This document shows, one piece after another, positions 1 to 64,000 of a DNA stretch of 64,000 nucleotides. The position numbers and the translations under genes are program-made. This DNA is from Paucidesulfovibrio longus DSM 6739 (GTDB taxonomy: Bacteria; Desulfobacterota; Desulfovibrionia; Desulfovibrionales; Desulfovibrionaceae): assembly GCF_000420485.1 (NCBI RefSeq), contig NZ_ATVA01000011.1, positions 124,001 to 188,000 of the forward strand, in the 5' to 3' direction. Below the pieces are notes generated by a model that made no database searches, was not told the origin of the DNA, and saw only the letters and a program-made list of their open reading frames with translations. Positions within the stretch are counted from its first letter, which is position 1. The number at the start of each line of letters is the position of its first letter.

Positions 1-36
1 ACACGTCGGCTTCTTTCGAGGCCGACGTGTTTTTTG
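1..36 (+). terminator. Rho-independent terminator of a gene upstream of the window
   Basis: A perfect 10-base inverted repeat (ACACGTCGGC and GCCGACGTGT) around a 10-base loop is followed directly by six T. It ends a transcript that begins left of the window. Confidence 0.85.
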
Positions 37-116
37 TTGGAATCACGGTTGCTTCCCGCTGTGCTCTGGTGTAATGTTCATCAACGATCACCGATGTTTG
101 ACCGGGAGCCGAGCGA

Positions 117-1367
117 ATGAGCGGAAGAGTGCACCCCCCCCAGTCCGATTGCGACGGCATGTTTTTGATCCGGCGTCCTGTCCTGGATCGAAACCATAAC
201 GTCTGGGGATACGAGATGGCTGCGGGAGGCGGTGTGGGCACCGTGGAGGATGCCGGAGATTGCGTGCTCGGAGAAGGCGTCGAGGTCGGTCTGGCCGGAG
301 TGGGCGAGGCAGCGGCGATACTCGCGCCCTTTACCCGGAACATGCTTCTGGGCGGACGATACCTTGATCTTCCCGCTGGCCGCGCCTTCATCCAGCTCGG
401 CCCCGAAGTGGACGAGGACGGGGATGCCCTCGCCGCGGTCCGGGAGGCCAAGGAAGCGGGATACGGCCTTGTTCTGGACAGCTACTTGCCGGACATGGGC
501 AGGGAGGGCTTCGCCGTCCTGGCGGACATGCTCAAGATTCCCGTGTCCGGACGCACTCCCCGCGAGGTCATCGCCACCGCTTCCCGCCTGAAAAAACATC
601 CGGCCAAGATGGTGGCCATGGGAGTGCAGGACTGGCAGACCTTCGAGGGAGTGCGGGCGCTCGGCTTCTCCTTCTACCAGGGCCCTTACTTCGGCCAGCC
701 GCGCGTGGAGCCGGGCAGCAAGCTATCCGGAAACACCCTGAGCAAGCTGCGCACACTGGGGGAGCTTCTCCAGCCCGGCCGGGATCTCAAGGAATTCGCC
801 CCCATCATCGCTTCCGATCCCATGCTCAGCTATCGACTGCTCCGGTTCATCAATTCGGCGGCCTTCTGCCTGGTGCAGCGCGTGGCCTCCGTGGAACAGG
901 CGGTGAATCTTCTCGGCATGAGCGCCCTGCGCCAATGGGCCATGTTCATGGTCGTTTCCGACCTGGACGGCACGGGCAAGGGGGAAGAGCTGGCCTATCT
1001 CGCGCTCCAGCGCGGACGTTTTCTGGAACAGTGCTCGGACGATGTCGATGTCCGTCCGGTTTCTTCGCAGGCCATGTTCCTGGCGGGCCTGTTTTCCATG
1101 CTCGACGCCCTGCTCGGACTGCCCATGCGCGAAGCGCTGCGCGACCTGCCACTGGAGAAGCCTATCCTGGACGGCCTGTCGGGCAAGCCCGGCTGGGTGC
1201 GCCAGTGGCTCGACCTCGTGGCGGCGGTGGAGGGCGGAGACTGGCCTCGCGCGATCCAGATCTGCGACCAGCTCGGAGTCGTGCCCCGCATCGCCGCCGT
1301 GAAGTATCTCAAAGCCTCGGCCTGGGCCGGGGAGAGGTTTTCCTTCTCCCGCAAGGATGAGGGCTGA
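117..1367 (+). CDS. EAL-HDOD signalling protein with degenerate EAL
   Basis: A 416-residue cytoplasmic protein built like the YuxH family: an EAL-like N-terminal half and an HDOD domain from about residue 215 to 400. The N-terminus reads RRPVLDRNHNVWGYEM, the usual family opening, but the catalytic E-x-L signature is replaced by YEM, so phosphodiesterase activity is unlikely and the domain probably binds a ligand or partner. The HDOD part is visible as the run with SYRLLRFINSAAF and AVNLLGMSALRQW. GGGAG lies nine bases before the ATG. It stands alone on the plus strand and converges on the next gene. The family is known from signalling; the target here is unknown. Confidence 0.8.
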   Translation: MSGRVHPPQSDCDGMFLIRRPVLDRNHNVWGYEMAAGGGVGTVEDAGDCVLGEGVEVGLAGVGEAAAILAPFTRNMLLGGRYLDLPAGRAFIQLGPEVDEDGDALAAVREAKEAGYGLVLDSYLPDMGREGFAVLADMLKIPVSGRTPREVIATASRLKKHPAKMVAMGVQDWQTFEGVRALGFSFYQGPYFGQPRVEPGSKLSGNTLSKLRTLGELLQPGRDLKEFAPIIASDPMLSYRLLRFINSAAFCLVQRVASVEQAVNLLGMSALRQWAMFMVVSDLDGTGKGEELAYLALQRGRFLEQCSDDVDVRPVSSQAMFLAGLFSMLDALLGLPMREALRDLPLEKPILDGLSGKPGWVRQWLDLVAAVEGGDWPRAIQICDQLGVVPRIAAVKYLKASAWAGERFSFSRKDEG

Positions 1368-1376
1368 CAGGCTCTG

Positions 1377-1823
1377 CTAGTCTTTGATCCGTGCCGTGAC
1401 CTCGATCATCTCCAACGCGAAGACCGCCGTGATCTTGAGCATGTCCTCATTCATGGGCAGGCTTTCGCCCGCATAGCGCCGGACCACGATATCCAACGCT
1501 GCGGCGCGTTCCGATTCGTCCAGTAGAATTTTCGACACCGCCTCGCCCCGAACGCTCTTGAAGCGATAGCCCCACTTGCAGGCCTTGTCCGAGGTCTTGG
1601 GTTCCATGTCGGTCACAGCGGAAAAGCCCAGCCTGCCGTTCTTCAGGGCTGCGGCCTTGCGGCCATCGAGGCCGGAATGCACGAACAGGGTGCGGCCCGA
1701 GCGGGCGAAATTCACGGGCACGCAAAAGGGGCCGTCATCGTCGCACAAGGCGAGATGCAGCACGTCGGCGCGGTCCAGGATGTCGTTGATGACGGTTTCT
1801 TCTCGAGTGACGTTTTTGCGCAT
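1377..1823 (-). CDS. Pyridoxamine 5'-phosphate oxidase family protein
   Basis: A 148-residue protein of the flavin-binding split-barrel (PNPOx-like) fold, similar to small NimA/HugZ-type proteins. The N-terminal half shows the expected pattern: ILDRADVLHLALCDDDGPFCVPVNFA followed after a short gap by LFVHSGLDGRKAAAL, typical of strands that form the FMN or heme pocket. The frame stays open far upstream, but the start chosen has GGAG seven bases ahead and lies at the beginning of family similarity. The substrate cannot be told from sequence; such proteins often reduce flavin-linked or nitro substrates. Confidence 0.8.
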   Translation of the reverse strand: MRKNVTREETVINDILDRADVLHLALCDDDGPFCVPVNFARSGRTLFVHSGLDGRKAAALKNGRLGFSAVTDMEPKTSDKACKWGYRFKSVRGEAVSKILLDESERAAALDIVVRRYAGESLPMNEDMLKITAVFALEMIEVTARIKD

Positions 1824-1899
1824 GATCTCTCCGTAGGATCGTGGTTGGGCTAGCTCCCTGCGCTTTTCATCCGCAGGCAAACGGATTACTACCCCAGAC

Positions 1900-2649
1900 A
1901 TGTCCCAAAGCAAAGCGCCGCAACTTTCCGTGATCGTTCCCGTCCTGCACGAGGAGGGGCGCATCGGATTTCTGGCCGGACACGTGGCGGAGCTTGCCCG
2001 GAGCGACGGCGTGGACGTGCAGCTCGTGATCGTGGACGGCGATTGTGCAGGTTCGACCCTGGCCGCGCTGCCGGATGCGGAGCGGGCCGGCGTCGTGGGC
2101 GTTTGCGCCGGGCCGGGGCGCGCCGCGCAGATGAACGCGGGCGCACGCGTTGCCACGGGGGAGGTGCTGCTTTTCCTGCACGCGGACACCCGGCTGCCTT
2201 GCGGAGCTTTTGCGCGCATTTTCCAGGTGCTGGGCAACGGGCTGGCCCAGGCCGGAGCATTCGATTTCCAGTTCGACGCTGCGGGTTTTCCCTACGCCAT
2301 GCTGGCCTGGGCCGGGCGGCTGCGTTCGCGGCTGGAGCGGTGTCCGTATGGCGATCAGGCGCACTTTTTCCCGCGCGCCGTCTTTTTCGGCCTGGGAGGC
2401 TATCCGGACATTCCGCTCATGGAAGACGTGGAGCTGATGTGGCGGGTGCGCCGCAGACGACTGCCGCTGTGCGTCCTGCCGGACCGCGTGACCACCTCGG
2501 CCCGGCGGTACGCCGAGGAGGGGCCGATCAGGCGCGTTCTCCGCAATTTCTGCCTGCGAACGGCCCATGCCTTTGGCGCGGATCCGGCAAAGCTGGCGCG
2601 GCAATACCGGCCTCACGCCGGGGATGAAGATCGAAGGATGGTTCCGTGA
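1900..2649 (+). CDS. TIGR04283-type glycosyltransferase (GT2 fold)
   Basis: A 249-residue family 2 glycosyltransferase. The N-terminus SVIVPVLHEE and the later LQLVIVDGD-like strand, GRAAQMNAGA and LFLHADTRLP form the nucleotide-sugar binding region typical of the family that databases name rSAM/selenodomain-associated transferase 2 or arsenosugar biosynthesis glycosyltransferase. The stop overlaps the next gene by four bases (GTGA), so the two are translationally coupled, and the pair is the usual arrangement for these families. No good ribosome binding site precedes the ATG. The sugar acceptor is not evident from the sequence. Confidence 0.82.
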   Translation: MSQSKAPQLSVIVPVLHEEGRIGFLAGHVAELARSDGVDVQLVIVDGDCAGSTLAALPDAERAGVVGVCAGPGRAAQMNAGARVATGEVLLFLHADTRLPCGAFARIFQVLGNGLAQAGAFDFQFDAAGFPYAMLAWAGRLRSRLERCPYGDQAHFFPRAVFFGLGGYPDIPLMEDVELMWRVRRRRLPLCVLPDRVTTSARRYAEEGPIRRVLRNFCLRTAHAFGADPAKLARQYRPHAGDEDRRMVP

Positions 2650-3317
2650 AGCAATGTCTGCTGTTTTTTTTGAAGTATCCGGAAGCCGGACGGGTGAAGT
2701 CCCGGCTCGCGGCCGAGGTGGGCGAGGTTCCCGCCGCCGAGCTGGCCAAAGCCATGGCCGAGGATCTGCTCGATTCCCTGAAATGGCTGGAAGACGTGGA
2801 CCTGATCGTCTGCTTCGATCCCAAGGAACGGGCCGGGGACATGGCCGAGTGGCTCGGACCGGAGCGGACGTATTGGCCTCAGCGCGGCCAGAACCTGGGC
2901 CTGCGCATGAAGAACGCCTTTTCAGCGGCGTTTCGCAAGGGGTATGACCGCGCCGTGCTCATGGGCGGCGACGTGCCCTGCGCGGACGACAACGCCGTGC
3001 GGCCCGTCTTCGAGCGCCTGGAAGGGGACGCGGCAGCCATCGGCCCCTCCGAGGACGGCGGATACTGGCTGATCGGCTTCAGCGAGCGCGGTTTCGCGCC
3101 CGAAGCCTTCACCGACGTGGATTGGGGCACGGACAAGGTCTTGGCGCAGACATTGAAATGGCTTGAATTTTCCCAGAAGCAAATCGTCCTTGCCCCGCTC
3201 ATGCGCGACGTGGACACGCTGGGCGACCTGCGCGCCTTGGTGGAAGCCGGACGGCTGGGGCGGCATTCCCGCACCCTTGCCCAGGCGCGCAAGCTGCTCG
3301 CTGCGGCCGATCAGTAA
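2646..3317 (+). CDS. TIGR04282-type glycosyltransferase
   Basis: A 223-residue GT-A type transferase of the family named rSAM/selenodomain-associated transferase 1 or TIGR04282 arsenosugar biosynthesis glycosyltransferase. Visible signatures are the start FFLKYPEAGRVKSRLA, the motif GGDVPCADD and the segment IGPSEDGGYWLIG, all typical of this CofC-like fold. It starts with GTG overlapping the stop of the partner gene. Its last seven bases overlap the end of the convergent gene on the other strand. The link to arsenosugars comes from family naming and is not shown here; no radical SAM partner gene lies next to it. Confidence 0.82.
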   Translation: MKQCLLFFLKYPEAGRVKSRLAAEVGEVPAAELAKAMAEDLLDSLKWLEDVDLIVCFDPKERAGDMAEWLGPERTYWPQRGQNLGLRMKNAFSAAFRKGYDRAVLMGGDVPCADDNAVRPVFERLEGDAAAIGPSEDGGYWLIGFSERGFAPEAFTDVDWGTDKVLAQTLKWLEFSQKQIVLAPLMRDVDTLGDLRALVEAGRLGRHSRTLAQARKLLAAADQ

Positions 3318-3625
3318 TCGAGCAGATTCAGATCCGGGAGATCCTTCTTGGGCGGCCGGCGGGTGAAGCGGAGCACGTCGTGCCCGATCTGCGTGGCGAT
3401 TTCCACTTCCCAGACGCCCACGCTGCTGAAGGCGCTGCGCATTTCCAGCTGGATTCCCTGGCGGATCAGAAAGATGACTTCCCCGCTGCCCTTGCTCTTG
3501 GCGATGTCCAGGTGGCCCAGGATCGTGGGGGTCAGGTTGCAGACCACATGCCGCACGTCGATGGGAGCCTCGGCGGCCCCTTCTTCGCGGTTCGGCGCCG
3601 TCTTGTCGTCATTCGTCGTTTTCAT
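3311..3625 (-). CDS. Conserved-type hypothetical protein downstream of mnmE
   Basis: A 104-residue soluble protein with no signal peptide or membrane segment. The N-terminal 25 residues are polar and probably disordered; the rest (ICNLTPTILGHLDIAK-like region, then EVEIATQIGHDVLRF) looks like a compact alpha/beta domain. It begins 11 bases after mnmE and is most likely co-transcribed with it. I do not recognise a family. The start was placed at the ATG after mnmE because the upstream frame lies inside mnmE. Confidence 0.7.
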   Translation of the reverse strand: MKTTNDDKTAPNREEGAAEAPIDVRHVVCNLTPTILGHLDIAKSKGSGEVIFLIRQGIQLEMRSAFSSVGVWEVEIATQIGHDVLRFTRRPPKKDLPDLNLLDY

Positions 3626-3636
3626 GGTCGTGTCCG

Positions 3637-5052
3637 TTATTTTCCGATGCAGAAGTTGTCGAAGATGGAGTTGAGCACGTCCTGCGGCGCAATCTCTCCC
3701 GTAAGCCCGGCCAGGGCGGCGCAGGCCGTTTCCAGGCGCACGCCGAGGAGATCGTAGGGCAGGCCTTGTTCCGCGTCCTGGCGCATCCCGGCCAGTTCCG
3801 CGTCCGCCTCGCGCAGCAGGGCTGCCTGCCGGGCGTTGGGCACGGCCTCGTCCGGGTCCGGCTCCGCCGCTCCCGCCAGACAACGCGAGCGGATGCGGGC
3901 GGCCATTTCTTCCAGTCCCGCGCCGGTGCGCGCGGAAACCCGGAGCGTCTCAAGCCCTTTCTCCCGCAGCAGGGGCAAGGGATCCGAAGGGGCTGCGGGG
4001 CGATCCGCCTTGTTCAAGACGGCCAGGGTCCGCTCCGGGGCTAGGCGCGAAACAGTCTCCAGCTCGGAAGGATCGAGAGTCCGCGAGCCGTCCAGCACGA
4101 AAACCACCAAGTCCGCGCGCCCGGCAAGATCGCGGCTGATCTCCATGCCCGCGGCCTCGACCTCGTCCACGCCGGATTCGTCCCGCAGGCCCGCCGTGTC
4201 GATGATGCGGACGCGAAGGCCGTCCAGCAGCAAATGTTCTTCAATGTAATCGCGGGTGGTGCCGGGGCGGTCCGTGACGATGGCGCGTTCGCGACCCAGC
4301 AGGGCGTTGAGCAGGCTGGACTTTCCCGCGTTGACCCGTCCGGCGAGCACGACCATGACCCCCTCGCGCCAGGCCCGCGCCCGTTCCATGCCCGCGAGCA
4401 GGCCGCGCACGCCGCTGCGGACTCCGTCCAGCACGGCGAGCAGTTCGTCCGGAGGCAGGCATTCGACGTCCTCTTCCGGGAAGTCCACGGCCAGGCAGAT
4501 CTGCGCGCGGAGTCCCTCGAGCTTTTGCCGCAGGCTTTCCACGCGGGCACCCAGCCCTCCGGCCAGCTTGGCCTGGGCCAGGTGCAGGGCGGCCTTGCCC
4601 GGAGCGGCGATGAGTTCGGCCACTGCCTCGGCCTGGGTCAGGTCCATGCGTCCGTTCAGAAACGCGCGCAGGGTGAACTCTCCCCGTCCGGCCATGCGGG
4701 CGCCCAGGGCCAGGATTTCGTCCAGCAGGGCCGCAGGCGCGGCGTCTCCCCCGTGGCAGTGGATCTCCAGGACGTCTTCTCCGGTGTAGGAGCGCGGGCC
4801 GGGCATGAATGCGGCCAGAACCTCGTCGAGCACGCGGGCGTCGCGCGCGACGGCCTTGCCGAAATGCAGGGTGCGCGGCGCGAAATCGCGGAAGGCGGGA
4901 TCGCTCGAACGGAACAGGGCGCGGCCTATCTCAAGGGCTTTCGGCCCGCTGATCCGCAACACGGCCACACCGCCCGCGCCCGGCGGGGTGGCGATGGCGG
5001 CGATGGTTTCCCCGGTCGGGCGGGGAAGAGCTGGCTGTTCGATCATGGGCAT
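3637..5052 (-). CDS. mnmE: tRNA modification GTPase MnmE
   Basis: The 471-residue MnmE (TrmE) works with MnmG to install the carboxymethylaminomethyl-type group on U34 of certain tRNAs. The N-terminal tetrahydrofolate-binding domain starts with ETIAAIATPPGAGGVAVLRISG; the G domain carries the P-loop GRVNAGKSS, the G3 motif DTAGL and NKAD; the chain ends with the essential FCIGK containing the catalytic cysteine. Length is standard. A terminator separates it from jag upstream, so it may depend on read-through or its own promoter. The ORF is open upstream but similarity starts at this ATG. Confidence 0.97.
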   Translation of the reverse strand: MPMIEQPALPRPTGETIAAIATPPGAGGVAVLRISGPKALEIGRALFRSSDPAFRDFAPRTLHFGKAVARDARVLDEVLAAFMPGPRSYTGEDVLEIHCHGGDAAPAALLDEILALGARMAGRGEFTLRAFLNGRMDLTQAEAVAELIAAPGKAALHLAQAKLAGGLGARVESLRQKLEGLRAQICLAVDFPEEDVECLPPDELLAVLDGVRSGVRGLLAGMERARAWREGVMVVLAGRVNAGKSSLLNALLGRERAIVTDRPGTTRDYIEEHLLLDGLRVRIIDTAGLRDESGVDEVEAAGMEISRDLAGRADLVVFVLDGSRTLDPSELETVSRLAPERTLAVLNKADRPAAPSDPLPLLREKGLETLRVSARTGAGLEEMAARIRSRCLAGAAEPDPDEAVPNARQAALLREADAELAGMRQDAEQGLPYDLLGVRLETACAALAGLTGEIAPQDVLNSIFDNFCIGK

Positions 5053-5095
5053 GTTCGCGGCCTCTTGGATTGCGGCATGATAGCCGCGCGCAGGT

Positions 5096-5133
5096 GCAAA
5101 GAAAAGGGCGGAAGACGCAATCGCCTTCCGCCC
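5096..5133 (-). terminator. Terminator between jag and mnmE
   Basis: On the minus strand a perfect nine-base stem (GGGCGGAAG with CTTCCGCCC) is followed by TTTTCTTT. It lies after jag and 44 bases before the mnmE start, so it would reduce transcription from the rpmH operon into mnmE. Confidence 0.8.
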
Positions 5134-5192
5134 GGAATGTTCACATGTTTGCCGTAGGTTTCGCCGGGAGTCGAAGTCCGCTCCCGCTTCGG

Positions 5193-6449
5193 CTAACGGC
5201 TGCGCTTCTTGGGCACGATGAGCACCCGCTTGAGCGGGCCTTCGCCCTTGGAGCGGGTCAGCACGCCCGGCATCTCCTGCACGGTCAGGTGCACCACGCG
5301 GCGGTGGTAGGAGCTGAGGGGCTTCGTGCTCTGGGTGCGGCGCGAGCTGATGGCCTTCTCGGCGAGTCGGCGCGCCTGCTGGCGCAGCTTGTCGTCCTGG
5401 CGTTCGCGGTAGTCGCCCGTGTCCAGCTGCACCCGGACCGAAGTCTCCATGCGGCGGGAAACGATGCGGTTCGCAAGGTATTGCAGCGCGGAAAGGGTCT
5501 GGCCCTCGCGTCCGATGATCAGGCCGGAATGCTCTTCGTCGTCGATGAGCACATGCACCCGGTCGGACTCGATGTTCAGGGTGAAGTTCGGTTCGGGGGT
5601 GAGGTTCTTGAGCAGGGCGTGGGCCGTTTCCGAAACCACTTCCCGGAGCTTGTCCTGGTCCAGTCCCTCCAGGGAAGGACCACGGGAAGGGCCGGTGTCT
5701 TCGGAGGCGACGTTGCCGTTCGGCTCGTCCATGTCGTCCATGTCGTCCACGCCGTCGAAGTCGTCCGCGTCGTCCGGCGGGAAGTCGGGCACTTCGTCCC
5801 GGTCCGCGGGAATCGGGGCCGGATTGGCCTCGTGCACGGGTCTGCGGGGCGGGCGCTTGGGCGATTCCTCGCCGGAGGCGTCCGGGGTCGCCGGGGAGGA
5901 GGCCTCCTTGGGGGCTTCCTGCCGGGGCTTCTCCTGCCGGGGGCGGCGCTGCCGCTTGCGTTCCTGGCTTTCCGAGCCGTTCTGTCCCGCTTCGGGCGGG
6001 CATTCCGGGTCGGCCGCTTCCTGCGGGGCCGCATCCTGAGACGCGCCGTCGCGTTGGGACTTGCCGCGCGACCTGCGTCCCCGGCGCGAGCGGGAGTTGC
6101 GCGATCCGGATTTCGGCTGTTCTTCGTCCGCTGCCTCGGCCTGGGCCTGGGGCGCTTCTTCCTGTTCCCTGGCCGGGGCAGCCTCGGCGCGGCTCTCCGC
6201 GGGTTCGCTTTCCGGACGGGAATGCTGTTTGGTTTCTTGGGCGGCTTCTTCCGCGAGCACGGATTTAACTCCGCGCCGGGGCCGTGCCTTGACCGATGCC
6301 TTGCGCACGCCCACGAGGCCGAAGATGCCCGTGGAACCGCCGCTGAGGATCTCGATCTCCAGCTTGGCGCGTGCGACCTCGTAGTAGTCGCATGCGGCCT
6401 GGATGGCTTCGTCCAGGTTCTTTCCCTGGAATTCCTTGAAATCGCTCAT
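5193..6449 (-). CDS. jag: Jag (SpoIIIJ-associated) RNA-binding protein with long linker
   Basis: A 418-residue protein with the Jag_N domain at the start (FKEFQGKNLDEAIQAACDYY), a KH domain near residues 310-370 (LIIGREGQTLSALQYL holds the GxxG-type loop) and an R3H domain at the C-terminus (the R-x3-H element is in SSYHRRVVH). Between Jag_N and KH lie about 200 low-complexity residues rich in E, Q, A, R and P, far more than in most Jag proteins (about 200-250 residues overall). It follows yidC, its usual neighbour; Jag is thought to bind RNA and affect envelope biogenesis. Confidence 0.92.
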   Translation of the reverse strand: MSDFKEFQGKNLDEAIQAACDYYEVARAKLEIEILSGGSTGIFGLVGVRKASVKARPRRGVKSVLAEEAAQETKQHSRPESEPAESRAEAAPAREQEEAPQAQAEAADEEQPKSGSRNSRSRRGRRSRGKSQRDGASQDAAPQEAADPECPPEAGQNGSESQERKRQRRPRQEKPRQEAPKEASSPATPDASGEESPKRPPRRPVHEANPAPIPADRDEVPDFPPDDADDFDGVDDMDDMDEPNGNVASEDTGPSRGPSLEGLDQDKLREVVSETAHALLKNLTPEPNFTLNIESDRVHVLIDDEEHSGLIIGREGQTLSALQYLANRIVSRRMETSVRVQLDTGDYRERQDDKLRQQARRLAEKAISSRRTQSTKPLSSYHRRVVHLTVQEMPGVLTRSKGEGPLKRVLIVPKKRSR

Positions 6450-6471
6450 GTGCTTCCTCTTGGGTGACGTA

Positions 6472-8100
6472 CTAGGCGGCAGCCTTCTTACGCTTGCTGC
6501 CGTGGGCGATCCACCACTGCTGTGCGATGGAGAGCACGTTGTTGCACAGCCAGTACACCACAAGACCCGCGGGGAAGTTCAGGAACAGGAAGGTGAACAC
6601 CACGGGCATGATGTACATGAGTTTCTTCTGGGTGGGGTCGCCCGCCGTGGGCGTCATCAGCTGCTGGAGGAACATGGTCGCCCCCATGATCAGCGGCGTG
6701 ATGTAGAACGGGTCCTTGGCCGAGAGGTCGGCCAGCCAGACCATGTTGGTGAAGGGCAGCGTGTCGATGAATCCGGCGTGGCGCAGTTCGATGGCTCCGA
6801 GAAGGGCCTTGTAGAGGCCGAAGAAGACCGGAATCTGCACGACCATGGGCAGGCAGCCGCCGGCCGGGTTGACCTTGTAGGTCTTGTAGAGCTGCATGGT
6901 CTCCTGGTTCAGGCGCTGCTTGTCGTCCTTGTACTTTTCGCGCAGCTTGGCGGCCATGGGCTGAATCTTCTTCATCTGCTCCATGGACTTGTAGCTGCGC
7001 TGGGACAGGGGCCAGAAGATCAGCTTGATGATCACCGTGAGGATGATCACGGCCACGCCCCAGTTGTTCACGTACTGGTGCAGCCAGACGAGGAAGATCA
7101 GCAACGGTTTGGCGATGACGTCGAACCAGCCGAAGTCCACGGTCTTGGCCAGCTCCGGGGAGGCCGCGGCCAGCAGGTCGCGTTCCTTGGGGCCGATGAA
7201 ATAGGAGGTGCGCACGCTCTTGCTCTCGCCGGGGCGGATGGAGCCGAGGGACGCGCTCAGGTTGATGAAGAAGGTGTCGCCGGTCATGCCGCCTTCGAGG
7301 ACGGTCTGTTCGGCGGGCTGCATGGCCAGGACGAAGTAGTTGTCGTCGATGGCTCCCCAGGCCGGGGCGGTCACGGGGGGCAGGCCGTCGTTGCGCAGAT
7401 CCTTCTGGTCGCTTTCCTTGTCCAGTCCGTTGTTGACCATCCAGGAAATGTTGGCCTGGTTGTAGTTGGAGGACATGGCGGTCAGGGCGTCGGTGGCGGC
7501 CTGGCGGGTGATCTTGAGGTCGGAATCCGCAGCGCTGGTGCTGACGACGCGGACTTCTTCCTTGATCAGGTAGTTGTCCGCCTCGAAGGTCAGGATGCGC
7601 TCGATGTCGTAGCCTTCGACGCGCCCGTGAAAGATCAGGGTGTTGCTGCCTTCGGTCAGGGTCAGATCCTGCACCTCGGTGTCCCACTGGGCGTTTTCCC
7701 AGGTGCGCTGGCCGTTCACGAGCAGGCCCAGGGAGGCTCCGCCGCTGATCATGTTGATCTTGTCCGGCTGGGGCTGACCCTTGATGGGCACGGTCTGGAA
7801 GTATTTGTTCAGGGTCAGGGATTCAAGCAGTCCGCCCTGGGTGTCGAACTCGGCGGTGTAGAGAGGGGTCTGGACGGTGACGAGGCGGCCCTGCGTGGCT
7901 TCGATGGGGGCCACGTCCTTGGCCGAGGCCAGGGAGGGGGCGGGAGTCGCGGCGTTTCCTGCCTGCTGCCCGGCCTGCGGAGCGCCCTGTTCGATGGCCT
8001 GCGGAGCGGGTTGGGGGGTCGGTTGTGGGAAGAGGAGCTGCCAGCCGAAGAATACGGCGAAAGACAGAACCAAGGCCAGAATTATGCGTTTGGTCTCCAT
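6472..8100 (-). CDS. yidC: Membrane protein insertase YidC
   Basis: A 542-residue inner-membrane insertase of the Gram-negative type: an N-terminal signal-anchor (KRIILALVLSFAVFFGWQLLF), a large periplasmic P1 domain to about residue 330, then the conserved five-helix core starting at WLHQYVNNWGVAVIILTV and containing the polar groove segment MEQMKKIQPMAAKLREKYKDD (in part). It ends in a short basic tail SKRKKAAA that may contact the ribosome. It follows yidD by three bases and precedes jag by 22, the conserved order of this operon. Confidence 0.97.
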   Translation of the reverse strand: METKRIILALVLSFAVFFGWQLLFPQPTPQPAPQAIEQGAPQAGQQAGNAATPAPSLASAKDVAPIEATQGRLVTVQTPLYTAEFDTQGGLLESLTLNKYFQTVPIKGQPQPDKINMISGGASLGLLVNGQRTWENAQWDTEVQDLTLTEGSNTLIFHGRVEGYDIERILTFEADNYLIKEEVRVVSTSAADSDLKITRQAATDALTAMSSNYNQANISWMVNNGLDKESDQKDLRNDGLPPVTAPAWGAIDDNYFVLAMQPAEQTVLEGGMTGDTFFINLSASLGSIRPGESKSVRTSYFIGPKERDLLAAASPELAKTVDFGWFDVIAKPLLIFLVWLHQYVNNWGVAVIILTVIIKLIFWPLSQRSYKSMEQMKKIQPMAAKLREKYKDDKQRLNQETMQLYKTYKVNPAGGCLPMVVQIPVFFGLYKALLGAIELRHAGFIDTLPFTNMVWLADLSAKDPFYITPLIMGATMFLQQLMTPTAGDPTQKKLMYIMPVVFTFLFLNFPAGLVVYWLCNNVLSIAQQWWIAHGSKRKKAAA

Positions 8101-8103
8101 GAA

Positions 8104-8346
8104 TCAACTCGCTTTGGTGGTTTGGCCCGATGCGGGCGGGGGCACGGGGTCGAAACCGCCGTCACAGAGGGGATGGCAACGCAAGAGACGAAGGAGCGCC
8201 AAATAGGAGCCCTTGAAAACGCCATGCAGGATTACCGCCTCACGCGCGTATTCGGAGCACGTGGGGCGGAACCTGCAACAGCCCGGAAAGAGGGGCGATA
8301 TGAGTCGTTGATACATCCAGATCAACGCCAATGCGACAGAGCGCAT
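8104..8346 (-). CDS. yidD: Membrane protein insertion efficiency factor YidD
   Basis: An 80-residue amphipathic protein of the YidD (HlyA-alpha/UPF0161) family, recognisable from [20 protein letters not shown] and the run HGVFKG. YidD helps YidC and SRP-dependent insertion at the inner membrane. Its ATG overlaps the last base of the rnpA stop (TAATG), so translation is coupled. The three conserved cysteines of the family are present. Confidence 0.94.
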
Positions 8347-8738
8347 TACGACCTCTCGGCAAGGGCTTGGACCTGCGGCGCCACCTTGGGCAAACGGCGC
8401 AGGGCTGGGGAGAGATCAACGGAGGCCATGGCGAGGTCAAGCTGCTCGGGGTCCAGGGTGCGCTTGGGCACCACCACGATGTCCGCTGGACAGTCGAGCT
8501 GATTTTGGTGCAGCCTGAAATACTCGCGCAAAACCCGTTTCACGCGGTTGCGCGCTACAGCGTTGCCCACCTTCCTGCCCACGGTCAGCCCTATGCGGAT
8601 TCCGGAGCCGCTGTCCTCCCTGGGGAGGACGAAGAGGACGAAATGCTTGCTGAAGATCTTGGTGCCGTGATCGTAGCAGGCGCAGAACTGAGCACGCTTG
8701 AGCAGACGTCGCTCCCGCGGCCAGCCTAGACGCTTAAT
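8346..8738 (-). CDS. rnpA: Ribonuclease P protein component, atypical start
   Basis: RnpA binds the RNase P RNA and helps process tRNA 5' ends. The body is unmistakable: [11 protein letters not shown] near the N-terminus and the RNR signature [19 protein letters not shown]. The conserved N-terminal part has no in-frame ATG, GTG or TTG ahead of it: the first such codon is the GTG at the end of IGLTVGRK, which would remove about 60 essential residues. The best candidate is an ATT inside the end of rpmH, giving 130 residues starting [10 protein letters not shown], with AAAGG nine bases ahead. A CTG eleven codons later is an alternative. The frame also stays open through all of rpmH. Gene identity is sure; the start is a judgement. 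Confidence 0.88.
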
Positions 8739-8860
8739 CTCTTGCGACCTTTGGCGCGGCGGCGGCGAAGCACGGCGCGGCCGTTCTTGGTGCGGGAACG
8801 GACGAGAAATCCGTGGGTTCTTTTCCGCTTGAGATTCCGGGGTTGATACGTTCTTTTCAT
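8726..8860 (-). CDS. rpmH: 50S ribosomal protein L34
   Basis: The 44-residue L34 begins [18 protein letters not shown] and ends in the basic run RAKGRKRL, matching the family over its full length. AGGAG lies eight bases before the ATG; the longer upstream reading frame is not part of the protein. It heads the rpmH-rnpA-yidD-yidC-jag operon and overlaps the proposed start of rnpA by 13 bases. Confidence 0.97.
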
Positions 8861-8911
8861 GATATATCTCCTACAAATGTTGTCGTTGTTCGCACCAGCG
8901 TGGAACACAGC

Positions 8912-8940
8912 GCTATAGCCGCTCGTGATGGTCCCGTCAA
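8912..8940 (-). promoter_or_regulatory. Sigma-70-type promoter of the rpmH operon
   Basis: On the minus strand TTGACG and TATAGC are separated by 17 bases, five and four matches to the consensus hexamers. Transcription would begin about 45 bases before the rpmH ATG. A strong promoter is expected for a ribosomal protein operon. Confidence 0.75.
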
Positions 8941-9095
8941 GAGCGGCGTGGCTGCATCGGGCAGGAAAAAACCGGGCCTCCCCCCTGCGGAGAGTTAACC
9001 TTTCGACGGTTTCCTGCTACCAACAATTCCGATCATAGGCTTGGCGGCCCGGCATGGCAAGGCCGCCGAACCAGGAAAACCGCAACGGAGGCAAC

Positions 9096-9749
9096 ATGTC
9101 CGACCCGATCCGTTCCTACTGGGAATTGCGCCTCGCCGACACCCGCGAGGCATTGGAAGCGAATAATTTCGAGGCCTACGTCGTTGAGAACGCGGACGAG
9201 GCCCGCAAACTCGTGCTCGAAACCATTCATCCCGCGCTGAGGCCCGCGAGCGTGAGCTTCGGCGGCTCCGGCACCATCGCCGCCTGCGGGCTCCACGACG
9301 CCTATCTGAACATGGAAGGGGTGAACGTGCTGGACACCTGGAGCCAGAAGCTCACCTGGGATGAGAAATACGAATTGCGGCGGCAGGCGCTTCTCGTCGA
9401 TCTTTTCCTCATGGGTACCAACGCCGTGACCGAGGACGGCTACCTGGTGAACCTGGACATGATCGGCAACCGCGTGGCCGCCCTGACCTTCGGGCCGCGC
9501 AACGTGGTGGTCGTGGCCGGGCGCAACAAGATCGTGCCCGACCTGGAAAGCGGCATGGCGCGCATCAAGAATTTCGCCGCCCCCGTGAACACCAAGCGCC
9601 TGAACATGAAGACCCCCTGCGTCAAGACCGGACGGTGCATGGACTGCAAGAGCCCGGAACGCATCTGCAACCTCTGGACGATCACGGAAAAGTCCTTCCC
9701 GGCGGCCCGCATCAAGGTCGTGCTGGTCAATGAGGAGCTGGGGTTCTGA
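9096..9749 (+). CDS. LUD domain protein (LutC/YkgG-like)
   Basis: A 217-residue protein of the DUF162/LUD family, relatives of the lactate utilisation subunit LutC. Typical features are the central FGGSGTIAACGL segment, TGTNAVTEDGYLV-like region (GTNAVTEDGYLVNLD) and the C-terminal cysteine cluster CVKTGRCMDCKSPERICN, seen in a subgroup of these proteins. GGAGG precedes the chosen ATG; an earlier ATG in frame has none. No lutA or lutB lies nearby, so a role in lactate oxidation is not supported by context. It heads a tight four-gene operon. Confidence 0.85.
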   Translation: MSDPIRSYWELRLADTREALEANNFEAYVVENADEARKLVLETIHPALRPASVSFGGSGTIAACGLHDAYLNMEGVNVLDTWSQKLTWDEKYELRRQALLVDLFLMGTNAVTEDGYLVNLDMIGNRVAALTFGPRNVVVVAGRNKIVPDLESGMARIKNFAAPVNTKRLNMKTPCVKTGRCMDCKSPERICNLWTITEKSFPAARIKVVLVNEELGF

Positions 9750-9750
9750 G

Positions 9751-10488
9751 ATGAGCGTGCGAAAACATTACGAGCAGCTTCTGGCCGAGCATTACGACTG
9801 GGTTTTCGGCGGATTCGAGGCCAATGCGGAGCGGGCGGCCGCGCTCCTGGGCCGGCTCGACCTGCTCCCGCGCCTTTCCGGACGGGCCATCGACCTGGGC
9901 AGCGGACCGGGGTATTTCTCCGCGCCGCTGGCCCAGGCCGGGTATTCGGTCCAGGCCGTGGACTGGGAGCCGACGCTCCTGGCCGCCCTGCGCGGCCGCT
10001 GCGACGGCTTGGGCGTCGAGGCCGTGCAGGAGGACATGCGCAACGCCGCGCGCGTCTGCTCCGGACCCGTGGAGCTGGCCGTGTGCACGGGCGACAGCCT
10101 CGCGCACCTGGACTCGCCCCGCGAGGCCGCGGTGGTGGTGGCCCAGTGCGCCGGACTGCTGGAACCCGGCGGGCACCTGCTCCTGGAGTTCCGGGATCAG
10201 GCCCGTGCCTTGACCGGAGCCGACCGCTTCCTGCTCCTGCGTTCGGACGCGGAGCGCATCTTCACCTGCGCGCTTGAATACGGCGACGAGCATGTGGAAG
10301 TGACGGACCTGCTGCATGAGCGGGACGGCGTGGGCTGGAAGCTGCGCAAAAGCGCCTACCGCAAGGCCCGGCTCACCGCCGGACAGGTCGAGGCTTCCTG
10401 CCGGGCCGCCGGGCTCGAGGTGGAGCTGCGCGTCAACGAGGCCGGAATGATCATCCTTCTGGCCCGCAAGCCCGAAGCGTCCGCTTAG
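9751..10488 (+). CDS. Class I SAM-dependent methyltransferase
   Basis: A 245-residue Rossmann-fold methyltransferase. Motif I is IDLGSGPGYFS, the acidic end of strand 2 is AVDWEP, and motif IV region is LAVCTGDSLAHL; the C-terminal half has a long beta insertion before the final strand. It starts one base after the LUD gene stop, so both are on one transcript. The substrate cannot be deduced; the fold is close to small-molecule methyltransferases. Confidence 0.85.
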   Translation: MSVRKHYEQLLAEHYDWVFGGFEANAERAAALLGRLDLLPRLSGRAIDLGSGPGYFSAPLAQAGYSVQAVDWEPTLLAALRGRCDGLGVEAVQEDMRNAARVCSGPVELAVCTGDSLAHLDSPREAAVVVAQCAGLLEPGGHLLLEFRDQARALTGADRFLLLRSDAERIFTCALEYGDEHVEVTDLLHERDGVGWKLRKSAYRKARLTAGQVEASCRAAGLEVELRVNEAGMIILLARKPEASA

Positions 10489-10500
10489 GAGCATACAGTC

Positions 10501-11097
10501 ATGAACATCCTGGTCATCCTCGGACATCCGCGCGCCGGCAGCCTGAACCACGCCCTGGCCGACGCCGCCTGCGAGGGCCTGCGTCAGGAGGGGCATGAGG
10601 TGGTCTTCCATGATCTCTGCGCCGAAAAATTCGACCCGGCGCTGCCCGGTCGCGAAATTCCGAAGGGCGTCGAGGCGGACGAGGTCGTGGAGGCCCATGT
10701 GCGCGAGCTGGAAAACGCGGACGGCATCGTGATCGTGCATCCGAACTGGTGGGGCATGCCCCCGGCGGTGCTCAAGGGCTGGATCGACCGCGTCTTCCGT
10801 CCCGGGCGGGCCTACGAATTCGCCGAGGGGGACAAAGGGGAGGGGGTGCCGCGCGGCTTGCTCAAGGCCCGCGCCGCCGTGGTCTTCAATACCTCCAACA
10901 CGTTCGCCGAGCGCGAGATGACCGCCTTCGGCGATCCGCTGGAGCGCATCTGGAAGGATTGCATCTTCGGACTCTGCGGTGTGGAACAGGTCCACCGCAG
11001 GACGTTTTCCGTGGTCGTGGAGAGCAGCCTCGAACAGCGCAGGCGCTGGATCGAGGAGGTGCGCGAAACCGTGCAGCGCATCTTCGCCGAACGGTGA
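10501..11097 (+). CDS. NAD(P)H-dependent oxidoreductase, flavodoxin-like fold
   Basis: A 198-residue Flavodoxin_2 family quinone reductase-like protein (KefF/MdaB/NQO type). Signatures are the N-terminal MNILVILGHPRAGSLNHALA FMN-binding loop and the active-site segment HPNWWGMPPAVLKGWIDRV followed by GRAYEF. It probably uses FMN and NAD(P)H to reduce quinones or similar compounds in the cytoplasm. It is third in the operon and overlaps the next gene by GTGA. Confidence 0.88.
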   Translation: MNILVILGHPRAGSLNHALADAACEGLRQEGHEVVFHDLCAEKFDPALPGREIPKGVEADEVVEAHVRELENADGIVIVHPNWWGMPPAVLKGWIDRVFRPGRAYEFAEGDKGEGVPRGLLKARAAVVFNTSNTFAEREMTAFGDPLERIWKDCIFGLCGVEQVHRRTFSVVVESSLEQRRRWIEEVRETVQRIFAER

Positions 11098-11855
11098 CGC
11101 GCGTGGGCAGGCAGCGCGCTCCGCACCTCTCGGCAGACCGGGACTATCGCCGCAGCTTTCGCGCCCGCTCGGGCGAGCTGGCTTTTCAGGCCGCGGTGGA
11201 ACAGTCCGATCTCTGGATCGTGGCCCGCAGCGACCTGACCTCGGCCGCGCTGCACGCCTTGCACGCCGTGCGGGGCGAACTGAAGGCCTACATGATCCTG
11301 CATCCGGAATTCGCGGAGAGCCTTGAGCCCGTGGCGGTTTCGGCGAACGCTTCGGACGTGGTGCGCGCCATGGCCGAGGCGGGCCGCGTGTGCGAAGTGG
11401 GGCCCATGGCCGCCGTTGCCGGGGCCGTGGCCGAGTTCGTGGCCGGGGCGCTGCTGCCGCTGAGCGCGGACGTGCTCGTGGAGAACGGCGGCGACATCTT
11501 CATGCACTCGACCAGGGAGCGCACCGTGGCGCTGCTGCCCGACCCCGGATCGGGCGCGCATCTCGGCCTGCGCATCCCCGCAGGGGCGTTTCCCGTTTCC
11601 GTCTGCTCCTCGTCGGCCAGCATCGGCCATTCCCTGAGCCTGGGGCGGGGCGAGCTGGTCACGGTGCTCGCGGACACGGGAGCCCTTGCCGACGCCGCAG
11701 CCACCGCGCTCTGCAACATGCTGCGCACGGCCAAGGATCTGGATCGCGTCCTGGCCTCGGCGCGGACCTGGACCGCTCACGGCCTGCGCGGGATATTCGC
11801 GCAGGGCGGGGGCCAGGTGGCGGCCTGGGGCGAAATCGAGCTGATCACGCTCTAG
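11094..11855 (+). CDS. UPF0280 family protein (ApbE-like fold)
   Basis: A 253-residue member of UPF0280, a family with an ApbE-like core and unknown biochemical role. The conserved central stretch AAVAGAVAEFVA with ENGGDIFM, and the later SSSASIGHSLSLG and ADAAATALCN, identify it. Translation starts at a GTG inside the stop of the upstream oxidoreductase (GTGA), showing coupling; a second GTG nine bases on is possible. Family members are common in anaerobes and often near metal or redox genes. Confidence 0.85.
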   Translation: MTRVGRQRAPHLSADRDYRRSFRARSGELAFQAAVEQSDLWIVARSDLTSAALHALHAVRGELKAYMILHPEFAESLEPVAVSANASDVVRAMAEAGRVCEVGPMAAVAGAVAEFVAGALLPLSADVLVENGGDIFMHSTRERTVALLPDPGSGAHLGLRIPAGAFPVSVCSSSASIGHSLSLGRGELVTVLADTGALADAAATALCNMLRTAKDLDRVLASARTWTAHGLRGIFAQGGGQVAAWGEIELITL

Positions 11856-11870
11856 CCCGGTCTTCCCGGC

Positions 11871-13190
11871 TCAGCGGCTGTGGCCGTTCCCGGCGAGAAT
11901 CGCCTCGAGGCTTCCGTTTCCGAGCAGTTCCAGGGCTGCCGCGCAGACTTCCTTGTCATAGAGAATCCCCGCTCCGTCCCGGATGTGTTCGGCCGCGATG
12001 TCCACCCCCAGGGCGGGCCGGTAGGGCCTGTGCGACGACATGGCCTCCACCACGTCGGCCACGGCCAGGATGCGTGCGCCCCGCGAGATCTTCTCGCCGG
12101 GCAGTCCGAGCGGATATCCGCTGCCGTCCATGCGCTCGTGGTGTTGCAGGATCATGTCCCCGACGGCGTGGGGAAAGGGGATGTTCTTGACGATTTCATG
12201 CCCGGCTTCGGGGTGGCGCTTGAGCATGGCCATTTCCTCCACGGTCAGCCTGGCGGGTTTGGCCAGCAGGGCCATGGGAATGCAGACCTTGCCGATGTCG
12301 TGGAGCAGGGCGGCGACCCGGATGGCGTCCACGAGATCGTAGGGCAGGCCCAGAGCGTCAGCGATGCGCACGCTGATGCAGGAGACGCGCTGCTGGTGGC
12401 CGGAGGTGTACAGGTCGCGTTTTTCATGCGCCGTGGAAAGGGATTTGACCGTCTCGTTGAGCAGGCTGGTCAGCTTTTCATGGCTGGCCCGGAGCTGCTC
12501 CTCGGTCTTGCGGCGGCTGGATATGTCCCGCGCCACGATGGAAACGCCCATGATCTCGTCGAAATGGCGCACCGGAGAAAACGTCGCCGAAACAGGAAAG
12601 AGGTTGCCGAGCGCGTTGCGATGGACCGATTCGTGCCGCGAAAGACCGCGGCCGATGGCGCACTCGCGCAGGATGGCGCAAAGCTCGTCGCGCACGCTTT
12701 CCGGGATGATCGTGGTCACCGGGCGACCTATGATTTCCTCCGTGCGGTATCCGTATATCTTTGCCGCGCCCGCATTCCAGGAGAGCACGGAGCCGTTGAG
12801 CGAGACGCCGATGATGGCGTCCTCGGACGAATCCACGATGGAGGCGAGCCTGCTGATCTCCTCGATGTGTCTTCGCCGCTCCGTGATGTCCGTGAAGGTC
12901 ACCACGATGCCGTCGGCGCCGTCGTCGTTTCCGAGCCTGCCCATGCGCACCCGGAAGATGCGGGGGGAACCGTCCGCGAGGTCGATGCGCTTCTCGATGA
13001 CCTGGTGCCCTTCGGGTACGCTGCGGAACTGTTCGATTTCAATGGCCATCTGTTCGAGAACGAGTCTTCCGCTTTCCTTGTCCGGAAAAAGCATCCTGCC
13101 GCATTGGTTCACGTCGCAGACCTTGCCGCCGGAATCCAGGAGAACGGTGGGGAGGGGGATTTGCTGGAAAATGTGGGCGTATTTCTTCAC
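11871..13190 (-). CDS. PAS-PAS-HD-GYP cyclic-di-GMP phosphodiesterase-type regulator
   Basis: A 439-residue cytoplasmic protein with two PAS domains (about residues 5-110 and 115-240), a short coiled coil, and an HD-GYP domain from about 255 to the end. The catalytic signatures are intact: LLHDIGKVCIPM supplies the HD pair and HHERMDGSGYPLGLPG the GYP element. It should hydrolyse cyclic-di-GMP in response to a signal at the PAS domains, whose ligand is unknown. No membrane segment is present. It is a single gene, convergent with the UPF0280 operon and divergent from the hydrogenase genes. Confidence 0.92.
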   Translation of the reverse strand: MKKYAHIFQQIPLPTVLLDSGGKVCDVNQCGRMLFPDKESGRLVLEQMAIEIEQFRSVPEGHQVIEKRIDLADGSPRIFRVRMGRLGNDDGADGIVVTFTDITERRRHIEEISRLASIVDSSEDAIIGVSLNGSVLSWNAGAAKIYGYRTEEIIGRPVTTIIPESVRDELCAILRECAIGRGLSRHESVHRNALGNLFPVSATFSPVRHFDEIMGVSIVARDISSRRKTEEQLRASHEKLTSLLNETVKSLSTAHEKRDLYTSGHQQRVSCISVRIADALGLPYDLVDAIRVAALLHDIGKVCIPMALLAKPARLTVEEMAMLKRHPEAGHEIVKNIPFPHAVGDMILQHHERMDGSGYPLGLPGEKISRGARILAVADVVEAMSSHRPYRPALGVDIAAEHIRDGAGILYDKEVCAAALELLGNGSLEAILAGNGHSR

Positions 13191-13246
13191 GGCCTTCTCC
13201 GCTTGTGGTTTGCTTGGCGTATGCCATGCTGCGGAGCGCGGTCGCC

Positions 13247-13267
13247 ATGATTATCATCATGATTATC
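13247..13267. repeat. Direct repeat ATGATTATC x2
   Basis: Two exact copies of ATGATTATC separated by ATC, in the divergent region between the HD-GYP gene and hynB, 57 bases upstream of the HD-GYP start. The alternation of GAT/ATC blocks recalls Fur-type boxes, but it is not a good palindrome, so the binding protein is open. Confidence 0.5.
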
Positions 13268-13653
13268 AGGGGTTCGCCGGGACTCCTTCAGGCTTCGGAT
13301 AGCGGAATATCCCGACCGGACTTGTCTTTTCGCAGCGGCGAGTCCGGAAAAATCGGACTGCGCGGATCCGCGCGGAAGAAGCGAGATTTGGAAATCGTGC
13401 GACCCGCGCGGACGAATCCAGACAATCGCCCGTGCGACGGGGGAAGATTCCTCTCTGTTGAAGGGGATGCGCGGCGAGCCGAGAAGCATCGGAGCCGGCG
13501 CGGAGATGTCCGCCGAAAAGTCCGATTCGATGAGAATCGCTTTCATGTGATTATTTTCGCATAGGGTGCGCGCGGCTTCAGCTCTCCGTGTGAAGAATGA
13601 GGTAATATCGTGCTATCCCGCTGGTTTTTTTTCAAAGCCCTCTTGCATTTGTC

Positions 13654-13682
13654 TTGAAGAGGGGGTAGGAGTTACGTACAAA
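13654..13682 (+). promoter_or_regulatory. Candidate hynBA promoter
   Basis: TTGAAG and TACAAA with a 17-base spacer, four matches each to the sigma-70 hexamers, in the AT-richer stretch before hynB. It would give an untranslated leader of roughly 175 bases. Other promoters in the region cannot be excluded. Confidence 0.35.
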
Positions 13683-13865
13683 TTTAATGAATACAAACGG
13701 ATAGCACAAATTCTTTCTTAGATATGCAGACAATAACACGTAACCTGTGTTGGTGTTATTTTGAGAGGCTGGGGGGTTGATGTTTTCGCGGCGGCCCGTG
13801 GTTGCCGCAAAAACTAGGATAAGGACGTTCAACGTCATGCGATCCATTCAATTTGGAGGTGTTCT

Positions 13866-14810
13866 ATGAAGTTTTCCGTCAGTCATGGTGGAGACAAAGT
13901 CGAGGAAAGGCTGGCGAAGGCCGGCGTGTCGCGCCGTGATTTCATGAAGCTCTGTGGCACGGTCGCCGCGGTCATGGGCATGGGCCCCGCCTTCGCGCCG
14001 AAGGTTGCCGAAGCTCTTACTTCCAAGCGCCGTCCTTCCGTGGTCTGGTTGCACAATGCTGAGTGCACCGGCTGTTCCGAGTCCATTCTCCGGGGCATGA
14101 ACCCCCCCTTCGCCGAGCTGATCCTGGGCGTCATCTCCCTGGATTACCATGAAACCATCATGGCTGCCGCCGGTGAAATGGCCGAGAAGGCTCTGCACGA
14201 GGCCACCCACTCCGAGCACGGCTACGTCTGTGTCGTGGAAGGCGCCATCCCCACTGCCGAGGACGGCATCTACGGCAAGGTCGCCGGCCGCACCATGCTC
14301 GACTACAACACCGAGTACGTCAACAAAGCCGCCGCGGTCATCGCGTACGGAACCTGCGCCACCTACGGCGGCGTCCAGGCTGCCGCCCCGAACCCGACCA
14401 AGGCCGTGGGCGTCCGTGAAATCACCGACAAGCCGGTCATCAACATCTCCGGCTGCCCGCCGAACCCCTACAACCTGCTCGGCACCGTCGTTCACTTCCT
14501 GCAGAACGGCATCCCCGAACTGGACGGCGAAGGCCGCCCGGTCATGTTCTTCGGCGACAGCGTGCACGACAAGTGCCCCCGCCAGAAGTTCTACGACGAG
14601 GACAAGTTCGCCGAAAGCTTCGGCGACGAGGGCGCTCGCAAGGGTTACTGCCTGCTGCATGTCGGATGCAAGGGCCCCTACACCTACAACAACTGCCCGA
14701 CCGTGAAGTTCAACCAGACCAACTGGCCTGTTGAAGCCGGTCACCCCTGCATCGGCTGCTCCGAGCCCAACTTCTGGGACGCCATGGCTCCCTTCTATGA
14801 GGAGGCCTAG
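13866..14810 (+). CDS. hynB: Periplasmic [NiFe] hydrogenase small subunit
   Basis: The 314-residue electron-transfer subunit of the uptake hydrogenase. It has a twin-arginine signal peptide (SRRDFMKLC, cleavage near residue 50), which carries the folded heterodimer to the periplasm. Cysteines of the proximal cluster ([24 protein letters not shown]), the distal cluster and the medial cluster ([21 protein letters not shown]) are all present. The medial site has the proline of NNCP found in [NiFe] enzymes with a 3Fe-4S centre, as opposed to the [NiFeSe] type. GGAGG precedes the ATG. In sulfate reducers the electrons pass to cytochrome c3. Confidence 0.97.
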
Positions 14811-14872
14811 CGGTCATCCGCAGGGCTTGTTGTTGTAAACCGAAGCTTTTCTGCACCCAAGGAGGATAAAAT

Positions 14873-16579
14873 ATGTCTGGTAAGAAGCCTGTTGCCGCCC
14901 CGGTCAAGGCTACGCCCAAAAGCTCGTACAACGGGCCGGTCGTGGTTGACCCGGTTACTCGTATCGAGGGTCACCTGCGTATCGAAGTGGAAGTCGAGAA
15001 CGGCGTCGTCGCCGACGTGCGCTCCAGCTCGCAGCTCTTCCGCGGTCTTGAGATCATCCTGAAGGGTCGCGATCCCCGCGATGCTCAGCACTTCACCCAG
15101 CGTTCCTGCGGTGTCTGCACCTACACCCACGCCCTGGCCTCCACCCGTTGCGTGGACAACGCCGTCGGCGTGAAGATCCCCAAGAACGCCACCCTGATCC
15201 GCAACCTGGTTCTGGCCGCGCAGTTCATGCATGACCACATCGTGCATTTCTATCACCTGCACGCCCTGGACTGGGTCAACGTCGCCAACGTCCTCAATGC
15301 CGACCCGAAGAAGGCTGCCTCCCTGTCGAACAGCCTGAACGAGAACCGCAAGGAAAGCGCCGCCGACTTCGCGGCCGTCAAGGACACCGTCAAGGCGCTC
15401 ATCGAGTCCGGCCAGCTGGGCCCGTTCACCAACGCCTACTTCCTGCGTGAAGGCGGCCACGACGCCTACTACCTGCCCGCCGAGGCCGACCTGATGGCTA
15501 CCAAGCACTACCTGGACGCCCTCAAGCTCCAGGTCAAGGCTGCCCGCCTGATGGCCGTGTTCGGCGCCAAGAACCCGCACACCCAGTTCACCGTGGTCGG
15601 CGGCGTGACCTGCTACGAGGCCATGACCGAAGCTCGCCTGAAAGAGTTCACCGACCTCTACGCCGAGACCTCCGCGTTCGTGCGTAACTTCTACATCCCC
15701 GACCTGCTGGCCGTGGCCTCCTTCTACAAGGACTGGGCCGGCATCGGCAAGACCACCAACTTCAACGCCTGCGGCGAGTTCCCCGAGGACGAGTACGACC
15801 TCAACTCCCGCTTCCTGCCCCAGGGCACGATCCTGAACAACGACATCAGCAAGGTCTACGACTTCGATCCCACCCAGATCGAAGAGCACGTCAAGTACTC
15901 CTGGTACGAGTACGGCTCTCCGAAGCACCCGTACGCCGGCGAGACCAAGCCCAAGTACACCAAGCTGGGCGACAAGGAGCACTACTCCTGGATGAAGGCC
16001 CCGCGCCTCGACGGCAAGTCCACCGAGGTCGGTCCCCTGGCCCAGGTGCTGGTCGCCTTCGCGCGCGGCCACAAGCCCGTGGTCGACGCCGTCAACTACG
16101 TGCTGAAGTACCTCAACGTCGGTCCCGAGGCCCTGTTCTCCACCCTGGGCCGTACTGCCGCCCGCGGCATCGAGACCCTGGTCATCGCCAACCAGACCCA
16201 GGTCTGGCTGGATGAGTTCAAGGCCAACATCGCTTCCGGCGACAAGGAAATCTACACCGAGTGGGAAATGCCGGACGAGGCTCAGGGCGTCGGCTTTGTC
16301 AACGCTCCGCGCGGAACCCTGTCCCACTGGATCGACATCAAGAAGGGCAAGATCAGCAACTTCCAGCTGGTCGTCCCCTCCACCTGGAACCTTGGCCCGC
16401 GCGACGACAGCGGCGTCATGGGCCCGGTCGAGGAAGCTCTCATGGGTACCCCGATCTTCGACCCGATGCGTCCGGTCGAAATCCTGCGTACCGTCCACTC
16501 CTATGACCCCTGCATCGCCTGCGGCGTGCACGTCATCGATTCCAAGACCGGCCAGACCCGGAAGTTCCGGATCCTGTAA
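14873..16579 (+). CDS. hynA: Periplasmic [NiFe] hydrogenase large subunit
   Basis: The 568-residue catalytic subunit. The four nickel-binding cysteines lie in RSCGVC near residue 80 and DPCIACGVH near the C-terminus; both positions of the second motif are cysteine codons, so this is not a selenocysteine enzyme. The final 15 residues after that histidine (VIDSKTGQTRKFRIL) form the propeptide removed by the maturation peptidase once Ni-Fe is inserted. It has no signal peptide and is exported with HynB. It follows hynB by 62 bases, with an AGGAGG site, and ends at a strong terminator. Confidence 0.98.
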   Translation: MSGKKPVAAPVKATPKSSYNGPVVVDPVTRIEGHLRIEVEVENGVVADVRSSSQLFRGLEIILKGRDPRDAQHFTQRSCGVCTYTHALASTRCVDNAVGVKIPKNATLIRNLVLAAQFMHDHIVHFYHLHALDWVNVANVLNADPKKAASLSNSLNENRKESAADFAAVKDTVKALIESGQLGPFTNAYFLREGGHDAYYLPAEADLMATKHYLDALKLQVKAARLMAVFGAKNPHTQFTVVGGVTCYEAMTEARLKEFTDLYAETSAFVRNFYIPDLLAVASFYKDWAGIGKTTNFNACGEFPEDEYDLNSRFLPQGTILNNDISKVYDFDPTQIEEHVKYSWYEYGSPKHPYAGETKPKYTKLGDKEHYSWMKAPRLDGKSTEVGPLAQVLVAFARGHKPVVDAVNYVLKYLNVGPEALFSTLGRTAARGIETLVIANQTQVWLDEFKANIASGDKEIYTEWEMPDEAQGVGFVNAPRGTLSHWIDIKKGKISNFQLVVPSTWNLGPRDDSGVMGPVEEALMGTPIFDPMRPVEILRTVHSYDPCIACGVHVIDSKTGQTRKFRIL

Positions 16580-16608
16580 GCCTGTCCGCGATTCGAACGG
16601 AAATGATC

Positions 16609-16635
16609 GGGGGGCCTTTGGCCCCCCTTTCTTTT
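16609..16635 (+). terminator. Terminator after hynA
   Basis: An eight-base GC stem (GGGGGGCC with GGCCCCCC) with a TTT loop is followed by TTTCTTTT. It separates structural genes from maturation genes and probably makes the latter less abundant. Confidence 0.85.
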
Positions 16636-16640
16636 GGCGG

Positions 16641-16684
16641 TTTTCCTCCACTTTTCCTCGCCTTTTCCTCGCCTTTTCCTCTGC
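16641..16684. repeat. Four tandem 11-base units
   Basis: Four successive units of the form TTTTCCTCGCC; the two middle ones are identical and the outer ones differ at their last bases. The array lies in the 228-base gap between the hynA terminator and the maturation peptidase gene, and could have arisen by slippage. Confidence 0.75.
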
Positions 16685-16807
16685 GCTGTCCGCGAGGCGC
16701 TCCCGCAGGGCTGCGCAGCCCTTGCTCGGGGCTTGAAAGTCGTTTCGGATCGTCCTCCGCAGGGCCGAAGCGCTTGTCCGCACATTGCTTTTGGCGTATA
16801 AGGCCGC

Positions 16808-17341
16808 ATGGCTAATCAAAAACGCATCCTCGTGCTCGGCGTGGGCAATGTCCTCTACACGGACGAAGGCATCGGCGTGCGCCTGGCCGAACAGCTCCTG
16901 AGCGAATACGAGTTCTCCGACAACGTCACGGTCATGGACGGCGGCACCCTCGGCACCCGGCTGATGGGACCGATCATGGAAAGCGATTACCTGATCGTCT
17001 GCGACGCGGTCCTGGGCGACGGCCCTCCGGGCAGCATCTACCGCCTCACCGGGGATGATCTGCGACAGAGCCTGGCCTTCAAGAATTCCATGCACGACAC
17101 CGACCTGGTGGACACGCTGATCTACTGCGAGCTGGCTGGAAACCGGCCCGAAGCCGTGATCATCGGCATGGAGCCCGAAGACTACCACACCATGGCCACC
17201 GATCTTTCCGCTGCGGCCGCAGCGAACATCCCGCAGATGGTCGAGCATGTGCTGGCCGAAATCACCGCCATAGGCGGAACGTACAAGCCGCGTGAACACG
17301 CTTCCGAGGAGATTGTCTATGTGCCTCGCAGTTCCTGCTGA
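16808..17341 (+). CDS. hynC: Hydrogenase maturation endopeptidase (HynC/HupD-like)
   Basis: A 177-residue HyaD/HybD family peptidase that removes the C-terminal propeptide of HynA after nickel insertion. The start ILVLGVGNVLYTDEGIGV carries the conserved glutamate ligand, GGTLG and CDAVLGD follow, and MHDTDLVD supplies the histidine ligand of the nickel-recognition site. Length is usual (about 160-180). The position right after hynBA supports specificity for that enzyme. Its last 23 bases overlap hypC. Confidence 0.95.
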   Translation: MANQKRILVLGVGNVLYTDEGIGVRLAEQLLSEYEFSDNVTVMDGGTLGTRLMGPIMESDYLIVCDAVLGDGPPGSIYRLTGDDLRQSLAFKNSMHDTDLVDTLIYCELAGNRPEAVIIGMEPEDYHTMATDLSAAAAANIPQMVEHVLAEITAIGGTYKPREHASEEIVYVPRSSC

Positions 17342-17576
17342 AGTCGTTGAAATCGAGAACGGAGTCGCCACCTGCCGGGTGGGCGAGGGCAGCGCCACGG
17401 TCAAGGCGTCGCTGCTGGTCATGGACGAAGACGTGACCCTCGGCGACTACGTGATCATCCATGCCGGATTCGCCATTCGCAAGCTCGATCCCAAGGAAGC
17501 GGAAGAATCGCTCCAAATCCTGCGCGAGCTTGTCGAAGCCGCCAAGGAAGCCGGATTGAATCTCGATCAGTATTGA
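17319..17576 (+). CDS. hypC: HypC/HybG-type hydrogenase maturation chaperone
   Basis: An 85-residue HypC family chaperone that carries the Fe(CN)2CO unit and escorts the large subunit. It begins MCLAVPAEVVEI; the cysteine at position 2 is the essential residue. The beta-barrel core and the C-terminal helix are present. The start is fixed by this motif and by GAGGAG eight bases ahead, although it lies inside the peptidase gene. No other hyp genes are in the window. Confidence 0.95.
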   Translation: MCLAVPAEVVEIENGVATCRVGEGSATVKASLLVMDEDVTLGDYVIIHAGFAIRKLDPKEAEESLQILRELVEAAKEAGLNLDQY

Positions 17577-17601
17577 TCGCTCCAGGCGTCGCATTTTCAA
17601 G

Positions 17602-17630
17602 GCCGCTCCTTCGGGGGCGGCTTTTTTGTT
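17602..17630 (+). terminator. Terminator after hypC
   Basis: GCCGCTCC pairs with GGGGCGGC around a TTCG tetraloop (one G-U pair) and is followed by TTTTTTG. It ends the hydrogenase maturation transcript. Confidence 0.85.
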
Positions 17631-17763
17631 TTCCCCTTGCAGGGAGGTGCAGGTGTGAAGGCCGGTTGGGGGGAGGCCGCAGATTTGATTCAGGCGGGAA
17701 AGCGTCCGGAATCGTGTTGCGGTTTCGTTGGGGATTGTGCCGGTCTTTCCGGTTGGTCGGCCG

Positions 17764-18249
17764 TCAGCGGTTGCGGCTGGGCAGAAAGGCTTGGCGCAAA
17801 AAGTCGGGATTGAAAAAATGAAACGGGTTGTCCGCGACCTTGTCCGGCAGCAGATGGTACCAGCGGTATCCCAGCTGGCGGAAGAACCTCCGCGCCTGGG
17901 GCAGGTGTCCGGTCCGGCGGGCGGCGAGCAGCGCCGCGTCCCGCTGGCAGCGCGACGACGCCACCACGCGGAAGACGCGCTCATGGAACCCGTAGCGTTC
18001 CAGCATTCTGCGGATGCGGCGATAGTCGAGATGCCGGGCGATGGCGTCGAGCAGGGCGATGAAGCCGAGAGCCAGCCAGCCCAGGGTCGGAAAGGCGAAG
18101 AATGTCGCGGCGAGGTGATTTCCTTGCGCGTGTCGTCCGAGGGCGGCGTCGCCGAGCAGAAGCGCGGTCGCGCAGGAACATGCGGCCAGAAGCAGCGGCC
18201 ACGGCGCGGCAAAAAGGAAGTTCATCGTCAGGTTGGATATTCGCTTCAT
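17764..18249 (-). CDS. Hypothetical membrane protein
   Basis: A 161-residue protein with two predicted membrane helices in its N-terminal half (FAAPWPLLLAACSCATALLL and a segment with AFPTLGWLALGFIALLDAIA), followed by a basic cytoplasmic-like region of about 90 residues rich in R, H and F. I recognise no family. It is transcribed alone on the minus strand, divergent from the ADP-ribosylglycohydrolase. The start was placed where a GGAAC site and the hydrophobic N-terminus begin; the frame is open much further upstream only because the opposite gene lacks stops in that frame. Confidence 0.6.
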   Translation of the reverse strand: MKRISNLTMNFLFAAPWPLLLAACSCATALLLGDAALGRHAQGNHLAATFFAFPTLGWLALGFIALLDAIARHLDYRRIRRMLERYGFHERVFRVVASSRCQRDAALLAARRTGHLPQARRFFRQLGYRWYHLLPDKVADNPFHFFNPDFLRQAFLPSRNR

Positions 18250-18459
18250 GTTCCGGCGTCCCTGGTTGCGGTCGGCGTCGGCAATTCGTGCATATCGGAT
18301 TGTGCGGCGCTTGTCATGGCCCGAAATCCGTCGAAATGCGCGGAACGGACGCAAAGGCCACAGACGGTTGAACCGGATGCTGTCCGCGTGATAGGCTGGA
18401 GCATGATTCGGTGCGCCGGAAATTCGCGCAGGGACCGAGACAAAAAAAGGGGGAACGAC

Positions 18460-19539
18460 ATGCCTCGCAAGGAAATGACCGATCGTGCTGCCGGAGCGCT
18501 CATGGGTGCCTGGATCGGCGACGCGCTCGGCCTGGGACCGCATTGGTATTATGATTTTGAGGAATTGCGCCGCGACTACGGCGATTGGATCGACGGCTAC
18601 ACCGACCCCAAGCCTGGACGCTACCACGACGGCATGCGCGCCGGACAGCTTTCGCAATCGGGCTGGATATTGCGAATGACCGTGCGGTCGCTGGTGGAGC
18701 GCGGGGACTATGATCAGGATGATTTCTGCCGCCGCCTGGAGGAGGAGCTTTTCCCCCTGCTGGACGGCATGCCCGTCAGCGGACCGGGCGGCTACACCAG
18801 CCAGTCCATCCGTGAAACCTGGCGCCGCCGCGTCCGGCAGGGACTGTCCTGGGACAAGACCGGCGGAAACGCCGACACCACCGAAGCCATCGAGCGCACC
18901 CTTGCCTTGGCGATCCGGTATGCGGCCAGACCAGGCAAGCTTGCGGAATCGATCAGCCGGAACACCGTCTTGACCCAGGCCGACGACGTCGTGGTCTCCC
19001 TGACCGTGGCCTATGGGGCCGTGCTCGGAATGCTCGTGCGGGGCGAACCGCTGGACGGAGCGCTCTCCATGAAGCTGATGGATCTGGTCAAGAAGGGCGA
19101 GCTGCCCTTCCACGCCGTGACCAGCGACAATCTCCAACCGCCCAAGCCGGGCGAGCCGGAGCCGTCCCGAGTCGGGCGCTTCGCCTCGCCGGACGCGCTG
19201 CTCTCCCCGTCCTACATGGCCAGTGCCGCCGCAGACCCGGACATCCGCATCGAGCCCGCCTGGAAAGTCTCCCTGGTCTACGGCATGCCCTGCGCCATCT
19301 ACCACATGCTTCCGGCGGCGTACTATCTTGCGGCGCGCTTTGCGGACGACTTCGAATCCGCCGTGCTGCACGCCGTCAACGGCGGCGGACAGAACCAGGT
19401 CCGCGCCATTCTGACGGGCGCGCTCGTGGGGGCGCAGGTGGGGCTTTCCGGCATTCCCAGGCGTTTTGTGGACGGCTTGGAGAATGCTGGGGAGTTGTTG
19501 GAGCTGGCGCAGCGGCTTGCGGAGCAGGCTGCCGCCTGA
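18460..19539 (+). CDS. ADP-ribosylglycohydrolase family protein
   Basis: A 359-residue all-helical hydrolase of the DraG/ARH family, which removes ADP-ribose or related groups using two magnesium ions. The N-terminal motif GALMGAWIGDALGLGPHW is the family's GDALG element; GGNADTTEAIERT and the C-terminal GGGQNQVRAILTGALVGAQVG match the later metal-binding segments, though the classical TDD order is altered (NADTT, GGQNQ). GGGGGAA precedes the ATG. No dinitrogenase reductase ADP-ribosyltransferase is nearby, so the substrate is open; many homologues act outside nitrogen fixation. Confidence 0.85.
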   Translation: MPRKEMTDRAAGALMGAWIGDALGLGPHWYYDFEELRRDYGDWIDGYTDPKPGRYHDGMRAGQLSQSGWILRMTVRSLVERGDYDQDDFCRRLEEELFPLLDGMPVSGPGGYTSQSIRETWRRRVRQGLSWDKTGGNADTTEAIERTLALAIRYAARPGKLAESISRNTVLTQADDVVVSLTVAYGAVLGMLVRGEPLDGALSMKLMDLVKKGELPFHAVTSDNLQPPKPGEPEPSRVGRFASPDALLSPSYMASAAADPDIRIEPAWKVSLVYGMPCAIYHMLPAAYYLAARFADDFESAVLHAVNGGGQNQVRAILTGALVGAQVGLSGIPRRFVDGLENAGELLELAQRLAEQAAA

Positions 19540-19570
19540 CGGGAGCCGCGAGCCGCGTCGGGATATCCGT

Positions 19571-20359
19571 CTATTGCGGAGGGAGCAGGAGCTGCTGGCC
19601 CTTGCCGAAACAACGGCGGCGCACCAGGAGCACGGTCAGGATGGAACCGATGGCCGTGGAGGCCACGAGCATGAGCATGACCACGATCTGGTAGCGGATG
19701 GCCAGGAGCGGGTCGGCTCCGGCGAGAATCTGCCCGGTCATCATGCCGGGAATGAACACCAGCCCCACGCCCATCATGGAGGTGATGGACGGAATCATCC
19801 CGGCCCGCACGGCCTCGCGGGTGATGTCCGCGCTGGCCTCGCGGTAGTCCGCGCCCAGGCTGAGCATCATCTCCACTTCGTTGCGCCGCGCGCGCAGGCT
19901 GGAGAAAAGCCGGTCCAGGGCCACGGCCACGGCCGTCATGGAATTGCCGACCACCATGCCGGAAAGGGGGATGAAGTAGACGGGATTCCACCAGGGCTTG
20001 GCCTGGATGACCACGCCCGTGACGAGCACCGATACGATGAAATAGCTGAAGAACATGGAGAAGCTCAGCGGAGCCAGGAAGGGGACCGATTTCTCCTTGA
20101 CCCTTCCGCGCACGGTATGCACGGCCGTGGCGAGCATCAGGCAGAACACGCCGGCCGTGACCAGGGCGAGATTCACCTCGAAAACGATGCGCAGCACGTA
20201 GCCCATGAGAAAAAGCTGGGCAAAGGTGCGCAGCGTGCCCACGGTGAGGTCGCGCACGAGGCCGAGCTGGTAGACCAGGGAGAGGCCCTGGGCCAGCAGA
20301 ATGAAGAGCAGGCCGACGCCGAGTTGCAGCGGGCCGATATCCACGGGATGGACGTTCAT
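19571..20359 (-). CDS. fetB: FetB-like ABC transporter permease (UPF0014)
   Basis: A 262-residue inner-membrane permease with about six to seven helices, of the UPF0014 family (YbbM/FetB), whose E. coli member is linked to iron export and peroxide resistance. The conserved stretch VGNSMTAVAVALDRL and GLVFIPGMMTGQILAG, typical of the family, are present. Its ATG overlaps the stop of the ATPase gene by four bases. Iron as substrate is an inference from the family. Confidence 0.85.
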   Translation of the reverse strand: MNVHPVDIGPLQLGVGLLFILLAQGLSLVYQLGLVRDLTVGTLRTFAQLFLMGYVLRIVFEVNLALVTAGVFCLMLATAVHTVRGRVKEKSVPFLAPLSFSMFFSYFIVSVLVTGVVIQAKPWWNPVYFIPLSGMVVGNSMTAVAVALDRLFSSLRARRNEVEMMLSLGADYREASADITREAVRAGMIPSITSMMGVGLVFIPGMMTGQILAGADPLLAIRYQIVVMLMLVASTAIGSILTVLLVRRRCFGKGQQLLLPPQ

Positions 20360-21018
20360 CGCGTCAGCCCCTTTTTGCCGACATGCAGGGCGGTGGCCCC
20401 GTCGATTTCATTGTGGTCCACGGCGTGGGTGACGAGAATGACGCCGACGCCCGCGCTGTGGAGTCGCTTTGCAGCGTCCATGACCACGGCGGCGCTCTGC
20501 TTGTCCAGGGCGCTCGTGGGTTCGTCGAAGAGCATGGCTTCCGGTTCGAGAAGCAGGGCGCGGATCAGGCAAAGGCGCTGCTTTTGCCCCACGGAAAGGG
20601 CGGAAGCGGACTGGTCCAGTTCCACTTCGTCGAGCAGGAATTCGAGCAGGCGCGCACGCAGGGCGTCGTCGCCGGGCCGCGCGAGGTCGCTGTTGGCTTT
20701 GAACCCGAAGGGCAGGAGCAGGTTGGCGCGCACGCTTCCTTCCACCACGGTCGGGGTCTGCTGGATGTAGCAGACGCGCCGCCGCAGCCGCACGGGATCC
20801 ATGGCCGAAAGCGGTTCGCCCCGCAGCAGGATCGTGCCGGAATCCGGCTCCTCAAGGCGGCAGAGCAGGCGCAGCAAGGTGGATTTTCCCGCGCCGGACG
20901 GGCCTTCGAGCACGAGGAATTCGCCTTTGTCGATGCGTGCCGAGGCGTCGCGAAAGACCTTGGCCCGGCCCGGATAGCCGTAGGTCAGATCCTTGATTTC
21001 GAAGAGGGTATCGCTCAT
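20356..21018 (-). CDS. fetA: FetA-like ABC transporter ATP-binding protein
   Basis: A 220-residue ABC ATPase: Walker A GPSGAGKST, signature LSVGQKQRL, Walker B AMLFDEPTSALD and the switch histidine in VILVTHAVDH. It is the partner of the UPF0014 permease that it overlaps by four bases; together they would form an exporter in which each half is a homodimer. It lies downstream of icd with a hairpin between. Confidence 0.88.
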   Translation of the reverse strand: MSDTLFEIKDLTYGYPGRAKVFRDASARIDKGEFLVLEGPSGAGKSTLLRLLCRLEEPDSGTILLRGEPLSAMDPVRLRRRVCYIQQTPTVVEGSVRANLLLPFGFKANSDLARPGDDALRARLLEFLLDEVELDQSASALSVGQKQRLCLIRALLLEPEAMLFDEPTSALDKQSAAVVMDAAKRLHSAGVGVILVTHAVDHNEIDGATALHVGKKGLTR

Positions 21019-21026
21019 GCCTTCAT

Positions 21027-21051
21027 GGAAAGGGCGGCCCGGAGGCCGCCC
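21027..21051 (-). terminator. Hairpin after icd, weak terminator
   Basis: On the minus strand an eight-base GC stem (GGGCGGCC with GGCCGCCC, loop TCCG) is followed by only TTTCC. It lies in the 39-base gap between icd and fetA, so it may attenuate more than stop. Confidence 0.55.
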
Positions 21052-21057
21052 CGTATC

Positions 21058-22209
21058 TTAGAGATTGGCGAGCAGAATTTCGCCGAATTCCTTGCAGCCG
21101 ACCGTTTCCGCGCCGGAGATCTGCATGGCCAAGTCCACTGTCACGCGTTTGGCCGCGATGGCCTTGTTCACGGCGCCGCGGATGGAGTCGGCGGCCTCGT
21201 GCCAGCCGATGTCCTCCAGGAGCATTGCTCCGCTGAGGATCAGGCTGCCGGGGTTGGCCTTGTCGCGGCCCGCGATGGTCGGGGCCGTGCCGTGCGTCGC
21301 TTCATACAGGGAAAGGGTGTCCGACTTGTTCACGCCGGGCGCGAGTCCGAGCCCGCCCACCTGGGCGGCCAGGGCGTCGGAGATGTAGTCGCCGTTGAGG
21401 TTCGTCGTGGCGATGATGTCGTAGTCCTGCGGAGCCTGGAGCACGGCCTGGAACATGGCGTCCGCGATGCGGTCCTTGATGACCACGGGCTTGGCTCCGG
21501 TTTCCAGTTCCGCCTCGGTCATGACCTCGTCCGCGAACTTTTCGCGGGCGACTTCGTAGCCCCAGTTCATGAACGCGCCTTCGGTGAATTTCATGATGTT
21601 GCCCTTGTGCACCAGCGTCACGGAGGAGCGCTTCTGGTCCAGGGCGTAGCGGATTGCCTTTTCCACCAGACGCTTGGAGGCGCGCTCGGTCATGGGCTTG
21701 ATGCCGATTCCGGCGGCGGCGTCCACGTCGGCCTTGAGCTCGGAGCGCAGAAAATCGATGAGGCGCTTTGCTTCGGGCGTGCCGGAAGCGTATTCGATGC
21801 CCGCATAAACGTCTTCGGTGTTTTCGCGGAAGACGACCATGTCCACCTTTTCAGGGTGCTTGACCGGAGACTCGATGCCGTCGAAATAGCGGATCGGACG
21901 GATGCAGGCATAGAGGTCGAACGCCTGGCGCATGGTCACGTTCAGGCTGCGAAAGCCCTTGCCCACCGGGGTGCCGAGGGGGCCTTTCATGGCCAGTTCC
22001 GCTCCTGCGAGCACGTCCATGGTGGCCTGGGGCAGGTACTCGCCCACTTCCTTGAAGGCCTTCTGCCCCGCGAGGAGTTCCTCCCAGACCAGCTTGTTGC
22101 TTTTGCCGTAGGCTTTTTGAACAGCCCCGTCGATGACGGGCCTGGCGGCGCCCCAGACTTCGGGACCGATGCCGTCGCCCTCGATGAAATATACGGTTTT
22201 TTGAGCCAA
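21058..22209 (-). CDS. icd: Isocitrate dehydrogenase
   Basis: A 383-residue homolog of the E. coli-type dimeric isocitrate dehydrogenase, which oxidises isocitrate to 2-oxoglutarate. Substrate-binding elements are intact: GKGFRSLNVTMRQ, RENTEDVYAGIE, and the metal-binding ATTNLNGDYISDALAA. The cofactor region differs from NADP enzymes: where E. coli has HGTAPKYAG here it is HGTAPTIAG, and the E. coli Tyr391 and Arg395 positions appear as valine and methionine (VTVDLAM). This suggests NAD use (see findings). It stands alone with a long untranslated upstream region and a weak terminator after it. Confidence 0.93.
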   Translation of the reverse strand: MAQKTVYFIEGDGIGPEVWGAARPVIDGAVQKAYGKSNKLVWEELLAGQKAFKEVGEYLPQATMDVLAGAELAMKGPLGTPVGKGFRSLNVTMRQAFDLYACIRPIRYFDGIESPVKHPEKVDMVVFRENTEDVYAGIEYASGTPEAKRLIDFLRSELKADVDAAAGIGIKPMTERASKRLVEKAIRYALDQKRSSVTLVHKGNIMKFTEGAFMNWGYEVAREKFADEVMTEAELETGAKPVVIKDRIADAMFQAVLQAPQDYDIIATTNLNGDYISDALAAQVGGLGLAPGVNKSDTLSLYEATHGTAPTIAGRDKANPGSLILSGAMLLEDIGWHEAADSIRGAVNKAIAAKRVTVDLAMQISGAETVGCKEFGEILLANL

Positions 22210-22784
22210 GACGTCCTCCTGCTAAGTGGGATGCGGCGCGGCGGGCACGCCGTGGACCTTGTGTTTAACCGGGCGGAGGGCGGGTTGGCAAGGGAAAGCC
22301 GGACCCCGCGCCTTGCGGAGAGTCGATCGATTTGCCGCAGGCGGGCCGCCGGGCGAGCGCAGCGGCGAATAATCGTCGCCATGTCCGGCTCGACGCGGAA
22401 GAAACGGAAGCGATTCGACTTTGAGTCGTGCGGATGAACGGAGAAGGGCATTCAATCGAGCGTGGGAGGTTGTGCATCCATGCGCCGAGAAGATGATTCC
22501 GTGGTGGAAATCAGCTTGGAAATACGCCGTTCGCGGGTGCGGCGTCGCGCTGAATTGAAGGGAAATAGGTGACGGGGAAGCGGATTTCAGCGTGTTTCCA
22601 CCCGCGAAATCGATTTGAAATGACCCTCGAAGCGGGCATTGTGCACAATCTATGGGCAGGCGATGTGGTTGATAATGTCCTGCTTCGGGCGTCCTGCGGC
22701 CTGGTCAGCGACGGACTCGACGCGCATGCTGCGAATCGACCGATTTCGCGGAATTTGTCTGCGGAACCCGTTTGCGGTCCGCGC
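22210..22784. other. Gene-free stretch between icd and the trp leader
   Basis: About 575 bases with no supportable gene. It must hold the icd promoter on the minus strand, but no convincing hexamer pair was found. Open frames on either strand lack ribosome binding sites; the plus-strand frame from 22569 only matters because its last 18 codons are the trp leader peptide. Confidence 0.5.
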
Positions 22785-22813
22785 TTGACAAGCATCACGG
22801 GCGCGGATAAAAA
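22785..22813 (+). promoter_or_regulatory. Candidate trp leader promoter
   Basis: A perfect TTGACA is followed after 17 bases by TAAAAA (16 bases to ATAAAA). Transcription would start within a few bases of the leader-peptide ATG, so the leader may be translated from a leaderless or nearly leaderless transcript. Confidence 0.5.
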
Positions 22814-22820
22814 ATCAGGC

Positions 22821-22874
22821 ATGAAAAAGATCACCTGCAACTGTTTTTGGTGGTGCTGGCGGCATAGCAAGTGA
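22821..22874 (+). CDS. trpL: Trp-rich attenuator leader peptide
   Basis: A 17-residue peptide, MKKITCNCFWWCWRHSK, with three tryptophan codons at positions 10, 11 and 13, too short for routine gene finding. Three tryptophans in four residues, upstream of a hairpin with a T run and a tryptophan synthase gene, is the hallmark of ribosome-mediated transcription attenuation. The stop codon lies in the segment that can pair with the terminator. Function is inferred from this layout. Confidence 0.85.
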   Translation: MKKITCNCFWWCWRHSK

Positions 22875-22937
22875 GCCGTCGGCGAGGTGATGTATTGATT
22901 TGAATGCCGCGGGCTCAAAGGCCCGCGGTTTTTTCTT
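22872..22937 (+). promoter_or_regulatory. Transcription attenuator (antiterminator and terminator)
   Basis: The terminator is an eight-base perfect stem, CCGCGGGC (22907-22914) with GCCCGCGG (22921-22928), followed by six T. The competing antiterminator pairs TGAGCCGTCGGC (22872-22883), which begins at the leader stop codon, with GCCGCGGGCTCA (22906-22917): six pairs, a 2x2 internal loop, then four pairs. A ribosome stalled at the Trp codons (22848-22859) leaves 22872-22883 free and lets the antiterminator form; one reaching the stop codon covers it and the terminator forms. Confidence 0.82.
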
Positions 22938-22963
22938 TCCCCCTTCGAGGGGGGTGGCGAAAA

Positions 22964-22994
22964 GGGCTGCGGGACCAGGGACCGCAGCCCTTTT
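22964..22994 (+). terminator. Second hairpin between attenuator and trpB2
   Basis: A perfect nine-base stem (GGGCTGCGG with CCGCAGCCC, nine-base loop) followed by TTTT, ending 13 bases before the trpB2 ribosome binding site. A smaller CCCC(T)TTCGAGGGG hairpin precedes it. It may act as a backup terminator or stabilise the 5' end of the mRNA. Confidence 0.65.
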
Positions 22995-23017
22995 CGTCAA
23001 CCCCAAGGAGGAATGTC

Positions 23018-24361
23018 ATGGAAGAGAGGATCATCCTGCCCGCAGCCGAAATGCCGGATAAATGGTACAACCCCTTGCCCGACCTGCCCACTCCGCTCGC
23101 TCCGCCGCTCGATCCGCAGACCCGGCAGCCCATTTCGCCGGAACAGCTCGGCGTGATCTTCCCGAACGCGCTCATCGAGCAGGAGATGAGCGCGGAATCC
23201 TGGATCGCCATTCCCCAGCCCGTCATGGACGTCTATCGCCTCTGGCGGCCCACGCCGCTGGTGCGGGCGCGCAATCTGGAAAAAGCCATCGGCGCGAAAT
23301 GCAAGATATATTACAAGGACGAGTCCGTTTCCCCGGCGGGGTCGCACAAGCCGAACACCTCGGTTCCCCAGGCGTACTACAACAAGATGGAAGGCGTGCG
23401 GCGGCTCTCCACGGAGACGGGCGCGGGACAGTGGGGCACGGCCCTTTCCTTTGCTTGCAGCCAGTTCGGCATGGATTGCACCGTGTACATGGTCAAGGTC
23501 AGCTACGAGATGAAGCCGTATCGGCAGATCCTGATCCGCAACTACGGCGCGACCATTCACCCGTCGCCGTCCCCGGCCACGCGCACCGGCGCGGCCATGC
23601 TGGAAAAGGATCCGGGCTGCAAGGGCAGCCTCGGCCTGGCCATTTCCGAGGCGGTCGAGGACGCGGCCACGCATGACGACACCAAATACACCCTGGGCAG
23701 CGTGCTCAACCACGTGCTCATCCACCAGACCATCGTGGGCCTGGAAACGCAGAAGCAGCTCGCCGCCATCGGCGTCAAGCCGGACTACCTCGTGGGCTGC
23801 GTGGGCGGCGGATCCAACTTTGCCGGGCTGGTCCTGCCGTTCCTCAAGAACAAGCTCGCCGGTGAAAAGATCAAGTTCGTGGCCTCCGAACCCAAGGCCT
23901 GCCCCACGCTCACGCGCGGGCAGTATCGCTACGATTACGGCGACATGGCCCGCCTGACCCCGCTGATGAAGATGCACACTCTGGGGCATTCCTTCATGCC
24001 CGCGCCCATCCATGCGGGAGGGCTGCGCTATCACGGCGACGCGCCGATTCTTTGCAATCTCATGGAGGAGGGGCTCATCGACGCGCGCGCCTACTTCCAG
24101 ACCGAATGCTTCGACGCGGCGCAGCTTTTCCTGCGCACGCAGGGCTTTTTGCCCGCGCCGGAAACCTCCCACGCCATCAAGGCGGCCATCGAGGTGGCCA
24201 AGGAGGCCGGTCCGGACGAAACCGTGGTCTTCCTCTATTCCGGCCACGGCATGCTGGATCTGGCATCCTACGACGCCTATCTGCAGGGCAAGCTGACCAA
24301 TTTCGAGCTGCCGCAGGAGGATATCGACAGCGCGCTCAAGGACTGCCCCGATATTCCCTAG
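23018..24361 (+). CDS. trpB: Tryptophan synthase beta chain, TrpB2 type
   Basis: A 447-residue PLP enzyme of the TrpB2 (TIGR01415) branch, longer at the N-terminus than the common TrpB1. It makes tryptophan from indole and serine. The PLP lysine is in SHKPNTS, the phosphate-binding loop is CVGGGSNFAG, and family features YYKDESVSPAGS and ETGAGQWG are present. It lacks trpA next to it, as is frequent for TrpB2, which often works on free indole. AAGGAGGA lies five bases before the ATG. Its own attenuator with Trp codons shows that it is regulated by tryptophan supply. Confidence 0.95.
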   Translation: MEERIILPAAEMPDKWYNPLPDLPTPLAPPLDPQTRQPISPEQLGVIFPNALIEQEMSAESWIAIPQPVMDVYRLWRPTPLVRARNLEKAIGAKCKIYYKDESVSPAGSHKPNTSVPQAYYNKMEGVRRLSTETGAGQWGTALSFACSQFGMDCTVYMVKVSYEMKPYRQILIRNYGATIHPSPSPATRTGAAMLEKDPGCKGSLGLAISEAVEDAATHDDTKYTLGSVLNHVLIHQTIVGLETQKQLAAIGVKPDYLVGCVGGGSNFAGLVLPFLKNKLAGEKIKFVASEPKACPTLTRGQYRYDYGDMARLTPLMKMHTLGHSFMPAPIHAGGLRYHGDAPILCNLMEEGLIDARAYFQTECFDAAQLFLRTQGFLPAPETSHAIKAAIEVAKEAGPDETVVFLYSGHGMLDLASYDAYLQGKLTNFELPQEDIDSALKDCPDIP

Positions 24362-24390
24362 TGACAAAGGGATGATCGTCTTGACTTTGG

Positions 24391-24420
24391 GGCGGCCTGC
24401 GCGAGCGGGCCGCCTTTTTC
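24391..24420 (+). terminator. Terminator after trpB2
   Basis: GGCGGCC pairs with GGCCGCC around a ten-base loop and is followed by TTTTTC, 30 bases after the trpB2 stop. Confidence 0.82.
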
Positions 24421-24424
24421 AATG

Positions 24425-24463
24425 CGGCCGTTCAGCACGGCCGTTCAGCACGGGTGTTCAGGA
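24425..24463. repeat. Tandem 13-base repeat
   Basis: CGGCCGTTCAGCA occurs twice in tandem and a third time with three changes. It lies between the convergent trpB2 and nagZ-like genes, outside any gene. Confidence 0.7.
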
Positions 24464-24530
24464 CGGGGGGGCAGGAGGGGAGCGGGTACAGACGTGCCGG
24501 ATGGCCCGGCGGCGCGGGGCAGGAGCCGGT

Positions 24531-25670
24531 CTAGAGCATCCGCGTCTTGAGCCGGGCGATGCGCGCGAAGCTGCGTTGCAGCCTGTCCGGGGCGAGCCGC
24601 CCGGAAAGGGCGTTGCGGCAGAGTATGTCGAGCGCTTTGGGCGCGATGTCCGGATCGTAGCGCAGGTTGTTGCCGAAGAGCAGCAGGTCGCAGCCCGCGT
24701 CCAGGGCCATGAGCATGGCTTCTTCCAGGCCGTAGCGTCCGGCCACGGCTTCCATGTTCAGGTCGTCGCTGACCACCACGCCGTCGAAGCCGAGGTCGCG
24801 GCGCAGCATGCCGCCGATGACGCGCTGCGAGAGCGAGGCCGGGACGTCGTCCCATTCGCTGTTGAAGAGGTGCGCGGTCATGACCATGTCGGCCAGGTTT
24901 GCGCGGATGAGCTCGCGGAAGGGCTCGAGTTCCACGGGCGACCAGAGCCCGGTAACGTCCGGCAGGCCGAGATGGCTGTCCTCGCGCGCGGAGCCGTGGC
25001 CGGGGAAATGCTTGACGCAGGTGAGCACGCCCTGGGAGCGCAGGCCGCGCGCAAAGGCCGCCCCGTGCGCCGCGACCAGGGCCGGATCGGCGGAAAAGCT
25101 GCGGTCCACAGCGCCGATGGCCGGGCTGTGCGGGTTGCGGTTCACGTCGAGCACTGGAGCGAAGTCCACGTTCAGACCCATGCGCGCGAGCTGCGCGCCC
25201 ACGTCGCGCCCGGCCGCCAGGGTGGCGGAGGTGTCGGCCCCGGCCAGGCCGAGGGCGGCGGCGGAGGGCGTTTCCAGAAATCCATAGCGCTGCTTGAGCC
25301 GCTGCACGCGTCCGCCTTCCTGGTCCACGGCCAGCAGGGGCGGCGTTGCCGAGAGCTTTCGCAGTTGCGCGGTCAGCCGGGCGAGCTGCTCCGGGCTTTG
25401 TATGTTGCGCCCGTATTGCTTGAGCACGGTGTCGTAATCGAACAGCACAAGTCCGGCCACGTTGAGTTCGGCGAGGTCCCGCGCCTGGGGCGACCCCTCC
25501 GGGGCATCCGTCCCCCGGAATCCCACCAGCAGCAATTGCCCCAGGGCGCGGCGCAGCCGTTCTTCCGGCGAGGCCGCGTTCACATGTTTGGGGAGACAGG
25601 CGCAGAGCGGCAGCGCGGCCGGGAGCGCGGCAAGCAGACGGAGCAGGGTGCGGCGGGTGATGTCGGGCAT
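24531..25670 (-). CDS. nagZ: Glycoside hydrolase family 3, NagZ-like beta-N-acetylhexosaminidase
   Basis: A 379-residue family 3 hydrolase with an exported N-terminus: basic TRRTLLRLLAALPAALPLCAC is a signal peptide with a possible lipoprotein cysteine. The core shows LLAVDQEGGRVQRLK, the acid-base loop KHFPGHGSAREDSHLGLP with the conserved histidine-aspartate of NagZ enzymes, and the nucleophile region VVSDDLNMEAV. NagZ removes N-acetylglucosamine from cell-wall fragments; the signal sequence suggests action in the periplasm or outer face rather than the cytoplasm, unlike the E. coli enzyme. The ATG chosen begins the signal peptide. Confidence 0.9.
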   Translation of the reverse strand: MPDITRRTLLRLLAALPAALPLCACLPKHVNAASPEERLRRALGQLLLVGFRGTDAPEGSPQARDLAELNVAGLVLFDYDTVLKQYGRNIQSPEQLARLTAQLRKLSATPPLLAVDQEGGRVQRLKQRYGFLETPSAAALGLAGADTSATLAAGRDVGAQLARMGLNVDFAPVLDVNRNPHSPAIGAVDRSFSADPALVAAHGAAFARGLRSQGVLTCVKHFPGHGSAREDSHLGLPDVTGLWSPVELEPFRELIRANLADMVMTAHLFNSEWDDVPASLSQRVIGGMLRRDLGFDGVVVSDDLNMEAVAGRYGLEEAMLMALDAGCDLLLFGNNLRYDPDIAPKALDILCRNALSGRLAPDRLQRSFARIARLKTRML

Positions 25671-25771
25671 GGCAGGGATGTAGCACCGGCCGGGGACAAG
25701 GGGAAGGGCGCAAAGGTCGTAGAGCCGGTTTTCCTTTGCTCCTCGTAGGGCTTGCGCTACACTGCCTCCCC

Positions 25772-26821
25772 ATGCCGACCTTTTTTCGACGTACGACAGC
25801 CATGCGCCGCCGCCCGCCGCTTTGGGCGGATCTGGAATGTCCGGCTCCGCAGGAGACCGCGCCAAGTCTTCCGGACGCGGTACGGGAAGGGGATGCCGCA
25901 GGAGCGGCGACGTCTCCTGAACGCTCCCCGGAGAGCAAGCCGGATGTGTGTCTCGATTCCGAGACGGCGCGGCTTTTCGCGCTGGTTCTGGAGGCTCGGA
26001 GGATTCCCTGCCGTTTGCGGCGGGCTGGGCTTGGCTGGACCGTGCAGGTCCGGCGCATGGACGCCGAGCGGGCCGCGCGCGAGGTGCGGCTCTGGCGCGA
26101 TGAAAACCGTGAAAAGACCGCTCCCCCGCCGCCCCCGCCCTTGCCAGGCGCGACGGAGATCGTCCCGGCAGCGTTGTATGGCCTTGCCTTGGCGGCGTTC
26201 CACGCCTTTTCCATCCGGCCCCATCCGAGCCTGAATCTCTACCCGCTGCTGATGCTGGAGCAGGGCAGCGCCGATGCCGGGCCGATCCTCTCTGGAGAAT
26301 GGTGGCGGCTGGCCACGTCCCTGACCTTGCACGCGGACGGGCCGCACATCCTGGGCAACGTCGTGGTGGGGACGCTCTTCGTCAGTCTGGCCTGCCGCCG
26401 TCTGGGCTGCGGACTGGCCATGCTCCTGGCCTTTCTCGGCGGAGTGCTCGGCAATCTCTGCAATACGCTGGCGCTGGGGCCGCCGCACGATTCCATCGGT
26501 TTTTCCACTGCGGTTTTCGCGGCTGCGGGGCTCTTGGCAGCCCAGGGCGTGCTCGAGGGGCGCGGGGGGCTGCTGCGCACGCTGGTTCCCGTGGGCGCTG
26601 GGCTCGGCCTGCTGGCCATGCTCGGTTCCGGCGGGGAAAACACGGACCTGGGAGCGCATCTTTTCGGCTTCGCGGCGGGGCTGGCTCTGGGGCTGCCTGC
26701 GGGGCTGGTCTTGCGACGCACGGGCAAGCCGCCCGCCTGGGGCGGGTTTCTCTGCTGGTGCGCAGCGGTCCTGATCCCGGCGCTGGCCTGGATCTGGGCG
26801 CTGGCAGCGGCGCCGTCATGA
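25772..26821 (+). CDS. Rhomboid family intramembrane serine protease
   Basis: A 349-residue protein. From about residue 140 there are six to seven membrane helices with rhomboid signatures: HILGN (the H-x3-N-like loop), IGFSTAVFA with the catalytic serine in G-x-S, and the catalytic histidine in LGAHLFGFAAGL. The N-terminal 120 residues are cytoplasmic; after a variable, acidic start they contain a small domain (ARLFALVLEARRIPCRLRRA with VQVRRMDAERAARE) like the DUF2007-type module. A proline run PPPPPPLPG links the two. The start could also be the ATG ten codons later. Substrates are unknown. Confidence 0.88.
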   Translation: MPTFFRRTTAMRRRPPLWADLECPAPQETAPSLPDAVREGDAAGAATSPERSPESKPDVCLDSETARLFALVLEARRIPCRLRRAGLGWTVQVRRMDAERAAREVRLWRDENREKTAPPPPPPLPGATEIVPAALYGLALAAFHAFSIRPHPSLNLYPLLMLEQGSADAGPILSGEWWRLATSLTLHADGPHILGNVVVGTLFVSLACRRLGCGLAMLLAFLGGVLGNLCNTLALGPPHDSIGFSTAVFAAAGLLAAQGVLEGRGGLLRTLVPVGAGLGLLAMLGSGGENTDLGAHLFGFAAGLALGLPAGLVLRRTGKPPAWGGFLCWCAAVLIPALAWIWALAAAPS

Positions 26822-26844
26822 GGTGAAGGGAACGGGTCCGGCGT

Positions 26845-29649
26845 CTAATCGACGGGGAAAAGCTCTTCCTGATGCTGGATGAAGTGCTCGGCCTCCCCCG
26901 CGGAAACGGGGCGGGAGTAGAGATAGCCCTGGTAGTATTCGCAGCCGAGTTCCATGAGGGTGCGCTGGTGCTGGGGCCGCTCCACGCCTTCCGCGACCAC
27001 TTCCAGGCCGAGGGTGTGGGCGAGGTTGATGATGGCCTTGACGATTTCCACGTTTTCCGGGCCGGTGTCCAGCGCCTGCACAAAGCTGAGATCGATCTTG
27101 AGATGGTCCAGGGGCAGCTTTTGCAGGTAGCTCATGGAGGAGTAGCCCGTGCCGAAATCGTCCACGGCCAGGGTGATGCCGAGTTCCTTGAGCATGCGCA
27201 GCGTGTTGGTGGCCTGGACCGCGTTCTGCATGATCGCCGTTTCCGTGATTTCCAGCTTGAGCCGGTCGGCGGGCATCTTGGTTTCATTGAGGATGCGCCG
27301 AATCTTGCCGATCAGGTCGGACTGGGCGAACTGTTTCCCGGAGATGTTCACGCTCAGGAAGATGTCCTGGGCCGCGGGCAGGGTCTTGCGCCAGCGGGCC
27401 ATGGTCGCGCAGGCCTCGTGCAGCACCCAGAGGCCCAGGTCGGTGATCTGGCCCGTTTCCTCGGCCACGGCGATGAACTCCATGGGCGAGATGAGGCCGC
27501 GTTCCGGGTGCATCCAGCGGGCCAGGGCCTCGAAGGCGAAGACCCGCTTTTTCCCCTTGAGCTGCACTATGGGCTGGTAGTTCAGGAAGAATTGTCCCTC
27601 GGCCATGGCCGTGTCCATGTCGTTTTCCAGGGTCATCAACTGGACGGCGTGCTCGAGCAGCCGGTTGCTGAAGACCTTGAAGCGGTCCCGGCCCGTGGCC
27701 TTGGCGCGGTGCATGGCCAGGTTCGAATAGCGCAGGACGTCCTCGGCGTGCTGCGCATCGACAGGTCCGAGCACGATGCCGAGGCTGGCGGAAATCTGGA
27801 TTTCGTGTCCCGCGAGGTTGTAGGGGCGGCGGAGCCTGCTCCGCATGCGCTTGACGACCTGAATGGCCATGCGCGGGGACTGGAGCTCTTCCAGCAGGAC
27901 GATGAATTCGTCGCCGCCGAAACGGGAAACCGTGTCCAGCTCGCGCACGCTCTCCTCAAGGCGTCGAGAGACTTCGATGAGCACCACGTCGCCCACGTTG
28001 TGGCCGAGGCTGTCGTTGATGATCTTGAAGCGGTCGAGGTCCACGAAGATGAGCGCGAAGTTGTAGTTGCCCCGGCGGCGGGCGCGTTCCAGCGCCCTGG
28101 TCAGCCGGTCCATGCACAGGGTCCGGTTTGCCAGCCCGGTGAGCGGGTCGTGCATGGCCTGGTGCCGGAGCTGGTTCTCCATGCGCTTGCGTTCCGTGAT
28201 GTCCGTGAAGAGCACGAAGCAGCCCTTCACCTCGCCGCTGGAATCGAACATGGTCGTGGCGCTGGCCAGGACGTTGACGTCGTCGCCTTCCTTGCGGTGG
28301 AAGGTGAACTCGCCCTGCTGATGGGGGGAGTTGACGCGCTGGGCCAGGAGATTGCGGAACAGGCGCGCGTCGCCGTGCTCCATGAAGTCCATGGGGGTGC
28401 GGCCCTCGATCTCGATGCGCGAGTAGCCGAGCATGTCGCGGAAGGCCTTGTTCGTTCCCCGGATGACGGCGTCCCGGTCGAGCATGAGGTAGCCCTCGGA
28501 CGTGGTCTCGATGAGCGAGCGGTACATTTCCTCGCTTTTCCGCAGCTGGCTTTCGGCCTGCTTGCGCTGGGTCACGTCCGTGATGGCCCCGGCGATGCGC
28601 AGCGGTTCGCCGGATTCGTCCTTGAGGCTCGCGCCGCGCGCATGCACCCAGCGGTAGGAGCCGTGCTTGTGGCGCAGGCGGTATTCCAGGTTCATCTCAT
28701 CCATGATCCCGGCCATGAGGCTCTGGTGCGCGTTGACCACGGCCTCCAGATCGTCGGGGTGGATGCGCTTCTTCCATTCCTCGACGTTGGCCGGGAATTC
28801 GCGTTCGGCAAAGCCGATGATTTCCTTCCAGCGCGGCGAGTAATAGACCTCGTCGGTGTAGAGATCCCAGTCCCAGATGCCGTCGTTGGCGCCGCGCACG
28901 GCCAGGGCGTAGCGTTCCTGGGCCTTTTCCCGTTCGAGGACTTCGGCCTCCAGGGCGGATTCTCGCGACTGGACCCGGCTGGCCATGCCCCGGAACTCGA
29001 TCATGATCTCTTCAAGCTCGCGGTGGTGGGGCTGCTTGAAGTCGTCGGAAAAGCGTCCGTCCGCCAGCAGGTTCATGCCCTGCCGCAACTCCCGGAAGGG
29101 GCGGGCCAGGAAGACCCGCAGGAACAGGCCCGTGGCCAGGGCGAGCACCACGACCACGCCGCCGAACGCGGCTACCATGGTCACGGTGAAGACCCGCAGG
29201 CTGCGCTTGTAGGGAGCCAGGGTCAGGGTGATGCGCGCGGTGCCGATGCGCTGGTTCTCGAAGAGAATGGGGCGGACGCGCTCCACGCGGTCTGCGCCGT
29301 CCGGCGCCTTGATCAGCTCGAAGAGCACGCGGCCCCGATGGTCCTCGATGCGGACCGAGGCGACCTGCTCGTTCTGGGTGAAGACGCTGCCCGCCTGGCG
29401 GATGCCGTTTTCATCGAAGGTCCAGAGGGGCACGGCCAGTATGTCGGCCAGATTGGAGGCGTATTCGTCGGCCGTGGCGTCGATTTCGCGGCGCATGTCT
29501 TCGGAGCGGAAGTAGTATCCGGCTGCGAAAAGGACGAGCATGACCAGGGCGATCAGCAAAATGAGCGATATGGTCATGTCCTGGGACAACGACCGTCTTG
29601 CTTTTCGTTCCTCTTTCGCGGGAGGGGTGCTCGTTTCGCTTTTCATCAT
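26845..29649 (-). CDS. Membrane sensor PAS-PAS-GGDEF-EAL protein
   Basis: A 934-residue cyclic-di-GMP enzyme. A cytoplasmic tail leads to a helix near residues 27-48, a periplasmic sensor of about 100 residues and a second helix near 155-178, then HAMP, two PAS domains (about 255-370 and 375-495), GGDEF and EAL. The cyclase motif RFGGDEF is intact with an inhibitory-site RELD upstream; the phosphodiesterase residues are intact too (FEALARW, LEITETA, VDDFGTGYSS, KIDLSF, AEGVE). Both activities are possible. Transcribed alone. A second ATG one codon later is an equally good start. Confidence 0.95.
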   Translation of the reverse strand: MMKSETSTPPAKEERKARRSLSQDMTISLILLIALVMLVLFAAGYYFRSEDMRREIDATADEYASNLADILAVPLWTFDENGIRQAGSVFTQNEQVASVRIEDHRGRVLFELIKAPDGADRVERVRPILFENQRIGTARITLTLAPYKRSLRVFTVTMVAAFGGVVVVLALATGLFLRVFLARPFRELRQGMNLLADGRFSDDFKQPHHRELEEIMIEFRGMASRVQSRESALEAEVLEREKAQERYALAVRGANDGIWDWDLYTDEVYYSPRWKEIIGFAEREFPANVEEWKKRIHPDDLEAVVNAHQSLMAGIMDEMNLEYRLRHKHGSYRWVHARGASLKDESGEPLRIAGAITDVTQRKQAESQLRKSEEMYRSLIETTSEGYLMLDRDAVIRGTNKAFRDMLGYSRIEIEGRTPMDFMEHGDARLFRNLLAQRVNSPHQQGEFTFHRKEGDDVNVLASATTMFDSSGEVKGCFVLFTDITERKRMENQLRHQAMHDPLTGLANRTLCMDRLTRALERARRRGNYNFALIFVDLDRFKIINDSLGHNVGDVVLIEVSRRLEESVRELDTVSRFGGDEFIVLLEELQSPRMAIQVVKRMRSRLRRPYNLAGHEIQISASLGIVLGPVDAQHAEDVLRYSNLAMHRAKATGRDRFKVFSNRLLEHAVQLMTLENDMDTAMAEGQFFLNYQPIVQLKGKKRVFAFEALARWMHPERGLISPMEFIAVAEETGQITDLGLWVLHEACATMARWRKTLPAAQDIFLSVNISGKQFAQSDLIGKIRRILNETKMPADRLKLEITETAIMQNAVQATNTLRMLKELGITLAVDDFGTGYSSMSYLQKLPLDHLKIDLSFVQALDTGPENVEIVKAIINLAHTLGLEVVAEGVERPQHQRTLMELGCEYYQGYLYSRPVSAGEAEHFIQHQEELFPVD

Positions 29650-29725
29650 CCGTTGCGGCCTTGCGCGACATGGGGTGTACAGGGAACCTGCGGGTTATAC
29701 ATAATCATGGCACGCGGCACAACGG

Positions 29726-30130
29726 TCACGGTTCCTCGTTTTCGAGCATGCTCCTGAGCCAGACCCGGAAGGGTTCCTCGATTTGTCCGGAAAGACGGCA
29801 AAGCGAGGGGTCCGCCCGGGCGACGAAGCCTTCGACCCCGCTGCCCGGAACGCTTGCGCTCCAGAAGTCCTGAGGAACGGGGACGATCGTTTCGCGGGCT
29901 CGGCCGTCCGGGCCGCGATAGCGCACGCGCAGCCGCCAGGCCGGATCCCCGCTGCGCCGAGGGATTCTTTCCAGAACCCAGGCGGTCGTCCTGGCTTCGC
30001 CAAAGGCGCGGACGCGCTCCTCGCGCAGGAGTCCGTATGGTATCCTGGAGAGCAGCCAGAGAACGAGAATCGTCCCGGCCACGGCCAGAACGTCGCGCAG
30101 GAAGGGACGGGAGCGCTTTCCGCCGAGCAT
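29726..30130 (-). CDS. Hypothetical membrane protein, DUF3592-like
   Basis: A 134-residue protein with one N-terminal membrane helix (DVLAVAGTILVLWLLSRIPY) and a beta-rich domain containing WRLRVRYRGPDGRARETIVP, resembling DUF3592 proteins in length and layout. The similarity is a guess. It sits just upstream of the GGDEF-EAL gene on the same strand with a 76-base gap, so co-transcription is possible. Confidence 0.6.
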   Translation of the reverse strand: MLGGKRSRPFLRDVLAVAGTILVLWLLSRIPYGLLREERVRAFGEARTTAWVLERIPRRSGDPAWRLRVRYRGPDGRARETIVPVPQDFWSASVPGSGVEGFVARADPSLCRLSGQIEEPFRVWLRSMLENEEP

Positions 30131-30234
30131 GCGGAAAGCTACACCGTTTCAGTGGCGCGAACAAGGGCGCAAAGCGCTTGTCAGCGGGGTGGGGCCTCGG
30201 ATATCCTGCGACAATGCAGCAACGGGAAGATGAT

Positions 30235-30600
30235 ATGCGCATGGATATCGAGCGCGAAGCCAAATATCTTGAGGCGAGCATCCGCAGGCTCATCTCGGCG
30301 GTCCGGCGTCGCTACGCCCGGCCCGAAGAAACGGAGCAGGACTACGGATGGTGGGTTTTGGCCTGCGGAGAACCCTTCGGCGACGCGGCCCTTGCGGAGA
30401 GAGACGTGTTGCGCGATCGGCTGCGGGCCGAGGTGGAACAGGCGGGCATCATGCTGCCGGAACTGATCTGGGTCTGGGACGAGGATGATTGCGTGCAGTT
30501 GGTGATCACGACCCTGCCGACCCAGGACCGGGCCGAGCGCGTGGCCGAGCGGCTGCGGGCCAAGGGGCTGCGCATGCGCGTGGCGCGCGAACGGTTCTGA
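30235..30600 (+). CDS. Hypothetical protein
   Basis: A 121-residue soluble protein of unknown family: an N-terminal amphipathic helix (KYLEASIRRLISAVRRRY), a central DYGWWVLACGEPFG, and a C-terminal domain with LITTLPTQDRAERVAERLRAKGL. GGGAAG lies six bases ahead of the chosen ATG; another in-frame ATG at 30214 lacks a site. A strong bidirectional terminator follows. Acidic and basic residues are evenly spread and there is no membrane segment. Confidence 0.6.
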   Translation: MRMDIEREAKYLEASIRRLISAVRRRYARPEETEQDYGWWVLACGEPFGDAALAERDVLRDRLRAEVEQAGIMLPELIWVWDEDDCVQLVITTLPTQDRAERVAERLRAKGLRMRVARERF

Positions 30601-30621
30601 CCTACATATACTAAAGCTCGC

Positions 30622-30663
30622 AAAAAAAAGCGCACGCAGAAGAATCTGCGTGCGCTTTTTTTT
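30622..30663 (+). terminator. Bidirectional terminator
   Basis: An 11-base perfect stem (GCGCACGCAGA with TCTGCGTGCGC, AGAA loop) is flanked by eight A on the left and eight T on the right, so it can stop transcription from both the hypothetical gene and gmhA. Confidence 0.92.
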
Positions 30664-30762
30664 GATGCCGGGTCCGTGGCTGGTTTTTGCTAAAAAAGTA
30701 AATTCGGCCTTGCAATTTTTCCGCTTCAGAGATGCCGGGCCTGAAACTTTCTTTTTGGAAAG

Positions 30763-31386
30763 TCAGATCTCGTCTGCATGCAGGTACGGATTCAATTCCA
30801 TGACCGATTCGAACAGGAAGTGGTCCACGAGGTGGCAGAGAATGTGCCCGGCCGCGATGTGGATCTCCTGTATTACCGGGGTGTCGGCGGTGGGGGCGGC
30901 GATGAGCGTGTCCGAGAGGGACGCCATTTCTCCGCCGCGTTCGCCGGTCATGCCCACGGTGGTCATGTTGCGGCGGCGGGCCTCGCGCAGGGCTGCGAGC
31001 ACGTTGGGGCTGCCGCCCGAAGTGGAGATGCCCACCAGGATGTCGCCGGGATTGCCCAGGGCCTGGACCTGCTTTTCGAAGATCTGGTTGAAGCCGTAAT
31101 CGTTGCCGATGGCCGTGATGATCGAGGTGTCCGTGGTCAGGGCAATGGCGGGCAGGGGCGGGCGTTCCAGCTTGAAACGGTTCACGAATTCAGCCGCGAG
31201 ATGCTGGCTGTCCGCGGCGGAGCCGCCGTTGCCGCAGAAAAGAATCTTGCCGCCCTTGGCCAGGCAGACGGCGAAGGTTCGGGCGGTGTCCACCAGCAGT
31301 TCGGACTGCTCGGCGAAGAAGCGTTCCCGTGCGCGAAGACCGGCCTCCGCATGGCTGCGAACCTTTTCCAGTGCGCTCTTGCTCAT
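30763..31386 (-). CDS. gmhA: Phosphoheptose isomerase (SIS domain)
   Basis: A 207-residue GmhA, which converts sedoheptulose 7-phosphate to D-glycero-manno-heptose 7-phosphate for the lipopolysaccharide core. The SIS motif GNGGSAADSQHLAAEFVNRF and the region STSGGSPNVLAAL bind the sugar phosphate; the zinc-site histidine of HLAAE and the C-terminal IHIAAGHILCHLVD are present. GAGG precedes the ATG. Other heptose genes are not in the window. Length matches the family (about 195-210). Confidence 0.92.
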   Translation of the reverse strand: MSKSALEKVRSHAEAGLRARERFFAEQSELLVDTARTFAVCLAKGGKILFCGNGGSAADSQHLAAEFVNRFKLERPPLPAIALTTDTSIITAIGNDYGFNQIFEKQVQALGNPGDILVGISTSGGSPNVLAALREARRRNMTTVGMTGERGGEMASLSDTLIAAPTADTPVIQEIHIAAGHILCHLVDHFLFESVMELNPYLHADEI

Positions 31387-31649
31387 GATATATCCTCGGT
31401 TTGAATGCCGGGTTGGTCGAATGACAGCACACATGCCGCAAAGGCCGACTCCTATCCCAAAGGCTGGCGGTGGGCAAGGGGCGAGACAGGGCGGCCTCCT
31501 TGCAGAACACATTGTCGTCAAAGGAGAACAAGCAGAATTGCAAAATTGTAAAGTTTGAAAATCGCTTCCTTTCGACACTGAATTGCGTTACATCGTTCCA
31601 TCCGTGTCAACAGTTCAAACGAATGTGTTCACCAGAAGAGGAGGAGTTG

Positions 31650-32834
31650 ATGAAACGGTTCCTTAAACGCGCCGCCTACGTGGCGGCCGCTGTGGTCCTG
31701 GCTGCGTTCATGCTGTCCGGCTGTGGCTCCGAAGATAGCAACGTCATCAAGATCGGCTTCAACATCCCGCTGACCGGCGACATCCCCAAGGTGGGCGAGG
31801 CTTCCAAGTTCGCGGCCGAGATGCTCAAGGAAGACGTGAATTCCCAGGGCGGCATCACTGTCGGCGGCAAGAAGTACACCCTCGAGTTCGTCTACGAGGA
31901 CAACGAGTCCAAGGCCGAGTCCGCGGTCAACGCCGCGCTGAAGCTCATCGACCAGGACGGCGTCGTCGCCATCATCGGCCCCAACTCGTCCAAGCAGGCC
32001 GTGCCCGCCGGCGGCACCGCCAACGACAACGAGACCCCGATGATTTCCCCCTGGTCCACCAACCCGGACACCACCAAGGACCGTCCGTGGGTCTTCCGCG
32101 CCGCGTTCCTGGATCCGTTCCAGGGCCCGGTGGCCGTGAACTTCGCGGCCAAGACCTTCGGCGCCAAGACCGCCGCGGTCATCTTCGACATCTCCAACGA
32201 CTATTCCAAGGGGCTGGCCGAGATCTTCAAGCAGGAATGGGAAAAGAAGATGGGCGACGGCACCGTCGTGGCCTTCGAGTCCCACGGCACCAAGGACCAG
32301 GACTTCTCCGCGCAGCTGACCACCATCATCGGCGCCGCTCCTGACTTCATCTTCGTGCCCGACAACTACAACCAGGTCGCGCTGATCGTGAAGCAGGCCC
32401 ACGACCTCGGCTGGCAGGGCCCCTTCATGGGTTCCGACGCCTGGGGTTCCGCCGAACTGATGGAGCTTTGCGGCGACGACTGCAAGGGCCAGTACTTCTC
32501 GACCCACTACGCCGCTGCCGGCGCCAAGGGCGACACCAAGGTCTTCATCGACCGCTACAAGGAAAAGTACGGCTACACCCCTGACGACGTGGCCGCCCTG
32601 ACCTGGGACGCCACCCGTCTCGTGCTCCAGGCCATCCAGGGCCTGAACGAGTGGCCCGCGGATCTGAAGGCCCAGCGCACCGCCATCAAGGACGGCCTGG
32701 GCAACATCGCCGAGTTCGCCGGCGTCACCGGCACCATGAAGTTCGACGAGCAGGGCGACCCGATCAAGTGCGCCGTGGTCGTCAGAATCTCCGACGAAGG
32801 CGCTTTCGAGTTCGCAGAGTCCGTCTGCCCGTAA
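31650..32834 (+). CDS. livK: Branched-chain amino acid ABC transporter substrate-binding lipoprotein
   Basis: A 394-residue periplasmic binding protein of the LivJ/LivK family. The signal peptide ends in LSGC, giving a lipid-anchored Cys25. Family signatures are IKIGFNIPLTGDIPKVG at the mature start, GPNSSKQAVPA and AAFLDPFQGPVA. GAGGAG lies four bases before the ATG. It heads the five-gene liv operon, followed by a strong hairpin that likely sets the excess of binding protein over membrane parts. Family ligands are leucine, isoleucine or valine, but amide or urea binding cannot be excluded. Confidence 0.93.
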   Translation: MKRFLKRAAYVAAAVVLAAFMLSGCGSEDSNVIKIGFNIPLTGDIPKVGEASKFAAEMLKEDVNSQGGITVGGKKYTLEFVYEDNESKAESAVNAALKLIDQDGVVAIIGPNSSKQAVPAGGTANDNETPMISPWSTNPDTTKDRPWVFRAAFLDPFQGPVAVNFAAKTFGAKTAAVIFDISNDYSKGLAEIFKQEWEKKMGDGTVVAFESHGTKDQDFSAQLTTIIGAAPDFIFVPDNYNQVALIVKQAHDLGWQGPFMGSDAWGSAELMELCGDDCKGQYFSTHYAAAGAKGDTKVFIDRYKEKYGYTPDDVAALTWDATRLVLQAIQGLNEWPADLKAQRTAIKDGLGNIAEFAGVTGTMKFDEQGDPIKCAVVVRISDEGAFEFAESVCP

Positions 32835-32854
32835 GCTGATCATCCGATTATCGG

Positions 32855-32880
32855 AGCGGGGGCCCCCGGGCCCCCGCTCT
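32855..32880 (+). terminator. Hairpin between livK and livH
   Basis: A perfect ten-base GC stem (GAGCGGGGGC with GCCCCCGCTC) without a following T run. It probably stabilises the livK 3' end and partly reduces transcription into livHMGF; it is not a full terminator. Confidence 0.65.
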
Positions 32881-32944
32881 CCTTGTGCACGAGCATCGTC
32901 CCGGCGGCCCGGTTTCGGAGTCGCCGGCTAAAGGAACGACATAC

Positions 32945-33853
32945 GTGGAAGTCCTCATCCAGAACATCATCAACGCGCTGCAGTGGGGCAGCTTCTACGC
33001 CCTCATCGCCCTGGGCTACACCCTGGTGTACGGCGTGCTGCTGCTGATCAACTTCGCCCACGGCGACATCTTCATGGTCGGCGCCTACATCGCCTTCTTC
33101 GTCGTCATCACTCTGCTCGGAACCATGGGACTGGCACCGGGCGTGGCGCTGGCGCTGGCCGTGCCCCTGACCATGATCCTGACCGCCTGCGTGGGCGTGA
33201 CCCTGGAGCGCATCGCCTACAGGCCTCTGCGGCGCAAGGGCGCGCACCGGCTCTATGTGGTCATCACCGCGCTCATGTGCGGCCTGATCCTGGAAAACGG
33301 CAACCTCGCCCTCCTCGGCGCGAGCCGCAAAAAATTTCCCGAACTGCTGGAAACCACGGTCTACCGCTTCGGCGACGTCTCCGTGACGAACATCAAGCTC
33401 ATCGTCATCGTGGCCGCCATCCTGGTCTTCCTCTTCCTGCACTTCGTGGTCACGCGCACCAAGATCGGCATGGCCATGCGCGGCATCTCCTACGACAAGT
33501 TCGCCATCCCCCTCATGGGCATCCCGGTGGACACCATCATCGTGTTCACCTTCATCCTCGGTTCCGGCTTCGCGGGCCTTGCGGGTCTGCTGTTCGCCAT
33601 GAGCTATCCCGTGCTCGAACCCTACATGGGCGCGCTGATCGGCTGGAAAGCCTTCATCGCGGCTGTCGTGGGCGGCATCGGCGATATCCGGGGAGCCTTT
33701 GTGGGCGGATTTCTGCTCGGCTTCATCGAGATCGGCGTGGTGGCGGTCTTCCCGTCCACGATGCGGGATCTCTTCGCCTTCACCATCCTGCTGATGATCC
33801 TCTGGGCCAAGCCCACGGGACTTTTCGGCCGGGCCAGGCACCAGAAGATCTGA
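32945..33853 (+). CDS. livH: Branched-chain amino acid ABC transporter permease LivH
   Basis: A 302-residue inner-membrane permease with about eight helices. The start GSFYALIALGYTLVYGVLLLINFAHGD is the family hallmark, and GWKAFIAAVVGGIGDIRGA is the conserved cytoplasmic loop that contacts the ATPases. A GTG start was chosen because the alignment begins there and AAAGGA lies ten bases ahead; the ATG 60 bases upstream would add unrelated residues. It pairs with LivM. Confidence 0.93.
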   Translation: MEVLIQNIINALQWGSFYALIALGYTLVYGVLLLINFAHGDIFMVGAYIAFFVVITLLGTMGLAPGVALALAVPLTMILTACVGVTLERIAYRPLRRKGAHRLYVVITALMCGLILENGNLALLGASRKKFPELLETTVYRFGDVSVTNIKLIVIVAAILVFLFLHFVVTRTKIGMAMRGISYDKFAIPLMGIPVDTIIVFTFILGSGFAGLAGLLFAMSYPVLEPYMGALIGWKAFIAAVVGGIGDIRGAFVGGFLLGFIEIGVVAVFPSTMRDLFAFTILLMILWAKPTGLFGRARHQKI

Positions 33854-33881
33854 CGACCGCAACGCGAAGGGATACGACTCC

Positions 33882-34913
33882 ATGGAAATCGGCAACAAGC
33901 TTCAAAGAAACGCTTTCACCCTTGCGGTGATTTCGGGCTGCGTCCTGCTCATCATGCTGGCGCAGTTCAAGATGATCAACCTCTACGTCCAGTCCGTCAT
34001 GATGTTCATGGGCATCAACATCATGATCGCCACGAGCCTGAACCTGGTGAACGGAAACATGGGCGAATTCTCCTGCGGCCACGCCGCGTTCCTCTGCGTC
34101 GGGGCCTACGTCTCGTCGCTGACCACCGTGCTCCTGCTGGTGCCCAACGGCATCCTCGGCGACCCGCTGCTGCCGCCCCAGCTGTCCGTCCTGGTCTTCC
34201 CCATTTCCGTCCTGGTGGGCGGCGTGGTGGCGGCCCTGGCGGGCATCCTCGTGGCCCTGCCTTCGTTCAAGACACGCGGAGACTACCTGGCCATCATCAC
34301 CATCGCCGTGAACTACATGGTCATCTCCGGCATCGAGAACCTGGACATCATCGGCGGGCCGCGCGGCTTCATGGGCATGAAGAAGGTGGTCAAGGCCATG
34401 TACGACGTGGCCGACATCCCCTGGATGATGATCTTCGTGGCCATCGGAACCATCTTCTGCGTGGTGATGATCCGCCGCTACATCTCCTCCACCTTCGGCA
34501 AGGGCGTCAACGCCATCTGCCAGGACGAGATCGCCGCCGAGATCATGAGCGTGAACACCAACAAGGTGAAGCTCGTGACCTTCATGCTCTCTTCCGGCCT
34601 CTGCGGCATGGCGGGCGGACTCTTCGCCCACGTGGTCGGCTACGTGAACCCCCAGTCCTTCAACATCCTCAAGTCCACCGAGGCCATGGTCATGGTCTAC
34701 CTCGGCGGCATGGGCTCGCTCTCCGGCGCGGTGCTCTCCGCGGTATTCTTCACCTTCCTGCTGGAACTGCTTCGGCCGCTCCAGATCCTCAAATGGGTGA
34801 TCATCCCGCTGACGCTGGTCCTGCTGATGCAGTTCCGGCCCGAAGGAATCATGGGCAACAAGGAACTCACCGACATCTTCCCGAAGCTGCGGAAGTATTG
34901 CCGGTTCAAGTAA
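33882..34913 (+). CDS. livM: Branched-chain amino acid ABC transporter permease LivM
   Basis: A 343-residue inner-membrane permease with eight to ten helices, second half of the LivHM pair. It shows SLNLVNGNMGEFSCGHAAF and the coupling loop EAMVMVYLGGMGSLSGAV. It follows livH by 28 bases with GAAGGG before the ATG. Confidence 0.93.
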   Translation: MEIGNKLQRNAFTLAVISGCVLLIMLAQFKMINLYVQSVMMFMGINIMIATSLNLVNGNMGEFSCGHAAFLCVGAYVSSLTTVLLLVPNGILGDPLLPPQLSVLVFPISVLVGGVVAALAGILVALPSFKTRGDYLAIITIAVNYMVISGIENLDIIGGPRGFMGMKKVVKAMYDVADIPWMMIFVAIGTIFCVVMIRRYISSTFGKGVNAICQDEIAAEIMSVNTNKVKLVTFMLSSGLCGMAGGLFAHVVGYVNPQSFNILKSTEAMVMVYLGGMGSLSGAVLSAVFFTFLLELLRPLQILKWVIIPLTLVLLMQFRPEGIMGNKELTDIFPKLRKYCRFK

Positions 34914-34931
34914 ACCCGTCTGGAGAGAGCA

Positions 34932-35699
34932 ATGTCGCTTCTGAAAGTTGATCACATGACGCAGAACTTCGGCGGCCTTCAGGCGGTGTCGGACTTCAAC
35001 ATCGAACTGGAGGGCGGCGAGCTTGTCGCGCTCATCGGCCCCAACGGCGCAGGCAAGACCACCATCTTCAACCTCGTGTCCGGCTTCTACACCCCCACCA
35101 AGGGGACCATCACCTTCGACGGGGTGGACACGCGCGGCATGCGGCCCCATCAGGTCACGGCCCTGGGCGTGTCCCGCACCTTCCAGAACATCCGGCTCTG
35201 GAAGGACATGCACGTGCTCGACAACATCCGCGTGGCCCAGCATTACCGCATGGGCTATTCGGTTTTCGACGCCTTCGCGCGGACCCGGAAGTACATGGGC
35301 CAGGAAAAGGAGATCGACCGCATCTCCTGGGAACTGCTCGAAGCCATGGGGCTCAAGGATTACGCCTATGAAGTCCCGCCGAACCTGCCCTACGGCCTCC
35401 AGCGCCGGGTGGAGATCGCGCGGGCCATGTCCATCCAGCCCAAGCTGCTCCTGCTCGACGAGCCCGCCGCCGGACTGAACTCCCGCGACGTGGAAGGACT
35501 CATCGACCTGGTGCGCTGGATTCACGAGAACTACAAGATCACCATCTGGATGATCGAACACCAGATGAAGGTGGTCATGAGCCTGTGTTCCTGGATCAAG
35601 GTCATCGACTTCGGAGAAACCATCGCCGAAGGCAATCCCGAAGACATCCAGGCCAATCCCAAAGTCATCAAAGCCTACCTGGGAGACGACACGATTTGA
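34932..35699 (+). CDS. livG: Branched-chain amino acid ABC transporter ATPase LivG
   Basis: A 255-residue ATPase with Walker A GPNGAGKTT, signature LPYGLQRRVEIARAM and Walker B LLLLDEPAAGLN; the switch histidine is in WMIEHQM. The long insert after SRTFQNIRLW is typical for LivG. GGAGAG precedes the ATG and its TGA overlaps the start of livF. Confidence 0.95.
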   Translation: MSLLKVDHMTQNFGGLQAVSDFNIELEGGELVALIGPNGAGKTTIFNLVSGFYTPTKGTITFDGVDTRGMRPHQVTALGVSRTFQNIRLWKDMHVLDNIRVAQHYRMGYSVFDAFARTRKYMGQEKEIDRISWELLEAMGLKDYAYEVPPNLPYGLQRRVEIARAMSIQPKLLLLDEPAAGLNSRDVEGLIDLVRWIHENYKITIWMIEHQMKVVMSLCSWIKVIDFGETIAEGNPEDIQANPKVIKAYLGDDTI

Positions 35700-36433
35700 A
35701 ACCGCTGCTCGAAATCGAAAACCTCGTCGTCAAGTACGGCAACATCGAGGCCCTGCACGGCATCTCCTTCACCGTCGAGGAAGGGGAGATCGTCACGCTC
35801 ATCGGGGCCAACGGTGCAGGCAAGTCCACCACGCTGATGGCCATCGCCCGGCTGCTGCCTCCGGAAGCGCCCAAGGTCATCCAGGGCGACATCCGCCACA
35901 AGGGCGTGAGCATTCTCGGCATGCCCGCCGACAAGGTCGTTTCCGACCTGCACATGGCGCTGGTTCCCGAAGGACGGCACATCTTCGGCAACCTCAGCGT
36001 GGAGGAAAACCTCAAGCTCGCCACCTACGCCCGCAAGCGCGATTCCTCCTCCGACATCCAGCGCGACTACGATCAGGTCTACAGCCTGTTCCCGCGTCTG
36101 GCCGAGCGCCGCAAGCAGCAGAGCGAGTCCCTTTCCGGCGGCGAGCAGCAGATGCTGGCCGTGGGCCGCGCCCTGATGTCCAAATGCTCGTTCATCATGC
36201 TCGACGAGCCCTCCATGGGCCTGGCTCCCGCACTGATGTACGATATGTTCCGCACGCTCAAGCAGCTCAACGAACAGGGCATGACCATCCTGCTCATCGA
36301 GCAGAACGCCAACCTCGCGCTCAAGTTCGCCCACCGGGGCTACGTGCTCGACACCGGCGAAATCGTCGCCCAAGGTTCCTCCGCGGAACTCATCAACGAT
36401 CCCGAAGTGAAAAAGGCCTACCTGGGCGGCTAA
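35696..36433 (+). CDS. livF: Branched-chain amino acid ABC transporter ATPase LivF
   Basis: A 245-residue ATPase with Walker A GANGAGKST, signature LSGGEQQMLAVGRAL and Walker B FIMLDEPSMGLAP. It starts at a TTG overlapping the livG stop (TTGA); GGGAG lies eleven bases ahead. It closes the operon and is followed by an 18-base-pair hairpin and the dispersed repeat. Confidence 0.95.
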   Translation: MKPLLEIENLVVKYGNIEALHGISFTVEEGEIVTLIGANGAGKSTTLMAIARLLPPEAPKVIQGDIRHKGVSILGMPADKVVSDLHMALVPEGRHIFGNLSVEENLKLATYARKRDSSSDIQRDYDQVYSLFPRLAERRKQQSESLSGGEQQMLAVGRALMSKCSFIMLDEPSMGLAPALMYDMFRTLKQLNEQGMTILLIEQNANLALKFAHRGYVLDTGEIVAQGSSAELINDPEVKKAYLGG

Positions 36434-36462
36434 GTCCCGGCGTTGGCTTTTTGAAGGCTTTT

Positions 36463-36501
36463 CCGGGGGGAACCCTTTCTTGCAGAAAGGGTTCCCCCCG
36501 G
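36463..36501 (+). repeat. 18-base-pair hairpin after livF
   Basis: A perfect 18-base inverted repeat starting CCGGGGGGAACCC with a TGC loop, followed by a C-rich stretch and no T run. It lies at the end of the liv operon and forms the left part of a composite intergenic repeat region that continues to 36693. Confidence 0.75.
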
Positions 36502-36527
36502 ACCCCCCTCCCAAAGACCGTTCCCCG

Positions 36528-36551
36528 GCTGAACGCCTTCCGGCGTTCAGC
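36528..36551 (+). repeat. Hairpin in composite intergenic repeat
   Basis: GCTGAACGCC and GGCGTTCAGC around TTCC make a perfect ten-base stem. A hairpin of different sequence sits in the same position relative to the second repeat copy (54633-54657). Confidence 0.7.
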
Positions 36552-36610
36552 GGATGTGTTCCCCCCTTCTGTGTGTTTTACGGTTCCTCGCAGGGCGAAA
36601 AATTCCCTTT

Positions 36611-36693
36611 GCGGTGCGGGCCGGATGCGCAGCATCGGCCCGCACCGCCGAAAGGGGTTCCAAGGGGCCGCGGGCCCCTTGGCCGCCGGAGGC
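36611..36693 (+). repeat. Dispersed palindromic repeat, copy 1
   Basis: An 83-base element: a long imperfect hairpin (13 outer pairs, one bulge, five inner pairs with a GCA loop), a short spacer, a ten-pair hairpin (CCAAGGGGCC with GGCCCCTTGG, GCG loop) and the tail CCGCCGGAGGC. The second copy at 54682-54764 is identical at 77 of 83 positions; four of six differences are two compensated base pairs in the first hairpin. Confidence 0.85.
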
Positions 36694-36860
36694 CTGCCTT
36701 TTCCCATCTCTTTTCCCCAGTGCGCTCCGGGCTGGACTGCGGGCGCAGCTTGTGCTTGTATGTGCCCTCGCTTGGCCGCGCCGCGCTGCGCCGCGAGCCC
36801 GCACAATCTGAACCTCAACCGGCGGTTCCCGTTTTGGCCGCCGCGACCGGAAGTACGCCC

Positions 36861-37730
36861 ATGCCCGCCATTGCCCGCAGCACGGCCCGGCTGCTCGCCA
36901 CCTGCGACGACCAGCCCGGCATCGTGGCCCGCGCGTCCCGTTTCCTGTTCGACCGGGGCGCGAACATCATCCATTCGGACCAGCACTCCACGGACCCCGA
37001 AGGGGGCCGGTTCTTCTTGCGTCAGGAATTCTACATGCACGGCCTGGAGGGGATGCTCGACAGGATCGCCGAGGAGTTCGCCCGCGAGGTGGCCGACCCG
37101 TTCGGCATGGAGTGGAGCCTGCACCCCGCCTGGGTGCGCAAGAAGGCGGCGCTGCTCGTTTCCAAGCTGGACCACGGGCTGATGGACCTGCTCTGGCGCT
37201 CGCAGCGCGGGGAGCTGCCCATGGACGTGACCATGGTCATCTCCAACCATCCGGATCTCGCAGACGCGACGCGCACTTTCGGGGTGCCCTTTTTCCACGT
37301 GCCCGTGGACAAGGACGACAAGCTCACGGCCACCCGGCGCATGCTGGAGCTGCTCGACGGCAACGCGGATCTGGTCGTCCTCGCCCGCTACATGCAGATC
37401 ATCCATCCGGAATTCGTGCGGGCCTACGCGAACCGGATCATCAACATCCACCATTCCTTCCTGCCCGCGTTCGTGGGGGCGGACCCCTACCGCCGGGCCG
37501 CGGAGCGGGGCGTCAAGCTCATCGGGGCCACGGCGCACTACGTCACCGAGGAACTGGACGAGGGACCGATCCTGGAGCAGGACGTGATCCGCGTATCGCA
37601 TCGGCAGAACGTGGAGGATCTCAAGGTGCTGGGCCGGGATATCGAGCGTCAGGTACTGGCGCGGGCGGTGAAGTGGCATCTTGAGGACCGGGTTCTCGTG
37701 GACGGCAACAAGACCATCGTGTTCGTCTAA
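36861..37730 (+). CDS. purU: Formyltetrahydrofolate deformylase
   Basis: The 289-residue PurU splits 10-formyltetrahydrofolate into formate and tetrahydrofolate. An N-terminal ACT domain (TCDDQPGIVARASRFLFDRG) covers residues 10-85; the formyltransferase domain has VISNHPDLAD, the catalytic IHHSFLPAFVGADPY and HYVTEELDEGPI. The ATG chosen starts the ACT domain; the frame upstream runs through repeats. It lies alone, with a strong terminator after it. Supplying formate for anaerobic purine synthesis is the known role in E. coli. Confidence 0.95.
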   Translation: MPAIARSTARLLATCDDQPGIVARASRFLFDRGANIIHSDQHSTDPEGGRFFLRQEFYMHGLEGMLDRIAEEFAREVADPFGMEWSLHPAWVRKKAALLVSKLDHGLMDLLWRSQRGELPMDVTMVISNHPDLADATRTFGVPFFHVPVDKDDKLTATRRMLELLDGNADLVVLARYMQIIHPEFVRAYANRIINIHHSFLPAFVGADPYRRAAERGVKLIGATAHYVTEELDEGPILEQDVIRVSHRQNVEDLKVLGRDIERQVLARAVKWHLEDRVLVDGNKTIVFV

Positions 37731-37768
37731 AGCGGCGGGATGCGACGCCCGGCACGGCCGGACGGCAA

Positions 37769-37805
37769 AGCCCTCTTCCGGATTCCGGAAGAGGGCTTTT
37801 TTGTT
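37769..37805 (+). terminator. Terminator after purU
   Basis: GCCCTCTTCCGG pairs with CCGGAAGAGGGC around a tiny loop and is followed by TTTTTTG, 40 bases after the purU stop. Confidence 0.88.
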
Positions 37806-37814
37806 TTTCGCGGA

Positions 37815-39584
37815 TCAGGATCCGGCTGCGGGCTCGTCGTCGTTTTCGGCCACGAGGCGCTCCGGCTCGCCGGAAGGCGGAGCAACGGGCCAGGCGGCTC
37901 CGGGCTCCAATTCGGGTTCCCGGCCTGCGGAAGGCGCATCGTCCGCTGGCGCTTCCCCGGAAGCGTCTGCGCGTTCGGCCCGTTTGTCCTGGCCCCGGTC
38001 TTCCGGGGAGGCGTCCTGCGTTCCCTGGCCTGTTTCGGCAGCCGCATCCTGGGCCTGCGGGTCGGTTTTCACAAGGCCGAGGCGGGTCAGCAGCTCGCGC
38101 AGGCGCAGGGCGAGGTTCGTCGTTCTCCGGGCCATCATGGCGAGGTCGATGGTCAGCAGGATTTCCACCTTGCAGGAATTGGCTTCCCAGAGCGCGGTGA
38201 TCGCGGGCAGCAACTCCGGCTCGATCTGGAGCATTCTGCACACTCCGGCGAGTTCCTTGGCATTCCTGGGGCGGAAGAGCAGCATGTCGTCCCGGGAGAC
38301 GTCCTTGCGCCAGAGCTTGCTCTTGCGGATGCGCGTCAGTCCTTTCTTGAACAAGGCATCCACATCCTCGACCGAAGCGCGGCGGGTGCGCGACTTGAGA
38401 ACCTGAATCTTGTTGCCTTCGTCCTCGACCTGCCGACGCAGGCGATAGACGAAATGATCTTCGAGAAGGGATGAGACGACGCGCTGGAGGTTGTCCAGGC
38501 TGAAGTCCTTGCCGAGCAGCTGCATGATCGAGGTTTGCTCAAAAACGAAATCCGGCAGGGCGGCGGAAAATTCCTCGCGTGCTTGCGTGACGCCGATGAG
38601 CGCTCCCACGCCCGTGGCCACGACCTGCTCCATGAGGAAGCTGAATTTCAGCTTGTGCTGCGCCTCTTCTTCCGGATCGACTTCCTGAAGGTCTTTCCGC
38701 TGGAGCCGTTCTTGATAGATCTTGCGGAACTGCTGGCTGACGTCGTCCACGCAGGCGATGCGGGAAAGGCTTTCCAGGTCGGATTCGCCGAGCTGCTCGC
38801 GGGGAATGAAGGAGAGGCCGCGCGTGAGGCAGTTCGTCACCAGGCGGAGGGTGCGTCGGCCCTCGTAGCCCCTGCTGCGTTCCTCAAAGGCCTTCTGGAT
38901 GCGCGTCTTCTCGATGCGCTTGTCCGAAGGGGTCAGCCGGGCCACGACGTCGTCCATGAAAAAGCGGACCACGAGCGTCTTGCCGTCCTTGCTCATGGCG
39001 AAGCGGTCGCCGTCGAGAATGGCGGTGTGGGCCTCGGCCACGGGTACCGCCACGAAGCGTTCCAGGAACGCGCGCCAGAAGGAGCGGTCCAGCTCGTGGC
39101 TCTTGAGCAGCTCGTTGTAGACGGGCAGGGCGCTTTCGCCATAGTTCCGCAGAACGAGCTCCTCGAAGTTGTCCGTAATCAGGCCGCTGGAAAAAATGAT
39201 GCCCTGCATGCACTTGATGAGCAGGGTTTCGGTGTTCAGAAGATGCGTTCTGGTCTGGGTGATGATTTTTTCGTCACCCGTGGGCAAGGCCTTGGCCAAG
39301 CGGTTGAGCAGGACGAGAAAGTTGCCGGTAAGCTTATTGATGTAGTCGTGGGTCGGGTGATCCGAGCGCTGACAGAGCAGGCCGATTACGGAGCGCTGCT
39401 GCGACTCGAGCAGCGGAAATTCATTGAGATTGTTGCGGTTGATGCGGATGAAGGCGAGCAGAATCTCGCGCTCCAGCACTTCGCGCAGACTGGTGCGTTC
39501 GCGGCGCAGCCGTTCCAGGGCGTCCAGGTATGCGGTCAGGCGCTGTTCTTTGGTCAGCTGTATTTTCTCGTTGGCGTCGCTCAT
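37815..39584 (-). CDS. Large unrecognised soluble protein
   Basis: A 589-residue protein without signal peptide or membrane segments. Residues 1-490 look mainly helical, with blocks such as LTAYLDALERLRRERTSLRE (partly coiled coil), a small conserved-looking domain FAMSKDGKTLVVRFFMDD and FIPREQLGESDLESLSRIAC; the last 95 residues are acidic and proline-, alanine-rich, likely disordered. I do not recognise a family. It is a single gene divergent from a small zinc-ribbon protein, and its normal codon usage argues against recent transfer. The product could be a scaffold or regulator, but there is no evidence. Confidence 0.75.
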   Translation of the reverse strand: MSDANEKIQLTKEQRLTAYLDALERLRRERTSLREVLEREILLAFIRINRNNLNEFPLLESQQRSVIGLLCQRSDHPTHDYINKLTGNFLVLLNRLAKALPTGDEKIITQTRTHLLNTETLLIKCMQGIIFSSGLITDNFEELVLRNYGESALPVYNELLKSHELDRSFWRAFLERFVAVPVAEAHTAILDGDRFAMSKDGKTLVVRFFMDDVVARLTPSDKRIEKTRIQKAFEERSRGYEGRRTLRLVTNCLTRGLSFIPREQLGESDLESLSRIACVDDVSQQFRKIYQERLQRKDLQEVDPEEEAQHKLKFSFLMEQVVATGVGALIGVTQAREEFSAALPDFVFEQTSIMQLLGKDFSLDNLQRVVSSLLEDHFVYRLRRQVEDEGNKIQVLKSRTRRASVEDVDALFKKGLTRIRKSKLWRKDVSRDDMLLFRPRNAKELAGVCRMLQIEPELLPAITALWEANSCKVEILLTIDLAMMARRTTNLALRLRELLTRLGLVKTDPQAQDAAAETGQGTQDASPEDRGQDKRAERADASGEAPADDAPSAGREPELEPGAAWPVAPPSGEPERLVAENDDEPAAGS

Positions 39585-39730
39585 TCATCCTCCGGCCGGA
39601 TTCGGTACAGGATTCCCATTATCCGTAGAAGAGCGGGAATGTCAAAGGAACAAGGACAAAGGCAAAGCGCGCTTGGCGCGCAGGGGCGCGGTCGGATTGA
39701 CAGGGGGGCGTCGGCGGGGGAAGATGCGCC

Positions 39731-40039
39731 ATGATCGTCTGCACGCGCTGCGGCGCGCCCAATGAGGATTCCGAGCCTCTCTGCGTTTCCTGCGGCCACA
39801 AATTGCAGTCCTTGCGACGGTTCGGCGCGCCGGAATGGCGCCCTGCGGAAACGTTGCGCCCGCTTCGGTCAGAGGAGCAGGGCCAGGGGTTCCGGGGATT
39901 GCTCCTGCGCTGCCTGGAGGTCTGGGTCGTGGCCGGGGCCACGTTGGGCCTTGCGGCTTGGGGCCTGGCCCATTCGCAGTGGTGGCCCGGACTGCTCGGC
40001 GCGGCCCTGGGCGGAATCTACGTCCTCTTGCGGCGCTGA
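39731..40039 (+). CDS. Zinc-ribbon membrane protein
   Basis: A 102-residue protein: an N-terminal zinc ribbon with two CxxC knuckles (CTRCG, CVSCG), a linker of 30 residues and a membrane hairpin of two helices (LEVWVVAGATLGLAAWGLA and GLLGAALGGIYVLL). GGGGGAAG precedes the ATG. Function is unknown; such small proteins often act in membrane-associated regulation. Confidence 0.72.
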   Translation: MIVCTRCGAPNEDSEPLCVSCGHKLQSLRRFGAPEWRPAETLRPLRSEEQGQGFRGLLLRCLEVWVVAGATLGLAAWGLAHSQWWPGLLGAALGGIYVLLRR

Positions 40040-40040
40040 A

Positions 40041-40080
40041 GAAAACGCCGCCCTGCGGTAAACGCGCGCAGGGGCGGCGT
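40041..40080 (-). terminator. Terminator after the cysteine-rich gene pair
   Basis: On the minus strand a 13-base, nearly perfect stem (ACGCCGCC... region) is followed by TTTTC. It lies just after the stop of the 171-residue secreted protein gene. Confidence 0.65.
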
Positions 40081-40088
40081 GTTCGGAA

Positions 40089-40604
40089 TCAATTGCCCGG
40101 CGCGGTCTGGTTGGCCGTGGCGTTGGCCTCGCGGGCGATGCCGGTTTGAAGCTCGTCCTGGAGCAGGTCGGGGATGGGGCGGCTCCAGAAGTCGGCGTCC
40201 TTCTGCTGCTGGATGTCCGCCTTGCTCTTGGGCGCGCAGCAACGCACCGGCCCGCGCGGACACTCCGGAACATAATAGTCCAAATCCACGCATTCGGTGT
40301 CCGGATCCACGGTGACGCTCACGGTCCGCATCAGTGTGATCCAGGCATTGCCCTTGATGCGCACCTCGTTGCCGGAGACGTTGCAGATGAAGCGCTCTTC
40401 CTTCTTGGCATAGAAGACCGTGAAGGAGTAGTTGGGCGAGTCCTGGAAGCGGTCGATGAAGTCGATCTCGGACGGAGACTTGCAGAGCGTCCGGGCGATG
40501 ACCTGTCGGCAGAGGCAGATGTCGCGGGCTTCGATGTCCGCGGCGTGCGCCTGGGGAGCGGCCAGGAGGCAGACGGCGAGTGCGCAGAAGAGCAGACGTT
40601 TCAT
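40089..40604 (-). CDS. Secreted cysteine-rich hypothetical protein
   Basis: A 171-residue protein with a clear signal peptide (MKRLLFCALAVCLLAAPQAHA, cleavage after AHA). The mature part holds seven to eight cysteines (DICLCRQ, TLCKS, FICN, TECVD, PECPRGPVRCCAP), suggesting disulfides or metal binding in the periplasm. No CxxCH motif, so not a cytochrome. Its ATG overlaps the stop of the upstream gene (ATGA). Family not recognised. Confidence 0.72.
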   Translation of the reverse strand: MKRLLFCALAVCLLAAPQAHAADIEARDICLCRQVIARTLCKSPSEIDFIDRFQDSPNYSFTVFYAKKEERFICNVSGNEVRIKGNAWITLMRTVSVTVDPDTECVDLDYYVPECPRGPVRCCAPKSKADIQQQKDADFWSRPIPDLLQDELQTGIAREANATANQTAPGN

Positions 40605-40861
40605 TTGGGTGGGATGAGGAAGGCCTGAAAGCCTTCCGGGTCGTCGGTTTCACAGGCCAGGTCGCACCCCGAACAGACGAAGCATCCGTCCTTGAAGAAC
40701 CATTTGGCCTTGCGCGGAGTCGCGCACTGGAAATATTCGAAGACCGTGGCATGCACGGTTCCGGTGAAACGCATGTAGCCGTTTTCCTTGAGTGCCTTTT
40801 CCTTCAAGTGGATCGCTCCTGAGGTCGGGCCGCAGCTGCGGCCCTTGGTTTCCGGCACCAT
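40601..40861 (-). CDS. Small cysteine-motif hypothetical protein
   Basis: An 86-residue cytoplasmic protein with three cysteines close together (CFVCSGCDLAC holds four) plus two others, a possible zinc or iron-sulfur site. It overlaps the secreted protein gene by four bases, so the two are made together. The longer frame upstream adds basic, unlikely sequence; the ATG chosen has a modest GCAGG site. Confidence 0.6.
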   Translation of the reverse strand: MVPETKGRSCGPTSGAIHLKEKALKENGYMRFTGTVHATVFEYFQCATPRKAKWFFKDGCFVCSGCDLACETDDPEGFQAFLIPPK

Positions 40862-41515
40862 GATTACCTGCTTTTGCGGAGTTTGCAAAGCCGGATGCGG
40901 GGCGGGCGGGTTTACGCACAGCAATCGACAATGCCCGTGACGGATTTTCAACAATGACTTTTTCCGCAGGGGCGGTTCGGCTGATAATCCGCGCCCTGCG
41001 GGCGCGCGAGGACGCGCGGGCCAATGGCGCGGCCTTCAAGGACAAAGTTCTGGTCAATTGCAACCTGCTTTGATATAAGAATTTTCCAGCGCGGTTCCGC
41101 GCGTCCTCTTCCCCTTGATCTCCCTGCCTTTTCTTCCGTTTCGTGTGCAAAAATACTTCTAAACTATTTCTAGAAAAGATGCTGTATTTTCGCCGATTAG
41201 TCCGTTTGGGTGCCTGTGGAAAAAAACTCTAGACAATTTTTAATCGTCCATAATTCGCAACAACAGCGCATATAGGCTAGAGTAGTCGAAAAAATCGGCT
41301 TGCCCCCCTGTACAGAAATCGCCGTTTGGGCTATTCAATCTGGCAGCGGCGTTCGTGCCGCCCAGTGCTTGATTTTCTGCCGAAACGACATGGATGAGGT
41401 TTCTTGAAGTGGGCCTGCCGGATTCCGGCCGACAGCGACCCGCCCGGCCTGCGCCGGAGCAATGGTTCGCCCTGTGCGGGGGCGGCGGAATTCGGAAATT
41501 GCGACACTCAGCGAC
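40862..41515. other. AT-richer gene-free region before nrdG
   Basis: About 650 bases between divergent genes. The middle (41060-41330) is markedly AT-richer. It contains a TATAAG (41074-41079), an imperfect inverted repeat TTCTA/TAGAA near 41155-41175 and several T or A runs, so it likely holds promoters for both sides and possibly operator sites or a small RNA. I found no convincing ORF; long frames here have no ribosome binding site. Confidence 0.5.
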
Positions 41516-42193
41516 ATGAAAGAACCTTCCGGAGTCTGGAAATACGTGCGCGGCCTGGAGCGCTTCAGTCTGTGCGACTGGCCCGGCGTGCCCTGCTGCG
41601 TCGTCTTCCTCGGCACCTGCAATCTTCTGTGCCCCACCTGCCACAACTTTGAGCTGGCCTGGGACATGGAGCGCGTGCCCCTGCTGCCGCGCTGGGCGCT
41701 GCGCGCCTATCTGGACGAGCGCAAAAAGTGGCTGGGCGGCGTCACCGTCACCGGCGGCGAACCCACCCACGTGCCCCACGTGGGCGAGCTGCTCTGGGAG
41801 ATCAAGCAGCGCGGCCTGCGCGTCAAGCTCGACACCAACGGCATGCGCCCGGACATGGTCCGCGAGCTGCTTTCCGAAGGGCTGGTGGACGTGTTCGCCG
41901 TGGACGTGAAGGGGCCGTATTCGAAATACCCTCAGCTGACGGGAAACGCCGTGGATCCGGACATCGCCCGGGCCAACATCGAGGCCGTGTTTTCCATGGC
42001 CTCCGCGCATCCCCAAGCCTTCTACTTCAGGACCACGCGAGTGCCCGTCCTGACCAACAACGACATGGACGAGGTCCGCGCGCTGCTGCCGCGCGGCTTC
42101 GAATTGAAAGTTCAAGAGTTCGTACCCCCCAGGAGGAAGCATGCCGTCTCAGATCATGAAGAGAGACGGGCGGTTGGAAACGTGGTCAACTGA
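41516..42193 (+). CDS. nrdG: Anaerobic ribonucleotide reductase activating protein
   Basis: A 225-residue radical SAM activase that puts the glycyl radical on NrdD. The iron-sulfur motif is TCNLLCPTCHN (C-x3-C-x2-C) preceded by LERFSLCDWPG; TVTGGEPTH is the SAM-binding GGE motif. The start was placed at MKEPSGVW because similarity begins soon after; there is no strong ribosome binding site. Its last 53 bases overlap nrdD in another frame, an unusually long overlap. Confidence 0.93.
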   Translation: MKEPSGVWKYVRGLERFSLCDWPGVPCCVVFLGTCNLLCPTCHNFELAWDMERVPLLPRWALRAYLDERKKWLGGVTVTGGEPTHVPHVGELLWEIKQRGLRVKLDTNGMRPDMVRELLSEGLVDVFAVDVKGPYSKYPQLTGNAVDPDIARANIEAVFSMASAHPQAFYFRTTRVPVLTNNDMDEVRALLPRGFELKVQEFVPPRRKHAVSDHEERRAVGNVVN

Positions 42194-44198
42194 CCGCATC
42201 GCCCAGGCCATCTTCAAGGCGCTCAACGCCAGCGGGATCAAGGATCCCATTCTCGCAGGCCGCATGGCCCGCAAAGTCGAGGCAAAACTCGCGGACGTGG
42301 CCATTCCCGAACAGGAACACGTCCAGGACATGGTCGAACGCGTGCTCATGGAGTCCCGCCAGTACGAGGTGGCCCGGCGCTACGTGCTGTATCGCGAGAA
42401 GCGCCGCCAGCTGCGCGAGCAGAAGCAGGCCTACCTCGACATCAAGGAGACCATCGACGAGTACCTCGGCAAGTCCGACTGGCGCGTGAACGAGAACGCC
42501 AACATGACCCATTCCTTCCAGGGGCTCATGCTGCACCTCTCCGGCACGGTCCAGGCGCGCTACGCCCTTGAGAAGTACCCCGAGGAAGTCCGGCTGGCCC
42601 ACGAGCACGGCTATTTCCACATTCACGACCTTTCGTTCGGTCTGGCCGGCTACTGTGCGGGCTGGAGCCTTCGCGACCTCCTGCTCGAAGGCTTCAACCT
42701 CGAGGGACGCTCCTCCGCCGGACCGGCCAAGCACTTCGACGCCATCCTCGGACAGATGGTCAACTTCCTCGGCACGCTCCAGAACGAGTGGGCCGGGGCC
42801 CAGGCCTTCAACAACGTGGACACCTACCTCGCGCCCTTCATCCGCGAGGACGGGCTGACCTACGAACAGGTGCGCCAGGCCATGCAGAAATTCGTGTTCA
42901 ACCTGAACACGACTTCGCGCTGGGGCGGCCAGAGCCCGTTCACGAACCTGACCTTCGACCTCGTGCCGCCCAAGCACATCGCCAAGGAAGGGGTCATCAT
43001 CGGCGGCGTCATGCGCGATTCGACCTACGGCGAGTACACGCAGGAAATGGAGTGGATCAACCGCGCCTTCCTGGAGGTCATGCTCGACGGCGACTACCAC
43101 GGCCGGATCTTCTCCTTCCCGATCCCGACCTACAACATCACCGACGACTTTCCCTGGGATTCCGAGATCGGCGACCTGCTGCTCAAGCTCACCGCCAAGT
43201 ACGGCGTGCCGTACTTCCAGAACTTCATCAACTCGGACCTCAGCCCGGAAGACGTGCGTTCCATGTGCTGCCGTCTGCAGATGGACATCCGCGAGCTGCG
43301 CAAGAAAACCGGCGGCCTTTTCGGCGCGGGCGACCTGACCGGCTCCATCGGCGTGGTCACCCTGAACCTGCCCAAGCTGGCCTACCTTTCCCAGGGCGAG
43401 GACGAGTTCCTGGATCTCGTCACCGAGTACGCCACGCTGGCCAAGGACAGCCTGGAGTTCAAGCGCAAGCTCATCGAGGACAATCTCAAGAACGGCATGT
43501 TCCCCTGGTCGCGCCGCTATCTCAAGAACGGATACAACGGCCACTTCTCGACCATCGGCCTGCTCGGCGGCAACGAGGCCTGCCTGAACCTGTTCGGCAA
43601 GGGCATCGAAACCGAATCCGGCGTGCGCTTCATGCGCCGCGTGCTCAACCACCTTCGCCAGGTCACTTCCGACTTCCAGGAAGAGACGGGCCACCTCTAC
43701 AACCTGGAAGCCACTCCGGCCGAGGGAACGAGCTACCGCCTGGCCAAGATCGACAAGAAGCTCTACGCGGACATCATCACCCAGGGCAACGGCACGCCGT
43801 ACTACACCAACTCCACGGCGCTGCCCGTGGGCATCTCCGAGGACGTGCTCTTCGCCCTGGAGCACCAGGACCAGCTCCAGCCGCTCTACACCGGCGGCTC
43901 GGTGTTCCACACCTTCCTGGGCGAGGCCGTGGCCGACACCGAGGCCCTGAAGAACTTCATCATCGCGGCCTTCACCAAGACCAAGCTGCCGTATCTCTCC
44001 ATCACGCCGACCTTCTCGGTCTGCAAGGAGCACGGCTACATCCAGGGCGAGCACTTCGACTGCCCGACCTGCGGCCAGGAAGCGGAAGTCTATACCCGCA
44101 TCGTGGGCTACTACCGTCCCGTGAATCGCTGGAACAAGGGCAAGCAGGCCGAGTATTCGGACCGCGTGACCTTCTCCAACTGCGCGTGCAGCAGCTAG
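42141..44198 (+). CDS. nrdD: Anaerobic ribonucleoside-triphosphate reductase (class III)
   Basis: A 685-residue oxygen-sensitive reductase making dNTPs. An N-terminal ATP cone (IMKRDGRLETWSTDRIAQAIFKAL) covers the first 95 residues; the catalytic core includes NFLGTLQNEWAGAQAFNN and the C-terminal zinc site with CKEHGYIQG and CPTCGQ; the radical glycine is in TRIVGYYRPV. AGGAGG lies four bases before the ATG. It is coupled to its activase nrdG and ends at a 42-base palindromic terminator. It shows that the organism can make DNA precursors without oxygen. Confidence 0.96.
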   Translation: MPSQIMKRDGRLETWSTDRIAQAIFKALNASGIKDPILAGRMARKVEAKLADVAIPEQEHVQDMVERVLMESRQYEVARRYVLYREKRRQLREQKQAYLDIKETIDEYLGKSDWRVNENANMTHSFQGLMLHLSGTVQARYALEKYPEEVRLAHEHGYFHIHDLSFGLAGYCAGWSLRDLLLEGFNLEGRSSAGPAKHFDAILGQMVNFLGTLQNEWAGAQAFNNVDTYLAPFIREDGLTYEQVRQAMQKFVFNLNTTSRWGGQSPFTNLTFDLVPPKHIAKEGVIIGGVMRDSTYGEYTQEMEWINRAFLEVMLDGDYHGRIFSFPIPTYNITDDFPWDSEIGDLLLKLTAKYGVPYFQNFINSDLSPEDVRSMCCRLQMDIRELRKKTGGLFGAGDLTGSIGVVTLNLPKLAYLSQGEDEFLDLVTEYATLAKDSLEFKRKLIEDNLKNGMFPWSRRYLKNGYNGHFSTIGLLGGNEACLNLFGKGIETESGVRFMRRVLNHLRQVTSDFQEETGHLYNLEATPAEGTSYRLAKIDKKLYADIITQGNGTPYYTNSTALPVGISEDVLFALEHQDQLQPLYTGGSVFHTFLGEAVADTEALKNFIIAAFTKTKLPYLSITPTFSVCKEHGYIQGEHFDCPTCGQEAEVYTRIVGYYRPVNRWNKGKQAEYSDRVTFSNCACSS

Positions 44199-44220
44199 AA
44201 CACAGCCGCATCCGCAGCGA

Positions 44221-44262
44221 AAACAAGAAGAGGCCCCGACATGTCGGGGCCTCTTCTTGTTT
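44221..44262 (+). terminator. 42-base perfect palindromic bidirectional terminator
   Basis: The left 21 bases (beginning AAACAAGAAGAGGCCC) are the exact reverse complement of the right 21. It lies between convergent nrdD and the chemoreceptor gene and can terminate both strands, although its T tracts are interrupted. Confidence 0.8.
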
Positions 44263-44300
44263 CTGGTCCGGGAACGCGGGCAAGGCCGCGATGGCGAAGG

Positions 44301-45962
44301 TCAGCGGCGGGGGCTGCCGGGAGGCAGGGCAAAGCGGGCCTGCCCCGCGAGCGCGCCGTCGTCGTCGGGTGCATGGTTTTCCCCTGCGGAGAACTCCCGC
44401 AGGAGTCGGCCCAGCTTGTCCGCTTCCGCGCCCATGAGCTGGATGGCGGAATCGATCTCCTCGGCATGGGCCGTTGTGCCCTGAACCACGTCGCTGATCT
44501 GGCTGAGGGCGAGGTTGACTTCGCCGATGGCAGAAGCCTGGCTTTGGGACGCGGAGGCGATGTTCTGCACGATCGCCGCCGAGCCGGTGATGCTGCCCAC
44601 GATTTCCTGGAAGGAGGCGGCCGTCTGTTTGGCGATTTCGTCGCCCTGGCGGACCTTGTGCAGCGAGTCGTCGATGAGCGCGGACGTCTCTCGCGCGGCC
44701 TTGGCGCTGCGCCCCGCAAGATTGCGGACCTCCTCCGCGACCACGGCGAAGCCCTTGCCGTGCTGTCCGGCACGGGCCGCTTCGACAGCCGCGTTCAGGG
44801 CCAGGAGGTTGGTCTGGAAGGCGATCTCGTCGATGACCTTGATGATTCGGGCGATGGATTCGCTCGATGCGGAGATGTCGCGCATGGCCGAGAGCATGTG
44901 GTCCATGTCCTTCTGGCCGCCTGCTGCGGCGCGTTGGGCATCGTTCGAGAGCGACTCGGCGCGGGCGGCGTTTCCCGCGTTTTCGCGGGTTTGTCCTCCG
45001 ACCTCGTGCAGGGAGCTGGTGACTTCTTCCAGGGAGGCGGCCTGTTCCGTGGCTCCCTGGGCCAGGGATGTGCTGGAGGTGGATATTTCCTGCACCCCGG
45101 TGACGAGCACCGCGCTCGTGGCGTCGATTTCCTTGAGCAGAAGGTTGAGCTTGGCGTTTTCCTGCTTGATTTCAAGATCCTTCTGGCGCAGTTGGCACAT
45201 CATGGCTTCCAGGTTGTCGGCGAGGGTCCGCAGTTCGTCGCTGCCGGAAACAGCGAAGTGGCGTGAATGATCGCCTTCGCGGATGTCCTGGCTGGCCTGG
45301 GTGATGGACGAGATGCGTCCCAGCACGGATCGGCGCAGGAAGAATATGATCGCGGCGAGCAGAACGCAAAGGCCCGCCACGGCGTAGAGGATATCCTTCA
45401 CGAGCTGGTCGTCGATCCCCTGCATCTGCGCTTCCACATCCCTGAACACGACCATGCTGCCAAGCACGGGCCTTGAGGGGCCGTGGCAGTGGTGGCAGCC
45501 GGGATCGTTGGGAATGCCTGCGGCGCGGGCAAAAAAGCGGCGTCCCTCCAGGATGGTCGATACTTCCCCGGTTTTCCCGGATTCCAGGGTGCGCTTGACC
45601 AGGGCGGCCACTTCCGGTCCGACCTCGTCCTTTCCCAGGTCGCGGCGCAGGCTGTGCTCGCGGGTGGCGTAGGTCGTGTTGCCGTTGAAGTCGGTGATGT
45701 ATATCCGGGTGTCCGGAAACATTTTGCCGAACTCGGCCACCTGGGCGCGGGTGCTTTCGTCGTCGCCCACGATCATGGGCTTGCGGATGGCCAGGCTGAG
45801 CAGTTCCGAGGTGCGGCCCAGGCTTTCGTCGAGCTGGGCGAGCATGGCTTGGCGCTGGGCCACGACCGTGACGCCCACGAGAACGGCGATGACGGTGGAA
45901 ACGAGCAGGGAGAGCAGAAGAACGATCTTGGCGCTCAGGGAGGTGCGGATGTTCATCCTCAT
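44301..45962 (-). CDS. Methyl-accepting chemotaxis protein with c-type heme motif
   Basis: A 553-residue chemoreceptor. Helix 1 spans residues 12-35, helix 2 about 198-215; between them a periplasmic domain of 160 residues carries CHHCH (C156, C159, H160), a c-type heme attachment site. A HAMP domain follows and the cytoplasmic part ends with the hairpin tip [22 protein letters not shown]. Heme chemoreceptors such as DcrA of Desulfovibrio sense oxygen or redox state; that role is likely here. It follows the tetraheme cytochrome gene by nine bases. Confidence 0.93.
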
Positions 45963-45971
45963 TGGGCGTCC

Positions 45972-46457
45972 TCAATGCGCGCCGGAAAACCGAAGCGGCT
46001 TGAATTTGAAATCCTGGATGCGGTCGCTGTTGTGGCAGCGCTGGCAGTCCTCGAGCGTGGGGGTGCGCTTGATGTCGGCCGGGTCGCCTGACTCGGCGTG
46101 CCGACCGCCGGGACCGTGGCAGGTTTCGCAGCCCACGTCGGCCAGCTGGGGCGTGGTTTCGTGGGAAACGAAGCCTCCGGGCCGGCCGTGCCCCGTGGTG
46201 TGGCAGTCGTAGCAGGATTCCAGCTCGGAAGGAGTGAGCTTGCGTTGCATGCGTTCCACGCTGTGCCAGGAGCGGGCCTTTTTCGAATTCTTGCTGTAGA
46301 ACTCGTACTGCTCGTCGTGGCACTCGCCGCAGCGGGCCGAACCGACGTAATTCTGCTCCTGCTGCGCATGGGCCGCGACGGCGGCCAGGAGGAAGATGAG
46401 CGCGGCAGCGGCCACAGCGGCGCCGCGCCTTGTTTTCGTGCAAAAAAGGCTGGTCAT
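45972..46457 (-). CDS. Periplasmic tetraheme cytochrome c
   Basis: A 161-residue secreted protein: signal peptide with cleavage after HAQ or AHA, then four CxxCH sites (CGECH, CYDCH, CETCH, CQRCH) with additional histidines (SWHS, HTTGH, RHAES) suited as axial ligands. It resembles the cytochrome c554/c-prime type of small multiheme proteins, without the close heme packing order of cytochrome c3. Located directly upstream of the heme chemoreceptor, it could deliver electrons or redox signals to it. GGGAGCGG precedes the chosen ATG. Confidence 0.88.
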   Translation of the reverse strand: MTSLFCTKTRRGAAVAAAALIFLLAAVAAHAQQEQNYVGSARCGECHDEQYEFYSKNSKKARSWHSVERMQRKLTPSELESCYDCHTTGHGRPGGFVSHETTPQLADVGCETCHGPGGRHAESGDPADIKRTPTLEDCQRCHNSDRIQDFKFKPLRFSGAH

Positions 46458-46561
46458 TCGGTATCCGCTCCCATCAGAGGCTGAAGACAAAACAAGATCG
46501 ATGCACACAACCGGCGATCGGCCGATTGTGTACACCGTTCACAAAACGAGGAGCGAATTCA

Positions 46562-47512
46562 TTAAATGGCGAAGAGCAATTTGTCCAGCGTGCCTACGAG
46601 TTCAGCCATCTGCGGCTTGGTGATGAAGGCGTCCGCGCCCACTTCCTTGCATTTGATGCTCATTTGCTCGTTGATAAGGGAGCTGAAGATGATCACCGGC
46701 GTGGAGCCGTAGACCGGATCCTCCTTGAGACGGCGGCAGAGGGTCAGACCGTCGAGCTGGGGCATTTCGATGTCGGAAATGACCAGATTCACGAAGTCCG
46801 TGATGGGCTTGTCCTCGGCCTGGGCCTGCTTCTTGATCTTCATCAGATGTTCGGAGGCAAGCAACCCGTTTTCAAAGGGAGCCACCTGGGCGTAGCCGGC
46901 GCGCTCCAGGATCGTCAGGATGGTGTGCCTGATGAAGGAAGAGTCCTCGGCCAGGACGATACGCTTCGTTCTTCTGTCCTCGGGGGTGACGTCTTCCGGG
47001 AGGATGAGCTGTTTCTCGGAGTCGAGCTTGGTTTCCGGGAAGAAGCTGGCCACGAGGTATTCGAAATCGACGAGCAGGATGTCCTTGTCGTCCACATGCA
47101 CGGATCCGGTGAAATGGGCGGAGAACTGGCTCATGTAGGCGTCGAGCTGGTCGATGCGGTCCCAGCCGATGCGGTGGATGCGGTTGACGCCGTCGGTGAG
47201 AAAGCTGCAAATCAGGTTGTTGAATTCCGTGACCAGGGCGATGGGGCGGTCCACGTCCACGCGGGTGTGCACGTGCATGGCCGCGTAGAGGTCCACGAAG
47301 GGGATGGTTCTTCCGCGCCAGAGCAGCACTCCCGGCATGGCCGGATCCGCGTCCGGCGTTCTGGTGAACTTTTCCGATTCGTAGGAGATGATCTGAAGCA
47401 CTTTGGAGACGTTTACTCCGTAACTCTGCCCACCCAGGTAGAATTCCAGGATTTCGACTTCGTTGGTCCCGCTTTCCAGCAGAATTCTTTTTTCATCCCG
47501 TACTTGTGCCAT
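46562..47512 (-). CDS. cheV: Chemotaxis protein CheV
   Basis: A 316-residue coupling protein: CheW-like domain (residues 15-165, with EILEFYLGGQSYGVNVSKVLQII) and a response-regulator receiver (residues 180-310, with VLAEDSSFIRH acidic pair, the phospho-acceptor in VISDIEMPQLDG and the lysine in FITKP). CheV links receptors to the kinase CheA and adapts by phosphorylation. A near-consensus promoter lies 35 bases upstream. The heme chemoreceptor downstream is on the same strand. Confidence 0.95.
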   Translation of the reverse strand: MAQVRDEKRILLESGTNEVEILEFYLGGQSYGVNVSKVLQIISYESEKFTRTPDADPAMPGVLLWRGRTIPFVDLYAAMHVHTRVDVDRPIALVTEFNNLICSFLTDGVNRIHRIGWDRIDQLDAYMSQFSAHFTGSVHVDDKDILLVDFEYLVASFFPETKLDSEKQLILPEDVTPEDRRTKRIVLAEDSSFIRHTILTILERAGYAQVAPFENGLLASEHLMKIKKQAQAEDKPITDFVNLVISDIEMPQLDGLTLCRRLKEDPVYGSTPVIIFSSLINEQMSIKCKEVGADAFITKPQMAELVGTLDKLLFAI

Positions 47513-47546
47513 GGCGTCCCTCGTATAAAAGTCTTCGCTATTTTTC

Positions 47547-47575
47547 CTTATAGCCGCCCGCTGGATTTATGGCAA
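47547..47575 (-). promoter_or_regulatory. cheV promoter
   Basis: On the minus strand TTGCCA and TATAAG with a 17-base spacer, five of six matches each to the sigma-70 hexamers, about 35 bases before the cheV ATG. It suggests steady expression. Confidence 0.75.
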
Positions 47576-47703
47576 CGCCGCAGAGTCGATAAATTCGATC
47601 CGCGGCTGATTCGCTTGCCCTTTCCTGTCAGCGGAGCAAGCCGTTCCCGGACGTTTGGGAGTTTCTCCCGGGAAGGCTCGTTTCCGCGCTTGAACCTTGC
47701 AGG

Positions 47704-47709
47704 TATAAT
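47704..47709 (+). promoter_or_regulatory. Consensus -10 element before the DUF1844 gene
   Basis: TATAAT 39 bases upstream of the start codon; the matching -35 position (TTTCCG) is poor. It probably drives the DUF1844-argC-cheR genes. Confidence 0.5.
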
Positions 47710-47747
47710 GCGCTACAGTCCCGCAAACATTGGCACTGGAGGGAATG

Positions 47748-48038
47748 GTGAGCGACGAAAAAAGCTGTAAGGATTTCCTTAAGGGAATGCCGTTGCCGGA
47801 GATCGATTTCAGGACCTTCCTGATGTCGCTTTCATCCTCGGCCCTGGTGGCTCTCGGCGAAACCGAGGATCCGTCCACGGGCCGAACCGAATTCATGCCG
47901 CATATCGCCAAGCATACCATCGACATCATCGCCATGCTGCAGCAGAAGTTTCAAAACGGGCTGGACGCCGACGAAAGCCGTCTGCTTTGCGAAATGCTTT
48001 ACAACCTGCGCATGAAGTACGTGAACAAGGTCAAATAG
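47748..48038 (+). CDS. DUF1844 domain protein
   Basis: A 96-residue helical protein of the DUF1844 family: EIDFRTFLMSLSSSALVALGE, then DPSTGRTEFMPHIAKHTIDIIAML and the C-terminal helix DESRLLCEMLYNLRMKYV. No function is known for the family. GGAGGG lies four bases before the GTG chosen and only one before the ATG codon just upstream, so the GTG start is preferred. It precedes argC by 12 bases. Confidence 0.85.
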   Translation: MSDEKSCKDFLKGMPLPEIDFRTFLMSLSSSALVALGETEDPSTGRTEFMPHIAKHTIDIIAMLQQKFQNGLDADESRLLCEMLYNLRMKYVNKVK

Positions 48039-48050
48039 CGGAGCAAGCCA

Positions 48051-49106
48051 ATGAGCAAGCGGATTCCCGTCGGGCTGGTCGGAGTGACCGGCTACACAGG
48101 CATGGAGCTGGCGCGCATTCTCGCCTGGCACCCGTCCCTGGAGCTGGTCTGCGCCACCTCCCGGACCGAGTCGGGCAAACGCCTGGAAGAGTTGTATCCC
48201 TACCTGGCGGGAACAGGGCTCGGCGACCTGGAGATCAGCTCCCCCAGTCCGAAGGAGCTGGCCGCGCGCTGCCGCCTGGTCTTCCTGGCCGTTCCGCACA
48301 AGACCGCCATGGAGATCGCGGACGCGCTGCTCTGCGAGGGCGTCAAGGTGGTGGACCTTTCCGCGGACTTCCGCCTGAACGATAAATCCGTCTACGAGAA
48401 GTGGTACCAGACCGAACACAGCCGAGCGGATCGCCTGGACCAGGCCGTCTACGGACTGCCCGAACTCTACCGCGACGAAATTGCCGGAGCCGAACTGGTG
48501 GCGAATCCCGGCTGCTATCCCACCACGGCCATTCTGGGGCTCTATCCGGCCCTGGCCGAGGGACTGGTGGAAACCGGGGACATCGTCATCGACTCCAAAT
48601 CCGGCACTTCGGGCGCGGGCCGCAAGGCCGCCGTGGGCACGCTGTTCTGCGAGGTCCACGATTCGTTCCGGGCCTATGGACTGGGCAAGCACCGGCATAC
48701 CCCGGAGATCGAGCAGGAAATCTCCAAGCTCGCGGGGAAAAGCCTGACCGTTTCCTTCAATACCCACCTCCTGCCCATCGACCGGGGCATCCTGAGCACG
48801 ATCTACACGCGATTGAAGCCCGGCGTGGAGCTCGACGCGGTGCGCGCTGCCTATGCGGCCCATTACGACGGCGAACCCTGGGTGCGCGTGCTGCCGGACG
48901 GCACATTGCCCGAAACGCGCTGGGTGCGGGGAACCAATTTCTGCGACATCGGCCTTGTGGTCGATCCGAGAACGAACCGACTGATCATCCTTTCCGCCAT
49001 CGACAACCTCTGTCGCGGCGCCTCCGGGCAGGCCGTGGCCAACGCGAACCTCATGCTGGGATTGGAGCCGGACGACGGGCTGCGATTGACCCCGCTGATG
49101 CCGTAG
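48051..49106 (+). CDS. argC: N-acetyl-gamma-glutamyl-phosphate reductase
   Basis: A 351-residue enzyme of arginine synthesis that reduces N-acetylglutamyl phosphate with NADPH. Signatures are the Rossmann start VGLVGVTGYTGMELARIL, the catalytic cysteine in NPGCYPTT, GTSGAGR and FNTHLLPIDRGILST. Length matches the long bacterial type. It lies between unrelated genes rather than in an arg operon, with cheR eight bases downstream. Confidence 0.96.
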   Translation: MSKRIPVGLVGVTGYTGMELARILAWHPSLELVCATSRTESGKRLEELYPYLAGTGLGDLEISSPSPKELAARCRLVFLAVPHKTAMEIADALLCEGVKVVDLSADFRLNDKSVYEKWYQTEHSRADRLDQAVYGLPELYRDEIAGAELVANPGCYPTTAILGLYPALAEGLVETGDIVIDSKSGTSGAGRKAAVGTLFCEVHDSFRAYGLGKHRHTPEIEQEISKLAGKSLTVSFNTHLLPIDRGILSTIYTRLKPGVELDAVRAAYAAHYDGEPWVRVLPDGTLPETRWVRGTNFCDIGLVVDPRTNRLIILSAIDNLCRGASGQAVANANLMLGLEPDDGLRLTPLMP

Positions 49107-49113
49107 GATCATC

Positions 49114-49974
49114 ATGGAATTGACCCATCGGGACTTCGACGACCTGCGCGGCTACATCTACGAGTTGTGCGGGCTGCATATCCCGGACAACAAGGAATAC
49201 CTGATCACCCAGCGGCTCAAGGGGCTGCTGCGGGCGGCGGAGGCCGAGTCCTGGCGGGAGCTTTACGAATTCCTGCGCCGCGATTGCTCGGCCCAGGTCC
49301 GGAACGAGGTCATCTCGGCCATCACCACCAACGAAACCAGCTTTTTTCGCGACCAGCATCCCTTTGATTCCTTCCGGGACCAACTCTTGCCGGAATTCTG
49401 CAAGAAGCTCGTGGCCCGGCGGCTTTCGGGCGACCGAACGCCCCTGCGCATCTGGTCGGCCGCGGCTGCCTCCGGCCAGGAAGCCTACACCCTGGCCATG
49501 ATCATCATGGACCACCTGGAACGCAATCCCGGCAACGGATTGCGGCCTTGCGACTTCACCATCCTCGGTACGGACATTTCCGCGCGGGTGCTGGCCAAGG
49601 CCACGCAGGCGGAATATTCGGATTTCGAGCTTTCGCGCGGTCTGCCCGAGGCGTATCGCAAGTATTTCGAGCGTGCGGAATCCCGCTGGCGCGTGCGCGG
49701 AGATTTGCGTTCCATGGTCGAGTTCCGCCAGCTCAATCTCGTCACCGATTTTACGGACCTGAAGATATTCGACGTGATTTTCTGCCGCAACGTGCTCATA
49801 TATTTCGATCAAGCAACCAAGAAGCAGATCCTGGAACGGTTCAGCAAGATCCTGCGGCCCGGCTGCCACCTGATTCTCGGCTCCACCGAAAGCGTTTACG
49901 GTCTTTCCGAGGCTTTTTGCCAGGAGCGCATCGGCAAAGCCATCCTCTACAGGTTGAAAGGGCCGGGCTGCTAG
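49114..49974 (+). CDS. cheR: Protein-glutamate methyltransferase CheR
   Basis: A 286-residue SAM-dependent enzyme that methylates chemoreceptors such as the heme-containing one in this window. The helical N-terminal domain covers residues 1-75; the catalytic part has ITTNETSFFRD, the SAM motif WSAAAASGQEAYTLAM and CRNVLIYFDQATKKQIL. It begins eight bases after argC, with GGATCAT upstream, so it may share that transcript. No cheB is present. Confidence 0.95.
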   Translation: MELTHRDFDDLRGYIYELCGLHIPDNKEYLITQRLKGLLRAAEAESWRELYEFLRRDCSAQVRNEVISAITTNETSFFRDQHPFDSFRDQLLPEFCKKLVARRLSGDRTPLRIWSAAAASGQEAYTLAMIIMDHLERNPGNGLRPCDFTILGTDISARVLAKATQAEYSDFELSRGLPEAYRKYFERAESRWRVRGDLRSMVEFRQLNLVTDFTDLKIFDVIFCRNVLIYFDQATKKQILERFSKILRPGCHLILGSTESVYGLSEAFCQERIGKAILYRLKGPGC

Positions 49975-50064
49975 CCCGACCCCTCCTTTTCGCCGCTGGT
50001 CTAGCCCCTTTTCCCGCGGGGCTCCCTGCGGCGCTTTTTTCATGCCTGCTCCGCTTTCCCGGCC

Positions 50065-51576
50065 CTAGACCGAAGTCGCCTCCACAAGATCCTGTTGGGA
50101 CATGCCCGCGAGCGTGCGGATGTCACTCAGGTCCAGGCCGAGTCCCTTGGCCACGCCACCGCCGTACTCCGGATCGACCTTGTGGAACAGGGCGCATTGC
50201 CTGCGCTGGATGCGCTTTTTGGCTCCGCCCAGGTGCGCGACGATGTTTCCGATGAGGTTCGCCCGGTCCTGATCGCTCATGACCTTGCGGAAGAGCGCGC
50301 CGGGCTGTTCGAAATCGTCGTTGGGGTGCTGGAATTCATAGCGGTCCGCATCGCCTTCCAGGGGGAGGCTGGGTTCGTTTCCGGCCGGGTCCGGGGCTGG
50401 TCCGCCGAAGGAGTTGGGCCAGTAGTTGGGACCGGAGCCGCCGCCGTCGTCCACCCGCATGAATCCGTCGCGTTGGTAGTTCAGCTCCGGGGCGTTCTTG
50501 GGCTGGTTCACCGGGATGAGCTGGTAGTTCGTGCCGAGGCGATGCAGGTGCGTGTCGTGATAGGAGAACAGCCGCGCCTGGAGCATCTTGTCCGGGGAGG
50601 AGGCGATGCCCGGCACGAAATTGCCGGGGCAGAAGGCAGCCTGTTCCACCTCGGCGAAGTAGTTCACCGGGTTGCGGTCGAGCACGAGCTTGCCCACGGT
50701 GATGGGCGGCACGTCCTTGTGCGGCCAGACCTTGGTGATGTCCAGGATGTCGTAGCGGTAATCCCTGGCCATCTCCGGGGTCATGATCTGCATTTCCAGG
50801 GTCCACGAGGGGAAATCCCCCTTGGCGATGGACTCGTGCAGGTCGCGGGTGGCGTGGTCCGGGTCGTCGGCGCGCATTTTGTCCGCTTCCTGCCGCGTGA
50901 AATTGCGGATCTTCTGGTCGGTTTTGAAGTGATACTGCACCCAGAAATAGTCGCCGTCCGCGTTGTACCATTTGAAGGTATGGCTGCTGTAGCCGTTCAT
51001 GTGGCGATAGGTGGCGGGGGTGCCCCGGTCGGAGAAGAGCACCGTGACCTGGTGCAGGGATTCCGGAGTCAGCGAGAGGAAATCCCAGAACATGTCCGGA
51101 TCCTTGCAGTTGGTGGCGGGATTGCGTTTCTGGGTATGGATGAAGTCCGGGAACTTGAGCGGGTCGCGGATGAAGAACACGGGCGTGTTGTTGCCCACGA
51201 GGTCGTAGTTGCCTTCCTCGGTGTAGAATTTCACTGCGAATCCGCGCGGATCGCGCTCCGCGTCCGCCGAGCCCTTTTCACCGCCCACCGTGGAGAAGCG
51301 GACGAACACGTCCGTCTTCTTCCCCACCTTGGAGAGAAACGCGGCCTTGGTGTACTTGGTCACATCCGCAGTGACCTGGAAATGACCGTAGGCTCCGGCG
51401 CCCTTGGCATGGACCACTCTTTCGGGAATGCGCTCCCGGTCGAAATGGGCCAGCTTCTCCATCAGGTGCATGTCCTGCATCAGCACCGGGCCGCGCGGCC
51501 CGGCGGTCACGCTGTTCTGATCGTTGCCCACGGGCGCGCCGAACGCCGTGGTCAGGGTTTTTTTCTTCTTGGTCAT
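50065..51576 (-). CDS. katA: Monofunctional heme catalase (small subunit type)
   Basis: A 503-residue catalase. Active-site histidine lies in [14 protein letters not shown], the asparagine in [12 protein letters not shown], and the heme-ligand tyrosine in RLFSYHDTH. Length and lack of a C-terminal flavodoxin-like domain put it with the small-subunit (KatA/clade 3) enzymes; no signal peptide, so it is cytoplasmic. AAGGAG precedes the ATG; the frame upstream is open but not similar. Catalase helps a sulfate reducer survive oxygen exposure. Confidence 0.96.
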
Positions 51577-51685
51577 GCGCGAACTCCTTGGGTTGGGATG
51601 CGTGCTTTCGACCGACTGTCTCATGATCGGCCTCTGTGCGGGCGGAAGCGGAAATACGTCCGGCCCGGCAAAGATAATCAGGACC

Positions 51686-51715
51686 ACCATAGCACATCCT
51701 CGTCAGCGAAGACAA
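51686..51715 (-). promoter_or_regulatory. Candidate katA promoter
   Basis: On the minus strand TTGTCT and TATGGT with an 18-base spacer, four matches each to the sigma-70 hexamers, giving a leader of about 100 bases. No clear PerR or Fur box overlaps it. Confidence 0.4.
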
Positions 51716-51929
51716 AGTCCGACAGGATTCGAGCCGGGTTCAAGTGTTATGGAACTCCTGAATTATTGGTGAGTTATGATTTCTTCTCGGCGGGAGCGGA
51801 CAGACGGTCGCGAAAAAATAATCCGGATATTGCGGACACAGATACGTCGTCGTGCAATAACGGGTACGCCGCCGCGCAGAAATGAACGTTCCAATTTGGT
51901 GACGATGGGCCTCTGGGCCGCTCAGCGTA

Positions 51930-51956
51930 TTGACGGCATCTGTCGGTATATATATG
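51930..51956 (+). promoter_or_regulatory. Candidate ars operon promoter
   Basis: TTGACG followed after 15 bases by TATATG inside the run TATATATATGCATG. The leader to arsR would be about 105 bases and would hold any ArsR operator; no perfect palindrome was seen. Confidence 0.4.
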
Positions 51957-52068
51957 CATGAATGGCAATATGACTATTTCCGCTTGCTGGAATATGAAGG
52001 GCGGGAGTCGTGTTTCGAAATCGACACTTCGGAGGGCTTGCCTTCGGGGTGGGAACGGGAAAAGGGTT

Positions 52069-52428
52069 ATGAACGATTCTTGCGAACTGGATGAACTCAT
52101 TCTGGTGATGAAGGCGCTGGCCGACCCCGGACGGGTGCTCATGCTCAAGCTCATGGAAGAGCGGGCGCTTTGCGTCTGCGAGCTTCGGCATTGTCTGGAA
52201 CTGGCCCAGCCAACGGTCTCGCGGCATCTCAAGGTGCTGGAGCAGGCCGGACTGGTGGAACGGCGAAGAGACGGCCAGTGGGTAGAATATTCCCTGGCGG
52301 AGCAGGCTCCCGTCTTCGCCGCGACCATGCTTGCCGAACTGCGCGGCTGGCTGGCCGGGGATGTCCGCCTGGAGAGGATGCGCGAGATGCTCCAAGGCGT
52401 GGACAGGGCCACGGTCTGCGCAAGCTAG
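52069..52428 (+). CDS. arsR: ArsR-type arsenic repressor
   Basis: A 119-residue winged-helix repressor. The arsenite site is [12 protein letters not shown] (C-x-C plus a further C), placed at the start of the DNA-recognition helix as in E. coli-type ArsR; the recognition helix is [16 protein letters not shown]. Binding of arsenite releases it from DNA. AAAAGGG precedes the ATG; the ORF is open further upstream without family similarity. It is the first gene of the ars operon. Confidence 0.93.
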
Positions 52429-52546
52429 CGCGGAAGCGCGGGCACGAGCGGTCGATCATGGGAAAGAAGGGGAGCACGGTTCAAACCGCGATCCCCATGC
52501 GGCAGATCTCGAAATCCCGCCCGCAAGGGCGAATCGGAGGAGTGCG

Positions 52547-53635
52547 ATGAAATCGGCGGCCAAGCGGCTTTCCTTTCTGGATCGTTACCTGACCCTGTGG
52601 ATATTTCTGGCCATGGCCGTCGGGGTGCTCGGCGGCTGGCTTTATCCGGGCATCAAGGGCGTGGTCAACGCCTTCAGCGTGGGCACCACCAACGTGCCCA
52701 TCGCCCTGGGGCTGATCCTGATGATGTATCCGCCCCTGGCCAAGGTCAAATACGAGCGCCTGCACCTCGTGTTCCGCGATGTGCGCGTGCTGGGGCTTTC
52801 CCTGGTGCAGAACTGGGTCATCGGCCCGATACTGATGTTCGGGCTGGCCGTGACGTTTCTTTCCGGCCAGCACGAATACATGGTCGGCCTGATCCTCATC
52901 GGTCTGGCCCGCTGCATCGCCATGGTCATCGTCTGGAACGACCTGGCCGAAGGCGACCGCGAATACTGCGCCGGCCTCGTGGCCTTCAATTCCATCTTTC
53001 AGGTGCTTTGTTTCTCCATCTATGCCTGGTTCTTCATCACGGTGCTGCCGCCCCTTCTGGGGCTTGAGGGGGCCGTGGTGGAAATCTCCATGGGACAGAT
53101 CGCCGAGAGCGTATTCATATATCTGGGTATACCGTTCCTGGCGGGAATGTTCACTCGTTTCGCCGGGGTGCGGCTCAAGGGCGAGGAATGGTACGAAGAG
53201 AAGCTGTTGCCGATGATCTCGCCCCTGACCCTCGTGTTCCTGCTCTTCACCATCCTGGTCATGTTTTCCCTCAAGGGCGAATACATCGTCGAGCTGCCGT
53301 TCGACGTGGTGCGCATCGCCGTGCCGCTGTGCATCTATTTCCTGGTGATGTTCCTGGCCTCCTTCTTTCTCTCCCTCAAGGCCGGGGCCAATTACGAGCA
53401 GTCCGCGACCTTGAGCTTCACGGCCGCGTCCAACAACTTCGAGCTGGCCATCGCCGTGGCCATCGCCGTTTTCGGCATCGACTCCGGGGAGGCCTTTGCC
53501 GCAGTCATCGGTCCGCTGGTGGAGGTTCCGGTGCTCATCGCCCTGGTCAACGTGGCGCTCTGGATTCGGCGTCGCTTCTACCCGTATGAGGTCGCCGCGC
53601 CGTCCGGCGTCTGCCACGTCAGCTGCAAACCCTAG
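52547..53635 (+). CDS. acr3: Arsenite efflux permease Acr3
   Basis: A 362-residue inner-membrane transporter of the ACR3 (BART superfamily) class with ten helices. The essential cysteine lies in [29 protein letters not shown] is the conserved second-half segment, and the opening [15 protein letters not shown] is typical. GGAGG lies six bases before the ATG. It exports arsenite produced by the reductases encoded next to it. Confidence 0.95.
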
Positions 53636-53643
53636 GAGGAGAG

Positions 53644-54096
53644 ATGGACAAGACCCGCGTGCTCTTCATCTGCAACCACAATAGTGGCCGCAGCCAAATG
53701 GCCGAAGCGTTTCTCAAGGAATTTGGCGGAGAAGATTTTGAAGTGGAAAGCGCCGGACTGGAACCCACCAGCGTGAATCCTCTGGTGGTCGAGGTGATGC
53801 GTGAAATCGGCATTGACCTTTCCGGCAAGAGAACCCAGTCCGTGTTTGACCTCTACCGGATGGGGCGGCTCTACGATTACGTTATCACCGTTTGCGACGA
53901 CGCGGACGAAGCCAAGTGCCCCATTTTCCCAGGTGTGGCCCAGCGTTGGCACTGGCCGTTTCCCGATCCGGCCGCTGCCGAGGGAACCCATGAGGAAAAA
54001 CTAGAACATATCCGCGCCATTCGTGACCAGATCAAGGCCAGAATCGTGCGGCCGCACGATTTGCCATTTCGCGTGGACAGCCCGTTTCAGGAGTAA
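53644..54096 (+). CDS. arsC: Arsenate reductase, thioredoxin-coupled type (first copy)
   Basis: A 150-residue protein with the low-molecular-weight phosphatase fold. The loop CNHNSGRSQMAE (C-x5-R) opens the chain; a second cysteine pair is in CDDADEAKCPIFPG, eight positions apart, one more than in the S. aureus enzyme. It reduces arsenate to arsenite for export by Acr3. GAGGAG lies before the ATG. The tail of about 20 residues is longer than in the second copy. Confidence 0.88.
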   Translation: MDKTRVLFICNHNSGRSQMAEAFLKEFGGEDFEVESAGLEPTSVNPLVVEVMREIGIDLSGKRTQSVFDLYRMGRLYDYVITVCDDADEAKCPIFPGVAQRWHWPFPDPAAAEGTHEEKLEHIRAIRDQIKARIVRPHDLPFRVDSPFQE

Positions 54097-54102
54097 GATA
54101 CC

Positions 54103-54534
54103 ATGACCGAACCGATCCGGATTCTCTTTCTCTGCACCGGCAACTCCTGCCGGAGCCAGATGGCCGAAGGATTCGCCAAGGCGCTGAAGCCCGGCGTCAT
54201 CGAAGCCTGGTCCGCCGGCGTGGAGACGCACGGCCTGAACCCGCGCGCCGTGGCCGTGATGGCCGAGGCGGGCGTGGACATTTCCGGCCACGCCTCCAAG
54301 CTCGTGGACGACCTGCCCGATCTGGAATTCGATTACGTGATCACCCTTTGCGGGCATGCCAGCGAGAACTGTCCGTTCTTCCCCGGCAAGGTCAAACGCC
54401 TGCACGTGGGGTTCGACGATCCTCCGGCACTGGCAAAGGACGCGGCCAGCGAGGACGAAGCCCTGGCCCACTATCGCCGCGTGCGCGACGAGATCCGTGA
54501 TTGGATTCAAGGCATGCCGGAGAACCTGAAATAA
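54103..54534 (+). CDS. arsC: Arsenate reductase, thioredoxin-coupled type (second copy)
   Basis: A 143-residue low-molecular-weight phosphatase-fold reductase with CTGNSCRSQMAE and CGHASENCPFFPG; the cysteine pair is seven positions apart, exactly as in S. aureus ArsC. It begins six bases after the first copy. The two are about one third identical by eye and therefore old duplicates or separate acquisitions, not a recent duplication. Confidence 0.9.
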   Translation: MTEPIRILFLCTGNSCRSQMAEGFAKALKPGVIEAWSAGVETHGLNPRAVAVMAEAGVDISGHASKLVDDLPDLEFDYVITLCGHASENCPFFPGKVKRLHVGFDDPPALAKDAASEDEALAHYRRVRDEIRDWIQGMPENLK

Positions 54535-54632
54535 AAGAGAATCGATTGATTAGGCTGCTCGGAGAAAGGGCGAAACTCTTTGCAGGATTCCCCCTTCCCC
54601 CGAAACCCTTCTCTCTTCAGAACCGTTTACCT

Positions 54633-54657
54633 GTCAGCGTCGCTTTGCGACGCTGAC
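54633..54657 (+). repeat. Hairpin left of repeat copy 2
   Basis: GTCAGCGTCGC pairs perfectly with GCGACGCTGAC around TTT. It occupies the place of the hairpin at 36528-36551 in copy 1, with different sequence and shorter spacing (24 bases against 59) to the core repeat. Confidence 0.7.
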
Positions 54658-54681
54658 CAGATTCCGTTTCCGTAGATAAAC

Positions 54682-54764
54682 GCTGCGCGGGCCGGATGCG
54701 AAGCATCGGCCCGCGCAGCCAAAAGGGGTTCCAAGGGGCCGCGGGCCCCTTGGCCGCCGGAGGC
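54682..54764 (+). repeat. Dispersed palindromic repeat, copy 2
   Basis: The second 83-base copy of the element at 36611-36693, same orientation, between the convergent arsC and polA genes. Its first hairpin starts GCTGCGCGGG against GCGGTGCGGG in copy 1, with matching changes on the other arm. The last 43 bases are identical in both copies. Confidence 0.85.
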
Positions 54765-54784
54765 ATGTTTTTTTCGTCCCCGCC

Positions 54785-57481
54785 CTAATGCGCCTCGGCC
54801 CAGTTCAGGCCGATCCCCATGTCCACCTTGAGCGGCACGCGCAGCTCGACCACGTTCTGCATGACCTCGGCAAGACGCTCGCCTGCCTTGCCGGCAGCGG
54901 CTTCGGGCGCTTCGAGCAGCAGTTCGTCGTGCACCTGGAGCAGCAATACGGCGTCCAGATCCTGGAGCGCCTGGTCCCTTGAGGCGGCGAGCATGGCCAG
55001 CTTGATCACGTCGGCGGCCGAGCCTTGGATCACGGTGTTCACTGCCTGGCGCTTGGCCTGGGATTCGACCTGCTGGTTCCGGGAATGGAGGCCGGGCAGA
55101 AGGCGTCGGCGACCGGCCAGTGTGGTGACGAAGCCGTGCGCGGCGGCGTCTTCCACGATGGTGTCGTAGAAGGCCTTGAGCGTGGAGAGGCGCTCGAAGT
55201 AGCGTTCGATGAAGCCTTTGGCGTCGTTCAGCGTGACCTTCAGCTCGCGGGCGAGGCGCTGGGGGCCCATGCCGTAGATGAGACCGAAGTTGATGGTCTT
55301 GGCCGAGCGGCGCTCCTCGCTGGTGACGGCTTGCGGCGAGTCTTTGTCGAAGAGCAGCGCGGCCGTGCGCGAGTGAATGTCCTCGTCGTGGGCGAACGCG
55401 TTGAGCAGGGCAGGGTCTTTGGAAAAATGCGCGAGCACGCGCAGCTCGATCTGCGAGTAGTCGGCGGCGGCCAGGAGCTTGCCGGGCGCGGCAGTGAAGC
55501 AGGCGCGCATGCGCTTGCCCTGGGGGCCGCGAATGGGGATGTTCTGAAGGTTCGGCCCGGAGCTGGAGAGGCGTCCGGTGGCCGTGGCGCTGAGGTTGAA
55601 GTGGGTGTGCAGCCGCCCGTTTTCGTCCACCAGCTTCGGCAGCGGTTCGAGGTAGGTGGAGCGGAGTTTTTCGAGCATGCGGAACTGGAGCAGGGCCTCC
55701 ACGATGGGGTGGGTGTCCCTGATTTTCTCCAGAACCTGGTTGGCCGTGGAAGGCGCGCCGCCCGGGGTCTTGCCCGCGGGCTTGAGTCCGAGCTTGTCGA
55801 AGAGCACCCCCGCGACCTGCTGACTGGAGCGGATATTGAAATCCTCGTCCGCAAGCTTGTGGATTTCGCTGGTCAGGTTTTCGATTTCGCCTTGCACTTC
55901 ATCGAGAAAATCGCCGAAGGCCTGCTGGTCGAGCCGAATGCCTGCCCGCTCCATGCCGGTCAGCACCGGGAGGAGGGGGAGTTCCATTTCCCGCATCAAT
56001 TCGTCGAGGTTCGCGTTTTTCAGGCGCGGGGCCAGTCGTTCCATGCAGACCAGGGCGGCCTGAGCGTGGGCGTCCGGATGAAGGTTCGCCGGTTCGGGCG
56101 CGTCGGGCTGGTCCGGGTCGGGCTGGAAAATGCTCTGGTGCAGGCGCTCCCAGGAGTAATTGCGCTCTTCCGGATCGAGCAGATAGGCGGCGAGTCCGAG
56201 ATCGAACCATTTTTCCAGGGGCAGCGCTTCCCAGGCGGGGGCGGCGCGCAGCAGGCTTTGCACGTCGGGCGTGGCCACGGTTGCGGCCTTGGCGAGGCTC
56301 TCGACGAGTTCGGGCAGAGGGCCGGTGTACTTCTGTTCCTCGCCGGGGCCGCCGGATTCCTGAACGGCGATGCGGATGCCCTTGTCGCGGACCACGAGCC
56401 CGATGGTCTTGCCCGCGCAGTCGGGCAGGTCGGCGGGAGCTTCCAGGAGGCCGGGCTCCAGGGGCGGGCCAGACGGCGCGGGGATCGGCGCAGCGCCGAA
56501 AAGGCTGGCCTGGGCTTGTGCTTCGGATTTGCCCGTCTGCCTGCCCTTGGGGGCCGCTGGTTTTCCTGACGCGGCAGCGGCTTCCGCGTCCTTGGGCAGC
56601 ATGGAGAACAATTCATTCAGCAGGGAGCGGAATTCGTAGGTGCGCAGGAATTCGCCCAGGCCGGAGGCTTCCAGGGGCCGGACCTGGAGCTGGTCCAGGG
56701 CGGCGTCCTCGCAGCAGTCCGTGCGCATGCGCGTCAGCTCGCGGTAGAGGAAGGTGTTCTCCAGGTGTTCGGCGACCTTGGCCCGCAGCTTTTCAGGCAG
56801 GCGCTCCAGCCCGCCGTCGCGAAGTTCTTCCAGGTTGGCGGCCTCGGCCATGATCTTTTCGGCGGTCTTGGGGCCGACGCCGGGAATGCCGGGAATGTTG
56901 TCCGAGGTGTCGCCGGTGAGGGCCTGGAAATCGGGCCATTGGGCCGGGGTCAGGCCGGTTTCCTTGGTGAAGTCTTCCAGGGTGGTCAGCTTTTCGCTTT
57001 TTCCCGCCGGATCCCAGAGCACCACGCGCGTATCGATGCACTGCTTGAGGTCTTTGTCCGAGCCGACGATGACCACGGGGCGCTCGTGCTTGTGGCGCGC
57101 GGCCAGGGAGGCGATGCAGTCGTCGGCCTCCACTCCTTCGGAAACGATGAGATGCAGGCCCATGAGCTGGACCGCCTCGCGCAGCGGCTCGATCTGGGCG
57201 GCGAGGTCTTCGGGCATGCGCGGCCTTTGGGCCTTGTACTGGTCGAACATTTCATGCCGGAAGGTGGGGCCTTTGCCGTCCATGAAGAAGCCGAGATATT
57301 TTGGTTTTTCGTCGCGCAGAATCCGCAGAAGGATGCGCAGGACGATGAAGATGGCGTTGGTGGGGAAGCCGTCGGACCGTTTCAGGTCGGGGTAGGCGTA
57401 GAATCCCCGGTAGAGGAAGCTGGTTCCGTCAACGAGATAGAGGGGTTCTGCCGACTCGGTAAAGCGTTCTTTGATGCTCAT
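54785..57481 (-). CDS. polA: DNA polymerase I
   Basis: A 898-residue polymerase used in repair and Okazaki fragment processing. The 5' nuclease (residues 1-300) has DGTSFLYRGFYAYP and EADDCIASLA with VGPKTAEKI; the polymerase part (from about 500) has motif A ADYSQIELRVLAHFS, motif B RSAKTINFGLIYGMG and motif C QVHDELLLEAP. The middle domain (about 350-490) lacks the DxE motif of an active 3'-5' exonuclease: the expected site reads IGLVVRDKG, so proofreading is probably lost. It starts a minus-strand run that may extend from cbiR. Confidence 0.96.
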   Translation of the reverse strand: MSIKERFTESAEPLYLVDGTSFLYRGFYAYPDLKRSDGFPTNAIFIVLRILLRILRDEKPKYLGFFMDGKGPTFRHEMFDQYKAQRPRMPEDLAAQIEPLREAVQLMGLHLIVSEGVEADDCIASLAARHKHERPVVIVGSDKDLKQCIDTRVVLWDPAGKSEKLTTLEDFTKETGLTPAQWPDFQALTGDTSDNIPGIPGVGPKTAEKIMAEAANLEELRDGGLERLPEKLRAKVAEHLENTFLYRELTRMRTDCCEDAALDQLQVRPLEASGLGEFLRTYEFRSLLNELFSMLPKDAEAAAASGKPAAPKGRQTGKSEAQAQASLFGAAPIPAPSGPPLEPGLLEAPADLPDCAGKTIGLVVRDKGIRIAVQESGGPGEEQKYTGPLPELVESLAKAATVATPDVQSLLRAAPAWEALPLEKWFDLGLAAYLLDPEERNYSWERLHQSIFQPDPDQPDAPEPANLHPDAHAQAALVCMERLAPRLKNANLDELMREMELPLLPVLTGMERAGIRLDQQAFGDFLDEVQGEIENLTSEIHKLADEDFNIRSSQQVAGVLFDKLGLKPAGKTPGGAPSTANQVLEKIRDTHPIVEALLQFRMLEKLRSTYLEPLPKLVDENGRLHTHFNLSATATGRLSSSGPNLQNIPIRGPQGKRMRACFTAAPGKLLAAADYSQIELRVLAHFSKDPALLNAFAHDEDIHSRTAALLFDKDSPQAVTSEERRSAKTINFGLIYGMGPQRLARELKVTLNDAKGFIERYFERLSTLKAFYDTIVEDAAAHGFVTTLAGRRRLLPGLHSRNQQVESQAKRQAVNTVIQGSAADVIKLAMLAASRDQALQDLDAVLLLQVHDELLLEAPEAAAGKAGERLAEVMQNVVELRVPLKVDMGIGLNWAEAH

Positions 57482-57519
57482 GCCGCAAGGTAGCCCGAGC
57501 GCGGCGGGGAGGCAAGAGG

Positions 57520-58518
57520 CTAGAGCCGCTTGAACATCTTGCGCTTGCCCTGGCCCAGCTTCTTGAGCATGAACATTTCCGGGTCTTCGTTCTTGAGCGC
57601 TTCCAGGGGCACTTCGCCGCGCGCGGCGCCTTTGTGTCCGCCGGCGGAGCCGAGGTCGCCGAGCATCTGGGCCGCGAACTTGCCCATGTCGCGGCGGATT
57701 CCGTCGCCCCGGAAGATGCCCACGAGCTTGTCTTCGGCGATGCCGGAGATGACGACCCAGGACGCGCCGTGCACGCGGGTGAAGAAGTCCGCGACGATGA
57801 CGAGGATGTCGGCGTTTTCGACCTTGCCCATGTGGGCGAAGAGACCGCCTGTGCCCACGCGCCGGAGGTTGTAGAAGGCGCGGGAGAAGAAGCGCAGCCA
57901 GTCGAGATGGAACTCGCTGCGGGAGATGCGGTTGATCAGCGAGGGATCGGAGAATTTCGAGAGATATTTGAAGGCGGCCACGTCCGCGTCGATGAATTCG
58001 CGTTCCCAGTCGCTGGTGTCGGTCTTGATGCCGTACATCAGGGCGCTGGCCAGGAGCTTGGCCGGGCGGATCTTCAGGTTGTAGAGATATTCGGTCAGCA
58101 TGGTGCAGGTCGCGCCGTATTTGGGGCGCAGGTCCGTGTACGCGGCGTCCACGGGCTTGTCCTTGAAGACCGGGTGGTGGTCGATGACCAGGGTGAACTT
58201 GTAGTCGTCGAAAGCGGGGTGGTGGTGCGGCTGGGAATCGATGAGCGCGAATTTGTCGTACTGGGCTGCGAGATTGGGGATGATCTTGCGCGTTGGGATG
58301 CGCAGATATCGTATCATGGCCAGGTTGTCGGGACGCTTGATCTCGTTGATCTGGCCGATGGCCACGTCCTGAACCCGTCGGGTCATGATGCGCTTCAGCG
58401 CCATGGCCGATCCCAGGGCGTCCGGGTCGGCGTTGATGACGATGAGCCAGCGCTCGTCCTTGTTGAAAAGGGCCAGCATTTTTTCTAGCTGTTCGTCGAG
58501 TTGTCGAAATAAGGCCAT
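57520..58518 (-). CDS. DHH family phosphoesterase (NrnA-like)
   Basis: A 332-residue DHH/DHHA1 protein. The metal-binding motifs are INADPDALGSA, LIDSQPHHH and VIDHHPVF; the C-terminal DHHA1 domain ends with GSAGGHKGAARGEV. The family includes nanoRNases and pAp phosphatases that clear short RNAs or 3'-phosphoadenosine phosphate, both relevant to a sulfate reducer, but the exact substrate is not certain. It starts two bases after cobU and lies just upstream of polA. Confidence 0.9.
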   Translation of the reverse strand: MALFRQLDEQLEKMLALFNKDERWLIVINADPDALGSAMALKRIMTRRVQDVAIGQINEIKRPDNLAMIRYLRIPTRKIIPNLAAQYDKFALIDSQPHHHPAFDDYKFTLVIDHHPVFKDKPVDAAYTDLRPKYGATCTMLTEYLYNLKIRPAKLLASALMYGIKTDTSDWEREFIDADVAAFKYLSKFSDPSLINRISRSEFHLDWLRFFSRAFYNLRRVGTGGLFAHMGKVENADILVIVADFFTRVHGASWVVISGIAEDKLVGIFRGDGIRRDMGKFAAQMLGDLGSAGGHKGAARGEVPLEALKNEDPEMFMLKKLGQGKRKMFKRL

Positions 58519-58519
58519 G

Positions 58520-59029
58520 TTATCCCTTCTTCAGCGTCAGAGGCAGGCCCGCGCAGACCAGAAAAACCTGGTCCGCAAGGCGGGCGACGGCCTGATTGAG
58601 CCTGCCCAGCCGCCGGACAAAAAATCTGGCCTCTCTGCCTGCGGGCAGAGGGCCGAGGCCGATTTCGCACGAAACCAGGATCAGGTCCGGACCTTGCCAG
58701 ACCCGCAGCACGTCCAGCAACCGCTCGACAGGCTGGTCTTCCGACTCGTCCGGGATACAGGAAAAGAGCCAGAAGTCAAGGCTGTCGATCAATACCGCTC
58801 CGTATCCCTTTGTAATGGTTCCCAGGATATCTGGCAAGTCGGGTCCGGATTCGAGCACGGGAAGCGCGGGCCCCCGGTCCTGCTTGTGGTCCAGGATCTG
58901 ACGGCGGAAATCCAGGTCCATGGCCTTGCCCGTGGCCACGAAAAGGCACGGTTCCGGCGATTCTTCGAGCAGGTCGAGAGCGAAGGCGGATTTGCCCGAC
59001 TTGTTGCCGCCGAGAACCAGCGAGATCAT
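58520..59029 (-). CDS. cobU: Adenosylcobinamide kinase/guanylyltransferase CobU
   Basis: A 169-residue bifunctional enzyme of the lower-ligand assembly of vitamin B12-type cobamides. The P-loop is LVLGGNKSGKS; DLDFRRQILDHKQDR carries the guanylylation region and EIGLGPLPAGREARFFVRRLG with LNQAVARLAD is the C-terminal signature. It overlaps the start of... the gene before it on this strand, cbiR, by four bases, which matches a cobamide salvage function. Confidence 0.9.
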   Translation of the reverse strand: MISLVLGGNKSGKSAFALDLLEESPEPCLFVATGKAMDLDFRRQILDHKQDRGPALPVLESGPDLPDILGTITKGYGAVLIDSLDFWLFSCIPDESEDQPVERLLDVLRVWQGPDLILVSCEIGLGPLPAGREARFFVRRLGRLNQAVARLADQVFLVCAGLPLTLKKG

Positions 59030-59913
59030 GCCTGCGTCCCGGCTCCGGGGGCGAGCGCCAGTAGCGTTTGCAGCGAGGAGCGGAAGCCTTCCACGTCGAA
59101 GACTTCGAGCACGACGGTGGCGCCGGGGCGCAGCGCGCTGAGCATGGATCCCAGCAGCAGGCGTCCCGTGTCGTCCAGTTCCGACAGGGGCAGGTGGCGT
59201 CCGGGCCGGGTCGGGTCCGGCGCGCTGAGGTGGAGCATGTCCACCCGCTCGCCCAGGCCCGGCAGAGCCAGCATCTGATATTGGCGGTAGAGCAGGATGT
59301 GGCCCAGGTCCACGCAGGCGCCGAAACCGCTTTCCAGCACTTCGGGCCAGATTTCCGTGAGATCGCAGCCCTGGACGTTTTCGAGCAGCACCTTGCGCGG
59401 TTCGATGCCTGCCGCGGCGAAACGCCCGGCGAGCATGCGCAGCGGAATTCCTTCCGGCGGGGGATGGAGCACGTAGCGCCGCGGACTCAGGCGATCCGCG
59501 CGGGCCAGCAGCCGCTCCAGCATGCGCCAGGCCTTTTCCAGGCCCTGTTCCCAGGGCAGGTCCAGGGGCAGATGGGCGTGAAAGGTCAGGGGCGCGGGGC
59601 GGGCTTCGGTTTCTTCCGCGTCCTTGCCCATGTCCACGCCCATGTCTTCGCCCGTGTCCTCATCTTCGGCCAACTCCTGCGGCAGGAGCCAGGGCGGCGT
59701 CAGTTCCTCCGCAGTGTAGGCGAGGCAGGGCTCGGTTTCCAGAAACATGAGCGCGACCTCGTCCACGGAGCCTTGCAGGTGCTCCGCGATCCATGCGCAG
59801 TTTTCCGACACAGTGCCGGGCAAAAGCCAGCTCGGAGCCGCGATTCGAAAGGGAAAGTTCTGCCGCTCCGCAGAGCAGGCGCTTTGATTTACGTGCGTAT
59901 CGTTTTTGGGCAT
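59026..59913 (-). CDS. cbiR: Cobamide remodelling phosphodiesterase CbiR-like
   Basis: A 295-residue TIM-barrel (AP-endonuclease-2 fold) protein. Barrel strands with metal or substrate residues are seen in PLTFHAHLPLDLPW, YVLHPPPEG, VLLENVQGCDLT, ACVDLGHILLY, MLHLSAPDP and VVLEVFDVEGF. CbiR removes the lower ligand of foreign cobamides so that CobU can build a preferred one; overlap with cobU by four bases supports this. Residues around 85-110 form an acidic insert (EDEDTGEDMGVDMGKDAEE). The start is uncertain: a GTG 45 bases upstream is possible. Confidence 0.82.
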   Translation of the reverse strand: MPKNDTHVNQSACSAERQNFPFRIAAPSWLLPGTVSENCAWIAEHLQGSVDEVALMFLETEPCLAYTAEELTPPWLLPQELAEDEDTGEDMGVDMGKDAEETEARPAPLTFHAHLPLDLPWEQGLEKAWRMLERLLARADRLSPRRYVLHPPPEGIPLRMLAGRFAAAGIEPRKVLLENVQGCDLTEIWPEVLESGFGACVDLGHILLYRQYQMLALPGLGERVDMLHLSAPDPTRPGRHLPLSELDDTGRLLLGSMLSALRPGATVVLEVFDVEGFRSSLQTLLALAPGAGTQA

Positions 59914-59961
59914 GGCGTATGCATTTTGTTTTGCAGGAGAGGGATCATCAGGAGGCACGAG

Positions 59962-60117
59962 ATGACAAGCCTACGGGATCGAATGCAGCATGTCCTCAAT
60001 CCCCTGCATCTGTTTTGCAGACTGCGCCGAGCGGGCATGGCCGAAGAACCGGCCCGGCTGCTCTGCGCCATCTGGGAAAGGGGCTTTTACCGATTTTTGC
60101 TTTCGCGGTCAGTCTAG
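59962..60117 (+). CDS. Small basic protein with strong ribosome binding site
   Basis: A 51-residue protein beginning MTSLRDRMQHVLNPLHLFC and ending YRFLLSRSV, rich in R, L and H, with two short helical segments (MQHVLNPLHLFCRLRRAG and ARLLCAIWERGFYRF). GGAGG lies six bases before the ATG, far better than for most nearby starts. It is divergent from cbiR and its last nine bases overlap the end of the helicase gene. Family not recognised. Confidence 0.6.
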   Translation: MTSLRDRMQHVLNPLHLFCRLRRAGMAEEPARLLCAIWERGFYRFLLSRSV

Positions 60118-63100
60118 CAGACTGATGCGCCGCTCCTTCTGCACCTTGCGTGCGGTCAGGGTCGAGCGGGTCATCAGCTCGGCCGGGATTTCCTTGAGGA
60201 ATCGCGAGGGTTGAGGGTTGAGGGTCCGTCCGAAGAGCATCCGCCGTTCCGCATGGCTGAGGAAAAGCTCGCGCTTGGCGCGGGTCATGCCCACGTAGAG
60301 CAGCCGCTTTTCCTCTTCCACGTCGGCGGGCAGCCTCGCTCCGCCGGCGTTGCCCGTGAGCATGTCCGTGCCGGCGAAGGGCAGGATGCCCTCTTCCAGG
60401 CCCGGCAGAAACACGACGTCGAACTCCAGGCCCTTGGAGGCGTGCAGGGTCATGATCTGGACTTTTTCCGCAGTGCGCCGGACCAGCTCCAGGTCGCTCT
60501 GCAAATGCACCCAGTTGACCAGACCGGCCCAGCCGCCCCGGCGCTCGTAGGCTTGCTTCAGCTCGCGGAACGCCTTGCCCTTCCAGAAAAAATCGTCATA
60601 TCCGCCCGATGCGCTTAGATACGCCCGGAGCGCTCCCGGACCTCCGGGCAGCAGGTGCGCGGGAAATTCGAGGCATTTGTCGCCTTCCGGCCCTTCGCCG
60701 CAGGCCAGGCCCAGGGTGCGGCCCGCGGCCCGCAGGATCGCGGCCACGCGCGGCTCGTTCCAGAAGGCTTCGGTTTCGGGCGTGGCGCAGGGCACCCCGT
60801 ACCGCTTGAGCGCGCCTTCGATGATGGGGATCAAGCCGCGAAAGCGCACCAGCACGGCCAGGTCGCCTGGGGCGTATCGTCCCTGCCCGCCCGCGTCCGT
60901 GAGGCTGTGGCTGGTGGCGCCGATGAGCCGCTTGATGCGCTCGCTGATCCAGGCGGCCTCGCGGCGGCCGTCCGGCGCGCGGAAAATGTGCAGCCGGGCG
61001 TCGATGTCCTGTTGCGCCTCCAGGCGCGGCTCCTTGGGGAAGAGTCCCAGGGCGGCGTTCAGGATTTTTTGTCCGGAACGATAATTTTCGTGCAGGGGGA
61101 TGCGCTCCAGCTTGGGCCAGACCGCGCGCAGCAGTTCCTCCGCGTTGCCCGCCGCCCCCCGGAAGCCGTAGATGGACTGGCAGGGGTCGCCGATGGCGAA
61201 GAAGCCTTCGCCTTTGTCCTTGGTCAGGGAGGTCACGAGCTTGATCTGCAACGGCGAGAGATCCTGGACCTCGTCCACGAGCACGTGGTGGTGGATGCGC
61301 TGGAACGCCTCGCCCTGGCTCTGTTCGAGCAGGAATTCGAGCAGGTCGGTGTAGTCCGCGAGGTTCCAGGATTCTTTTTGCTTGGTGTAGCGCTGCACGG
61401 CCTCGGCCAGGGCAGGCTCCTGTTCGGCCAGGGTTTCGCGGGCGAGGTTGTGGCGTTCCCAGGCGCGGTCCAGTTCGCGGCCCGTCAGTTCCGGGTTGAC
61501 TTCGGCGAAGATGGTCTTGGCCGAATGTTCGTCGAGCACGACAGGCTCTTCGCCGTAGGCGTGGCGCCAGTATTCGAAGGCCAGGGAGTGCAGGGTTCCG
61601 GCCTGGGGCAGGGGCGCGTCCGCATCGAGTCCGAGGGTGGCCTGGAGCCGCTCGCGCAGTTCCACGGCGGCCCGCCGGGTGAAGGTCAGCACCAGGATGC
61701 GCCGGGGCGGTTCGCCCGCCTCCAGCAGTCGGGTGATGCGGCCCATGAGGGTCTGCGTCTTGCCCGTGCCCGGCCCGGCCACCACCAGCACGGGGCCGGG
61801 ACCGGCGGAAATGGCGCGGCGCTGGTCGGAATTGTAGCGGATGCGCGCGGCGTCCGCGGCGACGCGCACGGCCATGGGCTGCGCGGGCGCGGGGTCGTCG
61901 TCCGTCGGGGCTTCGCTTTCCTTGGGCGCGGCCATCTGCTCGGGCTGGGGAGCGAGAAAGAGTCCGTTGCGGATGCGGTCGCGCTCCTGGGGGGTGAACA
62001 GGGAAATGACGCCGAACTCGCCGTCGAATCCGGGCTTGCGCATGACCTGCCCCTCGCGCATCCGGCCGATGCCTTCGGCCAGGACCGGGTCCAGGCGGCG
62101 GATGTCCTCCAGGGGGGCGCGACGCAGAACGGCCAGTTCCGACCCGAAAGCGCCCACGAGTTCCAGGTAGCGGGCGTGGACCTTCTTGGAACCCGCTCCC
62201 ACGCCGAGGATCTCGCCGAGCACTTCCTTGAACGGGATCATGGATTCGAATCCGGGCTGGCCCTGGGGCCGCTGCGGTTCGGCGCGGTCCGCGAGGTCCG
62301 CGATGCGGGCGAGCACGCCCCGCGTGACGGGCTTGCCGCAGACCGGGCAAAGCCCGCCGCGCATGGCCGTTTCCTGCGGGTCCATGACCACGCCGCATTT
62401 GCGGTGGCCGTCCATGTGGTACTTGCCCTCTTCCGGGAAGAATTCGAGCGTGCCGAGAAATTTGTGGCCCAGGCTTTCGCCGCGCAGGGCGCGATAGATG
62501 CCTTCGTAGGAGGCCTCGCCCTGGAAGAGGTTGCACTCGCGGCCGAGCTTTTCGCCGGAATGCGCGTCCGAGTTGGAGATCATCCGGAAACGGTCCAGCG
62601 CGCTCCAGGTCCAGTTCATTTCCGGATCGGAGGAGAGGCCCGTTTCCATGGCGAAGATGTGCTGGGAAAGGTCGCCGAAGCATTCCTCCACGGAGTCGAA
62701 GCCGGAATTGGAGCCGAAGAGCGCGAACCAGGGGGTCCAGATGTGCGCCGGGACCAGGAAGGCCATGGGGTGCGTCTCCAGGACCATTTCCAGGAGGTTG
62801 CGCGAATCCAGGCCGAGGATGGGCCTGCCGTCCGAAGCCAGGTTGCCCACCTGGGCCAGGCGTTCGTTGAAGCGGCGCACGGAATCCAGGTCCGGCATGT
62901 AGACGAGGTTGTGGACCTTGCGGACCTTGCCGCCGCGCTTGTAGATGGAGCTGATTTCGGCCTGGAGCATGAAGCGGGTCACCCCGGCCGGATCGCCGTC
63001 CAGGGCGGGGACTTCCGCGCCGATGCCCGCCGGATCCTTGAGCACGTAGAGGCCGCGCCCGTCCTCGCGGAGCTGATCCTCCATCTCGGCGACCCATTCG

Positions 63101-63240
63101 GGGTGGGTGAAGTCGCCCGTGCCGAGCACGTCGATTCCCTTGACCCGCGCCCAGGCCGCGAGTCCCCGGAGGTTCAGGTTTTTGCTCGTGGCGCGGGAAA
63201 ACCGGGAGTGGATGTGCAGATCGGCGGTAAAGCGGTCCAT
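60109..63240 (-). CDS. EndoQ-like PHP nuclease fused to UvrD/Rep-type helicase
   Basis: A 1043-residue protein. Residues 1-230 form a PHP domain with metal motifs DLHIHSRFSR, GTGDFTHPEW and SNSDAHSGEKLG; a zinc finger with two CxxC-like pairs (CGVVMD, CPVCGKPV) follows near 290-320, then a short domain ending PGFDGEFGVISLF. This order matches endonuclease Q, which cuts DNA at deaminated bases. From about 460 on is a full superfamily 1A helicase: Walker A GPGTGKT, DEVQD, GDPCQSIYGFRGA, NYRSGQ, LHASKGLEFD and YVGMTRAK. Both halves keep their catalytic residues. The ATG start is preferred over a GTG 24 bases upstream, because the metal motif starts right after it. Confidence 0.9.
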   Translation of the reverse strand: MDRFTADLHIHSRFSRATSKNLNLRGLAAWARVKGIDVLGTGDFTHPEWVAEMEDQLREDGRGLYVLKDPAGIGAEVPALDGDPAGVTRFMLQAEISSIYKRGGKVRKVHNLVYMPDLDSVRRFNERLAQVGNLASDGRPILGLDSRNLLEMVLETHPMAFLVPAHIWTPWFALFGSNSGFDSVEECFGDLSQHIFAMETGLSSDPEMNWTWSALDRFRMISNSDAHSGEKLGRECNLFQGEASYEGIYRALRGESLGHKFLGTLEFFPEEGKYHMDGHRKCGVVMDPQETAMRGGLCPVCGKPVTRGVLARIADLADRAEPQRPQGQPGFESMIPFKEVLGEILGVGAGSKKVHARYLELVGAFGSELAVLRRAPLEDIRRLDPVLAEGIGRMREGQVMRKPGFDGEFGVISLFTPQERDRIRNGLFLAPQPEQMAAPKESEAPTDDDPAPAQPMAVRVAADAARIRYNSDQRRAISAGPGPVLVVAGPGTGKTQTLMGRITRLLEAGEPPRRILVLTFTRRAAVELRERLQATLGLDADAPLPQAGTLHSLAFEYWRHAYGEEPVVLDEHSAKTIFAEVNPELTGRELDRAWERHNLARETLAEQEPALAEAVQRYTKQKESWNLADYTDLLEFLLEQSQGEAFQRIHHHVLVDEVQDLSPLQIKLVTSLTKDKGEGFFAIGDPCQSIYGFRGAAGNAEELLRAVWPKLERIPLHENYRSGQKILNAALGLFPKEPRLEAQQDIDARLHIFRAPDGRREAAWISERIKRLIGATSHSLTDAGGQGRYAPGDLAVLVRFRGLIPIIEGALKRYGVPCATPETEAFWNEPRVAAILRAAGRTLGLACGEGPEGDKCLEFPAHLLPGGPGALRAYLSASGGYDDFFWKGKAFRELKQAYERRGGWAGLVNWVHLQSDLELVRRTAEKVQIMTLHASKGLEFDVVFLPGLEEGILPFAGTDMLTGNAGGARLPADVEEEKRLLYVGMTRAKRELFLSHAERRMLFGRTLNPQPSRFLKEIPAELMTRSTLTARKVQKERRISLLD

Positions 63241-63333
63241 CCGGCCACGATATTCTCTCGCCACGGAGAATGCAAGCGGGACCGGGTCTTGAACCGGGTT
63301 TTGCGGCGTGTTTCAGGCGTATTCGCGCTGCAT

Positions 63334-63372
63334 GAAAAAGGCGGCCTTTCCGACATGTTCGGAAAGGCCGCC
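63334..63372 (-). terminator. Terminator after feoB
   Basis: On the minus strand a 14-base perfect stem (GGCGGCCTTTCCGA with TCGGAAAGGCCGCC, five-base loop) is followed by TTTTTC. Confidence 0.92.
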
Positions 63373-63393
63373 GTCATGACGCGAGGAGCAGGA

Positions 63394-64000
63394 TCAGCCC
63401 AGGCCGGACACGATCTGGTAGGAGACCGTTGCCAGGCCGAAGGCCAGAGCCGTGTTGAAGACCACGGCGAACCCGGCCCAGCCCCAGGACGCCTCCTTGG
63501 CCATGGCGACCACGGTGACGAAGCAGGGCGCATAGAGCAGGATGAAGATGATCAAGGATACCGCGGTGGCCGTGGAGAAGTCCGGGTCCGAGGCGAGCCG
63601 CTGGGAAAGCGGGGCCGCGTCTTCGGGGTCCACGTCGCCCAGGGAATAGGCCGTGCCCAGGGTGGTGACGATGACCTCCTTGGCGGCGATGCCGCCGATG
63701 AGGGCGATGTTCACGCGCCAGTCGAAGCCCGCTGCGCTGGTGACCTTTTCCAGGGCCATGCCCACGCGGCCCGCCACGGAGTTTTGCAGCGCTGCCTCGG
63801 CCTGGTTGTTGTCCACGGCGGTCAGGGAGGCTTCCAGGGCGGGCCGGGCGAGTTCGTCGGCCTGCTCCATCTGGGCCTCGATGGCGGCGCGCTGGGCGTC
63901 GAAGCGTTCCAGAGTTTCCGCCGGAAGCTGCGGGAAGGTCATGGCCGCCCAGAAGAGGATGGAGATGGCCAGAATGACCGTGCCCGCCTTCTTGATGTAC
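63394..64000 (-). CDS. feoB: Ferrous iron transporter FeoB, C-terminal part
   Basis: The last 202 or so codons of FeoB, which imports Fe(II); the gene continues beyond the right edge. Visible are the core helix ALIGGIAAKEVIVTTLGTAY (the conserved gate region), LIIFILLYAPCFVTVVAM and the segment AGFDWRVNIAL. The N-terminal G domain lies outside the window. A frame start at 63942 is an internal methionine and not the real start. Confidence 0.93.
   Translation of the reverse strand, partial: YIKKAGTVILAISILFWAAMTFPQLPAETLERFDAQRAAIEAQMEQADELARPALEASLTAVDNNQAEAALQNSVAGRVGMALEKVTSAAGFDWRVNIALIGGIAAKEVIVTTLGTAYSLGDVDPEDAAPLSQRLASDPDFSTATAVSLIIFILLYAPCFVTVVAMAKEASWGWAGFAVVFNTALAFGLATVSYQIVSGLG

Follow-up and report, generated by a model that had tools for sequence, protein, structure and literature searches.

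A probable ribosome-mediated tryptophan attenuator ahead of a solitary trpB2 gene in Paucidesulfovibrio longus and other Desulfovibrionales

In the trp attenuator of Escherichia coli and related bacteria, Trp codons lie in a short open reading frame (ORF), the RNA can form the helices 1:2, 2:3 and 3:4, and the stop codon adjoins region 2. The locus described here, upstream of trpB2 in Paucidesulfovibrio longus, likewise combines Trp codons in a short ORF, three helices and a stop codon next to region 2. However, its target is a solitary trpB2 instead of trpEDCBA, the genome gives no match to TrpR, the leader ORF lacks a strong Shine-Dalgarno sequence and is probably leaderless, and the Rfam Trp leader family RF00513 does not match it. 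In S. meliloti the trpL RNA begins at the ATG, and attenuation operates without transcriptional repression (PMC7298713). A Trp attenuator whose RNA starts at the leader ATG is also what we predict for P. longus, where the start is placed from promoter spacing only; the target is trpB2 and not trpE(G), and the lineage differs. Trp attenuators have further been predicted in actinobacteria, including C. diphtheriae trpB2A (PMC1262725). There, too, the attenuator is predicted for a tryptophan synthase gene that is separate from the remaining trp operon, but trpA follows the so-called trpB2 of C. diphtheriae, whereas the TrpB2-family gene described here stands alone. Genes termed TrpB2_o lie outside operons in genomes with an operon-borne trpB1, and the excerpted account discusses another function for them and identifies none (PMC1854888). 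The P. longus gene has this arrangement, lying outside an operon in a genome with trpB1 in its trp operon; unlike in our case, Trp regulation goes unmentioned for the TrpB2_o genes in that excerpt (PMC1854888). Among the matches listed by a search of the open-access literature, outside of which most subscription papers fall, none described attenuation in Desulfovibrio or upstream of a trpB2 that stands alone.

The window, by which we mean the whole analysed stretch of 64,000 nucleotides, contains the following features at the trpB2 locus:

22785..22813, plus strand, promoter (-35 TTGACA at 22785-22790, 17 nt spacer, -10 TAAAAA at 22808-22813)
22821..22874, plus strand, leader ORF MKKITCNCFWWCWRHSK* (ATG at 22821, TGA at 22872-22874, 17 codons), with a Trp cluster also found in relatives
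22855..22863, plus strand, region 1 (GCTGGCGGC), partner of region 2, which a ribosome stalling on a Trp codon would cover
22872..22883, plus strand, region 2, of which 22875-22883 pairs with region 1 and 22872-22883 with region 3 (antiterminator)
22906..22934, plus strand, regions 3 and 4, intrinsic terminator (stem 22906-22929, 10 bp, then U5)
22956..22998, plus strand, a further hairpin of very high stability, located after the attenuator and before trpB2
23005..23011, plus strand, Shine-Dalgarno sequence AAGGAGG of trpB2, strong pairing
23018..24361, plus strand, trpB2, TrpB-like PLP enzyme of 447 aa
24389..24419, plus strand, terminator-like hairpin 3' of trpB2 (-25.3 kcal/mol, z -4.54)

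The trpB2 product is a member of the TrpB2 family, since it scores above the curated cut-offs of two NCBIfam models, NF009057 (690.6 bits, cut-off 366) and TIGR01415 (628.9, cut-off 518.85). Alignment to solved TrpB2 chains shows that the GSHK and TETGAGQWG contexts are kept, which we take to have the catalytic roles attributed to them in TrpB2. Given its own promoter and a terminator-like hairpin behind the gene, trpB2 is likely a single-gene transcription unit; the strict consensus promoter scan of the window did not return the promoter at 22785..22813, and the consensus terminator scan did not flag the hairpin at 24389-24419. The earlier note had spoken of a lone trpB2, unaccompanied by trpA or any further trp gene. 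This is right for the transcription unit, with its own promoter and terminator, and for the window, but not for the genome, because the same contig carries an aro-trp operon whose trpB1 and trpA lie ~70-72 kb upstream of trpB2. In this operon, ADH synthase, DHQ synthase II, aroA, a trpG-type amidotransferase and trpB1 (TIGR00263, 569, cut-off 392.45) exceed their cut-offs and trpA is also present; the best match to trpE stays below its cut-off (453 vs 517.7), and trpD, trpC and trpF are assumed from the intervening frames.

The Trp-rich peptide of 17 residues that the earlier note placed ahead of trpB2 is encoded by the leader ORF, a short frame with clustered Trp codons at 22848-22850, 22851-22853 and 22857-22859, as expected of a ribosome-mediated Trp attenuator. 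Three mutually exclusive helices lie downstream of this ORF or overlap it. Helix 1:2 joins 22855-22863 to 22875-22883, and the antiterminator 2:3 joins 22872-22883 to 22906-22917, at the positions that had been proposed; helix 3:4 is the terminator hairpin that had been recognized behind the peptide. The RNA from 22815 to 22935 folds with a z of -2.93, and 3 of 200 shuffles were equally good. We folded the nascent RNA up to 22919 and represented the cover of the ribosome by a mask. With the leader masked to 22863 or 22869, corresponding to a ribosome at the Trp codons, all 10 pairs of the antiterminator form, whereas a mask to 22884, corresponding to a ribosome at the stop codon, leaves 0 antiterminator pairs, and the terminator follows as soon as region 4 has been transcribed. 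In this masked folding, which takes up the check suggested in the earlier note, the cover of a stalled ribosome fits the attenuator model. If no mask is applied, region 1 of the RNA ending at 22919 is bound by region 3, and neither 1:2 nor 2:3 is present; in the complete leader, again unmasked, helix 1:2 has 9 pairs and helix 3:4 has 10. Thus, pairing and masked folding give an antiterminator and a terminator that exclude each other, with stalling freeing the former, but equilibrium favors the terminator: masking region 1 of the complete leader does not change this preference, and antitermination would therefore have to be kinetic. The second hairpin is found throughout the genus (3/3 genomes), and where a C-G pair has become T-A, both sides have changed; the hairpin is followed by T4 here and by T5-T6 in the two other members.

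We put the probability at nearly nine in ten that this arrangement is a ribosome-mediated transcription attenuator through which a single-gene trpB2 unit answers to charged tRNA-Trp. RNA polymerase would start at or next to the leader ATG and, judging from promoter spacing, a 70S ribosome would probably load on the leaderless 5' end. When Trp-tRNA is ample, the ribosome would get to the stop codon at 22872 and cover region 2, and the terminator 22906-22929 would form. When Trp-tRNA is scarce, it would stall at one of the three Trp codons and cover region 1, so that region 2 stays free; 22872-22883 could then pair with 22906-22917 before region 4 is made, and trpB2 would be transcribed.

New here is the spacing between TTGAC and the leader ATG, implying that the leader ORF is leaderless. 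The element TTGAC lies 34-40 nt 5' of the ATG in 40 of the 41 leaders that we recognize ahead of trpB2 in the order (16/16 resembling that of the window, called window-type, and 24/25 of a second type). Among 1000 ATGs in the window, 6 show such a spacing, and among 108 trpB2 starts none does. In 39/41 leaders, the 3' end of the best -10-like hexamer is 4 to 10 nt 5' of the ATG, and from this promoter spacing a transcription start is predicted at the ATG or a few nt from it. Strong Shine-Dalgarno pairing is found for 9/41 leader ORFs, in contrast to 40/41 of the trpB2 starts behind them. Because the remaining 32 leader ATGs lack it, translation of the leader would depend on leaderless initiation, and both the spacing to the promoter and the missing Shine-Dalgarno pairing point to a probably leaderless ORF. 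The genomes of genus g29 are instructive for the loss of such a leader. Promoter, ATG and leader are intact in 7 of 13, while the other six keep TTGACA and have ATC at the position of the ATG, and no terminator was found when it was sought in these six. One of them (L063) retains Trp codons. The six form one group in the TrpB2 tree (support 0.995), and the leader may therefore have been lost in a single event.

How widespread the arrangement is can be seen from 108 trpB2 upstream regions of the order. A strict pattern was defined that requires an ATG-started ORF 8-45 codons long, W.{0,3}W towards the end of this ORF and a strong terminator no more than 70 nt away. It occurs in 9 of the 108 regions, compared to 0 of 4320 dinucleotide shuffles, and in 0 of 2000 shuffles of the window's own trpB2 upstream region. 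By inspection, Trp leaders are present in 41 of the 108 regions, 16 of window type with 2 to 4 Trp codons each and 25 of the second type, and an intact one is absent from 67. A loose search for ORFs with a Trp pair flags 29/108, namely the 16 window-type leaders, 2 other ORFs in g5 and 11 that were rejected. In L015, L076 and L111 the flagged ORF ends just before the TTGAC of the promoter; in L018, L026, L048, L053, L068 and L106 the layout of leader and terminator was not seen; L044 has no usable upstream region, though it is counted in the 108; and L063, with N runs and its ATG lost, was counted as a relic. L066 and L109 belong to the same genome.

Fourteen of the 16 window-type leaders, which come from the genus of P. 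longus, from g28 and g29 and, in one case, from a genome outside the family, were brought into one alignment (A1); L005 and L023 were omitted as their layout differs. A1 was built so that its first column is the first Trp codon. Counted from there, the second codon is Trp in 12/14 leaders and so is the fourth, and in 14 of the 16 window-type leaders the stop codon ends 27 nt past the start of the first Trp codon. Paired cells amount to 96.0% for 1:2 and 3:4 and to 89.3% for 2:3, while slid controls reach at most 58.4% and 55.0%, and 1:2 and 2:3 each come to -13 kcal/mol or better in 14/14. In a swap test, the partners of one species pair more strongly with each other than with those of other species, with 131 (1:2) and 142 (2:3) of 20000 permutations as good. 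Compared to letter-shuffled partners, 1:2 stands out in 12 of the 14 leaders and 2:3 in 6. Column covariation does not rise above shuffles for 1:2 and 3:4, and for 2:3 it consists of two compensatory cells. The Trp cluster, the spacing of the stop codon and the three helices recur in four genera, with a geometry that fits the cover of a stalled ribosome, and the attenuation mechanism proposed in the earlier note is well supported; Trp codons and pairing, whose lack of conservation it had named as a refutation, do recur in relatives.

At gathering score no Rfam family was found in the window, in the aro-trp region of P. longus or in 19 related loci, and at a lax threshold matches came only far below gathering scores, with RF00513 absent at E up to 5. 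A covariance model of our own (R1), run against 288 genomes of the family, gave 13 strong matches (62.6-103.5 bits), all of them training sequences. The 17 weaker matches listed (L125-L141; 31.6-37 bits) mix Trp leaders with plain terminators; L129, a plain terminator at the end of a coding frame, was rejected as a leader. Two Trp leaders among them, GSWWRG in L125 (g19) and ASWWWRDNNT in L132 (g8), stand before genes whose best match is trpE, below cut-off. In L140 (g8) the Trp leader PVAWWCSLA precedes a sodium/solute-symporter-like gene, a candidate for Trp uptake whose best family scores are below cut-offs. L133 and L141 (g8) and L136 (g21) are other R1 matches. The P. longus genome contains one strong site (75.6 bits) and the next one scores 23.1 bits; a weak match at 22.8 bits led to a Phe leader.

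The second leader type was found in 25/25 loci of g5, which corresponds to Pseudodesulfovibrio as the named records L151, L153 and L154 bear a leader of this type. It has ~23 codons of the form M.TPISY..FCGRGWRNVKRPDS, with several variable positions and one Trp codon. Its last codons pair with the 5' arm of the terminator and the bases before that arm, and the antiterminator arm therefore lies inside the ORF. None of 20000 permutations with swapped partners was as good, and the pairing is clearly better than with letter-shuffled partners in 13/25 loci. At the codon preceding the final Ser, D, E, Q, R, K and L are all found, and in most loci the bases that it pairs with change along. We also considered that the single-Trp leader is an arrest peptide and rejected this, because the conservation is better accounted for by the KRPDS codons pairing with the arm of the terminator. 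In L093 and other g5 loci, CAGTTTGAGA before the terminator seems complementary to TCTCAAAACTG just 5' of the trpB2 Shine-Dalgarno sequence, a match seen by eye that hints at a possible long-range contact.

In a TrpB2 tree that leaves aside the partial L044, L057 and L111, all 41 leader-bearing genes fall into one clade (support 0.854), which also includes leaderless members of the gene family, among them L010, L017, L022, L024 and L025, where no Trp leader precedes trpB2. L005, whose leader ends in HWRGWRHIR, joins g5 with support 1.0, and g5 minus L005 has a support of only 0.128. The simplest reading of the tree would be one origin of the trpB2 leaders and several losses. A further set of 80 trpB2 loci, mostly outside the order and partly repeating earlier loci, contains a separate Trp-rich leader before trpB2 in L176, a KSB1 metagenome-assembled genome (MAG), where CCAATAGTGGGC is an exact 12-base complement of the 5' arm of the terminator. 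L204, a WOR-3 MAG, has a Trp-rich ORF before trpB2 without a clear terminator, and ORFs were flagged also in L178, L186, L194 and L216.

Several other readings have to be weighed against attenuation by charged tRNA-Trp. The short ORF shares its frame with a longer one that starts at a GTG (22569-22874), and the loose search flags Trp-pair ORFs in 11 more of the 108 regions that were rejected as leaders, so one might suspect a Trp-rich ORF that stands by chance before an ordinary terminator and regulates nothing. We regard this as hardly credible, as none of the 4320 shuffles reproduced the strict pattern and the Trp cluster, its spacing and the pairing recur across genera. That the leader reads a signal other than Trp-tRNA, such as Cys supply or a general slowing of translation, is very unlikely, even with three Cys codons in the leader of the window and at least one in 9 of the 16 window-type leaders, since the other seven, including all three of g28, have none. 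The presence of Trp codons is not by itself independent evidence here, because the leaders were picked by them; the fixed distance from Trp codon to stop and the fixed helices are. A terminated RNA of this locus would begin with ATG, as does rnTrpL of S. meliloti (PMC7298713), and the short RNA or its peptide might act mainly in trans like the trpL products. This too we consider unlikely, because the N-termini of the window-type peptides differ widely among genera, and what comes back is the clustering of Trp codons, their distance to the stop and the arms of the helices.

A larger doubt concerns the enzyme and leaves the attenuator as it is. Control by Trp codons means that the cell needs the product during Trp shortage, and salvage of indole by TrpB2 under these conditions is a plausible role that fits this regulation. 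An indole source in the genome would support salvage, though not define it; the tryptophanase model TIGR02617 found no match in the P. longus genome, and the broad family PF01212 gave two marginal ones (27.5 and 27.0 bits, cut-off 27). For this reason, the enzyme would have to draw on external indole or on indole that escapes from TrpA/TrpB1. With trpA and trpB1 at hand and tryptophanase unmatched, TrpB2 could instead be an auxiliary beta chain working with TrpA, use another serine donor or catalyze another reaction required under Trp shortage. Serine deaminase activity was once proposed for TrpB2 and was found to be poor in two TrpB2_o proteins (PMC1854888). We see such a role as a possible but less probable alternative, as the Trp-codon control and the kept GSHK and TETGAGQWG contexts speak against it.

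TyrR and TrpR control aromatic amino acid supply in E. coli. In P. longus, the aro-trp operon is preceded by a leader of its own, MNSLRDLGVFASFYFWYWFSRVCGHGRGTA (FYFWYWF; L058:5102-5194, contig C11), and a terminator-like hairpin. Counting relatives, an aromatic leader is present in 25 of the 27 loci with DHQ synthase next (including L222-L251), and all 25 have TTGAC 35 to 40 nt before one of their ATGs. A second ADH synthase gene of P. longus (L271, contig C15, 448-1245) has a predicted Phe leader, MNTRIRNAFFFSFFFFRCACGLGVSL, while the third has no aromatic leader. Upstream regions of ADH synthase genes chosen from relatives (20, L273-L292) contain 11 with an aromatic leader and TTGAC at -36 to -38; Phe-rich, Tyr-rich and mixed leaders occur among them, some with nearly all Phe (L273, L274, L277) and some with Tyr (L283, L286). 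We lean, with somewhat more confidence than doubt, towards the view that Desulfovibrionales regulate aromatic supply by leaderless attenuators of one promoter-plus-leader design, with codons set per target, that is Trp for trpB2, Phe/Tyr/Trp for aro-trp and Phe or Tyr for ADH synthase isozymes. Through translation, these would fulfill the task that TyrR and TrpR have in E. coli, and trpB2 would be the Trp-only arm.

The role of orphan TrpB2 has long been puzzling, with serine deaminase, a second Trp synthase and indole rescue as the candidates. A leader that reads Trp indicates what the cell uses the orphan enzyme for, namely Trp when Trp is short, and the question can now be tested in culturable relatives such as Pseudodesulfovibrio. 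The findings also point to order-wide leaderless aromatic attenuators, outside the groups in which such control is best studied. If the coded leaderless set is real, it marks orphan TrpB2 as an enzyme of Trp starvation. In this sulfate-reducing host, the trpB2 leader appears to serve a spare tryptophan-synthase gene that is switched on only at low Trp.
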